From: Sphingobacteriales bacterium TSM_CSS
GTDB taxonomy: Bacteria > Bacteroidota > Bacteroidia > Chitinophagales > UBA2359
Assembly: GCA_002212985.1 (NCBI GenBank)
Contig: NBMY01000074.1
Location: forward strand, 1-64,000
DNA length: 64,000 bases
Direction of reading: 5' to 3'
Shown here: piece by piece, positions 1 to 64,000 of the stretch
How the letters are laid out: each line of letters begins with the position of its first letter
Position numbering within the stretch: the first letter of the stretch is position 1
The notes under the pieces: generated by a model
Told to the model about the DNA's origin: nothing
What the model saw: only the letters and a program-made list of their open reading frames with translations
The model's database searches: none
Program-made: the position numbers and the translations under genes

Positions 1-54
1 CGTACGGTGGTGTGAGAGGGCTGGGGCGGTTAATGCCGCCCCACTCTACTCGAT
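1..54 (+). mobile_element. 3' end of a group II intron (end of domain V plus domain VI)
   Basis: The first bases (CGTACGGTG) fit the 3' strand of a group II intron domain V. They are followed by a fold typical of domain VI. Bases 23-30 pair with 35-42 around a TAAT loop, and 14-16 pair with 49-51. Bases 17-20 pair with 44-47, including one G-T wobble. This leaves A48 as the single bulged base, six bases before the end CGAT at 54. A bulged branch-point adenosine 7-8 nt from the 3' splice site is the hallmark of this domain. The rest of the intron, including any reverse transcriptase gene, lies left of the window. The 3' exon begins near 55, 20 bases from the CobW-family gene's stop codon. The intron is oriented opposite to that gene. 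Confidence 0.8.
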
Positions 55-73
55 TATCTGCTGCCCTTTTTTG

Positions 74-1288
74 TCAAATATTTTTCGGGAAAGGGTCAGT
101 AAAACTTTTTTTGCTTTCAAACTGTTTTTGTTCGCTGTCTTGTAACAAACATTTTTCAAGGTCTGCTATCATTTTTTCTTTGTCAATGTCCTGCCCAATG
201 AAAACTATTTCATTCATTCTGTCACCCCATTGTTTATGCCATTTATTTTCTATGTATTCACGATTGTCAACAAATGACTGATATTTGATTCTTTCAGAAA
301 ATGGCATACTTACCCACCATACACCTGCTTTTTCGAGCCTTGATGAGCCGCCTGCTTGACTGAAATTGATTGCCTCATTTGGTCTTGATGCCAACCAAAA
401 CAAACCTTTGGCTCTAATAACTCCGTTTGGATACTCTTCGTTCAAATATTTCCAAAATCTTTTGGGGTGAAATGGTTTTTGGTTTCTAAAAACGAATGAT
501 GAAATGCCATATTCTTCTGTTTCGGGCGTGTGAACTCCGCCTTCTAATTCCTTCTGCCAACCTGCCGAATTTTGTGCTTCTTCAAAGTCAAACAGTTTTG
601 TATTCAGAATTTCTTTGGGGTCAACTTTGCTAAAATCGGATGTCAGTATTTTTGCACTTGGATTTAGTTTTTGGATGGATGCTTTTAAAAGTCCAACCGT
701 TTTTGCGTCAACTAAATCCGTTTTGTTTAAGATAATAACATTGGCAAATTCTATTTGGTCTGTCAGCAAATTTACAATGGTTCTGTAATCGCCTTCCATA
801 TCGGTTAGTTTTCGGTCAACCAATAACTCATTTGTGCCAAAATCGTTAAAAAAATTGAAGCAGTCCACAACAGTAACCATTGTGTCAATATAGCTGAATT
901 TTGAAAGGTCAATGCCTTTTTCTTCGTCCACAAAACTAAAAGTTTGGGCAATTGGAACTGGCTCGCTTATACCTGTGCTTTCTATGAGTAAGTAATCAAA
1001 CTTGCCTTCGTTGGCTAATTTTTCTACTTCTATCATCAAATCTTCACGAAGTGTGCAACATATACAACCGTTGCTCATTTCTACTAATTTTTCTTCGGTT
1101 CGTGAAAGCACATTTTGTTCGTTTACCAAGCGTGCATCTACATTTACTTCGCTCATATCATTCACAATTACGGCTACTTTTAAGCCGTCTTTGTTATGTA
1201 ATACGTGGTTAAGCAAGGTTGTTTTTCCTGCTCCAAGAAAACCGCTTAAAACGGTTACGGGTAATTTTTTAGTTGCTGTTGATGTCAT
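74..1288 (-). CDS. COG0523/CobW-family GTPase, putative zinc metallochaperone
   Basis: 404 aa, cytoplasmic. It is a G3E-family P-loop GTPase: Walker A (GFLGAGKTT) at residues 16-24, the family metal-binding motif CICC at 75-78, a switch motif ESTG at about 103, and the guanine-specificity motif NKTD at 188-191. A CobW C-terminal domain occupies roughly 260-370. COG0523 proteins bind zinc or cobalt and pass metal to client enzymes when zinc is scarce (ZigA/YeiR/ZNG1 type). It is the last gene of the four-gene operon and its start overlaps the end of the preceding gene by 20 bases, which implies translational coupling. The position behind a promoter with Fur-family-like palindromes supports a zinc role over cobalamin biosynthesis, since no cob genes are nearby. 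The exact client is unknown. Confidence 0.9.
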
Positions 1289-1949
1289 TGAAACTATTTA
1301 TTTTTATGATTTGAATTTTATTGGAACGAGAGATAAGTCCTGGGTTTATTCCTGGTTTTCCTTCGGGAATTTCTGTGTTGAGTTCTTTGTAATACTTTAT
1401 CCAAGCAGGAAAAAAGTTTTGTGTTTTCGGGTCTTTAAATGTCATTGGCTCTAATTCAAAAAAGTCATTTTGATTGTTAACTTTTTTAAATGTTTCATAA
1501 ATCAACTCACTGCAATACCACTTGCCATTGCCTAATAAAAATTCATCGTCATAAGGATGTCCTATAAGTTGCTTTACGTTTGATATTGCATTGGGGATTA
1601 AATTTTCAAACTGATGTTTAACTCTGCCAACGGTGATATTTTGAATTACGGTTGTGTCGCCACTTCTTGCGAAGAATTTCTTTAAAGAATTTACCTGCAC
1701 TTTGTCGCCAATAGCTTCTATAACTCTTAATGTGTCGTTTACATTTACCACCATTGCACAATGAGAAAAATCTTTACCATTAACACCTTCGGTTACTGCT
1801 TCAATAGCATTGCACAAGTCGCCACAGTTTAAGTTTTGAAACAGTATATCTCCTTCCTGTAATTGTTCGGAATGGTGAGAATGATTGCAACTTGGTGCTA
1901 ATGTGCAGCAATAACAAAACAATATTATGTTGAATAATCTAATTTTCAT
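1269..1949 (-). CDS. YiiX/YebB-like permuted papain-fold lipoprotein
   Basis: 226 aa. An N-terminal hydrophobic stretch ends in a lipobox-like APSC, followed directly by the histidine-rich run NHSHH, so an exported, membrane-anchored protein is likely. The domain matches the permuted NlpC/P60 (YiiX) family: an early GDILF motif, the catalytic-type His in DFSHCAMV, and the Cys in KWYCSELIY. The family's cysteine peptidases or amidases usually act on cell-wall or lipid substrates. It overlaps both operon neighbours (11 bases with the MerC gene, 20 with the CobW gene). Its presence in a metal operon is unusual; the His-rich tail after the lipidated Cys could bind metal, which is inference. Confidence 0.8.
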
Positions 1950-2313
1950 TTTCGTTTAGTTTTGAGCATTCTCTGCAATGTTTGATGTTTAGAATGTGTC
2001 CAATAATAATTAGGATTGCAAATGAATATCCTGAATAATGAAACCATTCATACTCTTCTTGAAATAATGTAGAAAATAAAAAGCCCCAAAACGAAATCCA
2101 AAGTAGAAGTGATATTTTCTTGCTGGTTATATTTTCGGTTGCTTTGAAAATTGATACAAAAGAGATAATTAGGAATAGATATTTGAAAAATGGATTTGTT
2201 ATAAAACCCGCTCCAAATGCTATCAATAAAGGCGTAGCTACGCAATGCACCAAACATATTGATGAACTTAAAATACCTATTAGGTCTGCTTTATTGATTT
2301 TAGTATTGTTCAT
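1939..2313 (-). CDS. MerC-domain membrane protein
   Basis: 124 aa, inner membrane, about four predicted transmembrane segments. It matches the MerC family: the first helix carries the metal-binding cysteine pair in ICLVHC (C20 and C24), and a further pair KHCREC lies near the C-terminus. Classical MerC carries Hg(II) into the cell. In Bacteroidota, MerC-domain proteins often sit beside Fur-family regulators and CobW proteins rather than mer genes. No merA, merR or merT is present here, so a role in zinc transport under limitation is more plausible than mercury resistance. It overlaps the 69-aa gene by 14 bases and the YiiX-like gene by 11. Confidence 0.85.
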   Translation of the reverse strand: MNNTKINKADLIGILSSSICLVHCVATPLLIAFGAGFITNPFFKYLFLIISFVSIFKATENITSKKISLLLWISFWGFLFSTLFQEEYEWFHYSGYSFAILIIIGHILNIKHCRECSKLNENEN

Positions 2314-2509
2314 TATTTTTGATTTTTTCTAGCCAATTAATAATATTTGAAAGATGTTGTTCGCCATAAAGAGAGATGAATTTTTGTGTTTCTTTATTTT
2401 GATTGTCTTTATAAACGGTCAAGCGTTGGTGTGCAAAATCCGTTGTTAGATTTATTTTGCAGTCGTTAACAATGCAGTTTGTCCAGTCGTTGAATGTTTG
2501 TGGTATCAT
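2300..2509 (-). CDS. Small protein of unknown function, first gene of the metal operon
   Basis: 69 aa, soluble and without a signal peptide. I do not recognise the family. Visible features are two cysteines near the N-terminus (NCIVNDC, C12 and C17), three histidines, and a helical C-terminal half. The start is supported by the promoter: a -7 element lies 34-41 bases upstream on the minus strand, overlapping a palindromic operator. The end overlaps the MerC gene by 14 bases, so the four genes form one tightly packed transcript. It could be a small metal-binding or adaptor protein, but only operon membership supports this. Confidence 0.7.
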   Translation of the reverse strand: MIPQTFNDWTNCIVNDCKINLTTDFAHQRLTVYKDNQNKETQKFISLYGEQHLSNIINWLEKIKNNEQY

Positions 2510-2529
2510 TTTAAAATAAGTTTAGTTAA

Positions 2530-2544
2530 TGCAACAATGTTGCA
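2530..2544. promoter_or_regulatory. Palindromic operator, copy 1 (Fur/Zur-family-like)
   Basis: Perfect 7-1-7 palindrome TGCAACAATGTTGCA. It overlaps the minus-strand -7 element of the operon by two bases, so a bound repressor would block it. It is identical to a second copy centred 38 bases away. Assignment to a Fur-family (Zur-like) repressor rests on the adjacent broken repressor gene and the operon content. Confidence 0.65.
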
Positions 2545-2550
2545 AAAGTA
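2543..2550 (-). promoter_or_regulatory. -7 element of the metal operon promoter
   Basis: Minus strand reads TACTTTTG, a full match to the Bacteroidota -7 consensus TAnnTTTG. A TTG (-33 core) lies at 2572-2570 on the same strand with a 19-base spacer, inside the second operator copy. Transcription would start near 2535 and run into the 69-aa gene. Confidence 0.65.
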
Positions 2551-2555
2551 ATCAT

Positions 2556-2563
2556 TATCTTTG
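2556..2563 (+). promoter_or_regulatory. -7 element for the broken repressor gene
   Basis: TATCTTTG matches TAnnTTTG. It lies five bases before operator copy 2 and 26 bases before the ATG at 2589. No convincing -33 TTG at 19-21 bases was found. This is the divergent partner of the operon promoter. Confidence 0.5.
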
Positions 2564-2567
2564 TGAT

Positions 2568-2582
2568 TGCAACAATGTTGCA
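2568..2582. promoter_or_regulatory. Palindromic operator, copy 2 (Fur/Zur-family-like)
   Basis: Second exact copy of TGCAACAATGTTGCA. It covers the expected transcription start of the plus-strand regulator gene and the -33 TTG of the minus-strand operon. One repressor could therefore control both directions. Confidence 0.65.
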
Positions 2583-2588
2583 TTAAAA

Positions 2589-2770
2589 ATGTCAAAAAAA
2601 ATGAAGTCGTCAAGAAACATAACTGCAAAAACCGAAATTCAAGAATTGATTGTTTCTTCGTCTGTGGCTTTGTCACACAGCGAGTTGAGCCGTCTTATAA
2701 GTTGCCTAAAAATTATAAGGTCAGCGAAATGAATTTTACTTTGTCAGGACTTTGTCCGCAATGTTCGTAG
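2589..2770 (+). pseudogene. Fur/Zur-family repressor, internally deleted and frameshifted
   Basis: From ATG 2589 the frame reads the start of a Bacteroidota Fur-family repressor: a basic N-terminus, RNITAKTEIQELI, then ALSHSELSRLI, the first helices of the winged-helix domain, up to about 2695. The same strand then continues, one frame over, with the end of the same kind of protein: LPKNYKVSEMNFTLSGLCPQCS and a stop at 2768-2770. That segment resembles the last beta strands and the CxxC structural zinc motif. The central 65-70 residues (rest of the winged helix, the HHxHxH-type sensory site and first CxxC) are absent. The original frame stops at 2732 after 47 codons. A functional repressor is not expected. 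It is divergent from the metal operon across the two operators, the usual place for an autoregulated zur. Confidence 0.75.
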
Positions 2771-3224
2771 TCGTTTCGGTAGGGTTGCAGATAACATCAT
2801 CTTTGTGTACCAAATGCACTTCCATTGGGTAGCTTTGCCCGCCTACATGGTGTTCGCTTGCTGTATGGAAATGAAATTGTAACAATTTAAAAGTAGCTCC
2901 GTTAAGATTGATAGAACTGCCCGAATCATAGGTAAATTGAATAGTATGCCCATTGTTTAAAATGTGTGTGGCAGAACTGGTGTAAGTGTGGTTAATAGCC
3001 GCTAAGGTGTTGTCTGGAACAGCGCCGGTAATGTCAATAGGAGATTGCGAACTACCATCGCAGGTAGCATAGCCTTCGCATAATTCTGCCCAATGGCTGG
3101 GTCCGTGCTCACCATCGTACTCAAAATGAATGCCCTCACAAGATACCGGAATGTTCTCATCATCCTTACAACCGGCAGCAAAAAATAGAGAAAACAAAAA
3201 CAGGGTGAAAGTAAAACGTTTCAT
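2736..3224 (-). pseudogene. Alpha-carbonic anhydrase lipoprotein, C-terminally truncated
   Basis: 162 aa against a usual 220-250. The N-terminus is a lipoprotein signal with lipobox FAAGC (C19). The alpha-CA fold is recognisable through SQSPIDI, HTIQF and the zinc ligands H118, H120 (FHFH) and H137 (EVHLVH). Family similarity stops after HKD at about residue 142 (near base 2798). The last ~20 residues are read partly from the antisense of the Fur-remnant gene, so the C-terminal third, including the active-site Thr region, is missing. The enzyme would hydrate CO2 in the periplasm, but this copy is probably inactive. A genuinely short variant is possible but unlikely. Confidence 0.75.
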
Positions 3225-3427
3225 TTAATTAAAATTTAGGAGGTTAAAAAAAGAAAAAGCAATTATTTATTTAATGTGTGTGTTAGTATTACATAAGTCT
3301 TTTATAATTAGTGTGAAGGTAATCAAAATATTGAATGTCCAAATTTATTTAGGCTTTTTTCAAAAAAAAAATACGCGAAGCGTAATTACCTGACTTTAGT
3401 AATGCCTATTACCGAACTGAAACTTTG

Positions 3428-3435
3428 TATCTTTG
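3428..3435 (+). promoter_or_regulatory. -7 element upstream of the M20 peptidase
   Basis: TATCTTTG matches TAnnTTTG, 40 bases before ATG 3476. No clear -33 element. Confidence 0.5.
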
Positions 3436-3475
3436 CAGTTGCTACTATTGCTGGTTTTTTAGCAAAATTTAGGGA

Positions 3476-4669
3476 ATGTCATTAATAAAAAAAATAAAAA
3501 CATTGGCGCTAAGTGCCCACCCCGAGGTGGTTGCTATAAGAAGACATTTACACGCCCACCCCGAACTGTCTTTTGAAGAATACCAAACCTCGGCATTTGT
3601 ACAGGAAAAACTTACCCAGTACGGATTGCCTTTTACCAACGGCATAGCCAATACCGGCGTGGTGGCATATGTGGAAGGGAAAAAACCGGGTAAAAAAACC
3701 ATAGCCCTGCGCGCCGATATGGATGCCTTGCCCATAACCGAAGCCAATGAGGTGCCTTATAAATCTACCGTTCCGGGGGTAATGCACGCCTGCGGGCACG
3801 ATGCCCATACCGCCAGTTTGCTGGGAGCTGCCAAAATACTCAGCCAACTGAAAAACGAATTTGAAGGAACGGTGAAACTCATTTTCCAGCCCGCCGAAGA
3901 ACGGTCGCCGGGCGGCGCTTCTATTATGATTAAAGAAGGGGTGCTGGAAACACCCAAACCGGCAGGCATCATAGGGCAACATGTATATTCCATGTTGCCC
4001 GCCGGGGCAGTAGGTTTCAGAAGCGGTATGATGATGGCCTCGTGCGATGAGATAGATTTGTATATTTATGGCAAGGGCGGGCATGGCGCCGTGCCCCAAC
4101 TAACCATTGACCCTATTGTGCTGGCTGCACATATTGTTACTGCACTGCAACAGGTGGTAAGCCGGCTAAACGACCCCACCGTGCCCTGTGTGCTTACACT
4201 GGGAAAAATTGAATCGGTTGGCGGCGCCTATAACATTATTCCAGAAGAGGTGAGAATACAGGGAACCCTGCGCACCATGAACGAGCAATGGCGCAAAGAA
4301 GCCAAACAAAAAATTGAGCAAATTGCCACCGGCGTAGCAACTGCCATGGGCGGTGTCTGCCGTGTACAGATAACAGACGGTTATCCGTTTTTAATTAACG
4401 ATGAGGAATTAACCGCCCGCTGCAAACAGGCAGCCATAGAACTGTTGGGAAAAGAAAACGTACACGACCTGCCCATGCGCATGACCGCCGAAGATTTTGC
4501 CTACTATACCCAACAAATAAAAGGGTGTTTCTACCGACTTGGAACCGGCAACGCCGCACGCGGTATTACCGCCAATGTGCATACCCCCATTTTTGACATT
4601 GACGAAGAGGCACTAATTACCGGCATGGGGTTAATGGCGTGGCTTGCCCTTAACGAATTGCAAGACTGA
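3476..4669 (+). CDS. M20 family metallopeptidase / amidohydrolase
   Basis: 397 aa, no signal peptide, cytoplasmic. Family landmarks: RADMDALPI at 79-87, HACGHDAH at 104-111 (metal ligands C106 and H108), the catalytic glutamate pair EE at 141-142, a GQHV histidine near 169, and a C-terminal NVHTPIFDID histidine near 373. This pattern (Cys in place of a metal His) belongs to the M20D group: aminoacylases, hippurate hydrolases, indole-acetyl-amino-acid hydrolases, N-acetyl-diaminopimelate deacetylase. Substrate cannot be assigned; nearby genes do not form a pathway. Own promoter, monocistronic, convergent with the patatin gene. Confidence 0.9.
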   Translation: MSLIKKIKTLALSAHPEVVAIRRHLHAHPELSFEEYQTSAFVQEKLTQYGLPFTNGIANTGVVAYVEGKKPGKKTIALRADMDALPITEANEVPYKSTVPGVMHACGHDAHTASLLGAAKILSQLKNEFEGTVKLIFQPAEERSPGGASIMIKEGVLETPKPAGIIGQHVYSMLPAGAVGFRSGMMMASCDEIDLYIYGKGGHGAVPQLTIDPIVLAAHIVTALQQVVSRLNDPTVPCVLTLGKIESVGGAYNIIPEEVRIQGTLRTMNEQWRKEAKQKIEQIATGVATAMGGVCRVQITDGYPFLINDEELTARCKQAAIELLGKENVHDLPMRMTAEDFAYYTQQIKGCFYRLGTGNAARGITANVHTPIFDIDEEALITGMGLMAWLALNELQD

Positions 4670-4756
4670 CAAAATAAGACTTACCCAGAAACCGCGGGCA
4701 TTGTACAAGCAGTAAAAATAACGATTACACCTATTTATTTGATGGCGGTAGCAGTT

Positions 4757-7036
4757 CTACTTGCCCAAAATTTTGAGTAAATTATGCAAATTTTTTTGGT
4801 TTACTTCGTTTGAAAAAGCAGTTCGTATATCTTGTTTTTCTTTTGTAGTGAGGTGCAGGCTCAGGGAGGCCTTTACATTTTTAACAGCGGGAACATATTC
4901 AAAATTAATTACCTCTAATTTGCCCTGCAATTCATCATCGGCAATTGTGGCCATATAATCTGCGTAGCAATCCTGCATTTCAAAGGTTATGAAAACGCTA
5001 ATGGGTTTAACCACTTTTTCTATAAGGCTTTCGGTAACCCGTTTAACATCGCGGTCTTTTTCATCGGACCGAATAAATACCACTATTACCTTGCCCACGT
5101 TTTGATTAATCCAGTCTTTAAAAATGTGCAGAAACCGGTAAGTGGTTTCAAAACCGGTATTATCTCTGAACCCGGCATCCATTACCTCAGCCGGTGGCGA
5201 AGTGGGCAGGTAGGTAGAGGGTAAAATGTACGGAAAAGTAGCGCTCATGCGCACAGCCGAGCTAAGCAATACGTTTTGGGCGTTATATGGCTCAAAAAAG
5301 CGCATCAGTTCAACGCCGTCTGTTTCAAAAGAGGAATGGGTAAAGCCGTATTGGTTGTAAGGCCGTGTAAGGTAAGATATTGGTTGCGAAGAAATATACA
5401 ATTTCCGGTGGTCTGTAACAATGGTGGGGGTAATAAGCAACATGGGAATATTGGCATTGCTTTCGGCCTGGTAGTAGTCGCTTACGCGGCGGCCATCTAA
5501 AGCTATGGCACCGCCGGTATTTTGGGTAAGTTGTTTTTCAAAAGCATAAGCCCGGTTTTTTCGGTAGGTGTAACCGGCAGTTTTAAAGGTTTGAAACGGG
5601 TAAAACAGGTCATTTACGGCAATAGAAAAAATAACGGCATTCAGGTAATCGCGCGTTAACTCATCGGCGTAGGAGGGGTTGTGCATAACAATACCGGTAT
5701 TGCCCGCCTGCTTTTGGTAGTACAGTTCGTGCAGATAGGCTGCTGCCATCATGCCGCCCGAAGAGCCGCACATGAGCATGGTTCGGTCAAACAGGGTGTT
5801 GTTCAGCAGGCTGTCAAGAGTTTGTGTAACGGTCATTCCCCAAAGAGCTGCCCTTGCTCCGCCACCGCTGTAGTTCAGAATTATCATATCGGGTTTAATG
5901 CCGGGTGGTGTAAGCGGGGCGTTCTTGGCTTTCCATCTATCTAAGGTAAACAGGGACTGTTCTATATCGCAGGTTATAAGTCCTGTATCGGCGCGGGCGC
6001 TTATGATGGCGGGGTTGTATGGGGCAGGCGGAAGTTGGTAATTTAACCCGTAAACTTTAGTGTCGTAATTAAGCCAATCATATCGGGTAAAAAAGTTAAT
6101 GATGATGAAAAAAATTAACAACCCTAAAGCTCTCCAACCGCGCAGCCAAAAGTTAAATGCACCGGTTAACCCCATTAATACCGATAAAATGAGCAATACA
6201 CTGGCGGCAGCCGGAAGTTGAAAAGCCGGTTTGTCCATTAAAAAACCCAACAGTACCAATATGGCAAGTGCCACACCCAAAATAATAAGCGCATTGGCGT
6301 GGTTTTGCTGAAACACGGCTTCTAAGGTTTGATGTGCATAGTGTTTTGTGCTTCTTACGCGGCGAATATTTAACCGGTGGTTTAAAAAATAGGTAACCTG
6401 CCATTCTTTATCGCTAAACCCCGAGGCGCCCGCTGTGCCAATTCCTTGTCTGCGCAAACGGCGGCGGCGGCGTGTTATGACTACAGGCAGGTTTACCTTT
6501 TCGAGGCGTTTAAGGGTTTCGAGCAGGGTGTTTAGGTTGGTGTTGGTAAGCCTGAAATAAAGGGCAAATAGCAATACCATAAGTGTACTGCCAGCTAAAA
6601 AAGCGCCGTGATATGTTATTACAGACAAAAGCGGGGTAAACTCAAACGACTCCTGAAACCGTGTTAAGGAAAGGAGGTATGTAATTATAAAAGCTAAGGG
6701 TATAAGGCTGTTGTTAATGCAAAAGTGAAAAAAGGGGCTGTGCAGCGTACCTAAAAACGGGAAACGGTAGCTGTGCATCATATACGATACAATATTCCAT
6801 GTAATAAAAAAGAACCCGAAAGCCAAGCCAACCCAAAAAAAGCCCCAAAAGTTAACCCGCCCCAAGTACTCGGGGTCTAAAAAAAGATAGGCGGCCCCCA
6901 TTTTTTTTAGCAGCAGGTTGGTAACAAAGCCAAACAAAAGCACCCAGAAAAAAAGCAGCAACAAGTTTTTCTTTAAGTGCATGACCACCAACTGGATGGG
7001 AAATGAATGCCAAATGCCGTTTAGTAGTTGCTGCAT
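4757..7036 (-). CDS. Membrane-anchored patatin-like phospholipase
   Basis: 759 aa. The first ~325 residues hold about eight hydrophobic segments with an arginine-rich stretch (189-196) between them. A patatin-like domain follows: oxyanion-hole motif GGGxR at 391-395, nucleophile elbow GSSGG at 424-428 (Ser426), and the Asp of the dyad in DAGFRDNTG near 615. Patatin-like enzymes hydrolyse acyl esters of phospholipids. A polytopic N-terminal domain on a patatin is uncommon and points to activity at the inner membrane. The only gene of its unit visible here; upstream lies tRNA-Thr with its own terminator. Confidence 0.85.
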   Translation of the reverse strand: MQQLLNGIWHSFPIQLVVMHLKKNLLLLFFWVLLFGFVTNLLLKKMGAAYLFLDPEYLGRVNFWGFFWVGLAFGFFFITWNIVSYMMHSYRFPFLGTLHSPFFHFCINNSLIPLAFIITYLLSLTRFQESFEFTPLLSVITYHGAFLAGSTLMVLLFALYFRLTNTNLNTLLETLKRLEKVNLPVVITRRRRRLRRQGIGTAGASGFSDKEWQVTYFLNHRLNIRRVRSTKHYAHQTLEAVFQQNHANALIILGVALAILVLLGFLMDKPAFQLPAAASVLLILSVLMGLTGAFNFWLRGWRALGLLIFFIIINFFTRYDWLNYDTKVYGLNYQLPPAPYNPAIISARADTGLITCDIEQSLFTLDRWKAKNAPLTPPGIKPDMIILNYSGGGARAALWGMTVTQTLDSLLNNTLFDRTMLMCGSSGGMMAAAYLHELYYQKQAGNTGIVMHNPSYADELTRDYLNAVIFSIAVNDLFYPFQTFKTAGYTYRKNRAYAFEKQLTQNTGGAIALDGRRVSDYYQAESNANIPMLLITPTIVTDHRKLYISSQPISYLTRPYNQYGFTHSSFETDGVELMRFFEPYNAQNVLLSSAVRMSATFPYILPSTYLPTSPPAEVMDAGFRDNTGFETTYRFLHIFKDWINQNVGKVIVVFIRSDEKDRDVKRVTESLIEKVVKPISVFITFEMQDCYADYMATIADDELQGKLEVINFEYVPAVKNVKASLSLHLTTKEKQDIRTAFSNEVNQKNLHNLLKILGK

Positions 7037-7118
7037 GGTGTTTGGGGTTTTGCAGCCGCAGTTAACGTTGCTGCATAAGGATAAAACGGTGGCGCGGTGG
7101 CGGCATTTTGAGTGTAAG

Positions 7119-7150
7119 AAAAAAGGCGCTCCGAACAGTTTCGGGGCGCC
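7119..7150 (-). terminator. Intrinsic terminator after tRNA-Thr
   Basis: Bases 7125-7135 pair with 7140-7150 (11 bp, one G-T wobble) around a four-base loop. On the minus strand the stem is followed by a run of T residues. It begins 10 bases after the tRNA 3' end. Confidence 0.8.
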
Positions 7151-7160
7151 TTATGCGGGG

Positions 7161-7233
7161 AGCCAGCAGAGGGACTCGAACCCCCGACCAGCTGATTACA
7201 AATCAGCTGCTCTACCAACTGAGCTATGCTGGC
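7161..7233 (-). tRNA. tRNA-Thr (anticodon TGT)
   Basis: 73 nt on the minus strand. The acceptor stem GCCAGCA pairs with TGCTGGC, the D-arm contains AGCTCAGTTGGTAGAGC, the anticodon loop is TTTGTAA with anticodon TGT (reads ACA), and the T-arm carries GGTTCGAGTCC. Discriminator base is T at 7161. CCA is not encoded. A terminator follows directly. Confidence 0.97.
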
Positions 7234-7322
7234 AACAGTTGTATCAGGAACGGCGCAAAGGTATAACGAAAAACCATTTTTGCAAAAAAAAAGTTCTGTA
7301 ATTTACATTTTACTTGCTGGTT

Positions 7323-8441
7323 TTAGGAATAACGCATAATGGGCATAATGAGCATGAGCAGGTTTTCGTTTTCGGCTTGTTCGGCTGGTAAAATAAGGGC
7401 GGCACGGTGGGGTACCGAGAGTTCTATCAACACATCGGCAACATCCATAGAAGAGAGCAATTCTACCAGAAACCGGGCATTAAAGGCAATATCCATAGCG
7501 GTACCTTGGTAGTCGCAGGAGATAGATTCGTGAGCTTCGGTATAAAAATCTAAATCCTGGGTATTTATTTTCAGTTCGTTTTCGGAAACGGATAGTACTA
7601 CTTCAAAGGTAGATTTGTTAGAGAAAATGAGAGATCTTTTAAGTGAGGCCAGCAAATCGGTGCGGTTAATGGTAACAATATTGGAGTTGTCTTTAGGAAT
7701 TACCACGGTATAATCGGGGTAGCGGCCTTCTATGAGCAGGCAACTGAGTTGTATGTTTTCAAACCGGAAAAGGGCGTTGGTTTTGTTGTAGGTAAGGTGT
7801 ACAATGGTTTGTTTGGCCGGCAGTGCATTTTTAAGCAGGGTGAGGGCTTTTTTAGGTAAAATAAATTGAATGGCTGTGGTAAACTGCTGCCCGTAGTGTT
7901 CGTATTTTACTAGTTTATGGGCATCGGTGGCTACAAAGGTAGCGCCAGTATCGTCAAAATTGCAAAAAACGCCGGTCATTGCCGGTCGCAGTTGGTCTGT
8001 GCCAACGGCAAAAAGGGTTTTTTCGGTGGCATTTGCCAGCACATCGGAGTTAAGGGTAAGGGTATTTGATTTTTCGGGGGCGGTCATTTCTGGGAAGGAG
8101 CCGGGGTTTTCGCCGGCTATTTTGTACATGCCGTTTTGGGTACGCAATTCAATGGCATAAGAGTAGGCGTCTATAGAAAAGGTAATGGGTTGTTCGGGGA
8201 GCGATTTTAGTACATCGTTTAACAATTTGGCGGGTATGGCTACGGTGCCGTCCTCAGTTCCCATTACTTCTACTTCGGTTATCATGGTGGTTTCCTGGTC
8301 GCTGGCGCTTATGGTAAGTTGGGCGCCGTTGAGTTCAAACAAGAAGTCGTTTAAAATAGGAAGCACGGCATTGGCGCCTACTGCGCCGTTTAGCAGTTGC
8401 AGTTGTTTTTGCAGGGAGCCGGTTGAAATGGTAAAGAGCAT
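7323..8441 (-). CDS. dnaN: DNA polymerase III beta subunit (sliding clamp)
   Basis: 372 aa, the family's usual length, with three repeated clamp domains. Typical stretches include the N-terminal LQKQLQLLNGAVGANAVLPIL, SFPEM before the second domain, and the C-terminal ALILPAE...LMLIMPIMR that forms the partner-binding pocket. It encircles DNA and tethers the replicative polymerase and repair factors. Unlike the classical dnaA-dnaN order, no dnaA is adjacent and only one DnaA-box-like site was seen nearby, so this need not be the origin. Transcribed in the same direction as nrdA, separated by 227 bases holding a large inverted repeat. Confidence 0.97.
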   Translation of the reverse strand: MLFTISTGSLQKQLQLLNGAVGANAVLPILNDFLFELNGAQLTISASDQETTMITEVEVMGTEDGTVAIPAKLLNDVLKSLPEQPITFSIDAYSYAIELRTQNGMYKIAGENPGSFPEMTAPEKSNTLTLNSDVLANATEKTLFAVGTDQLRPAMTGVFCNFDDTGATFVATDAHKLVKYEHYGQQFTTAIQFILPKKALTLLKNALPAKQTIVHLTYNKTNALFRFENIQLSCLLIEGRYPDYTVVIPKDNSNIVTINRTDLLASLKRSLIFSNKSTFEVVLSVSENELKINTQDLDFYTEAHESISCDYQGTAMDIAFNARFLVELLSSMDVADVLIELSVPHRAALILPAEQAENENLLMLIMPIMRYS

Positions 8442-8585
8442 GGCTGTTGGTTGTTTAAGGTGGTTTGCTTACTTGTGGTGGTGTTGTTTGTTGGTGCAAA
8501 TGTAGCTTTTTTAGGCGTTTTTTGCAAGGTATGGGGTTAATTTTACCATATCCTGTAAAACGGGTTTGTTGCCATAGATAACACG

Positions 8586-8638
8586 CCCCCCTTTTTGTGC
8601 CGATGTGTGTTTAGGTCATCGGGCGGGTAAAAGGGGGG
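8586..8638. repeat. Nested inverted repeat between dnaN and nrdA
   Basis: CCCCCCTTTT (8586-8595) and AAAAGGGGGG (8629-8638) are perfect arms. Inside them a second stem, CCGATG with CATCGG, encloses an 11-base loop. It lies 30 bases past the nrdA stop on the minus strand. No T-run follows, so it is a poor intrinsic terminator, but it could protect or end the nrdA transcript. Confidence 0.6.
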
Positions 8639-8668
8639 TGTGCAAAACAGGGTTGGGTGTTGTGTTTA

Positions 8669-11065
8669 TCAGGCGCTGCAGCTTTCGCAGTTGGGGTCGT
8701 TTAAGTTGCAAACTTTACCAATGTATTCAATGGCTTCTTCGTCGGTGAGGGTTTGGGGCATTTCGGGTTCGGTGGCTGCAACCGGGGCGGTTTCGGTACG
8801 GCGCAGTTTGCTCATGTCAACGGTAAACTTAATGGGGTCTGCTGCCGGCCGGGTTCTAAGGTAGTACATGCCGGTTTTGAGGCCGCGCTCCCAGGCATAA
8901 AAATGCAAAGAAGACAGTTTTTTGTAGTTGATGTCTTCCATAAACACATTAAGGCTTTGGCTTTGGCAAATAAAGGGTCCACGGTCGGCTGCCAGGTCTA
9001 TGATGGAGCGTTGTTTAATTTCCCACGATGTTTTGTATAGTTCTTTTATTTCATGGGGTATTCCTTCTATATTTTGTATGGATCCATTGTTGGCAATGAG
9101 GGCATTTTTTAGGTCATCGTTCCACAGGCCAAGTTGAATAAGGTCTTTGAGCAGGTGTTTATTGAGCAGAATAAACTCGCCGCTCAATACGCGCCGGGTG
9201 TAAATATTGGAAGTATAGGGTTCAAAACACTCATTGTTGCCCAAAATTTGCGAGGTGCTGGCGGTTGGCATGGGGGCTATGAGCAGGCTGTTTCGCAGTC
9301 CGTGTTTCATAATATTGGCTTTTAGAGTGTACCAGTCCCAGCGGTCGGTGGGTTCGGCGCCCCACATATCGTATTGCAATACGCCGCCGCTGGCGGGCGA
9401 GCCTTTAAAGGTTTCGTAGTAGCCGTGTTGTTGTGCCAGTTCGCAGGATGCGGTAAGTGCGCCGTAGTAAATGGTTTCAAAAATTTCGCGGTTCAGTTTT
9501 CGGGCCTCTTCGCTTTCAAATGGGAAACGCATCAGAATAAAGGCATCGGCCAGCCCCTGCACACCAATGCCAACAGGCCGGTGGCGCATGTTAGAGCGTT
9601 TTGCTTCGGGTACGGGATAGTAGTTAACATCAATAACTTTGTTGAGGTTTCGGGTGACGGTTTTGGTAATTTCAAACAGTTTTTGGTGGTTAAACTGCCC
9701 TTTTTCCACAAATTTGCTCAGGTTTATGGAAGCCAGGTTGCACACGGCAACTTCGTCTTTGGAGGTGTATTCCATTATTTCTGTGCAGAGGTTGCTGGAA
9801 TGTATGGTACCTAAGTTTTTCTGGTTCGACTTGCGGTTTGCGGCATCTTTGTACAGCATATAGGGGGTGCCGGTTTCAACTTGCGAGTCGAGAATGGCAA
9901 ACCACAACTCCTGGGCTTTTACCGTTTTTCTGGCTCTTCCTTCGCGTTCATACTGTTCATACAGGCGCACAAACTCCTCGCCGTAGCAGTCGTACAGGCC
10001 GGGGGCTTCGTTTGGGCAAAACAAAGACCAGGTTCCATCGGTTTTTACGCGCTGCATAAACAGGTCGGGTATCCACAGGGCATAAAACAGGTCGCGGGCG
10101 CGCATTTCCTCTTTTCCGTGGTTTTTTTTCAGGTCTAAAAAATCAAAAATATCGGCGTGCCAGGGTTCAAGGTAAATGGCAAATGCACCTTTACGTTTTC
10201 CGCCGCCCTGGTCAACATAGCGGGCGGTGGCGTTAAATACCTGCAGCATAGGTACCAGTCCGTTCGATTCGCCGTTGGTACCTTTAATATAGCTGCCTTT
10301 TGCCCTGATGTTGTGAATGCTTAACCCGATGCCTCCGGCCGATTGCGAAATTTCGGCGCATTGTTTCAGGGTGTTGTAAATGCCCTGTATGCTGTCGTCT
10401 TGCATGCTCAGCAAAAAGCAGCTCGAAAGTTGCGGCTTGGGGGTGCCGGCATTAAAAAGGGTAGGGGTGGCGTGTATAAACCACTTTTGCGACATGAGGT
10501 GGTACGTTTCAATGGCAGCGTCAATATCTTCCATGTGTATGCCTATGGCAACGCGCATAAACATGTGTTGCGGTCGCTCGGCTACTTTACCGTTCATTTT
10601 AAGCAGGTAAGAGCGCTCCAGGGTTCTAAACCCGAAGTAGTCAAAATCAAAATCGCGGGTATAGTCTATAGCATTGTCGAGGCGTTCTTTATTGGCCTGC
10701 ACTATATCATATAGTCGTTTTGATACCAGGGCTGCTTTACCCACTTTGGCATCAACATACCGAAACAGGTCGCGTATATTTTTTGAAAACGACTCACGGG
10801 TGTTTTTATGCAGGTTCGATACGGCAATTCGGGCGGCCAGTATGCCATAATCGGGGTGCAGGGTGCTCATGGCTGCGGCGGTTTGGGCGGCCAGGTTGTC
10901 TAATTCGGTAGTGGTAATGCCGTCTCGAAGGCCCTGCACCACTTTTTGTGAAATAACCACCGGTTCTACCAAACTGTTAAGTCCGGTGCAAAGGTTTTGT
11001 ATGCGCCGAAGAATTTTATCAAAAGATACGGCTTCTTTTTTTCCGCTTCGTTTAATTACAAACAT
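8669..11065 (-). CDS. nrdA: Ribonucleoside-diphosphate reductase, alpha subunit (class I)
   Basis: 798 aa. An ATP-cone allosteric domain occupies residues 1-90. The catalytic barrel shows the redox cysteine C216 (SSCFLL), the active-site triad N425/C427/E429 (NLCTEI) and the second redox cysteine C442. The C-terminus ends in CESCSA, the swinging thioredoxin/glutaredoxin-reduced pair. The enzyme makes deoxyribonucleotides with the NrdB radical subunit. nrdB lies 295 bases upstream on the same strand, but a strong terminator follows nrdB, so nrdA has its own promoter in the gap. A NrdR box pair could not be recognised in the gap. Confidence 0.97.
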
Positions 11066-11207
11066 GGTATTGGGTTTTTACAGATTGTTATAGAAATGAA
11101 AGTGTTTTTTGCAATGTAAAAAACGGTAGAGTGCATAACCCCCCCCGAATATGGCAGCGCTTAAAAGGTTAGCAGGGGTAGGACGGGCGGCGTGTGTTTG
11201 GGGTTCC

Positions 11208-11242
11208 AAAAAATCGTGCCACGCCAAATTGCAGTGGCACGA
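11208..11242 (-). terminator. Intrinsic terminator of nrdB
   Basis: Perfect 9-bp arms TCGTGCCAC (11214-11222) and GTGGCACGA (11234-11242) with an 11-base loop. On the minus strand the stem is followed by six T residues (complement of 11208-11213). It lies about 118 bases past the nrdB stop and separates nrdB from nrdA. A second small stem, TCCTGT/ACAGGA with a four-base loop, sits at 11263-11278 between them. Confidence 0.8.
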
Positions 11243-11359
11243 AGTGGGAAAACATGCGCCAATCCTGTATAAACAGGAGATTTTTAAACTACATGGTCAG
11301 GTAAGTTTGAGTTATAGGTGTTGTTTGGGTGAACAAAGTTTCTTTCGGGATAAAAAGGG

Positions 11360-12331
11360 TTAGAAGTCTTCATCAAGGGCAAATACCTGCGATGATTTTT
11401 CGGACATTACGCCTGCTTTTTGGTATTCCGATACGCGGCTTTCAAAAAAGTTGGTTTTACCCTGCAGGCTAATCATTTCCATAAACGGAAACGGGTTGTT
11501 GGCGTTGTAAACTTTTGCATAACCCAGTGCTATGAGCAGGCGGTCGGCCACAAACTCAATATACTGTTGCATGAGTTTGGCGTTCATGCCTATTAAAGAT
11601 ACGGGCAGTGCATCGGTAACAAATTCTTTTTCATATTCTACTGCTTCGCAAATAATAGCTTTTACCTCATCATAAGACAGTTTGTTTTGCAACATGCCGT
11701 ACAAAAGGCAGGCAAAATCGCAGTGCAGCCCTTCGTCGCGGCTTATCAACTGGTTGCTGAACGCCAAACCCGGCATTAACCCCCGGTTTTTTAGCCAGAA
11801 AATAGAGCAAAAACTGCCGCTGAAAAATATGCCTTCTACCGATGCAAAGGCAATAAGACGGTGGGCAAATGAAGGGGCATCTTGTATCCAGCGCAGCGCC
11901 CACTCGGCTTTTTTCTTTACGCAAGGCACCGTGTCTATGGCGTTAAAAAGGTAGTTGCGCTCGGCGGGGTCTTTAATATAGGTATCAATAAGCAGGCTGT
12001 ACGTTTCGGAGTGTATGTTTTCTATGGCAATTTGGAAACCATAAAAACAGCGCGCTTCGGGTATTTGCACATCGTTCATAAAATTAATGGCCAGATTTTC
12101 GTTTACTATGCCATCGCTTGCGGCAAAAAACGCCAGAATGTGCTTTACAAAATGTTTTTCATCATCGGTTAGTTTGGTCCAATCGGTTAGGTCTTGGGCA
12201 AGGTCAATTTCTTCGGCAGTCCAAAAACTGGCTTCGGCTTGTTTGTACATTTTCCATACTTCGGGGTATTTGATGGGGAACAGCACAAATCGTTCTTTGT
12301 TCTCCATCAAGAGTGGTTCATTGATGTTCAT
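11360..12331 (-). CDS. nrdB: Ribonucleoside-diphosphate reductase, beta subunit
   Basis: 323 aa, ferritin-like fold. The first half of the di-iron site is visible as D73, E104 and H107, and the radical tyrosine as Y111 in ENIHSETY. The presence of that Tyr places it with tyrosyl-radical class Ia/Ib enzymes rather than the Phe-substituted class Ic. The C-terminal tail ends in acidic FALDEDF, the kind of peptide that docks into the alpha subunit. The order nrdB then nrdA on one strand, with a terminator in between, is reversed relative to E. coli. Confidence 0.97.
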
Positions 12332-12785
12332 TGCTTAATTTTATTTATTAAAAAACATGATATTTTCCATAAACAGGAACGCTAAAACCGTAAGGTTTGG
12401 CAGCATTGCCCGTATGGCTTATTGTGTTGAAGCAGAAGGCGACTCTAAGATACTGTTTAACCAACAGCCTTGCAAGTATATTTTTTCCACTAATTGTGGA
12501 TAACTTGGGTTGTAGTTACTCAAATGCTTTAAAATAAAGGTGCCGGAAAAAAAGCAGTCAAAATATTTTTTTGAAGGCGAGTGCTACCTTACATACTTCC
12601 CGATGTGTTGCAGACCAACCACATATTTCCTCCTATGTATAGCGTTAAAGGCACAGGTTTGTGGTATCCAATTTGCTGTGTATTGTGCAGGTTGCAATAA
12701 AATAACCCGGTTGCCACAGCCGTTTAATGATGCGCAAAACAAAAAAGCGCATTTATTGTTTAATAAATCGTACAACAACACATAT
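12332..12785. other. 454-base intergenic region between nrdB and idi
   Basis: Divergent promoter region. It holds one perfect DnaA-box match on the minus strand (TTATCCACA, 12495-12503). Upstream codons in the idi frame (from 12540) are open but lack family similarity and are cysteine-rich, so I treat them as non-coding. No further box cluster, AT-rich unwinding tract or repeats that would make an origin. Confidence 0.6.
12495..12503 (-). promoter_or_regulatory. Isolated DnaA-box match upstream of nrdB
   Basis: Minus strand reads TTATCCACA, identical to the strong E. coli R1-type box, 164 bases upstream of the nrdB start. DnaA regulates nrd genes in E. coli, so regulation is possible, but a 9-base match can occur by chance. 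Confidence 0.35.
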
Positions 12786-13358
12786 ATGACTACAACCCCT
12801 ACCGCCGTACCCGAAGAATACGTAGTACTGGTAAATAAAAAAGGAAAAATACTGGGCACCGAAGAAAAAATGGCTGCACACCAAAAAGGACTGCTGCATA
12901 AAGCCTTTAGCGTTTTTATATTTAACAGCAAAGGACAAATGCTGCTGCAACAGCGTGCCTTTACCAAATACCATTTTGGCGGGCTGTGGAGCAACAGTTG
13001 CTGCAGCCACCCCCGCCTTGATGAAGCTGACGACGATGCCGCGCACCGCCGCCTGCAGGAAGAACTGGGGTTCGACACGCCGCTTAAAGAAGTATTTCGG
13101 TTTATTTACCGCGCACAAGACGAAGCCACCCAACTCATAGAGCATGAATTAGACGCCGTTTTTGTGGGTATTTACGATGGGGATACCACCCAATTTAACC
13201 CCGATGAGGTAAACGCCGTGCGCTGGATTTCTATTCCCGAACTGTTTAAAGAACTCAACGACAACCCGCAGCAGTTTACCTACTGGTTTAAAACCGCCCT
13301 GCTCGAACTTACCGATAAAAGCCTGTTATCGGTAAGTGCAATAAAAAAGTTGTTTTGA
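12786..13358 (+). CDS. idi: Isopentenyl-diphosphate delta-isomerase, type 1
   Basis: 190 aa from ATG 12786, Nudix fold. It interconverts IPP and DMAPP for isoprenoid synthesis. Metal-binding histidines H32 and H39 (AHQKGLLH), the catalytic cysteine C73 in NSCCSHP, the Nudix helix RRLQEELG around 88-95, and the acidic EHE at 119-121 are all present. The open frame continues 82 codons upstream, but family similarity begins at EEYVVLVNKKG, so the shorter start was chosen. No other isoprenoid gene is adjacent. Confidence 0.95.
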   Translation: MTTTPTAVPEEYVVLVNKKGKILGTEEKMAAHQKGLLHKAFSVFIFNSKGQMLLQQRAFTKYHFGGLWSNSCCSHPRLDEADDDAAHRRLQEELGFDTPLKEVFRFIYRAQDEATQLIEHELDAVFVGIYDGDTTQFNPDEVNAVRWISIPELFKELNDNPQQFTYWFKTALLELTDKSLLSVSAIKKLF

Positions 13359-13383
13359 AGGCTTACTTTAAATTCTAATTTGC

Positions 13384-13391
13384 TATCTTTG
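13384..13391 (+). promoter_or_regulatory. -7 element of the PD-(D/E)XK gene
   Basis: TATCTTTG matches TAnnTTTG, 35 bases before ATG 13427. It shows that the AT-rich gene has its own promoter although it follows idi by only 68 bases. Confidence 0.5.
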
Positions 13392-13426
13392 CTGTAAGGG
13401 GCATATCCCAAAAGTAGAAGATTATT

Positions 13427-14518
13427 ATGCGGTACAAAGGCAAAAACTTGATAGATGTTTTGGATCTTGATCACCATGAAGATCCGATTAGCGATTGGTA
13501 TGCCTTTTTCTTAGAACCGGAAGGCGAACATGGCTTGGGTAGCTTGTTCTTAAAATCACTAATTGAGGAAATATACAAAGCATCAAGTAATTACGGTTTC
13601 GATATTAAATATAGTGTGCTTATTGGTAGAAACGTGGGTAATAAGAGTATGGGCAGTAGGAAAAATGTAGATATAATAATTGAGGGGGTACATGAGATAA
13701 AAAAAAAGGCTATTATAATTGAGAGTAAAATTTATGCAGATAAAAGAAATGACTTCAACTACTATTACAATATTATTGACTTGCCAAAAGAGGATAAGAT
13801 TTGCATCTTGATGACTTTAGTTCGAGAAACAACACTGCCTCAAAATTTTATAAGTATCACTCATGATGAATGGATGAGTCGAGTAATATTTAATCTTGAA
13901 GAATTTAAAAGCGATAAGAACAACTTTTATAGACAAAAGGCTTTGATGCTAGCAAAACACATAAGGGATTTATCTGAAAAACGGAGAGAATTCTCAAAAA
14001 GGCAGCAAGATTCAAATAACTTTTCAAATGATAGAATTAACAAGAAACGTAAATATCCCGATTGGCTTCTCTCTTTCCGACGTACGCTCGCTAATGAAAT
14101 TTCATCGCTTGGAGTAGGGTTTGGACAGAAAGAACACAGTAGCAATTCAATTTTACTTCAATATAAAGAAACCCCTATTTATGTATTTGTTCAAATTTCA
14201 AATGTTTATAATGGTAAAATTGCTATTGGAATTGCAATCAAGACTGACAACGATGATACTTGGCATAAAACACTACAAAAATTAAACCCTTTTAGTGATC
14301 AGAAAGGGTTTAATGAGTTTCGGCCAAATTGGGATCCCAAGTATAAATCTGCTCGATATGAATCATATGGCATATCTAAAATTCTTGATAAAGAGTATTT
14401 TGAGTATAAAAGTAGTAATGTGTATGTCGATGCTGTAAAAGATGCTATAGTTTCTTTATTAATAGAGGATAGCTGGATAGAACATGTTGGAACAATCTCT
14501 ATATTGCTTTCTAAATAG
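13427..14518 (+). CDS. PD-(D/E)XK nuclease-superfamily protein (PDDEXK_4-like), orphan
   Basis: 363 aa, no signal peptide. The nuclease core is visible as D82 (NVDIII) and E99-x-K101 (IIIESK), preceded by an N-terminal helical region, the layout of the PDDEXK_4 group (formerly 'PD-(D/E)XK nuclease superfamily protein'). The C-terminal half, from about residue 200, has no recognised domain. Such proteins occur as scattered accessory genes, often linked to phage defence, but no partner gene (methylase, helicase, ATPase) is adjacent. The gene is visibly AT-richer than idi and hutU and uses more AT-ending codons, suggesting horizontal acquisition. A weak T-rich hairpin follows at about 14536-14561. 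Confidence 0.75.
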   Translation: MRYKGKNLIDVLDLDHHEDPISDWYAFFLEPEGEHGLGSLFLKSLIEEIYKASSNYGFDIKYSVLIGRNVGNKSMGSRKNVDIIIEGVHEIKKKAIIIESKIYADKRNDFNYYYNIIDLPKEDKICILMTLVRETTLPQNFISITHDEWMSRVIFNLEEFKSDKNNFYRQKALMLAKHIRDLSEKRREFSKRQQDSNNFSNDRINKKRKYPDWLLSFRRTLANEISSLGVGFGQKEHSSNSILLQYKETPIYVFVQISNVYNGKIAIGIAIKTDNDDTWHKTLQKLNPFSDQKGFNEFRPNWDPKYKSARYESYGISKILDKEYFEYKSSNVYVDAVKDAIVSLLIEDSWIEHVGTISILLSK

Positions 14519-14584
14519 ACATTAAGCTACTGAAGCCTCTGCTTTAGGCAGGTTTTTTTTAATATTTATCATTACTTTAACCCT

Positions 14585-16255
14585 ATGCAAAATACCCCAC
14601 CCGCCCACACCCACCTGCGAGCGCCCCGCGGCACACAACTCACCTGTAAAGGCTGGATACAGGAAGCCGCCCTGCGCATGTTGCACAACAACTTAGACCC
14701 AGAAGTGGCCGAAAAACCCGAAGACCTGGTGGTTTATGGCGGACGCGGTAAGGCCGCCCGCAACTGGGAAGCCTTTGACCTGATAGTAAAAGCCCTGAAA
14801 GACATAACCGAAAACGAAACCCTGCTCATACAATCTGGCAAGCCGGTGGGCATACTGCCCTCGCACCCCGATGCGCCCCGCGTACTCATAGCCAACTCTA
14901 ACTTAGTGGGCAGGTGGGCAACCTGGGAGCATTTTAACGAACTGGAAAAAAAAGGCCTCATGATGTACGGTCAAATGACCGCCGGCTCGTGGATATATAT
15001 AGGTACGCAAGGCATTGTGCAGGGAACCTACGAAACCTACCGCTCATTGGCCGATATACACTACAACGGCTCGCTCAAAGGCACCCTGAACATTACCGCC
15101 GGTTTGGGCGGCATGGGCGGCGCACAACCCCTGGCCATTACCATGAACGAAGGCGTAGCCCTTATTGCCGAAGTGGAAGAATGGCGCATTGACAAACGCC
15201 TAGAGACCCGATACCTCGATTGCAAAATTAACGGTATTGACCAAGCCATTGACCACGCCCTGCAGGCCAAAGCATCGGGGCAGGCCATATCTATTGGTGT
15301 AGCGTGCAATGCCGTAGAATTGCTGCAACGTCTTATTGACCGCAATATTACCCCCGATACACTTACCGACCAAACATCGGCACATGATGAGCTGAGCTAT
15401 ATTCCCGAAGGTTTGAGCGGACTGCAAATTGCCCTGCTGCGCCAAAACAACCCCGATGAATACCGCCAACGGGCATTGGATACCATGGCCAAACACGTGC
15501 AGCAAATGCTGCTGCTGCAACAACGCGGCGCCATTACCTTTGATTATGGCAACAACCTGCGCGGACAGGCAAAAGACAAGCGCAATGTGCAAAATGCCTT
15601 CGATTTTCCGGGGTTTGTGCCGGCATATATACGGCCGCTGTTTTGCAAAGGCTCGGGCCCATTCAGGTTTGTGGCTCTTTCGGGCGATGAACAGGATATT
15701 TACACCTGCGACCAAACCCTGCTCGAACTGTTTCCGCACGATACGGGGCTGGTACGCTGGATTAACATGGCACAGCAGAAAATTGCTTTTCAGGGGTTGC
15801 CCGCCCGCATTTGCTGGCTGCCTATGGGCGCAAGAGAACAGGCAGGGCTGGCTTTTAACGAACTGGTACGCACGGGCAAGGTAAAAGCGCCTATTGTTAT
15901 AGGACGCGACCACTTAGATACCGGATCGGTGGCATCGCCCAACCGCGAAACCGAAGCCATGGCCGACGGCTCTGATGCCGTCGCCGACTGGCCCATACTC
16001 AATGCCCTTATCAACACCGCGGGCGGCGCCAGTTGGGTATCGTTTCACCACGGCGGCGGCGTGGGCATGGGCTACTCTCTGCACGCAGGTATGGTAATAG
16101 TGGCAGACGGAACCCCCGAAGCCGCCAAACGACTGGCGCGCGTATTACATAACGACCCAGCTATGGGGGTAATACGCCATGCCGATGCCGGTTACGACAT
16201 AGCCAAAGATACTGCCCGCCGGTTTCGATTAAATATTGAACAACGGCTTGGCTAA
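14585..16255 (+). CDS. hutU: Urocanate hydratase
   Basis: 556 aa, full length. It converts urocanate to imidazolone propionate in histidine breakdown, with NAD+ as tightly bound electrophile. Signatures: [11 protein letters not shown] near the N-terminus, [10 protein letters not shown] in the NAD-binding region, and the active-site block from ICWLPMGAR (catalytic Cys) through GRDHLDTGS to [10 protein letters not shown]. It stands alone here: hutH, hutI and a formiminoglutamase are not in the window, so the pathway must be completed elsewhere. GC-rich and codon-typical of the chromosome, unlike the preceding gene. Confidence 0.97.
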
Positions 16256-16548
16256 CTCAGCCCCAAACAGTCGTGCTTCGGGAAAGCAAAGGGCAAGCGG
16301 CACATTTTTTGTCTAAGTTGTTCTGTAAATCGGGGAAAATATATTATCTTCGCATTCTTTTTTTAAAAACGCGGTTTGAAAAAAAATTAACCATCAATTT
16401 TTAAAGAAAGATACAATTTAAGCAAAAGTTCCTAACTTGTAAGTCCCATTTAACAAAGCGGCAAAAACGGTTCCGGCTTTAGCAACAAAGCAGGAGGGTA
16501 TAGCTGCGCACCACTTCAAAACAGTGTTTTCTTAAAACGGTAAAAATT

Positions 16549-18762
16549 ATGAATACAGTTGCAGAAGACAGATTGCACAACGCTTTAAAAGAGTATTTCG
16601 GGTTTAGCGGTTTTAAAGGCAACCAAACAGCTATTATTAAAAGCATTTTGCAAGGCAAAGATACGCTGGTAATTATGCCCACAGGCGGCGGTAAATCTTT
16701 GTGTTACCAGTTACCTGCAATTTTGAGCGAAGGCACCGCCCTTATAATTTCCCCGCTTATTGCGCTCATGAAAAACCAGGTAGATTTAATGCGGGGTTAC
16801 AGCAGTCAGGATAACATAGCCCACTTTTTAAACTCATCGCTCAGCCGCACCGAAGCAAAAAAGGTAAAGGAAGACCTTACAAATGGGCACACCAAAATGC
16901 TATACATTGCCCCCGAAACCCTTACCAAACAAGACAGTATTGATTTTTTCAGGCAACTCAAAGTGTCGTTTGTGGCCGTTGACGAAGCCCACTGTATATC
17001 GGAATGGGGGCACGATTTCAGGCCCGAATACCGACGCATACGCAAAATGGTAGATGCCATTGACATTGATGCCCCTATTATGGCACTTACGGCAACAGCC
17101 ACGCCCAAAGTGCGCGACGACATTATTAAAAACCTTCAGCTTAAAACTCCCGAAATTTACAGCTCTTCCTTTAACCGCCCCAACCTGTATTACGAAATAA
17201 GGCCAAAAGGAAAAAAAGACGAGGTGATAAAACAAATTACCCGCTTTATAAAAGAAAACCCCAACAAATCGGGCATTATCTATTGCCTTAACCGCAAAAC
17301 CACCGAAGAACTGGCCCAAATTCTGAATGCCAACAACATAAAAGCCGCGCCTTACCATGCCGGATTGGAAGCACCTGTGCGCTCCATGTATCAGGACCAG
17401 TTTTTAATGGAAGAAATACAGGTAATAGTAGCCACCATAGCCTTTGGCATGGGCATAGATAAACCTGATGTGCGGTTTGTAATACATTACAACATGCCCA
17501 AAAGCCTTGAAAACTATTACCAGGAAACCGGCCGCGCCGGCCGCGACGGTATGGAAGGCCGCTGTGTAGGTTTCTTTTCTTATGACGACATGACCAAGCT
17601 GGAAAAATTTATGCGCGATAAAACCGTAGCCGAGCGCGAAGTGGGCGGCCAGCATTTGGCAGAAGTAGTAAATTACAGCGAGCTGGCATCGTGCCGCCGC
17701 CGGTTTCTGCTTCACTATTTTGGCGAAATGTATGACGAACAACATTGCAACAAAGGCTGTGACAACTGCACCCAGCCCAAAGACCGCATAGAGGTAGGAC
17801 CCGATATTGCTACCGTACTGAATGCGGTGATTGAATTGCAGGAAAACTTTGACAGCAAATACCTGCTCAAGTTTTTAATGGGTAAAAAAACGCAGGAAAT
17901 TATTGATTTCAGGCACGACCAGCTTAAATATTTTGGTAAAGGCGAGCAACAAGACAAAATGTACTGGAAATCGGTATTAAACCATGCCCTGCTGCGTAAT
18001 TTCCTGAAGAAAGATATTGAAAAATACGGATTGCTTAAACTGAGCGCCGAAGGCAAAGATTTCCTCAAAAACCCGCAATCTGTTAAAATAGCCATTAACC
18101 AATCTTACGATACCGATGCTGCTACAGCCGAAGAAGCCGATGTGCAACTGCAAAAAGGTGCCGTTTTAGACCCCGCCCTGCTAAACCTGCTCAAAAGCCT
18201 GCGCCGCGAAGTAGCCAAAAAGAAACAAGTACCAACTTATGTGGTGTTTCAAGACCGCTCATTGGAAGAAATGGCTACCTATTACCCCATTACCCCCGAA
18301 GAACTGGAACGCATAAACGGTGTTAGCAAAGGAAAATACCTGAAATACGGACGACCGTTTATAGAGGCCATTAAAAAATATGTAGAGGAAAATGACATTA
18401 TGCGCGCCGAAGACTTTGTAATGAAATCGGTGGCCAGCAAATCAAAAGATAAAATCTACATAATCCAAAACATTGACAAACAAATACCTCTCGAAAATAT
18501 TGCCAACTACCTGGGGTTAACCATGTTTGAACTGATTACCGAAATTGAAAAAATTGTTGACTCGGGAACCAAGCTCAATGTAGATTACCACCTCAACAAC
18601 CTGCTTGACCAGGATGCGCAGGAAGAACTGTTTGATTACTTTATGCACACCAATGCCGATACCATTGACGGTGCACTTAAAGAACTGAACGAAGACAATG
18701 AGTACAGCGAGGAAGAAATAAGACTCATGCGCATTAAATTTATATCGGAAGTAGCCCATTAG
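16549..18762 (+). CDS. recQ: ATP-dependent DNA helicase RecQ
   Basis: 737 aa. Walker A PTGGGKS at 44-50, DEAH at 145-148, helicase C domain with QETGRAGRDG, then the RecQ zinc motif (CRRRFLL...CNKGCDNC) and winged helix, and an HRDC domain around 545-620 (SLEEMATYYP...INGVSKGK). A C-terminal extension of ~110 residues follows, typical of Bacteroidota RecQ. It unwinds recombination and replication intermediates 3' to 5'. It has a long leader: a near-match -7 element (TATCTTCG, 16345-16352) lies about 195 bases upstream, and the 293-base gap before it otherwise shows nothing. Confidence 0.97.
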   Translation: MNTVAEDRLHNALKEYFGFSGFKGNQTAIIKSILQGKDTLVIMPTGGGKSLCYQLPAILSEGTALIISPLIALMKNQVDLMRGYSSQDNIAHFLNSSLSRTEAKKVKEDLTNGHTKMLYIAPETLTKQDSIDFFRQLKVSFVAVDEAHCISEWGHDFRPEYRRIRKMVDAIDIDAPIMALTATATPKVRDDIIKNLQLKTPEIYSSSFNRPNLYYEIRPKGKKDEVIKQITRFIKENPNKSGIIYCLNRKTTEELAQILNANNIKAAPYHAGLEAPVRSMYQDQFLMEEIQVIVATIAFGMGIDKPDVRFVIHYNMPKSLENYYQETGRAGRDGMEGRCVGFFSYDDMTKLEKFMRDKTVAEREVGGQHLAEVVNYSELASCRRRFLLHYFGEMYDEQHCNKGCDNCTQPKDRIEVGPDIATVLNAVIELQENFDSKYLLKFLMGKKTQEIIDFRHDQLKYFGKGEQQDKMYWKSVLNHALLRNFLKKDIEKYGLLKLSAEGKDFLKNPQSVKIAINQSYDTDAATAEEADVQLQKGAVLDPALLNLLKSLRREVAKKKQVPTYVVFQDRSLEEMATYYPITPEELERINGVSKGKYLKYGRPFIEAIKKYVEENDIMRAEDFVMKSVASKSKDKIYIIQNIDKQIPLENIANYLGLTMFELITEIEKIVDSGTKLNVDYHLNNLLDQDAQEELFDYFMHTNADTIDGALKELNEDNEYSEEEIRLMRIKFISEVAH

Positions 18763-19001
18763 TGCCATTTTTGCCTTCAAGCCCAAATAAATCTAAATAT
18801 AGTGCCCACATACGGCAAATGTCGGTGCTTTGGTTGTCATGGCACAGCCCGCCGGCAGGTACGCTTTGTTTGGCTTGCAACAGCGAATAAGTCGGGCAGT
18901 ATGCTGTATAAATACTTAACGGGGTAATGAGGGCAGCACCCCAACACTACCCGTTATACCGGACAAAACAGGCTACAAAAAACTCAACCACAATGTACCT
19001 G

Positions 19002-19040
19002 CAATGTGCCAATTCTTTACAGTACGGCGGTGGCACATTG
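19002..19040. repeat. Perfect 10-bp inverted repeat upstream of the HU promoter
   Basis: CAATGTGCCA (19002-19011) and TGGCACATTG (19031-19040) with a 19-base loop, ending 56 bases before the HU -7 element. It could be a hairpin or two half-sites for a dimeric regulator. Confidence 0.6.
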
Positions 19041-19096
19041 AAAATATAAAAATTTAACGTTTTTACAAACGCCTACAAATCAATCAAAAACATTTT

Positions 19097-19104
19097 TACC
19101 TTTG
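19097..19104 (+). promoter_or_regulatory. -7 element of the HU gene
   Basis: TACCTTTG matches TAnnTTTG. It lies 133 bases before the ATG, implying a leader of about 125 nt, long for such a small gene. Confidence 0.55.
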
Positions 19105-19236
19105 TACAGCTATAACCCATAACCTAATTCTACCGGCACCCATAACCAAACCTTGCCGCAAAGCAGGTAAGCCGCAACAGAAAACTTAGTAAAAGAACAA
19201 ACATTACATATCACTAACCCATCAAATTATGTAACT

Positions 19237-19557
19237 ATGAGAAAAGCAGATTTAATCACAAAAATTGCAGAAAAAACCGGCATTTCAAAAGTAGATGTGC
19301 TGGTGTCATTAGAAACCTTTTTTAAGGAAGTGAAAGAATCGCTTTCGGTAGGAGAAAATGTTTACATACGTGGTTTTGGCAGTTTTGTCACCAAAAAACG
19401 GGCAAAAAAAATAGGCCGAAACATAACTAAAAACGAAGTAATAGAAATTCCCGAACAACATGTGCCGTTTTTTAAACCCGCCAAAGTTTTTGTAGAATCT
19501 ATTAAAAAAAGCAAAAGCGGTAAAAAAAGAAAACCCGCCGCCCCCGACAACAAGTAA
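19237..19557 (+). CDS. HU/IHF-family DNA-binding protein
   Basis: 106 aa. The N-terminal helices (MRKADLITKIAEKTGISK) and the beta-arm core GENVYIRGFGSFVTKKR define the family. The usual RNP(x)TG arm tip is replaced by a different stretch (RNITKNEVIEIPEQHVPFFKPAK), common in Bacteroidota HU paralogues. A Lys-rich C-terminal tail extends past residue 90. It bends DNA as a dimer and packs the nucleoid. HU versus IHF subunit cannot be decided from sequence. Followed after 113 bases by a TPR gene, probably a separate unit or weakly coupled. Confidence 0.95.
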   Translation: MRKADLITKIAEKTGISKVDVLVSLETFFKEVKESLSVGENVYIRGFGSFVTKKRAKKIGRNITKNEVIEIPEQHVPFFKPAKVFVESIKKSKSGKKRKPAAPDNK

Positions 19558-19670
19558 TATAGCAACCCCATAAACTTGCAGAAAAGATTTTACAGTTAAT
19601 TGGTCAAATCTCGCAAAACCGGCATTATAAAAACAGTTTACTACCGCCTACCCCATCTAAATTTTACTGC

Positions 19671-20555
19671 ATGACCTTTCATAAAGGACAAACCGCCCTT
19701 GTTGTTTTTTGCATTGCCCTGGTACTTACATTGTATTTCTGGGGAAAACGAACCGGCAATGCTCCCGCTACAGACAACTCTATGCCGGCTGCAGGTATGC
19801 CCGCTGCCATGGCAGACTCTCTGCCCCAAGCGGCTAAAACACAGCTCAATATTGCACAACTGGCGCAAAACATGAAAGCCAAACTAAGTAAAACCGGCGC
19901 CGATAGTATTGCCTATTGGGAAAAACAAGTACAAACCAGCCCCGATGCAATTGCTAAAGCCCGTGCATTAAAAGAAATTGCCCGGCTTTGGGAAAAAGAA
20001 AGATATGTTGAATTGAGCGCATACTATTACCACCTCATGGCCCAAGCAGACTCTACCCGCAACAACTGGTTGGAAGCAGCAAACAGACAGGCCGACGCCT
20101 TTCAGATAGCTGCTGACTCAACCATGCGCATGTATTTGATTGAAAACGCCATTGATGCCTACGAGAAAACCCTCCGTTTCGACACGTCACAAACCGAGGT
20201 TAAAGTAAACTTGGCCAACTGCTACTTCGACGGCTACCCCAATATGCCACCAATGGTTATGAAAGGGGTAATGATGCTTAGAGAGGTTACCGCAAAAGAC
20301 TCTACCAATGTTGGCGCTAACCTGTCATTGGGAAGAATGTCTATTATGTCGGGGCAGTTTGACAAAGCCGTTAACCGTTTCCAAACCGTTTTGCGCAAAG
20401 ATGCCGCCAATGCCGAAGCCTACTACTACCTCGGCGAAGCCTATGCAGCCATGGGGCAAAAAGAAAAAGCAAGAGAGGCGTTTGAAAATTGTAAAAAATT
20501 GGTGAAAAACCCTACCTTTGCAACCCAATTAGACGAATACATCAAAAAATTGTAA
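19671..20555 (+). CDS. Membrane-anchored TPR-repeat protein
   Basis: 294 aa. One N-terminal transmembrane segment (about residues 8-24) anchors a periplasmic or cytoplasmic helical domain with several tetratricopeptide repeats; the clearest are around residues 165-200 (NAIDAYEKTLRFD) and 225-285 (DKAVNRFQTVLRKDAANAEAYYYLGEAYAAMGQ). TPRs mediate protein-protein contacts. Partner unknown. It sits between HU and the mini ribosomal-type protein. Confidence 0.8.
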   Translation: MTFHKGQTALVVFCIALVLTLYFWGKRTGNAPATDNSMPAAGMPAAMADSLPQAAKTQLNIAQLAQNMKAKLSKTGADSIAYWEKQVQTSPDAIAKARALKEIARLWEKERYVELSAYYYHLMAQADSTRNNWLEAANRQADAFQIAADSTMRMYLIENAIDAYEKTLRFDTSQTEVKVNLANCYFDGYPNMPPMVMKGVMMLREVTAKDSTNVGANLSLGRMSIMSGQFDKAVNRFQTVLRKDAANAEAYYYLGEAYAAMGQKEKAREAFENCKKLVKNPTFATQLDEYIKKL

Positions 20556-20575
20556 ACACATAAAACCCAAGTGTT

Positions 20576-20668
20576 ATGCCTTGCGGAAAAAAACGAAAAA
20601 GACATAAAATTGCCACCCACAAACGCAAAAAACGCCTAAGAAAAAACAGGCATAAAAAGAAGAAATAA
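20576..20668 (+). CDS. 30-aa AURKAIP1/COX24-domain protein (mS38-like)
   Basis: ATG 20576 to TAA 20668, too short for most gene callers. The product is almost entirely Lys/Arg/His with conserved blocks HKIATHKRKKRLRKNRHK. This matches the AURKAIP1/COX24 family (mitochondrial ribosomal protein mS38) known as a tiny conserved Bacteroidota protein, so a ribosome-associated role is likely. It follows the TPR gene by 20 bases, suggesting co-transcription, and is followed by a short AAGAAG/CTTCTT stem and a T-rich tract. Confidence 0.85.
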   Translation: MPCGKKRKRHKIATHKRKKRLRKNRHKKKK

Positions 20669-21102
20669 CCTTCTTAGTCTGCGGCTTTTTGCCCATACCT
20701 GCCTGTAACCGCGATTATTAGCTGCCCCGATTTATTTTTCCGTTGCCACATATAATTTGTTGCAGCAGAAAAAAGGGGAGTGGTTTTTCCCAAAAAAACA
20801 GAATGCGCTGCAATGTTGTCCATACAAAGCAGGTGTTCTGTTTTTTTTGCAAAAAAATAACAAATTACAGGCAGACTTTTGTAAAACTTGCCAATATTGG
20901 CATAATTTTACGGCCAACCCCAAGGCAGTATTTTGCCCGCCACTTAAACTGCAAGTAAAAAAACAACCTTACCAACCGCTGCCATGTGCAAATGCACAAG
21001 GCTCGCCCCGCCTTTATGCCGGGTAGGGCAGGGTTGCCATGCAGCTGAAGTTGGTATGTATAAATAAAGGTGCTTTTGCAGATATTAGCAAAAAACAACA
21101 AC
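20669..21102. other. 434-base non-coding region before the RNase G gene
   Basis: No convincing coding frame. It contains long A and T runs and a short stem right after the preceding stop. The RNase G transcript may have a long leader, as rne/rng mRNAs do in other bacteria for autoregulation, but no specific structure was recognised. Confidence 0.5.
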
Positions 21103-22653
21103 TTGAATAAGGACCTTATTTTAGATGTTACTTCAGACGGCATTGAAATTGCCCTGCTGGAAGAAGACCAACTGGTAGAACTGCACCAGGAGAAAAACGA
21201 CAATCAGTTTGGCGTTGGCGATATTTTTGTTGCCAAGGTAAAAAAAACCGTGGCCGGACTGAATGCTGCATTTGTAGATATTGGTTTTGGTAAAGACGCT
21301 TTTTTGCATTACTCCGATTTAAGCCCGCAAATGTTATCGGTAAAAAAATATACCGAACATACTGTTAACGGCAAACAAAACAGCCCCCATCTTAACCACT
21401 TTGAACTGGAGCCTGATATAGTAAAAACCGGTAAAATTTCTGATGTGCTGAACCGCCGCGATATTTTGCTGGTACAAGTGCTGAAAGAACCCATTTCAAC
21501 AAAAGGTCCCCGCCTTAGTTGTGAAATATCGCTTGCCGGCCGCTTTGTGGTGCTAACGCCGTTCAACAATGTGGTTTCGGTTTCGCGAAAAATAAAATCG
21601 GCCGAAGAGCGCACACGGTTGCAACGCTTAGCCGAAAGCATTAAACCCAAAAATTTCGGGTTAATTGTGCGCACTGCCGCCGAAAATCATAAGGTTGCCG
21701 AACTACACGAAGACATAGAAGCGCAGTTTGCCAAATGGCAGCAAATTTTCAATGAACTCAAAAACGCCACCCCGCCTCAGAAAATTATGAGCGAAATGGG
21801 CAAGGCATCGGGTATTTTGCGCGATTTGCTTAGCCCCTCGTTTACCCGCGTTGTGGTAAATGACAAAAACGTAGCGCAGGAGGTTAGCAGCTATATTAGC
21901 GAAATAGAACCCGGCGCCGAAAAAATAGTGTCGTATTATACGGGCAAAGTGCCTGTTTTTGACTACTACAAGGTAACCAAGCAAATAAAATCGGCATTTG
22001 GTAAAACAGTTAACCTGGCAAGCGGTGCATACATTGTAATTGAACATACCGAAGCCCTGCATGTAATTGACGTTAACAGCGGCCATAAAATGACCACTTC
22101 GGGCAGCCAGGAAACCAATGCCCTTACCGTAAACCTCGAAGCCGTATCGGAAATTGCCCGGCAACTGCGGCTGCGCGACCTGGGCGGCATTATTATTATT
22201 GATTTTATTGACATGAAGTCGGTTGAGAACCGAAAAATGGTGATGCGCAGAATGGAAGAAAGCATGCAACCCGACCGGGCAAAGCATACCATTTTACCCC
22301 TCAGCCAGTTTGGCATCATGCAAATTACCCGCGAGCGCGTGCGTCCCGAAATACAAATTGCCACTGCCGAAGTTTGCCCCACCTGCCGCGGAACCGGAAG
22401 GATTAAAGCAACCATTTTGCTCATTGACGAAATTGAAAACAACCTCAGCTATCTGCTCAATGAACTGGATTATCAGCAACTTAAACTATCAGTGCACCCA
22501 TTTGTTGATGCCTATATTAAAAAAGGCATCATCTCGCGCCAATGGAAATGGTTTTGGACACACAAAAAATGGGTTTCGGTAACTGCAAACAACAACTACT
22601 CCTTAACCGAGTACCGCTTTTTTAATGCACAAAGCGAAGAAATAAAACTGTAA
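21103..22653 (+). CDS. rng: Ribonuclease E/G family endoribonuclease
   Basis: 516 aa from a TTG at 21103; a GTG at 21070 would add 11 residues. The TTG is preferred because Bacteroidota homologues begin (M)NKELI-type, matching NKDLILDVTSDG here. An S1 RNA-binding domain spans about 35-130, interrupted by the usual insert. The catalytic metal-binding acids lie in HVIDVNSG and IIIDFIDM, and the zinc-link CPTC follows. The RNase E scaffold domain is missing, so RNase G-like. It processes rRNA and initiates mRNA decay. Usually encoded near HU in this phylum, as here. Confidence 0.93.
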   Translation: MNKDLILDVTSDGIEIALLEEDQLVELHQEKNDNQFGVGDIFVAKVKKTVAGLNAAFVDIGFGKDAFLHYSDLSPQMLSVKKYTEHTVNGKQNSPHLNHFELEPDIVKTGKISDVLNRRDILLVQVLKEPISTKGPRLSCEISLAGRFVVLTPFNNVVSVSRKIKSAEERTRLQRLAESIKPKNFGLIVRTAAENHKVAELHEDIEAQFAKWQQIFNELKNATPPQKIMSEMGKASGILRDLLSPSFTRVVVNDKNVAQEVSSYISEIEPGAEKIVSYYTGKVPVFDYYKVTKQIKSAFGKTVNLASGAYIVIEHTEALHVIDVNSGHKMTTSGSQETNALTVNLEAVSEIARQLRLRDLGGIIIIDFIDMKSVENRKMVMRRMEESMQPDRAKHTILPLSQFGIMQITRERVRPEIQIATAEVCPTCRGTGRIKATILLIDEIENNLSYLLNELDYQQLKLSVHPFVDAYIKKGIISRQWKWFWTHKKWVSVTANNNYSLTEYRFFNAQSEEIKL

Positions 22654-22897
22654 CCGTAAAAACAAGCGTCGGTTGTGCCGCTACGGGCCAAAAAAGCAAT
22701 AAAAAAATTAGCAGTCCAACCCCTCTTTTTTGGGCATGGATTAACCGTTTTTGGGAAATGTTTTTATTTGAAAAGCTTTGTTTTACAGAAATTTACAAAA
22801 ACTAAATGGATTTAATTTTATAATAAATTTCATAAATAAAGTCAGATGTCTAACGATATTTTTTTTCTTGAGCAGGTGCGAAAATGATTGTTTTTCG

Positions 22898-22905
22898 TAC
22901 ATTTG
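22898..22905 (+). promoter_or_regulatory. -7 element of the glycosyltransferase operon
   Basis: TACATTTG matches TAnnTTTG, 92 bases before the preferred ATG 22997. Confidence 0.45.
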
Positions 22906-22996
22906 TTTTCATTTTTGAAGTATTACATCAGTGACTTTGCAAGCTAAACTGCCTCTAAATAGCAGAAGCAAACAGCAACAGCCAAAAAATACGCTC

Positions 22997-24319
22997 ATGC
23001 CCAGAGTACTGCGAATAATTAACAGGTTGAACTTAGGCGGACCCACCTTTAATGCCGCCCTTCTCACCAAATACCTTTCACCCGAATATGAAACCCTGCT
23101 GGTGGCCGGTATGAAAGAAGAGGCCGAAGCCAGTTCGGAATTTATTTTGAACCATCTGGGCATAGAACCCCTGTATATTTCCGATATGTACCGGACGGTA
23201 AACCCCCTTCGGGATTTACCCGCCTATCGTCAAATGAAAAAAATTATTCAGCAATTTAAGCCCGATATTGTGCATACCCACGCCGCAAAAGCCGGCGCAT
23301 TGGGAAGGTTAGCTGCCATAGATTGCCGCGTACCCGTGGTGGTACATACGTTTCACGGACATGTATTTCACTCTTATTTCGGGCCGCTCAAAACCCGCCT
23401 TTATCTTGAAATAGAACGTTGGTTGGCAAAAGGAAGCAGCAAAATCATTGCCATCAGCCAATCGCAGAAAAACGAACTGAGCCAGACCTATAAAGTTTGC
23501 CCCGAAGGTCATATAGAGGTTATACCGCTTGGTTTTGACCTTAGCCGGTTTCAAACCGGGCAAATTGACAAGCGCATTGACTTTAGGCAGCGCTACAAAA
23601 TTGCCGATGACGAAATTGCCATTGGAATTATTGGCCGTCTGGTACCCGTTAAAAACCACCATCTTTTTCTGCGCGCGCTTAAAGAAGTGTGGAACACCAC
23701 CACCCAAAAAGTGCGCGCCTTTGTTGTAGGCGATGGCGAAGAGCGGCAGTCGCTTATGCAGTTGGCCGGCGAACTTGGCATACCCTTTACCACCCCCGAA
23801 ACCCAAGGGCAACAAACCGCCCCCCTTACCTTTACCTCGTGGATAAAGGAAGTGGACGAAGTATATGCCGGTATTGATATCGTAGCGCTCTCATCACTAA
23901 ACGAAGGTACGCCTGTAAGCCTTATAGAAGCACAGGCAGCCAACAAACCCATTGTTACCACCAATGTAGGGGGGGTATGCGATGTGGTATTGCCCAACAA
24001 AACCGCCTTGCTGGCAGCAGCGGGCAATATGGAACAGTTTGCCCGGCAACTGCTTAAACTGACAGAAAACGAAGCGCTGCGGCATCGGCTGGGTAAAAGC
24101 GGCAGCAACTTTGTACTGCGCAAATACCACTACACGCGGCTGGTAAATGATATGGATAACCTCTACGGCAAACTGCTGTGGCAAGCCAAACATTTGGATA
24201 TGCCCGCCAAAAGCAAACCCCTGCCCGCCAATCAACCTCTTGAACTTGCCGGCGCAATGGCTTCGGTAAGTGCTATGCAGGCAAGCAGTACAGCGGTAAA
24301 CGGCTTTTCCCGAAAATGA
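22997..24319 (+). CDS. Glycosyltransferase family 4 (GT-B fold)
   Basis: 440 aa from ATG 22997 (a GTG at 22931 would add 22 polar residues). The N-terminal Rossmann domain begins LRIINRLNLGGPTFNAALL and includes DIVHTHAAKAGALGR; the C-terminal nucleotide-sugar domain shows IGIIGRLVPVKNH and the donor-binding SLNEGTPVSLIEAQAANKP. These are WbnH/WcaJ-like EPS or O-antigen glycosyltransferase features. It precedes a WecA/MraY-type transferase by 67 bases, so the two probably build lipid-linked glycan together. Acceptor unknown. Confidence 0.9.
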   Translation: MPRVLRIINRLNLGGPTFNAALLTKYLSPEYETLLVAGMKEEAEASSEFILNHLGIEPLYISDMYRTVNPLRDLPAYRQMKKIIQQFKPDIVHTHAAKAGALGRLAAIDCRVPVVVHTFHGHVFHSYFGPLKTRLYLEIERWLAKGSSKIIAISQSQKNELSQTYKVCPEGHIEVIPLGFDLSRFQTGQIDKRIDFRQRYKIADDEIAIGIIGRLVPVKNHHLFLRALKEVWNTTTQKVRAFVVGDGEERQSLMQLAGELGIPFTTPETQGQQTAPLTFTSWIKEVDEVYAGIDIVALSSLNEGTPVSLIEAQAANKPIVTTNVGGVCDVVLPNKTALLAAAGNMEQFARQLLKLTENEALRHRLGKSGSNFVLRKYHYTRLVNDMDNLYGKLLWQAKHLDMPAKSKPLPANQPLELAGAMASVSAMQASSTAVNGFSRK

Positions 24320-24386
24320 GCAAATAAACACATACATCAACAAAGAATTTCCGATGTAGCCCCACAGGCCCGGGAGTGAACGCAAC

Positions 24387-25496
24387 ATGCAGTCAGATTT
24401 AACCCCGCTTCCTTTTCTTGTTTATGGCGCATATGGCATAATTGCAACTGCCTTTGCAGCAATAGTAAATTATCTGCTGCTGCGGTCAATTAAAAATATT
24501 GGCATAAAAAGCAACCTCTCTCACAACGGAAACGGGCACGCCAATCTGGTGCGCTGGGCCTCGCAAACCAAACCTACATTGGGTGGTTTTTCGTTTTTCA
24601 TTCTTTTTTTGCTCTCGGTAAGTTCTTATTACCTGCTTCCGTTTAAAAACAATGCATTGCCTGTGCGCGAACTGTTTGCGTTGTTGGGAAGTGTTTCCAT
24701 TGGTTTTGTAGTGGGGCTGGTTGACGACTCTTTTCACATGCCGCCAATGTTTAAATTTGCGGGGCAATTGCTTTGTTCGCTGCTTATGATAAGCATGGGC
24801 GTTTACATAAACGTATCGGGAGTATGGGGTATAGATGCTTTGTTTACTGCCTTCTGGGTGGTGGGCATTATGAATGCAATAAATATGCTGGATAATATGG
24901 ACGGCATAGCTGCTACTGTTGCTGCGGGTATTCTTGCCTGTGCCATTGTTATTTTATACTTGCAAGGCAATTTTACCGGTTTTTACGCCATTGTTTTTGT
25001 TGGCGTGCTGGCTGCTTTGCTGGGCTTTTTATTTTTTAACTGGTATCCGTCAAAAATGTATATGGGCGATTCGGGCAGCCAGTTTTTAGGCGCTTTGCTG
25101 GCTTTTGCCGGCATTTTGCTGGTTTGGCCGCAATACCGCCCTGCCAATGTTGCCGGTTTTTACCTGCCCCAGTTTGTATTGCCTGCCGTTATTTTTGCAC
25201 TGCCTATTATAGATACCACCACGGTTTTTGTGTATCGCCTTGCCCGCAAGCAATCGCCCTTTACCGGCGGACGCGACCATACCACACACCACCTGGTTTA
25301 TTTCGGATTAACCGATAAAGCCGTAGCCGGACTTGCTGCAATTGTATCGGCATTATCGGCAGCCGTTACGGTGGCAATGGTAAAACGCTATGAAGAAAAC
25401 CCGTACTCGTTTCCGTTGGTGGCGGCTTTGTATTGGTTGGTGCTGTTTGTAACCATACAGTATTTATACCGCATCGGGAAAAAAAAACACGGTTAA
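24387..25496 (+). CDS. WecA/MraY-family undecaprenyl-phosphate glycosyl-1-P transferase
   Basis: 369 aa, about ten to eleven transmembrane segments. Family signatures: catalytic aspartates in GLVDDSF, the MLDNMDG motif, the YMGDSG motif and a GGRDHTTHH histidine motif. It transfers a sugar-1-phosphate (GlcNAc-1-P in WecA) to undecaprenyl phosphate, the first step of a surface polysaccharide. The HTTHH motif and lack of peptidoglycan genes nearby favour WecA-like over MraY. Cotranscribed with the preceding glycosyltransferase and perhaps with the fluoride channel 34 bases on. Confidence 0.9.
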   Translation: MQSDLTPLPFLVYGAYGIIATAFAAIVNYLLLRSIKNIGIKSNLSHNGNGHANLVRWASQTKPTLGGFSFFILFLLSVSSYYLLPFKNNALPVRELFALLGSVSIGFVVGLVDDSFHMPPMFKFAGQLLCSLLMISMGVYINVSGVWGIDALFTAFWVVGIMNAINMLDNMDGIAATVAAGILACAIVILYLQGNFTGFYAIVFVGVLAALLGFLFFNWYPSKMYMGDSGSQFLGALLAFAGILLVWPQYRPANVAGFYLPQFVLPAVIFALPIIDTTTVFVYRLARKQSPFTGGRDHTTHHLVYFGLTDKAVAGLAAIVSALSAAVTVAMVKRYEENPYSFPLVAALYWLVLFVTIQYLYRIGKKKHG

Positions 25497-25530
25497 CCGG
25501 TACTATCAAACCCATTTTATCCCTTCCAAC

Positions 25531-25902
25531 ATGAACGATTACCTGCTTGTGTTTGTGGGCGGCGGCTTGGGCAGCATGGCGCGCTTTGCTTTGTCGAGGT
25601 TTAATGCTTTGGGCGCTACCCCCTTGCCATTAGGAACTCTGGCTGCCAATATACTAAGCAGTTGTATTTTGGGGCTGGTAGTAGGATTGGTAAGCGCACG
25701 CAGCCATATTTCGCCATCGGTAAGGGTATTTTTTGCAGTGGGTTTTTGCGGCGGGTTCAGTACTTTTTCAACTTTCAGTTTCGAAACTTTTTACTTTCTT
25801 AAAACCGGGCAGCCGGGATATGCCCTGCTAAATGTGATTCTGAGCGTTTTGGGCTGCTTAGGCGGCGTATATGTGGGTTTTTACTTTCAAAAACATACCT
25901 GA
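25531..25902 (+). CDS. crcB: Fluoride ion channel FluC/CrcB
   Basis: 123 aa, four transmembrane helices. The family signatures GGGLGSMARF near the N-terminus and GFCGGFSTFSTFSFE around 71-85 (Phe-box and sodium site) are complete. Dual-topology dimers export fluoride. It sits 5 bases before the pyroglutamyl-peptidase gene. No fluoride riboswitch was recognised upstream, where only 34 bases separate it from the previous gene. Confidence 0.95.
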   Translation: MNDYLLVFVGGGLGSMARFALSRFNALGATPLPLGTLAANILSSCILGLVVGLVSARSHISPSVRVFFAVGFCGGFSTFSTFSFETFYFLKTGQPGYALLNVILSVLGCLGGVYVGFYFQKHT

Positions 25903-25907
25903 TAACC

Positions 25908-26525
25908 ATGCGTATTTTACTTACCGGTTTCGGAAAATTTGGCTATTTTGAACAAAACCCGACAGAAATAATTGTAAACGGGTTTAAAAACCGCTTCCCG
26001 GAAGTTTCGGTTTCGGGGCATGTGCTGGAGGTAAATTTTAATACCGTGCCGCTTCTATATGCGCAAATATTGCAACAGATACAGCCGCAGTTTATTGTTA
26101 ACCTTGGCTTGGCTGCCGAAACGCCGGTGCTGCAACTGGAAAAAGTAGCCCTAAATACCGGATTTGATGCCTACTCTGATAAAACCCATTTTGCCCTGCA
26201 GCCCAATGCACCCGATGCATACTTTAGCAGCCTGCCGGTTGAAGACATTGCCCGGTATTTATGCCAAAACGGTATTCCGGCGTTGCGCTCCAACCATGCC
26301 GGACATTACCTGTGCAATATGCTATATTACCTCTCTTTGCAATGGTGTGCACAACAAGGCAATTGCCAAGCCCTTTTTGTACACCTGCCTTTTACTACAC
26401 AACTTGCGGCCCAAATTTGTATGCAACAACACAGGGCATACCCATCATTGCCGCAACCGGTAGCTGAGCAAGCCATTGCGCTTATCATTGACTGGTATTT
26501 GAAGTATGTGCAACAGCCGGCTTAA
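25908..26525 (+). CDS. pcp: Pyroglutamyl-peptidase I (C15)
   Basis: 205 aa. It removes N-terminal pyroglutamate from peptides. The catalytic triad fits E78 (LEKVALN), C136 (HAGHYLCN) and H159 (ALFVHLP). The N-terminus MRILLTGFGKFG is typical. It starts five bases after the fluoride channel's stop, so translation may be coupled although the functions are unrelated. Its stop overlaps the end of the convergent RskA-domain gene by four bases. Confidence 0.92.
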   Translation: MRILLTGFGKFGYFEQNPTEIIVNGFKNRFPEVSVSGHVLEVNFNTVPLLYAQILQQIQPQFIVNLGLAAETPVLQLEKVALNTGFDAYSDKTHFALQPNAPDAYFSSLPVEDIARYLCQNGIPALRSNHAGHYLCNMLYYLSLQWCAQQGNCQALFVHLPFTTQLAAQICMQQHRAYPSLPQPVAEQAIALIIDWYLKYVQQPA

Positions 26526-27052
26526 AAGGCAACATTGCCACGTGCGCATAGTTGCGTGGGTGCGGTAGGGCTACCCTGCGGCAGTTCTATGGAAAGCGCA
26601 AAAGCATCGGGTTTTTTGGTATTGATTAGCCGATACAATATTTCTTTATCGGGCTGGCGGTTAAACACTCCTAAACTTTCATATTTTCCGCCCGTTTCGG
26701 TCCATAACTGATATTGCTTGTCGGGTGGCGGGGCAGGTAGCTGCGTGGCATCAATATATACTGCGCCGGTACTGCTGTTCCAAAAAACGGTAGCCTTACC
26801 GGCGGTAAACCCGGGCAACATGTTAAGGAGTATTGTGCGGTTTTGGGGGTGTTTTAAGGCTTTAAGGTTGGCAATGGCCAGGTCTAAATCGAGTTTCAGC
26901 AAGTCGTAATCTCCGGCAACTGTCTGTTTATCGGTTTGGAGTCGGGCAAGGTCGTTTCGGGTTTGGTTGAGTTGGTGGTAAAAATACCAGTTTGCCAGCA
27001 GGCTTACCGTTAGCAGAGCCAAGGTTATTACAGTGCTAAATTTATGAATCAT
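26522..27052 (-). CDS. RskA-domain protein lacking the cytoplasmic anti-sigma domain
   Basis: 176 aa from ATG 27052. One transmembrane helix (about 8-24), then a coiled coil (27-68), then an RskA-like periplasmic domain: ATVFWNSSTGAVYIDATQLP, KQYQLWTETGGKYESLGVF and a C-terminal FALSIELPQG. In group-IV sigma systems this domain follows a zinc-binding anti-sigma domain. Here the cytoplasmic part is only seven residues, and no sigma factor is adjacent. The frame is open to 27289 but the extra 79 residues are not anti-sigma-like. It may be a decoupled sensor or a relic. Confidence 0.75.
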   Translation of the reverse strand: MIHKFSTVITLALLTVSLLANWYFYHQLNQTRNDLARLQTDKQTVAGDYDLLKLDLDLAIANLKALKHPQNRTILLNMLPGFTAGKATVFWNSSTGAVYIDATQLPAPPPDKQYQLWTETGGKYESLGVFNRQPDKEILYRLINTKKPDAFALSIELPQGSPTAPTQLCARGNVAF

Positions 27053-27382
27053 AAGCAACAGTATAAAAACAGCAGGGTTGATAAATACAAAAAATACCTG
27101 TGCAGTAAAGAATTGCATCAAGTTTTGAATGCTAAACCAAGTTGGCCTGCTTACTGCATGTAATACAGGCGCGGGTTTGGTTAGGAAACAAAAAAAATGC
27201 TCCGCAGGTTTGAATTGGAGTGCCGTACCCGAAAGGGTTTGTGCCATAGAACCCGGCTTTTTTCTCTTAATTAGGTTTTTTTTACGCACACAGGTAAGAC
27301 AAAGTCAATTTATGCTATATTTGGTTTAGCTTTGCAGTATTATGTACGGGCGCGTTCCGCCTTTTAAACAACCACGCTAAAC
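27053..27382. other. 330-base divergent intergenic region
   Basis: Between the RskA-domain gene and the YqhA gene. The minus-strand frame is open across much of it but has no recognisable protein features. No perfect -7 match or repeat was seen. Confidence 0.5.
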
Positions 27383-27865
27383 ATGCTAAAACTCTTAAGC
27401 AAAAGCCGGTACTTGGTTATTATTGCCGTACTCGGTTGTTTTATTGCTGCCACGGCGTTATTAATTTACAATACCATTGAAGTAATATCGGTGGTGGGAA
27501 AATTGTTTTTTCCGGTGGGTGAAGAAGTGGGTAAAACAGGTAAGGCATTGGTGATATCGCTTATTGAAGCCATTGACGTGTACCTGCTGGCAACTGTTTT
27601 TTACATTATTGCCCTTGGCTTGTTTGAACTATTTGTTGATAACCGGCTTGACCTGCCCGACTGGTTGGAGATAAACCATTTAGATGACCTTAAAAAGAAA
27701 CTCATTGGCGTTTTGGTGCTGGTGTTGGGGGTGTTGTTTCTTGGGCAGGTTGCCCAATGGGACGGCGAACGAAATCTTATGGGGTTGGGTATTGGCATTG
27801 CCGGGGTTATTACGGCGCTTACTTTCTTTTTGCAGTACAGCAAATCTAAAGATACCGGAGACTGA
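27383..27865 (+). CDS. YqhA/UPF0114 family membrane protein
   Basis: 160 aa, about four transmembrane helices. The family pattern is clear: an N-terminal SRYLVIIAVLG helix, the central SLIEAIDVYLLATVFYIIALGLFELFV, and the following LPDWLEI amphipathic turn. Function is not established for the family. Monocistronic as far as can be seen, with own start 330 bases from the divergent RskA-domain gene. Confidence 0.85.
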   Translation: MLKLLSKSRYLVIIAVLGCFIAATALLIYNTIEVISVVGKLFFPVGEEVGKTGKALVISLIEAIDVYLLATVFYIIALGLFELFVDNRLDLPDWLEINHLDDLKKKLIGVLVLVLGVLFLGQVAQWDGERNLMGLGIGIAGVITALTFFLQYSKSKDTGD

Positions 27866-28144
27866 TGGAACTTTATTGCCTGCATGCTTTATTGGGGGGA
27901 GGCAGGTGCGAAAAAGGGGCAAAAAGTAACGGATATACCTGTTGCAGTCCGGCGGCGGGAGGAAAAATAGCTGCCCGTGCCAATTGTTTACCCACCTGCA
28001 ACCCCAAGGTTGGATAAAGTTGCACAACACGCCGCACATTTTTCAAAGAACATAATTTGCTCAACGTTTAAACGCCTGTGCAGGTTTATAGTCTATAAAG
28101 TTTGTATTGCTACGAAACAAGAACCGAAAAAGCTTATAATACCT

Positions 28145-30634
28145 ATGCACAAGGCATTTATGCGCACCACACTACTACTGCTGCTTTTGTTTGTTCCCCG
28201 GTTTTTGTGGGCTCAAACTACTACTGTTTTTGGAACCATTACCGATACCGAAACCAAAGAGCCCGTTCCGTTTGCCACTATTGTTTTTACCGGTACAGGA
28301 ACCGGAACCACCACCAATTTTGATGGCAAATATACCCTTTCTGCCACAAATATAGATTCCAAAAGCATTACCATTTCGCACCTGAGTTACAAATCAAAAA
28401 CCATATCGGTAAAACAGGGCATTACGCAGGAAGTAAATGTTGCCCTAAAAAACAACGAAGCCGAACTGAAAGAGGTGGTCATTAAAGGCAACAAAAAGGT
28501 GAAAAAAGACACCGCTGCAGTTGCCCTGTATAAAAGGGTAATTGACGCGAAAGACCAAAACAGCCCCTCAAAATACGACTATTTCAGTTACGAGGAATAC
28601 AATAAAACCGAATTTGACATATACAATCTGAAAGAGAAGTTTGTAAAAAGAAAAATTTTCAAACCATTCAGGTTTGTGTTTGACAACATGGATACCACCG
28701 AACAGAAAGTGCCCTACCTGCCTGCTGTAATCAAGGAACGCTTGAGCGAAGTATATTACCGCAAAGACCCCGGTAAACGCAAGGAAGTGCTGAAAGCCGA
28801 CCAGTTTTCGGGGTTTGAAAACGCCAACGCATCGGGGCTGGTAGATGGATTGATAGAGGAAATGGATATTTACGGCGGTGCCATTCGCATTGGCGATAAG
28901 GCTTTTATTAGTCCGTTTGCCAAACTGGCCCCTGTTAGCTACAAATATTTTCTTACCGACAGCGCTTTTATTGATAACCAATGGTGCAAAAAACTGGAAT
29001 TTACCCCCCGCCGTAAACAAGACTTGTGTTTTACCGGCTATGCATGGATACATGATACCACCGCAGCCGTTAAATCGGTAAAATTGTACCTGCTGGAACA
29101 AACAAACCTTAACTACATTACCGATTTTATTATTGAACAGGGCTTTGAGCAGGTTGACGGCAAATACTGGTTTAAAAACACCGAAGATATGAAGGTGAAC
29201 CTGAACGTTACCCAAAGCCGGCGCAAGATAAGTATGCGTATGCACCGAACAGTAAGCCGGCGCAATATTACCGTAAACCAACCTATTGACGATCGAATTT
29301 TATCGGGCGACCCCCTGCAAATACAGCCCGAAGCCTATAAACGTCCACCCGAATATTGGGATACCTCGCGTCATACCGAGCTTACCCGCTCGCAAAGCAG
29401 GGTGTACGAAATGGTTGACCGCATAAAGCAAACCAAAACCTACAAAGCACTAATGTGGACAGCCAACGCAGGTTCTACCGGCTTTATGCGCTTTGGCGAA
29501 GTGGAAATGGGTAAAATTATGCAAATGTACAGCTACAACGGGCTGGAAGGCAACCGTTTCAGGCTGGCCCTGAGAAATAACCAGAAAAAATACCGCGATA
29601 AATTTTACCTCGAAGGTTATATGGCCTATGGCGATAAAGACAAACTGCTTAAATATGGTGGCAGTTTCAGGCTGCATTTGCCCCGAACCAATAATAAATG
29701 GCACATGATGGGCTTGTCTTACGGCTACGACTGGTCTGACTTTAATTTCAGCGGCTCGCATCTTACCCACGATAACCTGGTAATTTCCCTGCTGCGCAAA
29801 ACCCCGCAAACCAACCTGTTTCTGGTAAGACAAGCCAACGCCTTTTACGAAAAAGAATGGTTTCAGGGCTTTACCAACAAATTTTCCATTAACCACAAAA
29901 CCATATACTCCTGGCCCGGTTCTAACTACGATATATCGCAGCAGCAACCTGTTGAAGGAACCGATGACCACTTTGAAACCCTTGAGCTTAGCTTAAACAC
30001 CCAATGGGGTATTGGACAGCGCTTTTTTGTGAGCAACTTTGAAAGAACTGCTATAGCTTTTGCCACCCCGGTGTTGGATGTTAGCTACACCTTTGCTCCC
30101 AAAGGCGTACTGGGCAGCGATTACCAATACCATACCGTTGGAGTAAACCTTTCACAAAGAATTACCACCGGACTTGGCCGAACCGAATACCGAATAAACG
30201 CCGGTAAAATATTTGGTAAAGTGCCTCACCCCCTGCTAAGGGTACACAGCGGCAACTCTACTTTCCTCTACCGCAAATATGCCTACAACCTCATGAACGA
30301 CCTGGAGTTTGTTAACGACGAATGGGTTTCGGTATGGCTGAACCACAATTTTGAAGGACTTTTCTTTAATGCCGTGCCACTGCTGCGAAAAATGAAATTG
30401 CGCAACATGGTATTTGCCAAGGCAGTTGCCGGCCGTCTGAGCAACGCTAACCAAGGGTATCTTGAAACTGCCGGCGGATTAAAAGACCTGAACGGTATTT
30501 ATGCCGAAGTAGGAACAGGCGTTGAAAATATTTTTAAAATGTTTAGGGTGTATTTTATGTGGCGCCTCACCCAAAGAGACCAAACCGATATAACCAAATT
30601 TGCCGTAAAATTCTATGTTTCTCCTTCTTTCTAA
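28145..30634 (+). CDS. DUF5686 outer-membrane protein with carboxypeptidase-like regulatory domain
   Basis: 829 aa from ATG 28145; the open frame runs 56 codons upstream but the signal peptide (ending RFLWAQ) fixes the start. A CarboxypepD_reg-like beta-sandwich domain spans about 24-110 (VFGTITDTETKEPVPFATI), followed by a long DUF5686 region that is probably an outer-membrane beta-barrel and ends in aromatic FAVKFYVSPSF, as outer-membrane barrels do. Substrate unknown; no SusD partner is present, so it is not a SusC-type glycan importer. Monocistronic. Confidence 0.88.
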   Translation: MHKAFMRTTLLLLLLFVPRFLWAQTTTVFGTITDTETKEPVPFATIVFTGTGTGTTTNFDGKYTLSATNIDSKSITISHLSYKSKTISVKQGITQEVNVALKNNEAELKEVVIKGNKKVKKDTAAVALYKRVIDAKDQNSPSKYDYFSYEEYNKTEFDIYNLKEKFVKRKIFKPFRFVFDNMDTTEQKVPYLPAVIKERLSEVYYRKDPGKRKEVLKADQFSGFENANASGLVDGLIEEMDIYGGAIRIGDKAFISPFAKLAPVSYKYFLTDSAFIDNQWCKKLEFTPRRKQDLCFTGYAWIHDTTAAVKSVKLYLLEQTNLNYITDFIIEQGFEQVDGKYWFKNTEDMKVNLNVTQSRRKISMRMHRTVSRRNITVNQPIDDRILSGDPLQIQPEAYKRPPEYWDTSRHTELTRSQSRVYEMVDRIKQTKTYKALMWTANAGSTGFMRFGEVEMGKIMQMYSYNGLEGNRFRLALRNNQKKYRDKFYLEGYMAYGDKDKLLKYGGSFRLHLPRTNNKWHMMGLSYGYDWSDFNFSGSHLTHDNLVISLLRKTPQTNLFLVRQANAFYEKEWFQGFTNKFSINHKTIYSWPGSNYDISQQQPVEGTDDHFETLELSLNTQWGIGQRFFVSNFERTAIAFATPVLDVSYTFAPKGVLGSDYQYHTVGVNLSQRITTGLGRTEYRINAGKIFGKVPHPLLRVHSGNSTFLYRKYAYNLMNDLEFVNDEWVSVWLNHNFEGLFFNAVPLLRKMKLRNMVFAKAVAGRLSNANQGYLETAGGLKDLNGIYAEVGTGVENIFKMFRVYFMWRLTQRDQTDITKFAVKFYVSPSF

Positions 30635-30712
30635 GAAAAGGGGAAACAATAATACAGCAACTCCGGCCGTGTAACTGCACATCGGAATTGCTGTATATAC
30701 AACCTTTTGTGT

Positions 30713-31357
30713 ATGTCTTCCGAAATGCCGTTACCACCGCCCGGACAACAGAACAATGCTGACGAAGGGTATATTAAGTACCATTGTATGTTTACCCCCT
30801 CGGTTGCACCCGATGCCGCATTTTGTGCCGCCATTAACCCCCTGCGCACACAATTGCACCACCTTGGACTTATTGGCGCGTATGCCAACGGCATTGGTTA
30901 CGGCAACATCAGCGCTCGTTTAGAAATAAGCGGGCGGTTTATCATTAGCGGCACTCAAACCGGACACCTTGCTCAATTAGCGCCACAGCATTATGCCATA
31001 GTAACCCGTTACAGCATAGCCCAAAACACGGTACATTGCACCGGCTGCATAAAAGCCTCTTCCGAAGCGCTTACCCATGCCGCCGTGTATGAACTGAACC
31101 CCGCTTTGGCTGTGGTTATACATGTACACCATACCGCCATGTGGCAACGGTGGTTAAATATATTGCCCACCACCCAAGCCGATATATTGTATGGAACACC
31201 GCAAATGGCCAACGAAATAAAACGCCTCTATACCGAAACAAATTTATCCGAAATACAGGTTTTAACCATGGCCGGCCATACCGACGGGCTGTTGGCCTTC
31301 GGGCAAACCGCCAACCATGCTTTTTCCGCGCTCATGCAGTATTTTGTGGCGGGGTGA
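30713..31357 (+). CDS. Class II aldolase/adducin family protein
   Basis: 214 aa from ATG 30713 (a TTG at 30707 would add two residues). Core signatures: GYGNISARLE near 65, the metal-binding VVIHVHH around 127-133, and a third histidine in MAGHTDGLLAFG. Family members split or dehydrate phosphorylated sugars using zinc. The next gene, convergent, is mtnA; the methionine-salvage dehydratase MtnB belongs to this family, so a role in that pathway is plausible. Fuculose- or ribulose-phosphate specificity cannot be excluded. Confidence 0.85.
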   Translation: MSSEMPLPPPGQQNNADEGYIKYHCMFTPSVAPDAAFCAAINPLRTQLHHLGLIGAYANGIGYGNISARLEISGRFIISGTQTGHLAQLAPQHYAIVTRYSIAQNTVHCTGCIKASSEALTHAAVYELNPALAVVIHVHHTAMWQRWLNILPTTQADILYGTPQMANEIKRLYTETNLSEIQVLTMAGHTDGLLAFGQTANHAFSALMQYFVAG

Positions 31358-31420
31358 TTGGCAGTGGGGAGGATGGTATAAGGTATAAGGTAGTAGGTAG
31401 TGGGTGTGTACTTGCCCGGA

Positions 31421-31469
31421 ATAAGTTTACACGAAACGAGTTGATAGCAACTCAATTCTGTAAACTTAT
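31421..31469. repeat. Nested inverted repeat between convergent genes
   Basis: Outer arms ATAAGTTTACA (31421-31431) and TGTAAACTTAT (31459-31469) are perfect; inner arms GAGTTG (31438-31443) and CAACTC (31448-31453) close on an ATAG loop. It ends two bases from the mtnA stop. A low-complexity GGTATAAGGTA tract (31375-31410) precedes it. It may be a bidirectional transcript end, though no T-run is present. Confidence 0.65.
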
Positions 31470-31470
31470 C

Positions 31471-32589
31471 TTAGTCTGGGAAATACATATCGGGAAACAG
31501 TTGCAGCAGCCCCTGTTCCGATGCAGGGCAAATGCCCCTTTCGGTAATAAGGCCGGTTATGAGTCTGGCGGGTGTTACATCAAACCCGTAGTTCACGGCC
31601 TGGCTGTTTGGCGGGGTAATCAACACGCGGTGATATTGGCCGTTACTAATGCCGCCCACATATTTAACCTCATCGGGGTGGCGTTGTTCTATGGTAATTT
31701 CCTTTAGTCCGTTGCTTATTTGCCAGTCAATGGTGCTGGAGGGCAGCGCCACATAAAACGGTATGCCGTTGTCATGGGCGGCGAGAGCTTTGAGGTAGGT
31801 GCCTGTTTTGTTGGCAACGTCGCCGGTTCGGGTGGTGCGGTCGGTTCCAACAATGCAAATATCAACCATGCCATGTTGCAGCAGGTGTCCGCAGCAGTTG
31901 TCCACCACAACAGTATGGGCAATGCCGTTTTGCTCCAGTTCCCAGGCGGTAAGGTTGGCGCCCTGGTTTCGGGGACGTGTTTCGCTAACCCACACATGCA
32001 CGGGTATGCCTGCCCGGACAGCCAGATAAATGGGCGAGGTAGCCGTTCCCCAATCTACGCAGGCCAGCCAGCCGGCATTGCAATGGGTAAGAATATTGAG
32101 CGGCCCGGCGGTTGTTTTTCGGGCATATATATCTTTTAAAAGCTGCAATCCGTGTACGCCAATCATGCGGCAGGTTTCCACATCTTCATTGGCAATAGTA
32201 TTGGCTGTGTTAAGCAATGTTTGGGCAATATTCGGGCTGTTTGGGGGCAAGCCGGCCAGGGTGTGCAGTTGCCGTTCAACGGCCCAGCGCAGGTTTACCG
32301 CCGTTGGCCGGGTGGCAAGCAGGTTCTGGGCTACCTGTTGCAGGTATGCTTCGGGTTGTTGTGCAGGCAGTTGCAGGGCGGCAAGGTACATGCCAAAAGC
32401 AGCTGTGGCCCCAATAAGCGGCGCACCGCGTATCCACATTTCCTCTATGGCCGTGGCACAATCTTGCCAGCAGGTAAGGGTTTTTATTTCCAGTTGGTGA
32501 GGTAAAAACCGTTGGTCAATAATTTGTACCTGTTGGTGGTTGTTCGGGTTAAGCCAAATGCTGCGGTAGTGTTGGTTTTGTATTTTCAT
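31471..32589 (-). CDS. mtnA: S-methyl-5-thioribose-1-phosphate isomerase
   Basis: 372 aa, full length, eIF2B-like fold. It isomerises methylthioribose-1-P to methylthioribulose-1-P in methionine salvage. The catalytic Cys is in THCNAGWLACVDWGTA and the Asp in IVGTDRTTRTGDVANKTGTY; RGAPLIGATAAFG is the conserved substrate loop. Adjacent and convergent with a class II aldolase that could be the next pathway enzyme (MtnB). Other mtn genes are not in the window. Confidence 0.95.
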   Translation of the reverse strand: MKIQNQHYRSIWLNPNNHQQVQIIDQRFLPHQLEIKTLTCWQDCATAIEEMWIRGAPLIGATAAFGMYLAALQLPAQQPEAYLQQVAQNLLATRPTAVNLRWAVERQLHTLAGLPPNSPNIAQTLLNTANTIANEDVETCRMIGVHGLQLLKDIYARKTTAGPLNILTHCNAGWLACVDWGTATSPIYLAVRAGIPVHVWVSETRPRNQGANLTAWELEQNGIAHTVVVDNCCGHLLQHGMVDICIVGTDRTTRTGDVANKTGTYLKALAAHDNGIPFYVALPSSTIDWQISNGLKEITIEQRHPDEVKYVGGISNGQYHRVLITPPNSQAVNYGFDVTPARLITGLITERGICPASEQGLLQLFPDMYFPD

Positions 32590-32724
32590 GTTGCTGTTTT
32601 ACCTGTTGGTAAACAAACAAGCCGGGTAAAAAGGTGAACGTGCCGTTTTTTTTATTATTGACAGGCGTTAAAGACTATGCAGCGTTAAAATGCAGATTGT
32701 GTATAAATTTTCGGGGTAAATCAG

Positions 32725-32732
32725 TATTTTTG
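32725..32732 (+). promoter_or_regulatory. -7 element of the DUF3108 gene
   Basis: TATTTTTG matches TAnnTTTG, implying a leader of about 118 nt. The leader carries a perfect 8-bp stem, CAGGCAAG (32776-32783) with CTTGCCTG (32801-32808). Confidence 0.5.
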
Positions 32733-32856
32733 TAGCGCTAAATTAAATATGGTTCAATATTTAAACTTTACAGGGCAGGCAAGGTCAATAATTATATACG
32801 CTTGCCTGAAAAGCAGCATTGTTTATTAATTTAGCACAACATTTCCGAACATTTAT

Positions 32857-33708
32857 ATGAAACCCATTTTTGCGTTTATTGCCGCATGTTTTTTGTTTAC
32901 CGCCGCCGCCCCCGATGCCGGTCAGCCCGAGAGTGACCAAAACGGAACGCTGGAGGTTTGCGATTTAACCAACGCCACCTTTCAGGCAGGCGAAAAGGCC
33001 ACTTACAAAGTTTATTACAACTGGACTGCCGTGTGGATGAGCGCCGGTAAAGCCACTTTTAACGTACAATCGGAAACGCTGAACAATAAACCCGTTTACC
33101 ACATAGTGAGCGAAGGAAAAACCCAGCGCACTTTTGACTGGTTTTACAAAGTGCGCGACCGCTACGAAACTTATTTAGACCCCGCCACTATGAAACCGCT
33201 TAAATTTGTGCGCGATGTAAATGAGGGTGGCTTTACCATTAACCATTTATATGGTTTTGACCACGCCAAAAAAGAAGCCTTAATTTATTACCATAAGAAA
33301 AAAGGCAAACTGCAAATACAAAACAAAACCGTTCCTATTTCAAACTGTACCCAAGACCTGCTATCGGCTGTGTATGCTGCCCGATGTATTGATTACAGCA
33401 AAATGAAAGTGGGCGATGTATTTAACGTAGAACTTTTTTTAGACGGCGCAATTTACCCCGTTTATGCCCGGTATTTGGGCAAAGAAGTAATTAAAACCGA
33501 TTTCGGTAAATTCCGGTGCGTAAAGTTTGCCCCCTCTTTACTGGAAGGCGATGTTTTTAAAGGCGGCGAACACATGACCGTATGGGTTACCGATGATGCC
33601 AACCGTTTGCCGCTTTACATTGAATCGCCTTTAACGGTAGGATATGTAAAAGTCTATTTGTCTGATTACAGCGGGCTTCGCAACCCCATGAGTGCTAAGG
33701 TAAACTAA
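32857..33708 (+). CDS. DUF3108 domain-containing exported protein
   Basis: 283 aa with an N-terminal signal peptide (first ~18 residues, ending AAA). The rest is a DUF3108 beta-rich domain: [48 protein letters not shown], and a C-terminal [25 protein letters not shown]. The family is periplasmic or outer-membrane associated, possibly lipid-binding, with no proven function. A 65-base gap separates it from thyA, so read-through is possible. Start chosen because the signal peptide begins there. Confidence 0.88.
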
Positions 33709-33772
33709 CCTCGCCACCGCCAAACAACACCTTATACCACCACCTGCAAAACACGCCACGCCACGCCGCGCC

Positions 33773-34567
33773 ATGCAACAATACCATCAACTGCTGCAAA
33801 CCGTTTTAGACACAGGTACGGTTAAAACCGACCGCACCGGAACCGGAACCATGAGCATTTTTGGCTATCAAATGCGTTTTGACCTAGATGAAGGGTTTCC
33901 GTTGGTAACCACCAAAAAATTACACCTAAAATCTATTATTTACGAGTTGCTGTGGTTTTTGCGCGGCGATACCAATATTGAATACCTGAATAAACATGGT
34001 GTGCGCATTTGGGACCCATGGGCCGATGAAAACGGCAACCTGGGGCATGTATATGGCTACCAATGGCGCTCATGGACCGGTGCAAACGGCCAAACTATTG
34101 ATCAAATAACCGACCTCATACAACAACTGCAACATAACCCCCACAGCCGCCGCCTTATTGTTAGCGCCTGGAATGTGGCCGATATTCCCAACATGGCGCT
34201 GCCGCCCTGCCATTGCCTGTTTCAGTTTTATGTGGCAGAAGGTAAACTCTCCTGCCAACTGTACCAGCGCAGCGCCGATATCTTTATTGGCGTACCTTTT
34301 AACATTGCCTCCTATGCCCTGCTAACGCTTATGGTGGCACAGGTGTGCGGGTTGCAACCCGGCGAGTTTGTACACACGTTTGGCGATGCCCATATTTACC
34401 TCAACCACCTGGAGCAGGTAAAACTGCAATTAAGTCGAACCCCGTACCCATTGCCGCAAATGCATCTTAACCCGAAGGTAAAAGATATTTTCGGGTTTCA
34501 TTACCACGATTTTGAATTGGTAAACTACCAATCGCATCCGCATATTAAAGCGCCGGTGGCTGTATAA
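33773..34567 (+). CDS. thyA: Thymidylate synthase
   Basis: 264 aa, the E. coli length. Catalytic C146 in LPPCHCLFQ, dUMP phosphate-binding Arg residues in RTGTGT and [14 protein letters not shown], and [17 protein letters not shown] are all present. It methylates dUMP with methylene-tetrahydrofolate, leaving dihydrofolate for FolA, encoded 66 bases downstream. A -7 element between the genes shows folA also has its own promoter. Confidence 0.98.
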
Positions 34568-34582
34568 AACCCTTGTTTCTGC

Positions 34583-34590
34583 TATCTTTG
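34583..34590 (+). promoter_or_regulatory. -7 element of folA
   Basis: TATCTTTG matches TAnnTTTG, between the thyA stop and the TTG start of folA, with 43 bases to that start. Confidence 0.5.
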
Positions 34591-34633
34591 CGCCCGGGCA
34601 AGGCGTAGCCCAATCACCTAACCTTTTTGTGCC

Positions 34634-35164
34634 TTGATAATTTCTCTCATAGCTGCAGCAACCCAAAACCGCGTAATAGGTAAAAACGGCGGACTCCCCT
34701 GGCATTTACCCAACGATATGCGGTATTTTAAACAAACCACCCTGCATCACCATGTTATTATGGGGCGCAAAACATACAGCGAAGTAGCGGTGAACAAACC
34801 ACTGCCCCAACGCACCAATATTGTCATAACCCGAAGCGCCAATACCCGCTTTGCGGGTTGCCTTACCGCAAATACCCTTGCCGAAGCCCTGCAAATTGCC
34901 CAAAACAATGGCGAAACCGAGGCTTTTGTAATTGGCGGCGAACAAATTTACCGCCTTGCCCTGCCTTTTGCCCACCGCATTTACCTTACCCAAATACATA
35001 CCACGCTGGATGGCGATGCATTTTTTCCCGAATTTAGTGCCGAAGAATGGCAGCTTGTAAGCAGTCAAACCCATGAACCCGATGAAAAACATACCTACGC
35101 CTACACCTTTACCCTTTGGCAAAGGAAGAATGAACCGCAAAAATTACAACAATTATCGGAATAA
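34634..35164 (+). CDS. folA: Dihydrofolate reductase
   Basis: 176 aa. The start is TTG at 34634: it gives the canonical N-terminus (M)IISLIAAATQNRVIGKNGGLPWHLP, and no ATG lies in frame upstream or before these conserved residues. The acidic catalytic position is in LPNDMRYF, the NADPH loops in MGRKTYSEV and VIGGEQIYRLAL. It regenerates tetrahydrofolate after ThyA. The weak start codon may keep FolA below ThyA. Confidence 0.95.
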   Translation: MIISLIAAATQNRVIGKNGGLPWHLPNDMRYFKQTTLHHHVIMGRKTYSEVAVNKPLPQRTNIVITRSANTRFAGCLTANTLAEALQIAQNNGETEAFVIGGEQIYRLALPFAHRIYLTQIHTTLDGDAFFPEFSAEEWQLVSSQTHEPDEKHTYAYTFTLWQRKNEPQKLQQLSE

Positions 35165-35190
35165 ATACACTTTAGCACGAGTCTGATAAG

Positions 35191-35198
35191 TATATTTG
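35191..35198 (+). promoter_or_regulatory. -7 element of the T9SS cargo gene
   Basis: TATATTTG matches TAnnTTTG, 66 bases before ATG 35264. Confidence 0.45.
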
Positions 35199-35263
35199 CA
35201 AAGAAGTTAAAACTTTCTTACTTTTATGCACTCTTTTCAGCATTAAATTTACAACACAACGCT

Positions 35264-36436
35264 ATGAAACATTGTATATGCTTTTTTGTTGCTGCATTTG
35301 TTTTAATTTCTGCCATGCAGCAAAGCGTCTTTGCGCAGGAAAAACAACAAAAAGAAAAAATGAAGCAAATAGCCGCCAATGAAACGGCGCAAATGCAGGA
35401 AAAACTCTTTTTAACCGAAGCGCAAACCAAACAGGTAATGTCCATTAACCTGCAGTATAATCTTGCAGTTGAAAAACTGGTTCAGGGCGGTATTACCCCC
35501 GATTTGCCCGCTCAAAAACAAGCTCTTGATACTCAAAAACAAGCCGAGCTGAATAAAGTGCTGGATCCGCAACAGGCACAATTAAACCAACGAATGACCA
35601 AAAGCGAAGAACAAGCCGCCAAAGAATTTTACGCCGGTTTTGTAAAGGAACAACTAAACGGCAACAACGGGTTTACCACAGCCGTAACCGCTTATGCCCA
35701 ACAAAACATACTGCCCACCCTTACCACCCTGCGCACCGATTTCGACTCACAGTTAGAAGAAGCCGACCGCCAAAACTTAGTGAAATACCGCGCCGAAACA
35801 GCCAAAGTGGTTGAAGAAATACTGAATACACAGCAGCAAATGAACGCTGAGGGCGAAAATTCAACCCTTAAAATGAAAATGGTAATGATGCGTCTTGCCC
35901 GAAGCAACAAAGAAACGGCTGCCGCCTTGCGCCAAATGGAGCAAAAATACGCCGCGCAAATTGATGACTATATGATTAAAATGATGCCCGAACAACAACG
36001 CTGGGAGGCCGATTTGAAAAATATTGCCGATGCTTTCCTTACCAAATCAGAAGGGCAGCAGTTGCAAAAATTGCGTTTGCAGGCAGATGCCTACGGAGTG
36101 GAGTATCTGGGCTCGCGCATCGGGTTTTTACTGTTCGACCCCGCCAATACCGATACCTATCTGAAAGTGCTCAACCGTCAGGATGTGTCGTATGTATATC
36201 CCAATCCCAGCAATGGCAGAAACAGCGTAAATATGAAAATACAGAAAGAAACGCAGGTGCGCATTAACCTCATTTCCGATTCGGGAGCCTTTTTGAAAAT
36301 GGTGTACAAACAAACCCATACCCCCGGCTCTTACGATGTGGCTTTAGATGTTTCTGATTTGCAAAACGGACAATATTACTATGCTGTTTATTACGGCACA
36401 CAGGTGCAAACCATCAGGTTTGTGGTAGAAAAATAA
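35264..36436 (+). CDS. Secreted helical protein with T9SS type A sorting domain
   Basis: 390 aa. A signal peptide ends near SVFAQ (25). Residues ~30-300 are Gln/Glu/Lys-rich and helical, without a recognised domain. The C-terminal ~80 residues form a type A sorting domain: YVYPNPSNG, then VRINLISDSGAFLK, and DVSDLQNGQYYYAVYYG...IRFVVE. It should be exported through the type IX system that SprA (window end) belongs to. A surface or secreted role is likely. It precedes carA by four bases, probably a chance close packing. Confidence 0.8.
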   Translation: MKHCICFFVAAFVLISAMQQSVFAQEKQQKEKMKQIAANETAQMQEKLFLTEAQTKQVMSINLQYNLAVEKLVQGGITPDLPAQKQALDTQKQAELNKVLDPQQAQLNQRMTKSEEQAAKEFYAGFVKEQLNGNNGFTTAVTAYAQQNILPTLTTLRTDFDSQLEEADRQNLVKYRAETAKVVEEILNTQQQMNAEGENSTLKMKMVMMRLARSNKETAAALRQMEQKYAAQIDDYMIKMMPEQQRWEADLKNIADAFLTKSEGQQLQKLRLQADAYGVEYLGSRIGFLLFDPANTDTYLKVLNRQDVSYVYPNPSNGRNSVNMKIQKETQVRINLISDSGAFLKMVYKQTHTPGSYDVALDVSDLQNGQYYYAVYYGTQVQTIRFVVEK

Positions 36437-36440
36437 CCCC

Positions 36441-37544
36441 ATGCAAGCCCGCTTACTTTTTGAAGACGGACTTACTTTTTACGGAACCGCTTTTACCCAA
36501 CCCCCCCGCACCGTTTTTGCCGAACTGGTGTTTAATACCGCTATGATCGGCTACGAAGAGATTATTACCGACCCCTCTTACCGCGGGCAAATGGTGGTAA
36601 TGACCTACCCCATGGCCGGCAATTATGGTTTTGATGACACCCACGCCGAAAGCGGCAGCGCCTGTATTGAGGCATTGGTAGTTAAAACTTATATAGATAT
36701 GCCCGCCGTTGCTACGGGGCAAACCCTTAAAGGCTACTTAGACCGCCAAGGTATTTTGGGCGTTGAAAACATGGACACCCGCGCCATAGTGCGATATTTG
36801 CGCAATTTTGGCGCCAAAAGGGCCGTGCTTACCACCCAAAACATGCCCGATGCGCTGCTTATTGAGCAACTTAAACAGTGGAACATGCCTACCCGCCTGG
36901 CAGAAACTGCAGGTAATGCCCGGCCACAGCTGTTTAGGGCAAGCACACAACCCGCATGCTACAGCGTGGCCGTAATTGATACCGGCGTAAAATTGAACAT
37001 GATACACATGCTGCAACAACTGGGCTGCAACTGCACACTTTTACCGCCCAATAGTTCTGCCGATGCCATTTTATGCGGCAATTTTAGCGGCGTATTGCTT
37101 GCCAACGGACCCGGCGACCCGCGCCAACTGCACCAACCGGTGCAAACCATACAGCAACTGTTGGGTAAAATACCTGTTTTTGGCATTTGCCTGGGGCATC
37201 AGTTGTTGGGGCTGGCATTGGGGCTGGAGGTGGTAAAACTCAAATTCGGGCATCATGGCACAAACCACCCGGTAAAAAACCTGCTTACCGGTAAGGTAGA
37301 AATTACCTCCCACAACCACAACTACGCCCTTACCCTGCAAAGTGTGCAGCAGTGCCCGCAGGTACAACTTACCCACCTGAACTTATTAGACCAAACAGTG
37401 GCCGGCATTAAACACCTTACCATGCCGGCTTTTTCGGTACAGTACCACCCCGAAGCTGCACCCGGCCCCACCGACTCGCATTACCTCTTTACCGAGTTTA
37501 TAAATTTAATGGAAATTTGGAGCAAAACCTGTTCACACTTATAG
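36441..37544 (+). CDS. carA: Carbamoyl-phosphate synthase small subunit
   Basis: 367 aa. The N-terminal CPSase domain shows GELVFNT-type FAELVFNTAMIGYEEI and DPSYRGQ; the class I glutaminase domain has the catalytic Cys in FGICLGHQLLGLALG and His-Glu in VQYHPEAAPGPTD. It supplies ammonia from glutamine to CarB for pyrimidine and arginine synthesis. carB is not adjacent, as is common in Bacteroidota. Four bases after the previous gene's stop; convergent with ruvB. Confidence 0.96.
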   Translation: MQARLLFEDGLTFYGTAFTQPPRTVFAELVFNTAMIGYEEIITDPSYRGQMVVMTYPMAGNYGFDDTHAESGSACIEALVVKTYIDMPAVATGQTLKGYLDRQGILGVENMDTRAIVRYLRNFGAKRAVLTTQNMPDALLIEQLKQWNMPTRLAETAGNARPQLFRASTQPACYSVAVIDTGVKLNMIHMLQQLGCNCTLLPPNSSADAILCGNFSGVLLANGPGDPRQLHQPVQTIQQLLGKIPVFGICLGHQLLGLALGLEVVKLKFGHHGTNHPVKNLLTGKVEITSHNHNYALTLQSVQQCPQVQLTHLNLLDQTVAGIKHLTMPAFSVQYHPEAAPGPTDSHYLFTEFINLMEIWSKTCSHL

Positions 37545-37625
37545 TGGAGAAGATGCTTTTAAGCATTTGCACCCTTACAGTAGTGAGAATTGGTATTATT
37601 GGTAAACTTTGCTATGGCCGGGGCA

Positions 37626-38672
37626 TTAATCAATTCCCGAAAACAAATCGGGCATGGTGCGGGCAGGCGGCACCTTGTTTAGGTGGCGGTAGGCTTTTTC
37701 GGTGGCTTCGCGCCCGCGGGCTGTTCTTTTCAAAAAGCCTTCCTGCACCAAAAACGGTTCATATACTTCTTCCAGAGTGCCGGGTTCTTCGGCTACGGCC
37801 ATGGCAATGGTGTTAATGCCTACGGGTCCGCCGTTAAATTTATCGATGATGGCCAGCAAAATGCGGTTATCCATTTCATCGAGGCCGAGCGAGTCCACGT
37901 TCAGTGCATTAAGTGCGTGTTGGGTAATAGACAGGTCAACCATGCCATTGCTGAGAATTTGGGCAAAATCTCTTACGCGGCGCAGCAGGGCGTTGGCTAT
38001 GCGGGGGGTGCCGCGGCTGCGCGAGGCTATTTCGCGTGCGGCATCGGGGTTAATTTTTGTTTTTAAGATACCTGCCGACCGTTGTACAATGTTGGTAAGG
38101 GTTTCTACATCGTAATAATCCATTCGGAAAGTAATGCCAAAGCGCGAGCGCATGGGCGATGACAACAACCCCGAACGGGTGGTAGCCCCCACTAAGGTAA
38201 AGGGGTTAAGGGCAATTTGTATGCTGCGGGCACTGGGGCCGCTGTCTATCATAATGTCAATGGTAAAATCTTCCATTGCGGCGTAGAGGTATTCTTCTAC
38301 GGTTATGCTAAGGCGGTGAATTTCGTCAATAAACAATACATCACGCGGTTCAAGGTTGGTGAGCAGCCCGGCAAGGTCGGCGGGTTTTTCCAGCACGGGG
38401 CCGGAGGTAATTTTTACATTTACCCCCAGTTCGTTGGCTATAATGTGCGACAGGGTGGTTTTACCCAACCCCGGGGGGCCATGCAGCAGCACATGGTCTA
38501 ATGGTTCCTGCCGCAATTTGGTGGCCTCAATAAATATTTTAAGGTTATCAATAATATGAGGTTGCCCCGTAAAATCGGATAATACCCTGGGGCGAAGCAC
38601 TTTTTCGGCTTCTTTCTCTTTATTGCTCAGGTTATCGGGGCCTGCCTGCAGGTTGGGGTTTCGTTTCGACAT
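37626..38672 (-). CDS. ruvB: Holliday junction branch migration helicase RuvB
   Basis: 348 aa, AAA+ motor. Walker [11 protein letters not shown], Walker B FIDEIHRL, sensor 1 [10 protein letters not shown] with arginine finger PMRSRFG, and the C-terminal winged helix ending in [16 protein letters not shown]. With RuvA it drives branch migration. ruvA is about 24 kb away at the right edge, so the pair is not an operon. Monocistronic or followed by nothing on this strand; rlmN lies behind it on the same strand. Confidence 0.97.
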
Positions 38673-38760
38673 AAATTACCTGTTTACCCTCAAATGTACG
38701 CCTTTTTTGCAGTATTTTGGTATTTAGCTATTTTTTTTAGGAGTGCATTTTTGGTTGTTG

Positions 38761-39816
38761 CTAATCTTTATTGGCCAGTTGCCCGCAGGCGGCATCAATA
38801 TCTTTACCTCTGCTGCGGCGCAGGGTAGTGGTGATGCCCTTGTTTTCGAGGTATTGCTGAAAAATGGCAAGGCGGTCTTCGGTAGTTTTCAGGAAACTTA
38901 CCCCTTGCACGGGGTTATATTCTATAAGGTTTACCTTGCAGGGCACTACCTTGCAAAACTCGGCCAGTTGGCGGGCATCTTCTGGCGTATCGTTAAACAG
39001 GTGAAAAACAATATACTCATACGTTACCGGGCGTTTGGTATGGGCATAGTAGTAGCGCAGCGCATCGGCCAGCACCTGCAGCGAGTTGGTTTCGTTAATG
39101 GCCATAATTTGGTTGCGCTTTTCATCGTTGGCGGCATGGAGGGAAAGGGCAAGGTTAAAGCGCGTTTGGTCATCGGCCAATTGTTTTATCATTTTGGCTA
39201 TGCCAGCGGTAGAAACGGTAATTCGCTGTGCCGACATACCCAGCCCGTCGGGTTGGGTTATGCGGTCTATGCTAAACAACACATTTTTGTAGTTGAGCAG
39301 CGGCTCGCCCATGCCCATATACACAATGTTGGTAAGCGCTTGGCCATAGTGCTGCCTTGAAAGCCGGTCAATCATGGCCACCTGGTCGTAAATTTCGCCG
39401 CCGCTAAGGTTGCGTTTTCGGGGCAAAAAACCGGTGGCACAAAACCGGCAGGAGAGGCTGCACCCCACCTGGCTCGATACACAGGCGGTCATGCGCCCTT
39501 CGGCCGGTATCAGCACGCCTTCAATAATATGTCCGTCGTGCAGCCCGAATCCCAGTTTTATCGTTCCATCGGCGCTGTGTTGTTCTTTGGCAATGTGTAT
39601 GGCATCAATGGTAAAAATTTCGGACAAGAGTTGCCGAAGGTCTTTAGACAAGCTGGTCATTTCCTCAAAAGAGTGTGCCGATTTTTGCCAAAGCCATTCA
39701 TATACCTGCTTGGCCCGAAACGGTTTTTGCCCCAATAGCGCCATTTCCTGCTGCAATTGCGCAAGCCCAAGCGACCTGATGTCTTTTTTGGCAGTTGTTA
39801 CAGAACTTGTTTCCAT
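38761..39816 (-). CDS. rlmN: 23S rRNA (A2503-C2)/tRNA (A37-C2) methyltransferase RlmN
   Basis: 351 aa radical SAM enzyme. The cluster ligands C119, C123 and C126 are in GCSLSCRFCATGF, and the methyl-carrying Cys lies near residue 344 in DIDAACGQL, as in E. coli RlmN. It methylates C2 of A2503 in 23S rRNA and A37 in some tRNAs. Encoded 88 bases upstream of ruvB on the same strand, possibly co-transcribed; divergent from the amidohydrolase gene. Confidence 0.96.
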   Translation of the reverse strand: METSSVTTAKKDIRSLGLAQLQQEMALLGQKPFRAKQVYEWLWQKSAHSFEEMTSLSKDLRQLLSEIFTIDAIHIAKEQHSADGTIKLGFGLHDGHIIEGVLIPAEGRMTACVSSQVGCSLSCRFCATGFLPRKRNLSGGEIYDQVAMIDRLSRQHYGQALTNIVYMGMGEPLLNYKNVLFSIDRITQPDGLGMSAQRITVSTAGIAKMIKQLADDQTRFNLALSLHAANDEKRNQIMAINETNSLQVLADALRYYYAHTKRPVTYEYIVFHLFNDTPEDARQLAEFCKVVPCKVNLIEYNPVQGVSFLKTTEDRLAIFQQYLENKGITTTLRRSRGKDIDAACGQLANKD

Positions 39817-39872
39817 TTGCTACAAAGTTACGGTAATTGGCGTTATCTTGCAGCACAAGATAACATGGTACG

Positions 39873-41066
39873 ATGCTTAAATTTCAGGCCGATTATGTTT
39901 TTCCGGTAAGCCGCCCGCCTGTTCAAAACGGTATTGTGGTGGTAAACCCTGATGGAACCATTGCCGAAATTGTTCCTCCAAACACTTTTGCCTCTCATGA
40001 AGTTACGCGTTTGGAGGGTATTTTATGCCCCGGGTTTGTAAATTCCCATTGCCATATTGAACTCTCTCACCTCAAAGGCGCCATACCGCAGGGCGGCGGG
40101 TTAACAGAATTTCTGAAACCTATAGGCCAACTTCGCAACCAATACAGTTTACCGGTTATTACCCATGCAATAACAGCCGCCGAGCAGGAAATGTTGCAAA
40201 ACGGCATTGTAGCAGTAGGCGATATTAGTAATACGCAGCATTCTTTTACCCAAAAAGCCCGGGGCAACCTGTATTACCACACCTTGGCCGAGGTTTTTTC
40301 CTTAAACCCTGCGCGGGCGCAAACTGTCATGGAGCAGGGCATTGAACTTTTTGAGCAGGCACCGGCATCGCCTAAGCACCTTTGCAGCATTGCCCCCCAC
40401 GCGCCTTATACCGTTTCGGAAAATTTGTTGCGGCAAATTGATGCTTTTAACGCCCGTCACAGTGGCATTATAAGTATTCACAATCAGGAAACCGCCGATG
40501 AAGATGTGTTTTTTCGCTATGGAACCGGCGGTTTTGCCATATTGTACCATGCCATTGGAGCGACCGATGTACTTAATTATTTCACTCCGCCCGGCACCTC
40601 CTCCCTGCAATATATTTTGCAACACTTATCGGGTAAATGCTCCTTGTTGCTGGTGCACAATACGTTTACCTCCGCCGCCGATATTGATTTGGCCCTCCGG
40701 CAATATTCCAATACGATTTATTGGTGCTTTTGCCCCAATGCCAATTTGTATATTGAAGGTTGCCTGCCGCATTTTGATAACTTTATTGCCCGAAATGCCC
40801 GAATTGTTGTAGGAACCGACAGCCTTGCATCTAACCACCGCCTGTGCATACTTTCTGAACTTAAAACTATTAGCAGCCATGCTCCCCATATTCCGCTTTC
40901 TATGCTGCTTACATGGGCTACCCTCAACGGCGCAGAGGCCCTGGGTTTCAGCCGCCGCCTCGGAAGCCTTGAACCGGGTAAACAGCCCGGCTTGGTACTT
41001 ATAGAAAACGTTAATACCCAAACTCTGCAACTTACCCCTCAAAGCACTGCCCAAAGAGTGATGTAA
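39873..41066 (+). CDS. Amidohydrolase-superfamily protein (SAH/aminofutalosine deaminase-like)
   Basis: 397 aa. The metal site HCHIELSH near 60-67, a His in SIAPHAPYTVS, SIHNQET, and the C-terminal GTDSLASNHRL fit the ATZ/TRZ branch of the amidohydrolase superfamily, which includes S-adenosylhomocysteine, guanine and aminodeoxyfutalosine deaminases. The SHCHIELSHLKG signature is common to the Bacteroidota group annotated as MqnX-like. No menaquinone gene is near, so the substrate stays open. Confidence 0.8.
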   Translation: MLKFQADYVFPVSRPPVQNGIVVVNPDGTIAEIVPPNTFASHEVTRLEGILCPGFVNSHCHIELSHLKGAIPQGGGLTEFLKPIGQLRNQYSLPVITHAITAAEQEMLQNGIVAVGDISNTQHSFTQKARGNLYYHTLAEVFSLNPARAQTVMEQGIELFEQAPASPKHLCSIAPHAPYTVSENLLRQIDAFNARHSGIISIHNQETADEDVFFRYGTGGFAILYHAIGATDVLNYFTPPGTSSLQYILQHLSGKCSLLLVHNTFTSAADIDLALRQYSNTIYWCFCPNANLYIEGCLPHFDNFIARNARIVVGTDSLASNHRLCILSELKTISSHAPHIPLSMLLTWATLNGAEALGFSRRLGSLEPGKQPGLVLIENVNTQTLQLTPQSTAQRVM

Positions 41067-41308
41067 GGGTATTTAACAGCCTGCTTCACAACAGGTATTG
41101 CTGCAAAAGCGGTAATTATTGTACAAACCAAACAAAATATTAGCCTGTTTTTGTTATAAAATACAATTTTTAGGAGGCATTTGTTATACTTACCTGCCCT
41201 GTAAACGTTATTACTTAATAAGGCAAGGTTTTTGCCCTGTATAATAAAACCCTATTTTACCAATAGTTAAATTTCTTTGCCATTTTTACCATTTCAGATA
41301 TACTGCTG

Positions 41309-42118
41309 TTGCTGCTGTCGGGTATTTTGGGCGGATTTGTAGGTGGCTACCTGGGCATTGGCGGCTCACCTGTTTATATAGTGTTTTTTTCGTACTTTAT
41401 ACACCAGTTTTACGGTACACAGGTTAGCCCCGAAGAAGCCGTTCAACTAACCATAGCCAATACCGTTTTTGCCCGCACTTTTGCCAGTTTGGCCGGCTGC
41501 TGGAAACACTATGTCATGCACAATTTTTACACACGCACTGTTGTTACCATTGCCATACCGGCCACCATATTTTCATTGCTGTTTGCCTGGCTCATGGCAA
41601 AATTTCATTATTCTAAAACTGCTTTTTCGCTGGCTTTTATTGCCATGTTTATGCCCCTTATCTACAAAATGCTAACCGACGATGCCGAAAAAAAAGTATT
41701 TAACCACCCCTATCGCATTAAAGTTGTATTTCTTAACCTGGCCGGCGTGGTAAGCGGGGCGCTTACGGCATTGTCGGGGTTGGGAACCGGGTTTATTCTT
41801 ATTCCGTTGTTAAACAGCCTGTTCAATATTAAAATCAGAAAAGTTACGTCTATTTCACTGGGTGTGCTGTTTATTACTTCTTTGTTTACCAGCATTTACT
41901 ACGCTTTGGCGTACCATATAGGGGCTAACCTGCCGTTTACCTATGGCGGCATATCCTTGCTTATTTCCATGCCGGTTTTGGTAGGTTCGTTGGTTGCCTC
42001 ACCGGTGGGGGTAAAGGTATCGCAACAGCACTCGCCCCGAACCATACGCATTGTATTTATTGTGTTTTGTGTACTCATTACTTTCAATGAGTTAGTATCA
42101 CTCATTCGCAGTTTGTAG
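41309..42118 (+). CDS. TauE/SafE family sulfite/anion exporter-like membrane protein
   Basis: 269 aa from TTG 41309; no ATG is possible. Family similarity (SDILLLLLSGILGGFVGGYLGIGG) extends six codons further up to an ATT at 41291, so that rare start or a CTG is an alternative. About eight transmembrane segments, with the two family half-motifs GGFVGGYLGIGG and SGALTALSGLGTGFILIP. The family exports sulfite, sulfoacetate or related anions; the substrate here is unknown. The 224-base gap upstream contains nothing recognisable. Confidence 0.82.
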   Translation: MLLSGILGGFVGGYLGIGGSPVYIVFFSYFIHQFYGTQVSPEEAVQLTIANTVFARTFASLAGCWKHYVMHNFYTRTVVTIAIPATIFSLLFAWLMAKFHYSKTAFSLAFIAMFMPLIYKMLTDDAEKKVFNHPYRIKVVFLNLAGVVSGALTALSGLGTGFILIPLLNSLFNIKIRKVTSISLGVLFITSLFTSIYYALAYHIGANLPFTYGGISLLISMPVLVGSLVASPVGVKVSQQHSPRTIRIVFIVFCVLITFNELVSLIRSL

Positions 42119-42140
42119 GGCAGTTTACCGCAATTTTTTG

Positions 42141-42148
42141 TATTTTTG
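42141..42148 (+). promoter_or_regulatory. -7 element of the alkyltransferase-like gene
   Basis: TATTTTTG matches TAnnTTTG. Since it overlaps a TTG and lies four bases before an ATG at 42152, it decides in favour of the ATG at 42179 as start. Confidence 0.5.
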
Positions 42149-42178
42149 CCCATGCAACCTCTGCAATACCCCGTACTT

Positions 42179-42517
42179 ATGAGCAACAACCAAACTTTTT
42201 TTGACCAGGTTTATGAAGTTGTGCGGCTTATACCCTACGGCAGGGTAAGCACTTATGGCGCCATTGCCCGGTGTTTGGGGGCGGCAGGCTCGGCGCGTAT
42301 GGTGGGCTGGGCTATGAACTCATCGCACCTGCAAACGCCGCCCGTGCCGGCACACCGGGTGGTAAACCGCAACGGGCTGCTAACCGGCAAACACCATTTT
42401 GGCAGCCCCGACGCCATGCAGCAACTGCTGGAGGCAGAAGGTGTAACGGTAAAAAACAATCAGATACAGCATTTTGAAACCCTGTTTTGGGACCCCGCCA
42501 AAGAATTGGAACTGTAG
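42179..42517 (+). CDS. Alkyltransferase-like protein (ATL), catalytic Cys absent
   Basis: 112 aa, MGMT C-terminal DNA-binding fold: VYEVVRLIPYGRVSTYGAIARCLG, the arginine finger SARMVGWAM, then PAHRVVNRNGLLTG. The methyl-acceptor Cys of PCHRV is Ala58. Such ATL proteins bind O6-alkylguanine without reversing it and hand the lesion to nucleotide excision repair. Start at 42179 chosen because the -7 element leaves no room for the upstream candidates. The TfoX-N gene starts 31 bases after its stop. Confidence 0.88.
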   Translation: MSNNQTFFDQVYEVVRLIPYGRVSTYGAIARCLGAAGSARMVGWAMNSSHLQTPPVPAHRVVNRNGLLTGKHHFGSPDAMQQLLEAEGVTVKNNQIQHFETLFWDPAKELEL

Positions 42518-42548
42518 GCAAAACCAGATTAAAACAATAAGTTTATAC

Positions 42549-42905
42549 ATGGCATACAACCAACTATTGGCAAACCGCGTGCGGCAGTACCTCATGAACC
42601 TGCCCCATATAGAAGAAAAAGCCATGATGGGCGGCCTTACTTTTATGGTAAACCACAAAATGTGCGTAGGTATTTTGCAAGATGACCTTATGGCGCGCAT
42701 TGACCCCGCTGTGTACGAAACTGTCCTTGAACAGGAGGGGTGCCGCGAAATGAATTTTACCAAAAAACCTATGAAGGGCTTTGTTTTTGTTGCCCCCGAA
42801 GGAACCGATACTGATGCCAAACTTCATTACTGGCTTAACCTGGCATTGGAGTTTAACCCCAAAGCAAAAGCAGCGGGCGCTAAAAAAACTAAAAAGAACA
42901 GGTAA
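42549..42905 (+). CDS. TfoX N-terminal domain protein
   Basis: 118 aa from ATG 42549. A single TfoX/Sxy N-terminal domain: IEEKAMMGGLTFMVNHKMCVGILQDDLMARID and a Lys-rich tail (KAKAAGAKKTKKNR). In gamma-proteobacteria TfoX activates competence genes, but stand-alone N-domains in Bacteroidota are of unknown function. The preceding ATL gene is 31 bases upstream, so a DNA-repair or DNA-uptake context is possible. Confidence 0.85.
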   Translation: MAYNQLLANRVRQYLMNLPHIEEKAMMGGLTFMVNHKMCVGILQDDLMARIDPAVYETVLEQEGCREMNFTKKPMKGFVFVAPEGTDTDAKLHYWLNLALEFNPKAKAAGAKKTKKNR

Positions 42906-42976
42906 TAAACCGGGGCAGAATGTTCCACTTTTGCTAATTTTCGGGCAAATTTTATTCAACCTTTTTCAATTTAATT

Positions 42977-43549
42977 ATGCATTCGTTTTTTACCTCACTA
43001 ACTATTGTGTTAGTTGTTTTGCTGAGTTTGCAAAGTTGTACACAACAGGAAACATCGCCCCGATTGCCTGCACCAAGCAGCCCCGACACAGCCGGCAGCG
43101 CTATTTGGTATTTGGCTAAAAACGACTCGGCCAATTCAATTATCTACCTCAATGCCCGGGGCGATACCATGATAGCCGCAGGTAAATATACCGCCGCTTT
43201 TACCGACACATTTCGCAATTTTGCCATTGTTTATCGCCCCGAACGCGGATTTATAGCTATTAATAAAAAAGAACAGGTGCTGTTTGAGGTGTTTGCCTAC
43301 GACAACGGGCCCGATTACCCCCAAAACGGCCTTTTCCGAATTGTTAGAAACGGCAAAATAGGCTATGCCAATTTAAGAGGACAAGAGGTAATACCGCCAC
43401 AATATGCCTGTGCCTACCCTTTTACAGACGGTATGGCAAAAGTAAGCCTGCAATGCACCCAACAACCCAATGGCGAACATACCGAATGGCAAAGCAACAG
43501 CTGGTTTTACATTGATACAAAAGGCAAAAAGATAAACCCTCCCCGATAA
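42977..43549 (+). CDS. WG-repeat lipoprotein
   Basis: 190 aa. Lipoprotein signal with lipobox LQSC near residue 17. WG (KWG) beta repeats are visible as GFIAINKKEQVLFEVFAY and FRIVRNGKIGYANLRGQEVIPPQY; a third partial one precedes the C-terminus (WFYIDTKGKKINPP). WG repeats form beta-propeller or solenoid surfaces of unknown ligand. After the TAA stop the same frame stays open for 68 more codons, so the original protein may have been longer. Confidence 0.8.
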   Translation: MHSFFTSLTIVLVVLLSLQSCTQQETSPRLPAPSSPDTAGSAIWYLAKNDSANSIIYLNARGDTMIAAGKYTAAFTDTFRNFAIVYRPERGFIAINKKEQVLFEVFAYDNGPDYPQNGLFRIVRNGKIGYANLRGQEVIPPQYACAYPFTDGMAKVSLQCTQQPNGEHTEWQSNSWFYIDTKGKKINPPR

Positions 43550-43756
43550 CCATATATAACAACAAGTCCCTTTTACCACCCCTTTACAGACCTTTTACAA
43601 CAAATACGCCAATGGTTGCACTACCGCCAGTTCTTCGGCCGCCGCGGTGCCAATATCGTAGAAGTGCTGCAACAAAAATACCGCGTTTATTGGTATTGGA
43701 GTGCTAAGGTGGTAAGCGCCTTAGATATTGCAAATGCCGTTAAATTTATCAGTTAA
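43550..43756 (+). pseudogene. In-frame open extension after the WG-repeat gene
   Basis: Directly after the TAA at 43547, the same frame continues for 68 sense codons to TAA 43754, with chromosome-typical codons and a protein-like sequence (LLQQIRQWLHYRQFFGRRG, then IVEVLQQKYRVYWYWS). There is no ATG. It may be a 3' piece cut off by a new stop codon, a remnant of another gene, or chance. It overlaps the end of the convergent gene by 8 bases. Confidence 0.35.
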
Positions 43757-44390
43757 CCTCTATGGAGGTTATGGTATTAAGGGTTCTTTGTTGGTAATAA
43801 CCCACCACTATTTTGCCATTTGCCCTAACAATTTCGGGCGTAATAAAGAATGGAAATTTTTCGGTAATTTCTTCTTCTGTTTTAATATACAACTCACCCG
43901 CCAGGTCTCCGGTCGTTTCTTCTGCAGCATTGCTGAGAATACCCATAATTGTTTTGGTATCCGAATCAAAGTCTGTTACAACACCTTCATTCAGTAATGA
44001 TACACCGTTCATTCTCAAGTCTAGTAGTGCATTAACAATTTCGCTGTTGTATTCAAAAGACAGATACCTGCCCACCAAATTTGATAAAGTTGGCGCATTT
44101 ACATTCTTAACTTCTTCTAAATTTAAACTAAAGTATTCTGTGAAACCTCTTTCGGGAAACTCAATGGTAAGAGTAACAAAAGGATAACCCGAATCTTCAA
44201 CGTTTTTGAGCAAGCCAAACTCTTTAATATCAGAAACATCAGCTATTGGCGAAATGCCTATTGTGCTATTTTTCTCCGTTTTGGAAGGTATATTATCAAA
44301 AAAAGAACGCAACGGATTGCCTGCATTTGCTGCCCAATTCATAAAAAATACAGAGGATAAAAGGACGATAAATTTACAAAATGTAGCCAT
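43749..44390 (-). CDS. Exported protein of unknown function
   Basis: 213 aa. N-terminal signal peptide (to about NAGN at 24). The mature part is acidic and mixed alpha/beta, with no recognised domain or motif; notable stretches are PISADVSDIKEFGLL-like and TEEEITEKFPFFITPEI. The gene is AT-richer than most neighbours. It lies behind the YeeE pair on the same strand with a 60-base gap, so it may belong to that operon. Function not assigned. Confidence 0.65.
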   Translation of the reverse strand: MATFCKFIVLLSSVFFMNWAANAGNPLRSFFDNIPSKTEKNSTIGISPIADVSDIKEFGLLKNVEDSGYPFVTLTIEFPERGFTEYFSLNLEEVKNVNAPTLSNLVGRYLSFEYNSEIVNALLDLRMNGVSLLNEGVVTDFDSDTKTIMGILSNAAEETTGDLAGELYIKTEEEITEKFPFFITPEIVRANGKIVVGYYQQRTLNTITSIEVN

Positions 44391-44450
44391 GATGTTTTAA
44401 TATTTTTGAGTAATTTAGGGTGAGCATGATACGGTTTTTTTAAGCCCTGC

Positions 44451-44864
44451 TTAATGCGGTAGTTTACTGCGCACTGCGCCATAAGCTAAAGTACCCAATA
44501 CGGCGCTTATAGCTACCACAATAAAAGCAAGATACCCGTTGCCGATTAATATAAAAATGGGACCCGGACATGCACCGGTTAAAGCCCAGCCCAACCCGAA
44601 AATAATGCCGCCAAACAAATAGCGGTATATACTCATGTTTTTGGGGTTAAAAACTACTTCGTTACCGTATATGGTTTTAAACTTTGTTCTTTTCATAACC
44701 GCAACTATAACTATGCCCAGGGCAACTGCAGTGCCTATTACCCCATACATGTGGAACGCCTGGAAACGAAACATTTCCTGAATGCGAAACCACGATACTA
44801 CTTCTGATTTGGTAAGAATAATACCAAACAATATGCCTATGAGAAAAAACTTAATTAATTTCAT
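44451..44864 (-). CDS. YeeE/YedE-family membrane protein, second half (PmpB/TsuA-like)
   Basis: 137 aa from ATG 44864 (an ATG at 44894 would overlap the upstream gene). About four transmembrane helices with the family Cys motif GWALTGACPGPIF. With the preceding 187-aa protein it reproduces the two halves of YeeE/YedE transporters; the family imports thiosulfate or other sulfur species. Its start lies 20 bases after the stop of the first half, so the two are translated from one mRNA. Confidence 0.88.
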   Translation of the reverse strand: MKLIKFFLIGILFGIILTKSEVVSWFRIQEMFRFQAFHMYGVIGTAVALGIVIVAVMKRTKFKTIYGNEVVFNPKNMSIYRYLFGGIIFGLGWALTGACPGPIFILIGNGYLAFIVVAISAVLGTLAYGAVRSKLPH

Positions 44865-44883
44865 GGATTTGAGATTGTAGTTT

Positions 44884-45447
44884 TTACAGACCAATTAAAA
44901 AAGGCAACAGTAAATGTGTCATAAGCAAGCCGCCAATAAAAAAACCAATAACGGCAATGAGCGAAGGCAATTGCAAATTGGATAAACCGCTGATGGCATG
45001 TCCTGAAGTGCAGCCGCCGGCATAACGTGTTCCGAAGCCGACCAGAAAACCGCCAATAACCAAGAAAATAAACCCTCTGAGCGTGAGTATCTGGTCTGTT
45101 CCGAAAATTTCGGCAGGGGCCAGTCCGCTGAAATTGGTAATGCCCAATGCCTGCAAATCCTGAACGGTTGCTTGTGATATTTGAATATTGGCCCCCGAAT
45201 TTAACCAATGGCCGGCAATGAAGCCGCCCACTAAGCCGCCAAATACAAAAACAACATTCCACAACTGGTTGTGCCAGTTTACATTAAAAAAAGGCACCTT
45301 CTTGCCTGCACCGCACATAGAACACATGGTTCCCAATGCGCCCGACACGCCAAATTCGCCGCCAAACCAAAGCAGCAAAAACATAACCAACGCAATGCCT
45401 GCCCCGGCAATGTACCAAGGCCACGGCTGACTAAGTAGTTCCAGCAT
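44884..45447 (-). CDS. YeeE/YedE-family membrane protein, first half (PmpA/TsuA-like)
   Basis: 187 aa, about five transmembrane helices; the Cys motif GTRYAGGCTSGHAISG is the sulfur-relay signature of the family. Two other cysteines form CSMCGAG near residue 42. Split YeeE proteins (PmpA/PmpB) are common in Bacteroidota, often near sulfide- or persulfide-handling genes, which are not in this window. A Crp/Fnr-like palindrome lies 64 bases upstream of the start. Confidence 0.9.
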   Translation of the reverse strand: MLELLSQPWPWYIAGAGIALVMFLLLWFGGEFGVSGALGTMCSMCGAGKKVPFFNVNWHNQLWNVVFVFGGLVGGFIAGHWLNSGANIQISQATVQDLQALGITNFSGLAPAEIFGTDQILTLRGFIFLVIGGFLVGFGTRYAGGCTSGHAISGLSNLQLPSLIAVIGFFIGGLLMTHLLLPFLIGL

Positions 45448-45510
45448 ATTGTTTTGTTTTTAAAAAATGAATAAAATAGAGCGCAAGATACGGCTGAGGC
45501 AAAGGCTGTA

Positions 45511-45528
45511 TTGTAACAAATGTTACAA
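45511..45528. promoter_or_regulatory. Palindromic operator upstream of the YeeE/YedE operon (Crp/Fnr-type geometry)
   Basis: TTGTAACA-AA-TGTTACAA, a perfect 8-2-8 palindrome. A -7-like element on the minus strand (TATCTTGC, 45490-45483) would place its centre near -43, the site of class II activators. The family identity is inference. Confidence 0.5.
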
Positions 45529-45564
45529 AGGTTTGTGTTTTTATTAAAATGAAGCCTGCTGTTG

Positions 45565-46815
45565 TTAGCCGGTTAGTATGAGTTTTTTAAGGGCAATATT
45601 CAAGCCGGTTTTGAGTAAATTTACCTTTGAGGTACTGTTTTTGTACATTTGAAACAGCGCCTCTCTGATGGTTGCCGAAACATCTGAAAACATGGCTTCG
45701 TCTGATATTTCTATTTGCCGTTGCATGAGGTAAGCAAACAACCTGGCCATGCCGCAGTTGGCAATAAAATCGGGAATGAGGCTGCAATGGAGGTCAACAT
45801 ATTTGGCGGTTTCGCCATAAAAAAGGTCGTTGTCTAAAAACGGGTCGTTTGCGCCGCAGGCTACGGTTTCCAGTCCGTTTTTAAGGAGTTGTTCCATTTG
45901 TGTTTTGGTAACCAGTTTTGAGGCAGCCGCCGGAATAAAAATATCGGCGGGGGTTTGCCAGATAGTATCGGCAATTTTATCGGCCGGTTGCAGGTAGGGG
46001 CTGCTGCCCGGTTGCAGTTGGTTGCCTTTTCGGGCGGTAAGCAACTCGCATACTTCTTCAAAAGAAAGTCCTTCGGGGTGTAGTATGGCGTGGCTGCGAT
46101 CTAAAATGCCCACAATTTTTACGCCCTCTTGGGCAAGGTAATAACCGGCAGCGCCTGCCACATTTCCCCAGCCTTGTATAATGGCGCGTTTACCCTGTAT
46201 ATCTGACTGGCGGTAAATATCGTAGTAGTGTTTTACCGCTTCCGATACGCCGTAGCCGGTCATCATATCGGCAACAGTGTGTTTTTTGTTGTGCATTGGC
46301 GGGGTGAAGCGGGTATCTTCTACCACTTTTGAAACACCCTGTCGCAGTTGCCCCAGCAGTTGTATGCGTTCATTTTCGCGGGGCTGAAAATGGCCGGTTA
46401 CTACGCCTTCCTGCGGGTGCCAGAGGCCAAATTCTTCGGTAATGGGTATTACGTGCTTTACCTCATCCACATTTAAATCGCCGCCGGTGCCATAGTAGCT
46501 TTTAAGCAGCGGAATAACGGCTTTAAACCACCGGTGTAACACCTCTTCTTTTCGGGGGTCGTTGGGGTCGAAATTAATACCCGATTTTGCCCCTCCGATG
46601 GGCGGCCCCGATACCGAAAATTTAATTTCCATAATTTTTGCCAGAGCCTCTACTTCGCTACGGTTTAGTCCTTTGCGCATACGGGTTCCGCCGCCGGCTG
46701 CCCCGCCGCGCAAGGAGTTAATAACCACCCAACCTTCGGCTCCGGTTTCGGTATCGTTCCATTCAAAAACTATGGCCGGTTTGGTGTTTCGGTAACGGTT
46801 CAGTAATGTTTCCAT
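45565..46815 (-). CDS. Glu/Leu/Phe/Val dehydrogenase family protein
   Basis: 416 aa from ATG 46815; 28 upstream codons are open but lack family similarity. The ELFV dimerisation domain carries the substrate-lysine motif PIGGAKSGI and GGDLNVDE; the NAD(P) Rossmann domain has VQGWGNVAGAAGYYLAQEG-like motif and GAANDPF-type CGANDPFLD. It deaminates glutamate or branched amino acids oxidatively; which one is not clear from sequence. Monocistronic. Confidence 0.93.
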   Translation of the reverse strand: METLLNRYRNTKPAIVFEWNDTETGAEGWVVINSLRGGAAGGGTRMRKGLNRSEVEALAKIMEIKFSVSGPPIGGAKSGINFDPNDPRKEEVLHRWFKAVIPLLKSYYGTGGDLNVDEVKHVIPITEEFGLWHPQEGVVTGHFQPRENERIQLLGQLRQGVSKVVEDTRFTPPMHNKKHTVADMMTGYGVSEAVKHYYDIYRQSDIQGKRAIIQGWGNVAGAAGYYLAQEGVKIVGILDRSHAILHPEGLSFEEVCELLTARKGNQLQPGSSPYLQPADKIADTIWQTPADIFIPAAASKLVTKTQMEQLLKNGLETVACGANDPFLDNDLFYGETAKYVDLHCSLIPDFIANCGMARLFAYLMQRQIEISDEAMFSDVSATIREALFQMYKNSTSKVNLLKTGLNIALKKLILTG

Positions 46816-46931
46816 GTTGGTTGCAATTTTGGGCAAAGGTAGGGTTTTGCGGTTACTTTTGCCCTGTTTCGGGGTGGGTTTCGGGGTATAAAAAAGCAAA
46901 ACGAAGTACCTGTTGTTTGCAAACAGTTGGT

Positions 46932-47417
46932 TCAGGGGTCGTCTTCCACTTCAACATAGGCATTTTTCAAAGCCCAGCCAAAAATGCGCCATTGTTCTTT
47001 TTTTTCTCTAAACCAGTAGAGGTATTGCTGTGGTTTGTCGTTGCGCAGTTCGGTAACTGCCAGTTGCACATCGCCGGCCTGCAGGGGTGGTGTTAATGCA
47101 ATAGCGTCGGCTTCTTGTTGCGTGAGGACTTTTTTTTCATCTACCGAGTAGGTGTTTACAATAATGGGTTGCGGCAAATGATATTCGGTAAAGGGGTCGT
47201 AGAGCAGGTTTTTTACTCTGTTAATATTGTACTTTGCCAGGTAGTTGTAGTATTCGCCCAATGTTTTTTCCGGAGTAGAAACGGGTTTTTCCTGCTGTGC
47301 TTCGGCGGTGGGCTTTTTGGCAGATTCTGTTTGGGTGTTATCGGGTTTGCAGGCAACTATGAGCAGCAAGCTGAAAAGAATGGGGTAAAAAACAAGGGGG
47401 TTAATAAATTGCTTCAT
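46932..47417 (-). CDS. Small lipoprotein of unknown function
   Basis: 161 aa from ATG 47417. Lipoprotein signal with lipobox IVAC, then a Glu/Lys/Thr-rich linker and a globular domain (about 60-160) with several aromatic residues (YNYLAKYNINRV, YWFREKKEQWRIFGWAL). It resembles NTF2-like accessory domains in outline, but I do not recognise a family. Upstream of the Glu/Leu dehydrogenase on the same strand with a 117-base gap. Confidence 0.65.
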   Translation of the reverse strand: MKQFINPLVFYPILFSLLLIVACKPDNTQTESAKKPTAEAQQEKPVSTPEKTLGEYYNYLAKYNINRVKNLLYDPFTEYHLPQPIIVNTYSVDEKKVLTQQEADAIALTPPLQAGDVQLAVTELRNDKPQQYLYWFREKKEQWRIFGWALKNAYVEVEDDP

Positions 47418-47510
47418 GAGTTTTAGATTAGGGCAGGAGGCAGTTACCATTTAAAACAGGTGGGGTAAAGCTTTTGTTGAATGCCGTTTGCGCCGGTATT
47501 TGGGCGGGCA

Positions 47511-48203
47511 TTAGGTCAGATTTAGTCCAAACTGCAGGTATTTAATGGTATTGGCCCCGCTGAGGTTGAGTTTTTGGTAGCGCGTGGCAACCGAAAGCAG
47601 GGGCATTTGGTTGCGGTTGGGTGCATTTTGCACATCGGGGTAATTAACCCAAACGGGGCAGTTATGAGCTTGCAGTGTTTCGAGAGTACATTGGTAGAGC
47701 AGGTCGCTGTCGGTTTTCAGGTGTATTATGCCATCGGGTTTCAGTATTTTGCGGTACAGTTGCAGGTATTGCAGCGAAGTAAGGCGTTTGCGGGGTTTAT
47801 CTTTTTGCGGGTCGGGAAAAGGCAGCCATATTTCGCTTACTTCGCCCGGGGCAAAATAGTGGTCAATGAGTTCAATGGGAGTACGCACAAAGGCTGCATT
47901 GGCAAGGTTATGCTGTAGTACAAAAGATGCGCCCGTCCAAATGCGGTTTCCTTTTATATCTATGCCAATTACGTTTGTTTGAGGATAAATTTGGGCAATG
48001 GCTACGGTATATTCGCCATAACCGCAGCCAAGTTCCAGTATTAAGGGGTTTTGGTTGCCGAAAAATCCGTTGCACCATTGTGTGCGGTAATTGGTAATGA
48101 GTCCCCTGAAATTGTATAAAACGGGTTCTTTCCAGATGCGGTTTTCAAATACATGTGGCATTTGCTTTATTTCGGCAAACTTGGCCAATTTGCCTTTTCC
48201 CAT
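47511..48203 (-). CDS. trmB: tRNA (guanine46-N7)-methyltransferase
   Basis: 230 aa, class I SAM-dependent methyltransferase. The SAM-binding motif is LELGCGYGEYTVAIA, followed by NVIGIDIKGNRIW and the TrmB signature IWLPFPDPQKDKPRKRLTS. It methylates G46 in the variable loop of tRNAs. Lies 50 bases behind purK on the same strand, probably one transcription unit. Confidence 0.95.
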   Translation of the reverse strand: MGKGKLAKFAEIKQMPHVFENRIWKEPVLYNFRGLITNYRTQWCNGFFGNQNPLILELGCGYGEYTVAIAQIYPQTNVIGIDIKGNRIWTGASFVLQHNLANAAFVRTPIELIDHYFAPGEVSEIWLPFPDPQKDKPRKRLTSLQYLQLYRKILKPDGIIHLKTDSDLLYQCTLETLQAHNCPVWVNYPDVQNAPNRNQMPLLSVATRYQKLNLSGANTIKYLQFGLNLT

Positions 48204-48252
48204 ATGGTGTATGTTTTTTTGTGAATAAGCAGATTTTGGCGATAGTTGTTTA

Positions 48253-49386
48253 TTATCGGTTGCTTTGGCACACTACCTGTATAGCATTTTTAAGTTGGTG
48301 CACCCGCTCAAGGAGGAGGGGCAGGTTATTGTCTAAGAGGGTAATATGCCCCATTTTTCGGCCGGGTTTGGTAATTTTTTTTCCGTACAGGTGAATGTAG
48401 GCACGAGGGGTTGCTAAAACGGTATCCATGCCGAGGTACTGCGCCGGCCCCTCCTGATTGGGTGCGCCAATAATATTGAGCATGGCAGCGGGGCAACTGA
48501 TACCGGTATCGCCCAGGGGCAGTCCTAAAATGGCGCGCCAATGCTGTTCATATTGCGAGGTAAAATTGGCTTTAATGGTTTGGTGCCCGCTGTTGTGGGG
48601 TCGGGGCGCTACTTCATTTACCAGAATTTGGTCATCGGGGGTTAAAAACATTTCTACTGCCAGAATGCCGGTCATATTTAACTTTTCAAGAACTTTAAGG
48701 GCAATTTGTTGTGCCTGTTGTTCTGTATGCGGGCTAATACGGGCAGGTTGCAGCAGGTAATCTACCAGATTGTAGGTGGGGTTAAAAACCAGTTCAACGG
48801 CCGGAAAAGCGGCAGTTTGCCCCTGTACGTTGCGCGCCACAATTACCGATAATTCTTTGAGTATGGGCACTGCTTTTTCCAGCACACAAGGTTGGTCAAA
48901 TGCGGTGGCAATATCGTTGGGGTGGTTAAGGGGCATTACGCCGCGGCCGTCGTAGCCATCGCGCCCCAGTTTAAGGAAAGCCGGCAAAAAATTGATGTGT
49001 TGGTAAAGGTCGGCGCGGTTGTTGGTGAGTCTGAAATCGGCGGTAGGAATTTGGTGTTGTTGGTAAAACTGTTTTTGAAGTTGTTTATCTTGTATAATTT
49101 TAATGGCGTGAGGCTGAGGAAACACTTGCACTCCTTCCAGAGCAAGGCGTTCCAGTGCATCGGTATTTACCTTTTCAATTTCAATGGTTAGCACGTCAAG
49201 GTTTTTGCCAAAGCGGTAAACCGTGTCAAAATCCTGCATCGGGCCACATTCAAAACGGGCGCAAAGGTGTTTGCAAGGTGCCTGAGCATCGGGGTCAAGT
49301 ATATGCACTTCCACATCAAAATCAATGGCGGCTTGTATGAGCATGCGCCCCAACTGCCCGCCGCCCAAAATTCCGGCTTTTTTCAT
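48253..49386 (-). CDS. purK: 5-(carboxyamino)imidazole ribonucleotide synthase
   Basis: 377 aa from ATG 49386 (an ATG at 49395 adds three residues). ATP-grasp fold: KKAGILGGGQLGRML at the N-terminus, KLGRDGYDGRG in the ATP lid, and VNEVAPRPHNSGHQT, the family signature. It carboxylates AIR with ATP and bicarbonate for purine synthesis. purE is not adjacent. Divergent from the RDD gene. Confidence 0.95.
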   Translation of the reverse strand: MKKAGILGGGQLGRMLIQAAIDFDVEVHILDPDAQAPCKHLCARFECGPMQDFDTVYRFGKNLDVLTIEIEKVNTDALERLALEGVQVFPQPHAIKIIQDKQLQKQFYQQHQIPTADFRLTNNRADLYQHINFLPAFLKLGRDGYDGRGVMPLNHPNDIATAFDQPCVLEKAVPILKELSVIVARNVQGQTAAFPAVELVFNPTYNLVDYLLQPARISPHTEQQAQQIALKVLEKLNMTGILAVEMFLTPDDQILVNEVAPRPHNSGHQTIKANFTSQYEQHWRAILGLPLGDTGISCPAAMLNIIGAPNQEGPAQYLGMDTVLATPRAYIHLYGKKITKPGRKMGHITLLDNNLPLLLERVHQLKNAIQVVCQSNR

Positions 49387-49580
49387 ATTGACCAAATGAG
49401 GGTCAAAAATACCAAAAAATAAGACAGGTTGTGCCGGTGCGGGGTTGGGATAAGACGGGTAAAGCAGATTAGGTAATAACCGGCTACCCCGGTTGTGCGC
49501 TCTAAGGCATTAAAACAAAGCGTAAAATTGCTTACTTTTACCCCTTCATTGGGCAACCACTACTCCAAAACAGCGAAGGT

Positions 49581-50288
49581 ATGGAAGAACGCATGAACAT
49601 TGTTACCACGCAAAACGTAGGAATTGAATATGAAATTGCCAGCCTTGGCACCCGCTACGTTGCCGGAATAATTGACGTGCTGGCTTTATTTGGTTATGCA
49701 ATTTTATTTTTGTACTTCGCAGACCAATTTTATTTTGATGACTGGACATATTACGTGTTTTTACTGCTGCCCTTGATGTTGTATGATTTGGTACTGGAGT
49801 TAATGTTAGACGGGCAAAGTTTGGGAAAGTACCTTATGCGCCTGAAGGTGGTAAACACAGACGGCTCGCAGGTTTCGGTGGGTGGTTACCTGCTGAGGTG
49901 GCTGCTGCGGCCGGTTGATGTGTGGATTTCTATGGGCGGCGTTGCCGTTTTAAGCATTATTATTACCGGAACCGGCCAACGGTTGGGCGATTTGGCGGCC
50001 GGAACCACGGTGATTAACCTGAAAAACCGGGTAAAATTAGCCGATACGCTGTTTACCATAGTTCCCGATGGCTATGAAACCGTATTTCATGAGGTTGATA
50101 ACCTTACCGATAAAGATGTGGCCCTCATAAAAGAAATTATGGACGAAGCCAACCGACTGCAAAACAACAAAGCCATAGAACTGCTGGCCATAAAAGTAGC
50201 CCACGTAATGCAGGTGCAACACAACCTGCCCTCCCGTAAATTTCTGGAAACAGTACTTACAGATTACAACCACCTGCACGCAAGGTAA
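49581..50288 (+). CDS. RDD-family membrane protein
   Basis: 235 aa. Three to four transmembrane segments in the first ~150 residues with the family core: ASLGTRYVAGIIDVLALFG, DGQSLGKYLMRLKVV and GQRLGDLAAGTTVI. A soluble C-terminal tail of ~80 residues follows. The family is thought to aid transport or protein insertion, but no function is proven. The start could also be the second Met (residue 5). Monocistronic, with the DUF4271 promoter behind it. Confidence 0.88.
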   Translation: MEERMNIVTTQNVGIEYEIASLGTRYVAGIIDVLALFGYAILFLYFADQFYFDDWTYYVFLLLPLMLYDLVLELMLDGQSLGKYLMRLKVVNTDGSQVSVGGYLLRWLLRPVDVWISMGGVAVLSIIITGTGQRLGDLAAGTTVINLKNRVKLADTLFTIVPDGYETVFHEVDNLTDKDVALIKEIMDEANRLQNNKAIELLAIKVAHVMQVQHNLPSRKFLETVLTDYNHLHAR

Positions 50289-50357
50289 ACAGGCAACCGC
50301 CTGCTGTCAACTTTGGGCTATAATAACCGCATGAATACAATCTTTCGCTAAATTAGC

Positions 50358-50365
50358 TACCTTTG
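50358..50365 (+). promoter_or_regulatory. -7 element of the DUF4271 gene
   Basis: TACCTTTG matches TAnnTTTG, 17-25 bases before the conserved coding start. Confidence 0.5.
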
Positions 50366-50399
50366 CAAAAAATTTCGGTTTTTGCAGCAGGTACCTTTC

Positions 50400-51467
50400 A
50401 TGCATCGCGCTATTGTTCTAAAAATTGCTCTTTTTGCTGCACTGCATTTTGTACTGCATACCCTGCGGGCAGAAATTCCAATTGCCTTACAACCGGCCGA
50501 TACCACCACCTATTATGCCGATACGGCCTGCTACCTAAAACCGCTTACACCTACCCATACCGACACATTGGCCCAAGCTTGGTTAGCCCGTTTGGGCACC
50601 ATAAGCTGCCTTTTTAATCAACACCTTAACAATTTGCCGGCAACTGCCGCACCCACAACCAACATTGTGCTGCTGCCGCCGCTGTTGCCTTCCGATATAC
50701 TTGCAACAGATACCGCACAACTGCCACCGCCACTTTGGTATAATGTAAAAAACCTGCCTCAATTTACCCCTCAGGAAATTGAAGTGCAAAATTTTATACA
50801 GCCCCTGCGCCTGCAGTCGCCGGTAAAAACACTGCTGTTTTATATTTTCTTGTTTATTGCCATACTGTATGCCTTTTTGTCTTACAACTATGCCAAGTAC
50901 CTTCAGAAGTTGTACGAGGCGGTACTTAATATTTACATAGCCAGGCAGTTCTACGAAGATTTTAACCACAATGTGTTTATCATGAACCTGCTTTTTGGCA
51001 TTATTACGGTGGGTACATTTGGGTTGTTTGCCTATTTGGGCGTTGATTATTTTGGCAAATTCCAACATGCCGATAATTACCTGCTTATGTCTGCTCTGGC
51101 TGTTGCCATAGGAGGCTATTTATCATTGCGCCGCCTCATGCTTCGGTTTATTGCCTTTATACTGCCGTTGTCAGAGGTAATTTATTTTTATCTCTTCAAT
51201 CTGCGCATTATTAATATTGCTTTAAGTGTGGCGCTGCTGCCGCTGCTGCTGCTTATGGCGTTTGGCGTACCCCTTATAGAAAAAACCGCCCTGTACATGG
51301 CAATTGCCACAACGGGCATTAGCCTGATATTTATTGTATTCAGAGGTCTTACAATTGTAAAAGAATTTGTGTGGCGTTATAAGTTCCACTTTTTTTTGTA
51401 CCTTTGCACCCTCGAAATCGCACCCCTGTTGGTGATGTATAAAGTGGTTTCCGGGTACCTTGTCTAA
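50400..51467 (+). CDS. DUF4271 membrane protein
   Basis: 355 aa from ATG 50400. An earlier CAG-frame start at 50382 (non-ATG) is unlikely because it would sit within the promoter-proximal leader. A signal-like N-terminus, a periplasmic ~100-residue stretch, then about seven to eight transmembrane segments. It matches DUF4271, a Bacteroidota family that is usually encoded directly upstream of hemD, as here. Function unknown. A -7 element for hemD is embedded in its 3' end. Confidence 0.82.
   Translation: MHRAIVLKIALFAALHFVLHTLRAEIPIALQPADTTTYYADTACYLKPLTPTHTDTLAQAWLARLGTISCLFNQHLNNLPATAAPTTNIVLLPPLLPSDILATDTAQLPPPLWYNVKNLPQFTPQEIEVQNFIQPLRLQSPVKTLLFYIFLFIAILYAFLSYNYAKYLQKLYEAVLNIYIARQFYEDFNHNVFIMNLLFGIITVGTFGLFAYLGVDYFGKFQHADNYLLMSALAVAIGGYLSLRRLMLRFIAFILPLSEVIYFYLFNLRIINIALSVALLPLLLLMAFGVPLIEKTALYMAIATTGISLIFIVFRGLTIVKEFVWRYKFHFFLYLCTLEIAPLLVMYKVVSGYLV
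51399..51406 (+). promoter_or_regulatory. Internal -7 element for hemD
   Basis: TACCTTTG inside the last codons of the DUF4271 gene, 108 bases before the hemD start. It allows hemD to be transcribed separately. Confidence 0.4.
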
Positions 51468-51513
51468 ACCAAAAGCAAAGCCTTTTCAGCTCCCTTTTAA
51501 ATACCGCGATTAG

Positions 51514-52296
51514 ATGAATAACCTCATGGGCAATCAACACAACAGAACCATTAAAAGCATCCTCATCTCGCAACCCGAACCCGAAGCGCCGGGTAAATCG
51601 CCCTACCACATAATGGCCGAAAAACTGCACGTGTCCATTCTTTTCAGGCCGTTTATAAAAGTAGATGGATTGCAGGCAAAAGATTTCAGAAAAAGCAGGA
51701 TTAACCTCCTCGATTACACTGCCGTAATCTTTACCAGCCGCAATGCCGTAAACCATTTCTTTCGGCTTTGCGATGAACTTAGGGTAAAAATGCCCCAAAA
51801 TACCAAGTACTTCTGCATTTCGGAAGCCATTGCCCTCTATCTTCAGAAATTTATCCTGTACAGAAAAAGAAAGGTGTTTTTTGACAAAGCCAGTTCTTTA
51901 AACGGGCTGAAAGACCTGTTGAAAAAGCACAGAAAAACCGATAAATTCCTGTTTCCCTGCGCCGCCGACCGGAAAGAGAACATAGAACAGTATCTTGTTG
52001 AAGAAAATTTTAATTTTTCGCCGGCCGTTATGTTTGAAACTGTGCCCGATAAACTTTTGGATGTTGATATTGCACAGTACGATATGCTCGTCTTTTTCAG
52101 CCCGATGGGTATTAAATCTTTAGGCGAAAACTTTCCCGATTTTCGGCAGAACGATGTGGTAATAGGCGCTTTTGGCCCTACTACGGCAAAAGCGGTTACC
52201 GATGCCGGCCTTCGTCTCGATTTTCAGGCACCCATGCCCGGCGTTCCGTCTATCACCATGGCCATTGAAAAATTTATTTCCGAGCAAAAGGCTTAG
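51514..52296 (+). CDS. hemD: Uroporphyrinogen-III synthase
   Basis: 260 aa, HEM4 fold: two alpha/beta domains joined by a hinge. Typical for Bacteroidota are IKSILISQPEPE at the N-terminus, YTAVIFTSRNAVNHFF, KFLFPCAADRKEN, and the C-terminal VVIGAFGPTTAKAVTDAGLRLDFQAP. It closes hydroxymethylbilane to uroporphyrinogen III for heme. Other hem genes are not in the window. The start could also be the second Met (residue 4). Confidence 0.93.
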   Translation: MNNLMGNQHNRTIKSILISQPEPEAPGKSPYHIMAEKLHVSILFRPFIKVDGLQAKDFRKSRINLLDYTAVIFTSRNAVNHFFRLCDELRVKMPQNTKYFCISEAIALYLQKFILYRKRKVFFDKASSLNGLKDLLKKHRKTDKFLFPCAADRKENIEQYLVEENFNFSPAVMFETVPDKLLDVDIAQYDMLVFFSPMGIKSLGENFPDFRQNDVVIGAFGPTTAKAVTDAGLRLDFQAPMPGVPSITMAIEKFISEQKA

Positions 52297-52519
52297 CTTA
52301 GAGGTATTGCAACATCAGCCGCAGCTCTAAAAAAACCATTGTTTCAACTGCCCGCCAAAGCAGTTTTGCAATTGCAGATACGTTCTTCTAACCCTTGTAC
52401 TACGCTTTCGGGTTTTAAAAAGTAATTTTTACCCTTCTTCCCTGTGCCTCCGCGGCAATGGTAAAAAAACAACCATATAGCCACACAACAGCGCATGTTT
52501 TACCCCCAATTTAAGGCAA

Positions 52520-54601
52520 ATGCAGCACCATACTCCCCCCAAACATACCAACAAACTGGCAAATGAACTTAGCCCCTACCTGTTGCAACACGCCCACAAC
52601 CCCGTAAACTGGTACCCTTGGGGCACAGAAGCCCTTAACCTGGCAAAAACGCAAGACAAACCCATACTCATTAGCATTGGTTATGCCGCCTGCCATTGGT
52701 GCCATGTTATGGAACGCGAATCTTTTGAAAACGAAGAAGTGGCCGAATTTATGAACCGCCACTTTGTAAACATAAAAGTTGACCGCGAAGAACGACCCGA
52801 TTTAGACCAGATTTATATGGATGCCGTAACGGCTCTTACCGGCAGCGGCGGCTGGCCGCTCAATTGCTTTTTGTTGCCCGATGCCCGCCCTTTTTACGGC
52901 GGAACCTACTTTCCGCCAAAGGCAATGTATGGTAAACCCGATTGGCTGAGCCTGCTCAAAAGCATTGTACGCACCTTTACCGAAAAAAGAGCCGAACTGG
53001 AACAGCAAGCCGGCTACATAACCCAACACCTGCAAAACCAGGATGCACAGGTATTGCAGCAACTTCCCCTGCTGCAAACAACCCAACTCTTTGAGCCAAA
53101 CACCGCCGAAACCATTTTTGTGCGCCTGCGCCAACGTTTCGATACCGAAGATGGCGGCTTTGGTGCAGCACCCAAGTTTCCGGCAACCATGAACCTGCAA
53201 TGGCTGCTTCAATATTACCACTTTGCCGCCGATAAAAACGCCCTGCAGCACGCCTTGTTTTCTTTAGATAAAATGACCGCCGGCGGCATTTACGACCACC
53301 TTGGCGGCGGCTTTGCCCGCTATTCGGTAGATAAAGCATGGCTGGTGCCGCATTTCGAAAAAATGCTCTACGATAATGCCCTGCTTACAGACCTGCTGAC
53401 CGATGCCTATAAAATTACCCGAAAACCCGAATACAAGGAAACCATAGAGCAAACCCTTGAGTTTATTGCCACCGAAATGACCTCCGATGAAGGTGGTTTT
53501 TATGCTTCCTATGATGCCGATTCGGAAGGCGAAGAGGGTAAATACTACGTTTGGAGCAAAGCCGAAACAGATCAGGTTCTTAGCGAAGATGCACCCGTTT
53601 TTAACCGCTTTTACGGCATAACCGAACAGGGCAACTGGGAGGGTAAAAACATACTGAACCGAAATTTTACCCTTAAAAACTTTGCCGACAAAACCGGCTA
53701 CAGCCCCGAACAACTCAAAAACCTGCTGCAACGCTGCCGCCGCCGGTTGCTTGCCTACCGAAACAACCGCACAAAACCCGCCTTAGACGACAAAATAATA
53801 CTGGGCTGGAACGCCCTCATGACCACCGCCTACGCCAAAGCTTTTCAGGCGCTTGGCCACCCGCAATACAAAACCGCCGCCGAAAACAACCTGCAATTTA
53901 TGCTCACCCGTTTTGCCGATACCCAACGGCAAAACCCGGCCTTGCTGCATACCTATAAAAACGGACGCGCACAACACCCCGCTTTTTTAGACGATTACGC
54001 CTTTGTAATAGAAGCCTTGCTGACTGTTTACCAAATTAATTTTAACGAAGAACTGCCCCAGCAGGCACTTTCGCTTGCCGAATTTGTGCTGCAACATTTT
54101 GCCGACCCCGCCGGAAGCCCTGTTTTATTTTATACGCCCGATTTTCAGACCGATGTGATTGTGCGCAAAAAGGAGTATTACGACAGCGCCACGCCATCGG
54201 GCAACTCCACCATGGCCGCTAACTTAAAACTGTTGGGTGCCATGCTTAACCTGCCCCATTTAACCGAATTATCGGCAAAAATGGTAAAATCGGTCGAAAC
54301 TTCCCTGTTAAAATATCCCACCTCTTTTGGCCGGTGGGGCAGTGTAGCCCTGCAGTTTGTTTACCCCGCCCGAGAGGTTGCCGTAGTGGGCAGCAATGCA
54401 CCCAAATTAGCCCTGCAACTGGCAAAAAACTTTTTACCCAATACCGCGCTAATGGCATCTGCCGGCAACCAAAGCCCTTATGAATTGCTGCAAGACCGCT
54501 TTGTGGAGGGTAAAACTCTGTTTTATGTGTGCCAAAACACCGCCTGCCAAATGCCGGTAAACACCCCGCAGGAAGCCCTGCAACTGCTCAACAGCCGCTA
54601 A
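52520..54601 (+). CDS. Thioredoxin-domain/N-acylglucosamine-epimerase-like protein (YyaL, DUF255)
   Basis: 693 aa. The N-terminal DUF255 thioredoxin-like domain shows [12 protein letters not shown] and [19 protein letters not shown] (CHWC pair); then an (alpha/alpha)6 six-hairpin domain with [20 protein letters not shown] and [16 protein letters not shown]-like motifs. This is the YyaL/SPATA20 family, of uncertain biochemical role (perhaps redox or sugar-related). The preceding 223-base gap shows nothing recognisable. Convergent with the LytTR gene. Confidence 0.92.
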
Positions 54602-54637
54602 CCGGGGTAATTGTTCATGGTTTGAACCCGGTTTGGC

Positions 54638-55393
54638 TTAGGCAAACCCCTCGTTCAGTTTATCTAAAAACCCTTTCTTTTTTCGGGCCGATACATATAC
54701 CTGCGAGCCGTCGCTCATAAGTACTACTCCTTCCTTGAGGTATTTTTTTATATGCCGAAGGTTAATGAGGTGGCTATCGTGTATGCGGTAAAAACCGGCA
54801 TCTTCCAGCAGGTTATCGTAGTATTTAAGGGTTTTGGTAACCAATATTTTTTGGTGGTTGGTAAGGTAAAACACGGTGCAGTTGCTGTCGGCCTCGCAGC
54901 GCACAATGTCTTCTATATTTATAAAAGTAACTTCATCGGCGGCGGGCAGCCCCAGTTTTTTCATAGGTCCTGCTGTGGCTGCAGTTAGGTGGTGTATGGC
55001 CTGCCGGTCAGACCGGCCGCGTTTTCGGGCATAGCGGGCAACGGCTTTTTGCAGTTCCAGAATGTCAATGGGTTTAAGCAGGTAATCGAGGGCCGAAAAT
55101 TTAATGGCTCTTATGGCATATTCGTTATAGGAAGTGGTAAAAATAACCGAAAAATCAAGGTCGTCAAGGCTTTCAAGCAGCTGAAAACCCTCATCGGCGG
55201 CGGGCATCCGCACGTCTAAAAACACCAGTTCGGGTTGATATTGCCGTATTGCGGTAAACCCCGATGCGGCAGAGTTGGCCATGGCTACCACTTCCACATC
55301 GGGGCAATATTCTTGTAGCAAACTGTGCAGGGTTTTGCGCCCTGTTTCTTCGTCGTCAACAATAACGGCGGTAATTTTTTTGGCAGTGCTCAT
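54638..55393 (-). CDS. LytTR-family response regulator
   Basis: 251 aa from ATG 55393 (26 upstream codons are open but overlap the next gene's end and lack similarity). Receiver domain: acidic pocket VDDEE at 12-16, phospho-acceptor D60 (LVFLDVRMP), conserved Lys in DYLLKPI. LytTR DNA-binding domain from about 150: INIEDIVRCEADSNCTVFYL and FYRIHDSHLINLRHIKKYL. No histidine kinase is adjacent, so it is an orphan here; its cognate LytS-type kinase lies elsewhere. Confidence 0.93.
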   Translation of the reverse strand: MSTAKKITAVIVDDEETGRKTLHSLLQEYCPDVEVVAMANSAASGFTAIRQYQPELVFLDVRMPAADEGFQLLESLDDLDFSVIFTTSYNEYAIRAIKFSALDYLLKPIDILELQKAVARYARKRGRSDRQAIHHLTAATAGPMKKLGLPAADEVTFINIEDIVRCEADSNCTVFYLTNHQKILVTKTLKYYDNLLEDAGFYRIHDSHLINLRHIKKYLKEGVVLMSDGSQVYVSARKKKGFLDKLNEGFA

Positions 55394-55439
55394 AGGCGTT
55401 TTGACCTTGATTTTCCGGTTTTCAGTCCTGTTCGGGTAT

Positions 55440-56168
55440 TTACCTCGAACCCAACACGTAGTTGGCCTCAATCATAATGCCGCCGGTAAGGTTGGCAGTA
55501 GTAGGGCGGTCTGCATTAAATACAGAAATATTGCCATTGGTCAGGCTTTTATTTTCAATATCGGTTAACGAGTAATCTCCCCTAAAGGAAAGGCCAAGGT
55601 TAAAACTGTCGCTCACCCTAAACCTTGCGCCCAAACTGAAAACGGCGGACAGGTTATTGGCATAGGCTTCTTCTATATTGAATTGGCTGGTTGGGTTAAT
55701 ATAGTTTAACCCTTGCGGATTGGTGTCGTACTCCACATCATCAACCACATATTTGGCTCCGGTAAGCAATTCGTATTGTACCCCAAATGTTGCCACAAAA
55801 GAGGCTCCCGCATCGGGGTTGCTGTTAACCTTTAGCAGCAAAGGAATTTTAAGATAATTGAGTTTGGCTTGCAAGGTTTCAAAATTGGCAGAGCCATCGC
55901 CCACGTATTTTTGCCCCTGTCCCGAAAACAGTACACCGGTTTGCACACCCAAAAAATCGAGAAAATTGTAGCCGGCCTGTACGCCATAGGCCACGCCCCA
56001 GGTTCGGGTAAAATCCAAACCGTCGCCGCGGGCAGAATCATCGTCATTAATAATCCAAACAGATTGGGGAATAATTCTTACACCCACTTCAAGTCCTTTT
56101 TGTGCAAAGGCAGGCATGGCAACCATAGTTGCCAGAACAACAAACGCAAATAAAGTACGCATTTTCAT
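55440..56168 (-). CDS. Outer-membrane beta-barrel protein
   Basis: 242 aa. Signal peptide ending PAFAQ (23), then an eight-strand-like barrel of the PorT/OmpW type: GLEVGVRIIPQSVWI, alternating hydrophobic beta strands, and a C-terminal strand ending EANYVLGSR. Function unknown; such porin-family proteins are frequent in Bacteroidota. It ends 47 bases before the LytTR gene's start on the same strand, so the regulator could be co-transcribed with it. Confidence 0.82.
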   Translation of the reverse strand: MKMRTLFAFVVLATMVAMPAFAQKGLEVGVRIIPQSVWIINDDDSARGDGLDFTRTWGVAYGVQAGYNFLDFLGVQTGVLFSGQGQKYVGDGSANFETLQAKLNYLKIPLLLKVNSNPDAGASFVATFGVQYELLTGAKYVVDDVEYDTNPQGLNYINPTSQFNIEEAYANNLSAVFSLGARFRVSDSFNLGLSFRGDYSLTDIENKSLTNGNISVFNADRPTTANLTGGIMIEANYVLGSR

Positions 56169-56196
56169 TAGAGATAAGATTTTGGTTATGAAAAAA

Positions 56197-57267
56197 CTAT
56201 TCGTCTTTAAAAATAAACACCCGGGGCTGTGGGGTATGGGCGTTCATATACCCGCGGTACATGCCTTCGGAATTAAAAGGCATGGTAAAATTGCCCTGTT
56301 GGTCTAAGGCAATCAAACCACCCGAACCGCCCTGCGGCAGCAATTTATCAAAAATAACCCGGTTTGCCGCCTGTGTTACGGTAAGGTGTGCATATTCCAT
56401 TAATGCCGAAACATCGTAAGCCACCACGTTTCTAATAAAAAACTCGCCATGGCCGGTGGCAGAAACGGCGCAGGTTTGGTTGCGGGCAAAAGTGCCGGCG
56501 CCAATAATGGGCGAGTCGCCAATGCGGCCAAAGCGTTTGTTGGTCATGCCGCCGGTAGAGGTGCCGGCTGCCAGATTGCCGTATTGGTCGAGCGCTACCG
56601 CGCCTACGGTTCCATACTTTTCTTTGCCCGATTCGCTTAACTCTATGCGGTAGCCGGTGGTATCGGTTTTTTCCTGCTCCAATATTTTTTGCAATGCCCG
56701 CAGGCGGTATTCGGTAATAAAATAAGACGGATCAACAATTTCAAGCCCCTGTTCTTTGGCAAAGGCATCGGCGCCTACGCCTGCCATCATTACGTGGGGT
56801 GAGTTTTCCATTATCTTTCGGGCAGCCAATATGGGGTTTTTTACCGTTTTAACCCCCGCCACCGCCCCGGCGCTGCCGCTGTTTCCGTCCATTACAGAGG
56901 CATCTAATTCTACCGTACCTTCATGCGTAAGCACCGCCCCCTTACCGGCGTTAAACAAGGGCGAGTTTTCCATGAAAACAATGGCAGCCTGCACGGCATT
57001 TAAAGCAGCGCCGCCGTTTTGCAACACGCCGTAACCTGCCTGCAAGGCTTGTATAAGCGCCTGCCGGTATTGTTGCTCTAAGCTGTCGGTCATGGCGCTT
57101 TTTAAAATAGTGCCTGCGCCGCCATGAACAAGTATGGTAATAGGGTAGGGGTGTTTTTTTTTCAAGTTTTTAGTTTTATCAAATGGCTTTTGCTGCCCAA
57201 TACAGCCGCTAAGATACGTCAGTATTGCAAAATACAAGACCGGCAGCAGGTAAAGCAGTTTTTTCAT
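56197..57267 (-). CDS. Isoaspartyl peptidase/L-asparaginase (Ntn hydrolase), lipoprotein
   Basis: 356 aa. Lipoprotein signal with a lipobox near LSGC (22), so exported. Plant-type asparaginase fold: VHGGAGT near 48-53, the autocleaved nucleophile T220 in KYGTVGAVALD, and GGMTNKRFGRIGDSP for substrate binding. The precursor should self-cleave before T220 into alpha and beta chains. It cleaves isoaspartyl dipeptides and asparagine. Ends 28 bases before the barrel gene on the same strand. Confidence 0.93.
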   Translation of the reverse strand: MKKLLYLLPVLYFAILTYLSGCIGQQKPFDKTKNLKKKHPYPITILVHGGAGTILKSAMTDSLEQQYRQALIQALQAGYGVLQNGGAALNAVQAAIVFMENSPLFNAGKGAVLTHEGTVELDASVMDGNSGSAGAVAGVKTVKNPILAARKIMENSPHVMMAGVGADAFAKEQGLEIVDPSYFITEYRLRALQKILEQEKTDTTGYRIELSESGKEKYGTVGAVALDQYGNLAAGTSTGGMTNKRFGRIGDSPIIGAGTFARNQTCAVSATGHGEFFIRNVVAYDVSALMEYAHLTVTQAANRVIFDKLLPQGGSGGLIALDQQGNFTMPFNSEGMYRGYMNAHTPQPRVFIFKDE

Positions 57268-57428
57268 GCGTAGAATTTGCCGTAATTTACAACAAACATT
57301 GGGTATGCCGATTATACTTTGTTACAAAATTGGTAACATTTAACCATATTTTTACATTTCAAAGTAAAAAACAAGATGTTTTAAAGAGGTATTGCCAGGC
57401 AAAAGGCTGTTCAGGCGATGTTTTTTTG

Positions 57429-57436
57429 TACCTTTG
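57429..57436 (+). promoter_or_regulatory. -7 element of the SDR gene
   Basis: TACCTTTG matches TAnnTTTG, 31 bases before ATG 57468; it supports that start over the longer open frame from 57225. Confidence 0.5.
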
Positions 57437-57467
57437 TAACTATAAGTATAAACAAATCAAGGCGCTT

Positions 57468-58259
57468 ATGAACATAGATTTAACCGGTAAAAATGCGTTG
57501 GTTTGCGGCAGCAGCCAAGGAATTGGCAAGGCGGCCGCCGAAGAACTGGCCCTTTTGGGCGCCAACATAACCCTGTTTGCCAGAACCGAAAGCAGCCTTC
57601 GGGAAGTGTTGCAAGGGTTAGACCAAAGCAAAGGGCAGCACCACAACTACCTGTGTGCCGATTTTTCGAACCCCGAACAGGTGCAGCAAATCGTGGCCGG
57701 TTATCTTGCCCTGCAACAAACGGTGTTTCATATTTTGGTAAACAACACCGGCGGCCCACCCGGCGGACCCATTACCAACGCCACACCGCAGGCATTTTTG
57801 CAGGCCTACAACAACCACCTTATATGCAACCAGTTGCTGGCGCAAACCGTTTTACCCGGTATGAAAGCTGCACAGTACGGGCGCATTATCAACATTATTT
57901 CCACCTCGGTAAAAGCGCCCATTGCCGGTTTAGGCGTATCAAACACCACCCGTTGGGCGGTGGCGGGCTGGGCAAAAACATGGGCCAATGAGGTGGGGCA
58001 GTTTGGCATTACGGTAAACAACGTGCTGCCGGGCTATACCGCCACGCAGCGCCTGTACAGCCTTATAGATGCCCGCGCCGCGGCTGCACAAACCACCCCA
58101 CAGGCTATTGCGGCAGATATGGTAAACTCCATACCGGCGCGCCGCTTTGCGCAACCGCACGAAGTTGCCGTGGCAGTAGCATTTTTGGCATCGCCGGCGG
58201 CGGCCTATATTAACGGCATTAACCTGCCCGTTGACGGCGGAAGAACCGATACTTTGTAA
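57468..58259 (+). CDS. SDR-family protein with atypical catalytic tetrad
   Basis: 263 aa from ATG 57468. Rossmann fold: GSSQGIG (14-20, a variant of TGxxxGxG), NNTGGPPGG, and the C-terminal NLPVDGG. At the usual YxxxK position the sequence is SNTTR (158-162), so both catalytic Tyr and Lys are replaced. This matches the BKR_like_SDR_like subgroup, whose members lack a perfect tetrad. It lies 93 bases upstream of an ALDH8-type dehydrogenase and is probably co-transcribed with it. Confidence 0.88.
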   Translation: MNIDLTGKNALVCGSSQGIGKAAAEELALLGANITLFARTESSLREVLQGLDQSKGQHHNYLCADFSNPEQVQQIVAGYLALQQTVFHILVNNTGGPPGGPITNATPQAFLQAYNNHLICNQLLAQTVLPGMKAAQYGRIINIISTSVKAPIAGLGVSNTTRWAVAGWAKTWANEVGQFGITVNNVLPGYTATQRLYSLIDARAAAAQTTPQAIAADMVNSIPARRFAQPHEVAVAVAFLASPAAAYINGINLPVDGGRTDTL

Positions 58260-58351
58260 ACGGAATTGTATTGCCCCAACCCGTTTTGCGCAGGTAAATT
58301 AACCCGATGCAAAACGACAACCAACTTTACCACCGAAACAAATACCTCCAC

Positions 58352-59812
58352 ATGGCAACCAAAAAAACAGACAAATACTTTAAAAACTACATTAACGGAA
58401 GTTTGCAGCCTCCTGCATCGGGCATGTATATTGACAACTACAACCCGGCAACCGGCGCCGTTTATTCCTATATACCCGATTCTGACGAGCGCGATGTGGC
58501 TGCCGCCGTTCAAGCCGCCCACGATGCTTTTGCCCAATGGGGCAATACCGCTTTAGATGAACGCTCCAGAATTTTGCTGCGTATAGCCGACCTTATTGAA
58601 CAAAACCTACCCAAATTGGCTGCCGCCGAAACCGAAGATTCGGGCAAACCAATTTCCCTTTCTTCTACCTTAGACATTCCGCGGGCGGCATCCAATTTTC
58701 GTTTTTTTGCTACCGCCGTGCCGCATTTTGCATCGGAAGCGCATTATATGCCCGGCACAGCCATTAATTATACCCTTCGGCGGCCTATTGGCGTGGTGGG
58801 TTGTATTTCGCCCTGGAATTTACCGCTTTACCTCTTTACATGGAAAATAGCCCCGGCCCTGGCCGCCGGAAACTGTGTGGTGGCCAAACCATCGGAAATT
58901 ACGCCCCAAACGGCATACCTTTTGTCCGAAATTTGTATAGATGCCGGCCTGCCGCCCGGTGTGCTCAACATTGTTCATGGCTACGGCCCCAAAGTGGGGC
59001 GCGCCATTGTGGGGCATGAGCAGGTAAAAGCCGTGTCGTTTACCGGCGGCACCAAAACCGGACGCGACATTGCCAAACTGGCGGCTCCTATGTTTAAAAA
59101 ATTATCGCTGGAATTGGGCGGAAAAAACCCCAACCTCATTTTTGCCGATTGCAATTTTTCCGAAATGCTGCAAACCACCGTGCGCTCTTCGTTTAGCAAT
59201 CAGGGGCAAATTTGTTTGGCCGGTTCGCGTATTTTTGTGCAGCAGCCCATTTACGAAAAATTTAAAAACGAGTTTATAGCCAAAACCTACCTGCTTAAAA
59301 TGGGCGACCCCATGCAGGAAGATACCCAAATTGGCGCAGTAGTTTCTAAACAACATGCCGAAAAAATATTGTCGTACATTGACCTGGCACAGCAGGAGGG
59401 CGGCCGCGTGCTGGTAGGCGGTAATGCGGTAAAACTAAAAGGCCGGTGCAGCAACGGCTGGTTTATTGAACCCACCGTTATAGAAGGGTTAGACTATACC
59501 TGCCGCACCAATCAGGAAGAAATTTTCGGGCCGGTGGTTACCATTACCCCCTTCAATACCGAAGAAGAAGTACTGCAATATGCCAACAGCACTCCCTACG
59601 GTTTATCGGCCACGCTTTGGACCCAAAACCTAACCCGCGCCCACCGCCTGGCCGAAGAATTGGAGTGCGGCATTGTTTGGGTGAACTGCTGGCTGCTGCG
59701 CGATTTGCGAACCCCCTTTGGCGGGGTTAAAAACTCGGGCGTGGGGCGCGAGGGCGGCTGGGAGGCGTTTCGGTTTTTTACCGAAGCCAAAAATGTGTGC
59801 ATTAAAACGTAG
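58352..59812 (+). CDS. Aldehyde dehydrogenase (ALDH8/2-aminomuconic semialdehyde DH-like)
   Basis: 486 aa from ATG 58352 (an ATG at 58307 adds 15 residues). Catalytic E254 (LELGGKNPN) and C288 (NQGQICLAGSR), NAD-binding FTGGTKTGR and CISPWNLPLY are intact. The active-site ICLAGSR and GVWVNCWLLRDLRTPFGGVKNSG-like C-terminal loop resemble 2-aminomuconate or 2-hydroxymuconate semialdehyde dehydrogenases of the kynurenine or catechol meta-cleavage routes. Those partner genes are not in the window, so only the subfamily is proposed. Confidence 0.9.
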   Translation: MATKKTDKYFKNYINGSLQPPASGMYIDNYNPATGAVYSYIPDSDERDVAAAVQAAHDAFAQWGNTALDERSRILLRIADLIEQNLPKLAAAETEDSGKPISLSSTLDIPRAASNFRFFATAVPHFASEAHYMPGTAINYTLRRPIGVVGCISPWNLPLYLFTWKIAPALAAGNCVVAKPSEITPQTAYLLSEICIDAGLPPGVLNIVHGYGPKVGRAIVGHEQVKAVSFTGGTKTGRDIAKLAAPMFKKLSLELGGKNPNLIFADCNFSEMLQTTVRSSFSNQGQICLAGSRIFVQQPIYEKFKNEFIAKTYLLKMGDPMQEDTQIGAVVSKQHAEKILSYIDLAQQEGGRVLVGGNAVKLKGRCSNGWFIEPTVIEGLDYTCRTNQEEIFGPVVTITPFNTEEEVLQYANSTPYGLSATLWTQNLTRAHRLAEELECGIVWVNCWLLRDLRTPFGGVKNSGVGREGGWEAFRFFTEAKNVCIKT

Positions 59813-59954
59813 CAGGCGCTGCAAAAACAACCGACCATAATTTTTTGTTGCACCGGCGGGTTTATACGGCTGCATCAAACAAAATAATGCAACAACCCAC
59901 CCAAACCACACCTGTTTTGTTTATATTTGACTGCCTAATACCCGAAAACCGCCC

Positions 59955-61916
59955 ATGATACCCGAAAACATAGTAACCAACATTATTGATGCCGCCCGAA
60001 TAGAAGAGGTGGTATCGGATTTTGTAACGCTTAAACGGCGCGGTGCCAACCTCATTGGGTTATGCCCGTTTCATAATGAGCGAACCCCGTCGTTTTCGGT
60101 ATCGCCTGCCAAGGGTATTTACAAATGTTTTGGGTGCGGCGCATCGGGCAGTGCGGTAAAATTTGTCATGGAGCACGAAAAAATGACCTATCCCGAAGCG
60201 CTTCATTATTTGGCAAAAAAATATCACATTGTAATAGAAGAAGTTGCCGACGAACAAGGCCGGCAGGAAAAACAGCACCTCGACAGCCTGTATGTAATAA
60301 CCGATTTTGCCTGCAGGCATTTTTCCCATAACCTGCACCATACCGATGAGGGTAAAAGCGTGGGGCTGAGTTATTTTACCGGGCGCGGCTTTACCCCGTC
60401 AACCATAGAAAAATTTCAACTGGGTTACAGCGCCGGCAATTACAATGCATTTCTTGACGAAGCCCGCAAAGGTCAATTTAACCCCGATTTACTGGTACAA
60501 ACCGGCTTGGTTACCCGAAAAAACGACCAGCTGCTGCCGTTTTTCAGGGCAAGGGTTATGTTTCCCATACACAACCTGTCGGGTAAAGTGGTGGCTTTTG
60601 CGGGGCGTACCTTATCAAAAGAAAAAAACCAACCCAAGTACATCAACTCGCCCGAAACCGAAATTTACGTTAAAAGCAAAATTTTGTACGGCATTTATTT
60701 TGCCAAAAAAGAAATACGGGCAAAAGACCAATGCATTTTGGTAGAGGGTTATACCGATGTAATATCGCTGCATCAGGCCGGCCTTGAAAACGTAGTAGCC
60801 TCATCGGGCACTGCGCTTACGCAAGACCAGATACGACTTATTAAGCGACTTACCACCAACATTACCATTTTGTACGATGGCGACGCCGCCGGCATTAAAG
60901 CCGCCCTGCGCGGGGTAGATTTGGTATTGGAAGAAGGTATGAATGTAAAAATTGCGGTTTTACCAGATGCCGAAGACCCCGACAGCTATGTGCAAAAATA
61001 CGGCAAACAAGCGCTGCTGCAATTTTTGCAAGAACAGGCTAAAGATTTTGTATTGTTTAAAACCGAATTGTTCTTGCAGGAAGCCGGCACCGACCCGGTA
61101 AAAAGAACGGCGCTGGTTAAAGACATTATTCAAACCATAGCCCGCATACCCGACCCCATTAAACGGCTTTTTTATGTAAAAGAATGCAGCCAACTAATGG
61201 AGGTGCCCGAAAACATGATTATTGCGCAGGCCAACAACCTGAAGTGGCAAAAGTTGAACAAAGACCTGCCCGATGGCAACCGTAATATGCCCGATGCGCT
61301 GAAAGGTAAAGAACAACCGGTAAAAAAAACTGCCCGGCAAGATGCAGAACTACCCGATGAAACCGTATGCGAGCGCGAAATAATACGCCTGTTGCTGGAA
61401 TTTGGTAATGAAGAAATACCCGTTGCCATTGAACATCCCGATGCGCCCGGCCAATTGCAAACTTCTTACCAAACGGTAGCCCAATGTGTGGTGCAGGAAA
61501 CACAATCGCTGCCATTGGAAAAACCGGTTTACCGCGCTATTTACAACCTGTTCAGGGAGCGGACAGATGCCGGGTTGCCCGCCCCAACAACCGATACATT
61601 TATTATGCACTCCGATGAAAATATTAGCCGAACAGCCATTAACCTGCTTACATCGCCTTATGAACTAAGCGAAAACTGGGAAAAAATGCACGGTATTTTT
61701 ATTGACGATGCCCTGAACCGGTTTAAAGAACAGGTATTTGATATTATAAACCGATACAAACTTACCCACATCATGAAATTGCTTGACACAACCGGCGAAC
61801 AACTTAAAACCGCCACTACTGCCGAGCAACAGCAAGATCTCCTGCAACGCCACCTGCGCCTAACCAACCTTAAACGGCAATTATCGGATTTGCTGGGAAT
61901 TACCATTATCCGGTAA
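59955..61916 (+). CDS. dnaG: DNA primase
   Basis: 653 aa. CHC2 zinc-binding domain: C37, H40, C58, C61 (LCPFHNERTPSF...KCFGCGASG). The TOPRIM catalytic core carries LVEGYTDVISLHQ and TILYDGDAAG. A helical C-terminal region of about 200 residues is the DnaB-interacting part. It synthesises RNA primers for lagging-strand replication. Convergent with the XRE gene, 22 bases apart. Confidence 0.96.
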   Translation: MIPENIVTNIIDAARIEEVVSDFVTLKRRGANLIGLCPFHNERTPSFSVSPAKGIYKCFGCGASGSAVKFVMEHEKMTYPEALHYLAKKYHIVIEEVADEQGRQEKQHLDSLYVITDFACRHFSHNLHHTDEGKSVGLSYFTGRGFTPSTIEKFQLGYSAGNYNAFLDEARKGQFNPDLLVQTGLVTRKNDQLLPFFRARVMFPIHNLSGKVVAFAGRTLSKEKNQPKYINSPETEIYVKSKILYGIYFAKKEIRAKDQCILVEGYTDVISLHQAGLENVVASSGTALTQDQIRLIKRLTTNITILYDGDAAGIKAALRGVDLVLEEGMNVKIAVLPDAEDPDSYVQKYGKQALLQFLQEQAKDFVLFKTELFLQEAGTDPVKRTALVKDIIQTIARIPDPIKRLFYVKECSQLMEVPENMIIAQANNLKWQKLNKDLPDGNRNMPDALKGKEQPVKKTARQDAELPDETVCEREIIRLLLEFGNEEIPVAIEHPDAPGQLQTSYQTVAQCVVQETQSLPLEKPVYRAIYNLFRERTDAGLPAPTTDTFIMHSDENISRTAINLLTSPYELSENWEKMHGIFIDDALNRFKEQVFDIINRYKLTHIMKLLDTTGEQLKTATTAEQQQDLLQRHLRLTNLKRQLSDLLGITIIR

Positions 61917-61938
61917 CCAAGCCCAAACTAATTACATC

Positions 61939-62313
61939 TTACCCGGCCGCTTCTTTATTTTCATTAATCGCAACAACCTGCAATTGAAACTGCACCCCAA
62001 AAACCTGTTCTAAGCGCGCCAAAAGGGTAATGTTGAGCAGCCGGTCGGCGGTAAAAAGTTGGGTAATATAGCTTTTTGAAGTTTGTAATTCGTCGGCTAA
62101 TTGCTTTCTATTCATTCCTTTTTCCTGCATAAGTTGTTCAAGTACGCCCATAAAGCGTAGGTGTAGCTTTTCGGCTTTAAACTGCTGTTTCTCTGCTTCA
62201 TTTTCAAAGGTAGATAAGCGCTGCACAAATTCGTGCAGCGCTTGTTGTATTTCGGCTTTGCGACTTTCGGCAATGTTTATTTCACTATCCGGTTTCTTCA
62301 AAATTGTATTCAT
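61939..62313 (-). CDS. XRE-family HTH transcriptional regulator
   Basis: 124 aa. A Cro/C1-type HTH spans about 55-110: LMQEKGMNRKQLADELQTSKSYITQLFTADRLLNITLLARLEQVFG. The N-terminal ~45 residues are charged and helical. The form resembles antitoxins of HigA-type pairs, but no toxin gene is next to it on either side, so it is a lone regulator here. Targets unknown. No operator-like palindrome stood out in the 228-base gap upstream, which is shared with ruvA. Confidence 0.85.
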   Translation of the reverse strand: MNTILKKPDSEINIAESRKAEIQQALHEFVQRLSTFENEAEKQQFKAEKLHLRFMGVLEQLMQEKGMNRKQLADELQTSKSYITQLFTADRLLNITLLARLEQVFGVQFQLQVVAINENKEAAG

Positions 62314-62475
62314 AAGCTGCTATAGATTTGACGAAGGTAGAGGTAATAAAAGTTCACTTCCTGCTTAACTTTTTTGTTTTTTACCCAAAATTGGCAAAAA
62401 AAGCGTTCACCTGTTATCGGTTCCTTTTAAAATAGCGCTGCACATCTAACTTTTGCCGGCATAGTTAAGCCATAT

Positions 62476-62507
62476 TGCCATAAACCACAAATTTTTTCTA
62501 ATTTTGC
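62476..62507 (+). promoter_or_regulatory. ruvA promoter
   Basis: TTG (62476-62478) and TAATTTTG (62500-62507) match the Bacteroidota -33/-7 pattern with a 21-base spacer. The ATG follows 34 bases after the -7 element. Confidence 0.6.
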
Positions 62508-62541
62508 GGCACATTTACCAAAGCAAGCAGTTACGCCGGCA

Positions 62542-63141
62542 ATGATAGCCTATATAAAAGGACAACTTACCCAAAAAACGCCCGCCTATGTGGTTATAGA
62601 AACCACAGATGGGGTGGGGTATCATGTAAACATCAGCTTGCACACCTTTACCCAAATTCAACAGGCCGATACGTGCAAATTGCACACACACCTGCATATA
62701 AAAGAAGATGCACACACCCTGTACGGGTTTGCCGATGAAACCGAAAAAAACCTGTTTCAACATCTTATATCGGTTTCGGGCATAGGGCCGGCCACGGCGC
62801 AAATCATGCTATCCTCACTCAATCCGGCAGAAATTCAGGAAGCCATCATTACCGAAAATGAGGCAGTAATACGCACCATGAAAGGAGTAGGCCCCAAAAC
62901 CGCCAAACGTGTAATACTGGAACTGAAAGATAAACTTATTAAACTGCCTGTTTCTGTATCAATTGCCGAAATAGCCGGTTCGGGGCCGGCGGCAACCGTA
63001 AAGGAAGACGCACTTACGGCGCTGCTAAGTCTTGGCATTGCCAAACCCATGGCACAAAGAGCCATTGCGCGCGTACTGCGCGAAAATGCAGACATAAGCA
63101 GCGTAGAAATGCTCATAAAACAGGCCTTACAGGCGCTTTAA
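62542..63141 (+). CDS. ruvA: Holliday junction branch migration protein RuvA
   Basis: 199 aa, full length: OB-fold domain (MIAYIKGQLTQKTPAYVVIETTDGVGYHV), two helix-hairpin-helix motifs (LISVSGIGPATAQIML and IRTMKGVGPKTAKRVILELKDKL) and a C-terminal domain (150-199) that contacts RuvB. It binds four-way junctions as tetramers. sprA starts 353 bases downstream on the same strand, an order conserved in gliding Bacteroidota. Confidence 0.97.
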   Translation: MIAYIKGQLTQKTPAYVVIETTDGVGYHVNISLHTFTQIQQADTCKLHTHLHIKEDAHTLYGFADETEKNLFQHLISVSGIGPATAQIMLSSLNPAEIQEAIITENEAVIRTMKGVGPKTAKRVILELKDKLIKLPVSVSIAEIAGSGPAATVKEDALTALLSLGIAKPMAQRAIARVLRENADISSVEMLIKQALQAL

Positions 63142-63494
63142 CCCTGTTTTTCGGGATTTGCAAAAACAAATAACCATAAAAAAAGTTTACCCATCATTTA
63201 AATAAGCAACCAAATATTATACTAACAGGGGGTTTTAACTCGTTAAATCGGTTTGATTTACGGTTCAAAATATGTAAAATTGGGTAAAATGCAACCCAAC
63301 ACCTCCTTTTAAACCTGAATTACGTTTACAAACTAACCACTTTAAACTATATGCGGGCAAACGGTACTCTTTTACAAAGAAAATAGCCAAAAAAGCAAGT
63401 ATGGCGCTGCCCTACGGGCACCCAAAATGCTTTTTATATCTTGTTTTGCCTGTTGTGTGTCTATATTGACTGAAGATTAAAACTCCTTATCAGC
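63142..63494. other. 353-base gap between ruvA and sprA
   Basis: AT-rich, no coding frame. A small hairpin TTGGGT/ACCCAA (63280-63299) is the only structure seen; no clear -7 element. Confidence 0.5.
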
Positions 63495-64000
63495 GTGAGT
63501 TGGAAAAAGTATTTAATACCCGTTTTTGTAGTCTTTTCATTGGTCACCACTTTTGCGGCTGTTACAGGCGGAACTATGGGCATGATGAGTGTGCCGCCGC
63601 AACCCAACGCCGCATTGCCATTTTCGCTGCCCTCAGATACGCCAAAACCCGATGAGCCGTTGGTGTACCCAATTCCCGAAAGAGAAGGCGATTTTGTTAC
63701 CAACCCCAATCAAAACCCCTTTAACCTCAACGACCCCCCGTCCATACAGCAAAACGTAGAGTACGATCCCCAAACCAATACCTATGTTATTACCGAAACC
63801 TATGCCAACGGGCAAAACTACCGCCCGCCCACCTACCTCACCTTTGAGGAGTTTTGGAAAATTCAGCAACAACAACTGCAAAGCGGGTATTGGCTCCAAA
63901 AATCACAATCTTCAACACCGTTGCAGGGAAAAGGTTTAATTCCGCCTTTGTATAAAGGCGGCGAACTGTTTGACCGCTTGTTTGGCCCCGGCGGTATAGA
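63495..64000 (+). CDS. sprA: SprA/Sov family T9SS translocon protein, N-terminal part
   Basis: 168 codons, running off the right edge. GTG 63495 is the only usable start: an in-frame stop at 63471 excludes longer forms and no ATG precedes the signal peptide (WKKYLIPVFVVFSLVTTFAA). The mature N-terminus carries the family block YDPQTNTYVITETY...YRPPTYLTFEEFWKIQQQQL. SprA is the giant outer-membrane translocon of type IX secretion, also needed for gliding in some species. Linkage behind ruvA is conserved in the phylum. It would export the cargo encoded at 35264. Confidence 0.9.
   Translation, partial: MSWKKYLIPVFVVFSLVTTFAAVTGGTMGMMSVPPQPNAALPFSLPSDTPKPDEPLVYPIPEREGDFVTNPNQNPFNLNDPPSIQQNVEYDPQTNTYVITETYANGQNYRPPTYLTFEEFWKIQQQQLQSGYWLQKSQSSTPLQGKGLIPPLYKGGELFDRLFGPGGI

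Follow-up and report, generated by a model that had tools for sequence, protein, structure and literature searches.

A gutted Fur/Zur-family repressor gene beside an intact zinc-scarcity operon in a probable mobile cassette of a Sphingobacteriales bacterium

What becomes of a zinc-scarcity operon when the repressor gene next to it is destroyed? The question is raised by a Fur/Zur-family gene in a 64,000-nucleotide stretch of contig NBMY01000074.1 from Sphingobacteriales bacterium TSM_CSS (the window, on contig C8 of a 173-contig, 4.49-Mb, 87%-complete metagenome-type assembly). The original prediction held that the two ends of a Fur-family repressor are recognizable on the same strand, one frame apart, with the central 65 to 70 residues missing and an early stop at 2732. 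It also held that the operators and the operon are intact, so that the locus is a natural regulator-loss case in which the operon is either constitutively on or under a different Fur-family protein acting in trans.

The reference was an intact Fur/Zur protein of 125 residues from the Bacteroidota strain UKL13-3 (locus L038; MKSARNTTAKTEIQELIASSSVALSHSE...VEPSFKLPKNYKVSEMNFTLSGLCPQCS, then the stop). In blastn, the window matched L038 from 73 to 2683 at 91% and from 2684 to 2771 at 85%, and 208 bases of L038 were left unmatched between the two segments. The same single 208-bp gap, at 2683|2684, was seen against the L039 and L046 loci, which also carry the extra bases. The 5' remnant (2601 to 2683, plus strand; residues 1 to 28), which breaks exactly at 2683 when aligned with the three intact genes, translates as MKSSRNITAKTEIQELIVSSSVALSHSE; an upstream ATG at 2589 is a possible alternative start. 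The 3' remnant (2684 to 2770, plus strand; residues 98 to 125 and TAG) translates, one frame over, as VEPSYKLPKNYKVSEMNFTLSGLCPQCS followed by the stop. Since 208 nucleotides equal 69 codons plus 1 nucleotide, the deletion changes the frame, and the N-terminal frame stops at 2732. Fur similarity was found at both ends by tblastn (E = 3e-10 for the N-terminal and 8e-15 for the C-terminal piece); the pieces were too short for Pfam or NCBIfam to assign a family to either. The two gene ends, the missing center and the early stop were thus as predicted.

The intact homologue belongs to the Fur family (PF01475, 30.4 bits; cut-off, 23.1), and its best PDB match is the zinc uptake regulation protein Zur (4mtd). 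The locus further shares with Zur, the zinc uptake repressor of the Fur family, 7-1-7 operators and a divergent zinc-scarcity operon. The window gene differs in that residues 29 to 97 are gone, which makes a regulator function impossible. The lost stretch held the recognition helix (DRVTIYRVLERL in the intact cassette protein), leaving the window gene without the DRVTxYR helix of a functional Fur/Zur protein, and most of the metal ligands; HSCSAKHSHNHIHFSCQKC is missing from the His/Cys metal site, and the C-terminal CPQC that remains is out of frame. As expected of a pseudogene, both ends have homology to a Fur-family gene that relatives keep intact at this locus, and the loss of the gene itself is ordinary pseudogene formation.

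Four genes, each of full length and similar to its counterpart in UKL13-3, run divergently from the pseudogene on the minus strand. The first is a 69-aa small ORF (2300 to 2509; protein identical to the L038 copy), followed by a MerC-like membrane protein of 124 aa (1939 to 2313; PF03203, E = 2e-13; 97.6% identity to L038), a C92 permuted papain-like lipoprotein of 226 aa (YiiX-like; 1269 to 1949; PF05708, E = 2e-23) and a COG0523 zinc GTPase of 404 aa (74 to 1288; PF02492, E = 4e-56; 404 of 404 codons). The GTPase shares full-length CobW_N and CobW_C domains with the COG0523 zinc metallochaperone ZigA, which is its best NCBIfam model (NF038288, 390 of 390 positions). It differs in its operon partners, here the MerC-like protein and the C92 peptidase, and we call it ZigA-like since its score of 556.9 bits is below the curated cut-off of 600.

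Divergence from UKL13-3 between 74 and 2509 is mosaic: the small ORF and merC are nearly identical (dS 0 to 0.05), and zigA has a dN of 0.046 and a dS of 0.93. The low dS of the operon genes other than zigA (0 to 0.12), against 0.93 in zigA, suggests that the unit may be a mosaic with recent exchange.

Two predicted operators, each the 7-1-7 palindrome TGCAACAATGTTGCA, are located at 2530 to 2544 and 2568 to 2582. The exact sequence occurs four times in the 4.49-Mb assembly, and the other two copies (C104:19726-19777) are located upstream of lipoprotein and TonB-dependent receptor genes, with similar spacing in the two pairs (38 bp in the window and 37 bp in C104). With two exact operators and four full-length divergent genes, the locus does represent a regulator loss beside an intact operon.

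A PF01475 search for other Fur-family genes in the genome gave just two, on contigs C57 and C161. The recognition helix of the C57 Fur (SRATVYNTLELL) is unlike those of the cassette and C161 proteins, while that of the C161 Zur-like paralogue (DRVTLYRTLTTF) is nearly the same as the cassette helix. A one-mismatch operator, TGCAACAAAGTTGCA, lies at C161:39037-39051, between divergent Zur-like and MerC-like genes. The near-identical recognition helix and the shared or nearly shared operators favor control of the cassette operon in trans by the host C161 protein, which would bind the cassette operators with zinc as the signal.

On the other hand, the operon may have become constitutive after the repressor was lost, the host Zur failing to recognize the cassette operators. 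The cassette no longer has a working regulator, the paralogue in the host is a diverged member of the Fur family, and the mismatch in the C161 operator also speaks against control in trans. However, identical 15-bp operators at similar spacing stand before the host lipoprotein/TonB locus, a near match stands at the promoter of the paralogue itself, and the recognition helices of the two proteins are almost identical. We therefore consider a constitutive operon unlikely. An unconditional "always on" state is likewise unlikely, since the genome encodes a Zur-like paralogue whose recognition helix is nearly identical. Between the two outcomes that had been proposed, control in trans is thus favored and constitutive expression is the less likely.

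The deletion could also be an artefact of assembly or binning, either a collapse or a strain chimera, with the real fur intact. The assembly is of the metagenome type and in 173 contigs, which counts in favor of such an error, but the junction at 2683|2684 has neither repeat nor microhomology, the deleted stretch has no copy elsewhere in the assembly, and the remaining cassette is uninterrupted. Moreover, in a related zigA cassette (L041), fur is gutted with breakpoints unlike those of the window, there apparently between short direct repeats (AAGTCAGC); the L041 loss is independent of the window loss. We regard an artefact as very improbable, and the gutted regulator gene is real in the assembly.

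The regulator loss was recognized by the original prediction, which missed that the gene apparently lies in a horizontally moved cassette splitting an alpha-carbonic anhydrase gene, that the cassette has an attC-like end with a group II intron, and that other Bacteroidota carry the cassette in intact form. The ORF at 2736 to 3224 encodes an alpha-carbonic anhydrase that breaks off after Pfam position 118. Its N-terminal half proper (2795 to 3224, minus strand; profile positions 1 to 118) is cut at a GTT codon (G|TT), and the C-terminal half begins at base 176 of contig C83, where Pfam positions 119 to 251 match C83:149-499. The sole alpha-carbonic anhydrase of the genome is divided in this way between C8 and C83, with both halves at contig ends. 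When aligned with four intact relatives, the halves join as KDD-V-SGNLAV at one host GTT codon. These four more distant relatives served as the uninterrupted state because both same-genus genomes lack the gene.

The part of the putative integron-type cassette in the window (55 to 2794, minus strand) is read from 2794 down to 55 and then past the intron into C83, as indicated by the GTT junction and by an attC-like site just before the split point on C83; the adjacency of C8 and C83 across the intron is inferred. A covariance model made from 13 other sites, the C83 site being left out, gave the site (C83:48-179) 124 bits (E = 6e-26), and 13 of the 17 pairs in the model have compensatory double changes. 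The fold of the bottom strand of the C83 site is better than expected from 200 shuffled sequences (z = -3.75). R'' and R' boxes flank imperfect inverted repeats, and R'', once the intron is removed, pairs with the left end of the cassette over 9 bases (GTTATCTGC).

The intron 3' end (domains V and VI; 1 to 54, plus strand) is inserted in the R'' box of the cassette attC-like site. It was identified via homologues that match Rfam: homologues of window 1 to 54 stop precisely where the RF00029 match has its 3' end, some 30 bp past ltrA. Positions 1 to 52 of C83 read as the intron 5' end, based on the GTGTGTCCGG start, the presence of two copies (C83 and C114) and the TTGT|T context; no match to this end was found among plasmids. 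Rfam searches of window 1 to 3500 and of the contig ends gave no relevant match, as the intron ends are too short. The exon context is ...ACCTTGT|TATCTGC, which places the insertion at TTGT|T in R'' on the attC bottom strand, and TTGT/T in R'' of attC is the published target of group IIC-attC introns (PMC7923331). This insertion point, together with the homology between the 3' end and annotated group II introns, points to a group IIC-attC type for an intron known here from its two ends, about the first 52 and last 54 bases, with the body and maturase outside the assembly. A second intron copy appears to join contigs C84 and C114 likewise.

Alternatively, a transposon such as an IS91-like element could have carried the operon into the alpha-carbonic anhydrase gene; in UKL13-3, IS91-like transposase ORFs (motifs identified by eye) flank the zigA units. 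In the window genome, however, the junction falls precisely at a GTT, R'' pairs with R', the attC-like hairpin covaries and is oriented as expected for cassettes, and an intron of the group IIC-attC type occupies its canonical target. We give transposon carriage little credence next to integron-type recombination, and a simple transposon was rejected as the carrier because neither a transposase nor an IS end is found at either cassette boundary. Finally, that the 47-aa N-terminal product (2589 to 2732) is a functional micro-regulator is hardly credible: its reading frame is uninterrupted and includes the start region, but it has neither the recognition helix nor any metal ligand, its final codons are read out of frame, and no conserved 47-aa form was seen in other genomes.

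The locus shares with integron gene cassettes and CALIN arrays the AAC...GTT-boxed attC-like sites, covarying stems, a single orientation, the G|TT junction, R''/R' complementarity and the occurrence of attC-like arrays in its own genome (C148) and in relatives. It differs in being a multi-gene cassette with its own promoter and a divergent regulator, and the integrases associated with arrays in UKL13-3 and relatives are XerA-like, without the IntI-specific segment. In the 87%-complete window genome, no IntI integrase scored above the TIGR02249 cut-off (the best hit, on C58, resembles the housekeeping XerD). A search for integrases of the array-associated type was likewise negative, and an IntI with the IntI-specific additional domain near an array, the mark of a complete integron, was not found.

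UKL13-3 encodes three XerA-like integrases (L163, L164 and L165), each adjoining same-strand attC-like sites, and genome G039 encodes one (L172), which points away from its attC-like array. These integrases are below the TIGR02249 cut-off and above the NF040815 XerA cut-off, and they lack roughly 40 to 60 positions of the integron-integrase profile, the gap lying at about 179 to 237 in the UKL13-3 and G063 proteins. From the profile coordinates and known IntI sequences, we take the missing segment to be the IntI-specific domain. Since the array integrases miss the IntI-profile cut-off and this segment yet pass the XerA model, we use the term integron-like; the evidence for a unit that behaves as an integron cassette is stronger than the evidence for an IntI integron. 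The XerA-like tyrosine recombinases beside arrays (L163, L164, L165 and L172) are candidates for the integrase of the system.

The attC-like model found sites in 13 of 41 related genomes. Same-strand sites lie 3' of zigA in L039, L041, L042, L043, L044 and L058, and fur is intact in L038, L039, L040, L042, L043, L044, L046 and L058. At 169 to 6382, L041 has a four-site array in which a second COG0523 GTPase forms a cassette of its own beside the fur-gutted zigA cassette. The L042 contig, which is assigned to a MAG of Bifidobacterium breve, has a zigA cassette closely matching the Bacteroidota copies and is probably mis-binned. In the window genome itself, contig C148 (6907 to 10616; L169) has a three-site attC-like array with accessory genes between the sites and no integrase seen; the left end of one of its cassettes (GTTATGCG) can pair with R'' in the attC of that cassette (CGCATAAC). 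On a Riemerella plasmid (NZ_CP073240.1, 1992 to 15392; L113), about 10 attC-like sites of the same family, all scoring best on one strand, stand between the resistance genes aadS, ere(D), tet(X), lnu(I), blaOXA and estT; an integron-integrase search of that record gave no match.

Taken together, the locus is probably best explained as a Zur-like repressor pseudogene in a mobile zinc cassette whose operon is still zinc-controlled through the host C161 Zur. A cassette with the backward-facing Zur-like gene first and then the zinc-scarcity operon would have entered the alpha-carbonic anhydrase gene at GTT by integron-type recombination. A group IIC-attC intron would have inserted itself into the attC-like end of the cassette, the cassette repressor would have been destroyed by a single 208-bp deletion, and the host Zur-like protein would keep the operon under zinc control. 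The loss was most likely that of a redundant repressor dropped from the cassette, and it was probably tolerated because the host C161 Zur has a near-identical recognition helix and nearly the same operator at its own promoter.

Very few integrons were found in the Bacteroidota phylum by the IntegronFinder 2.0 survey: just In0 elements in the earlier survey, and then one complete integron, in Salinibacter (PMC9024848). A 2026 paper described attC-like stem-loops and homology-free integration in Riemerella, with the enzyme not named (PMC13148043). In that work, the 3' segment of aph(3')-IVb of Riemerella anatipestifer has a 140-bp stem-loop "analogous to attC" and integrates without flanking homology. 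Plasmid pRCAD0416RA-1 carries many attC-like sites of the family of the window cassette. The two cases differ in that the Riemerella segment carries a resistance gene with no recombinase named while the window cassette carries a zinc operon, and a common site family is putative. A literature search with subscription papers mostly outside it returned no report of a zinc-regulon cassette or of such a regulator loss.

The wider interest lies in the cassette, its insertion in the alpha-carbonic anhydrase gene and the integrase question rather than in the fur loss itself. The setting is a large Bacteroidota family of attC-like sites that also stand between resistance genes on a Riemerella plasmid, and the XerA-like integrases adjoining the UKL13-3 arrays are candidates for the enzyme of the Riemerella homology-free integration. 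It is possible, at somewhat less than even chances, that widespread integron-like cassettes in Bacteroidota, served by a XerA-like recombinase without the IntI domain, move whole self-regulated operons, the zinc regulon among them, whose repressor is repeatedly lost once the host Zur reads the operators. On this redundancy idea a redundant repressor would be free to decay, and the two independent fur losses, in the window and in L041, make the idea countable. A mobile operon with its own zinc repressor, in a host whose Zur would read these operators too, is a testable model for the rewiring of transferred regulons.
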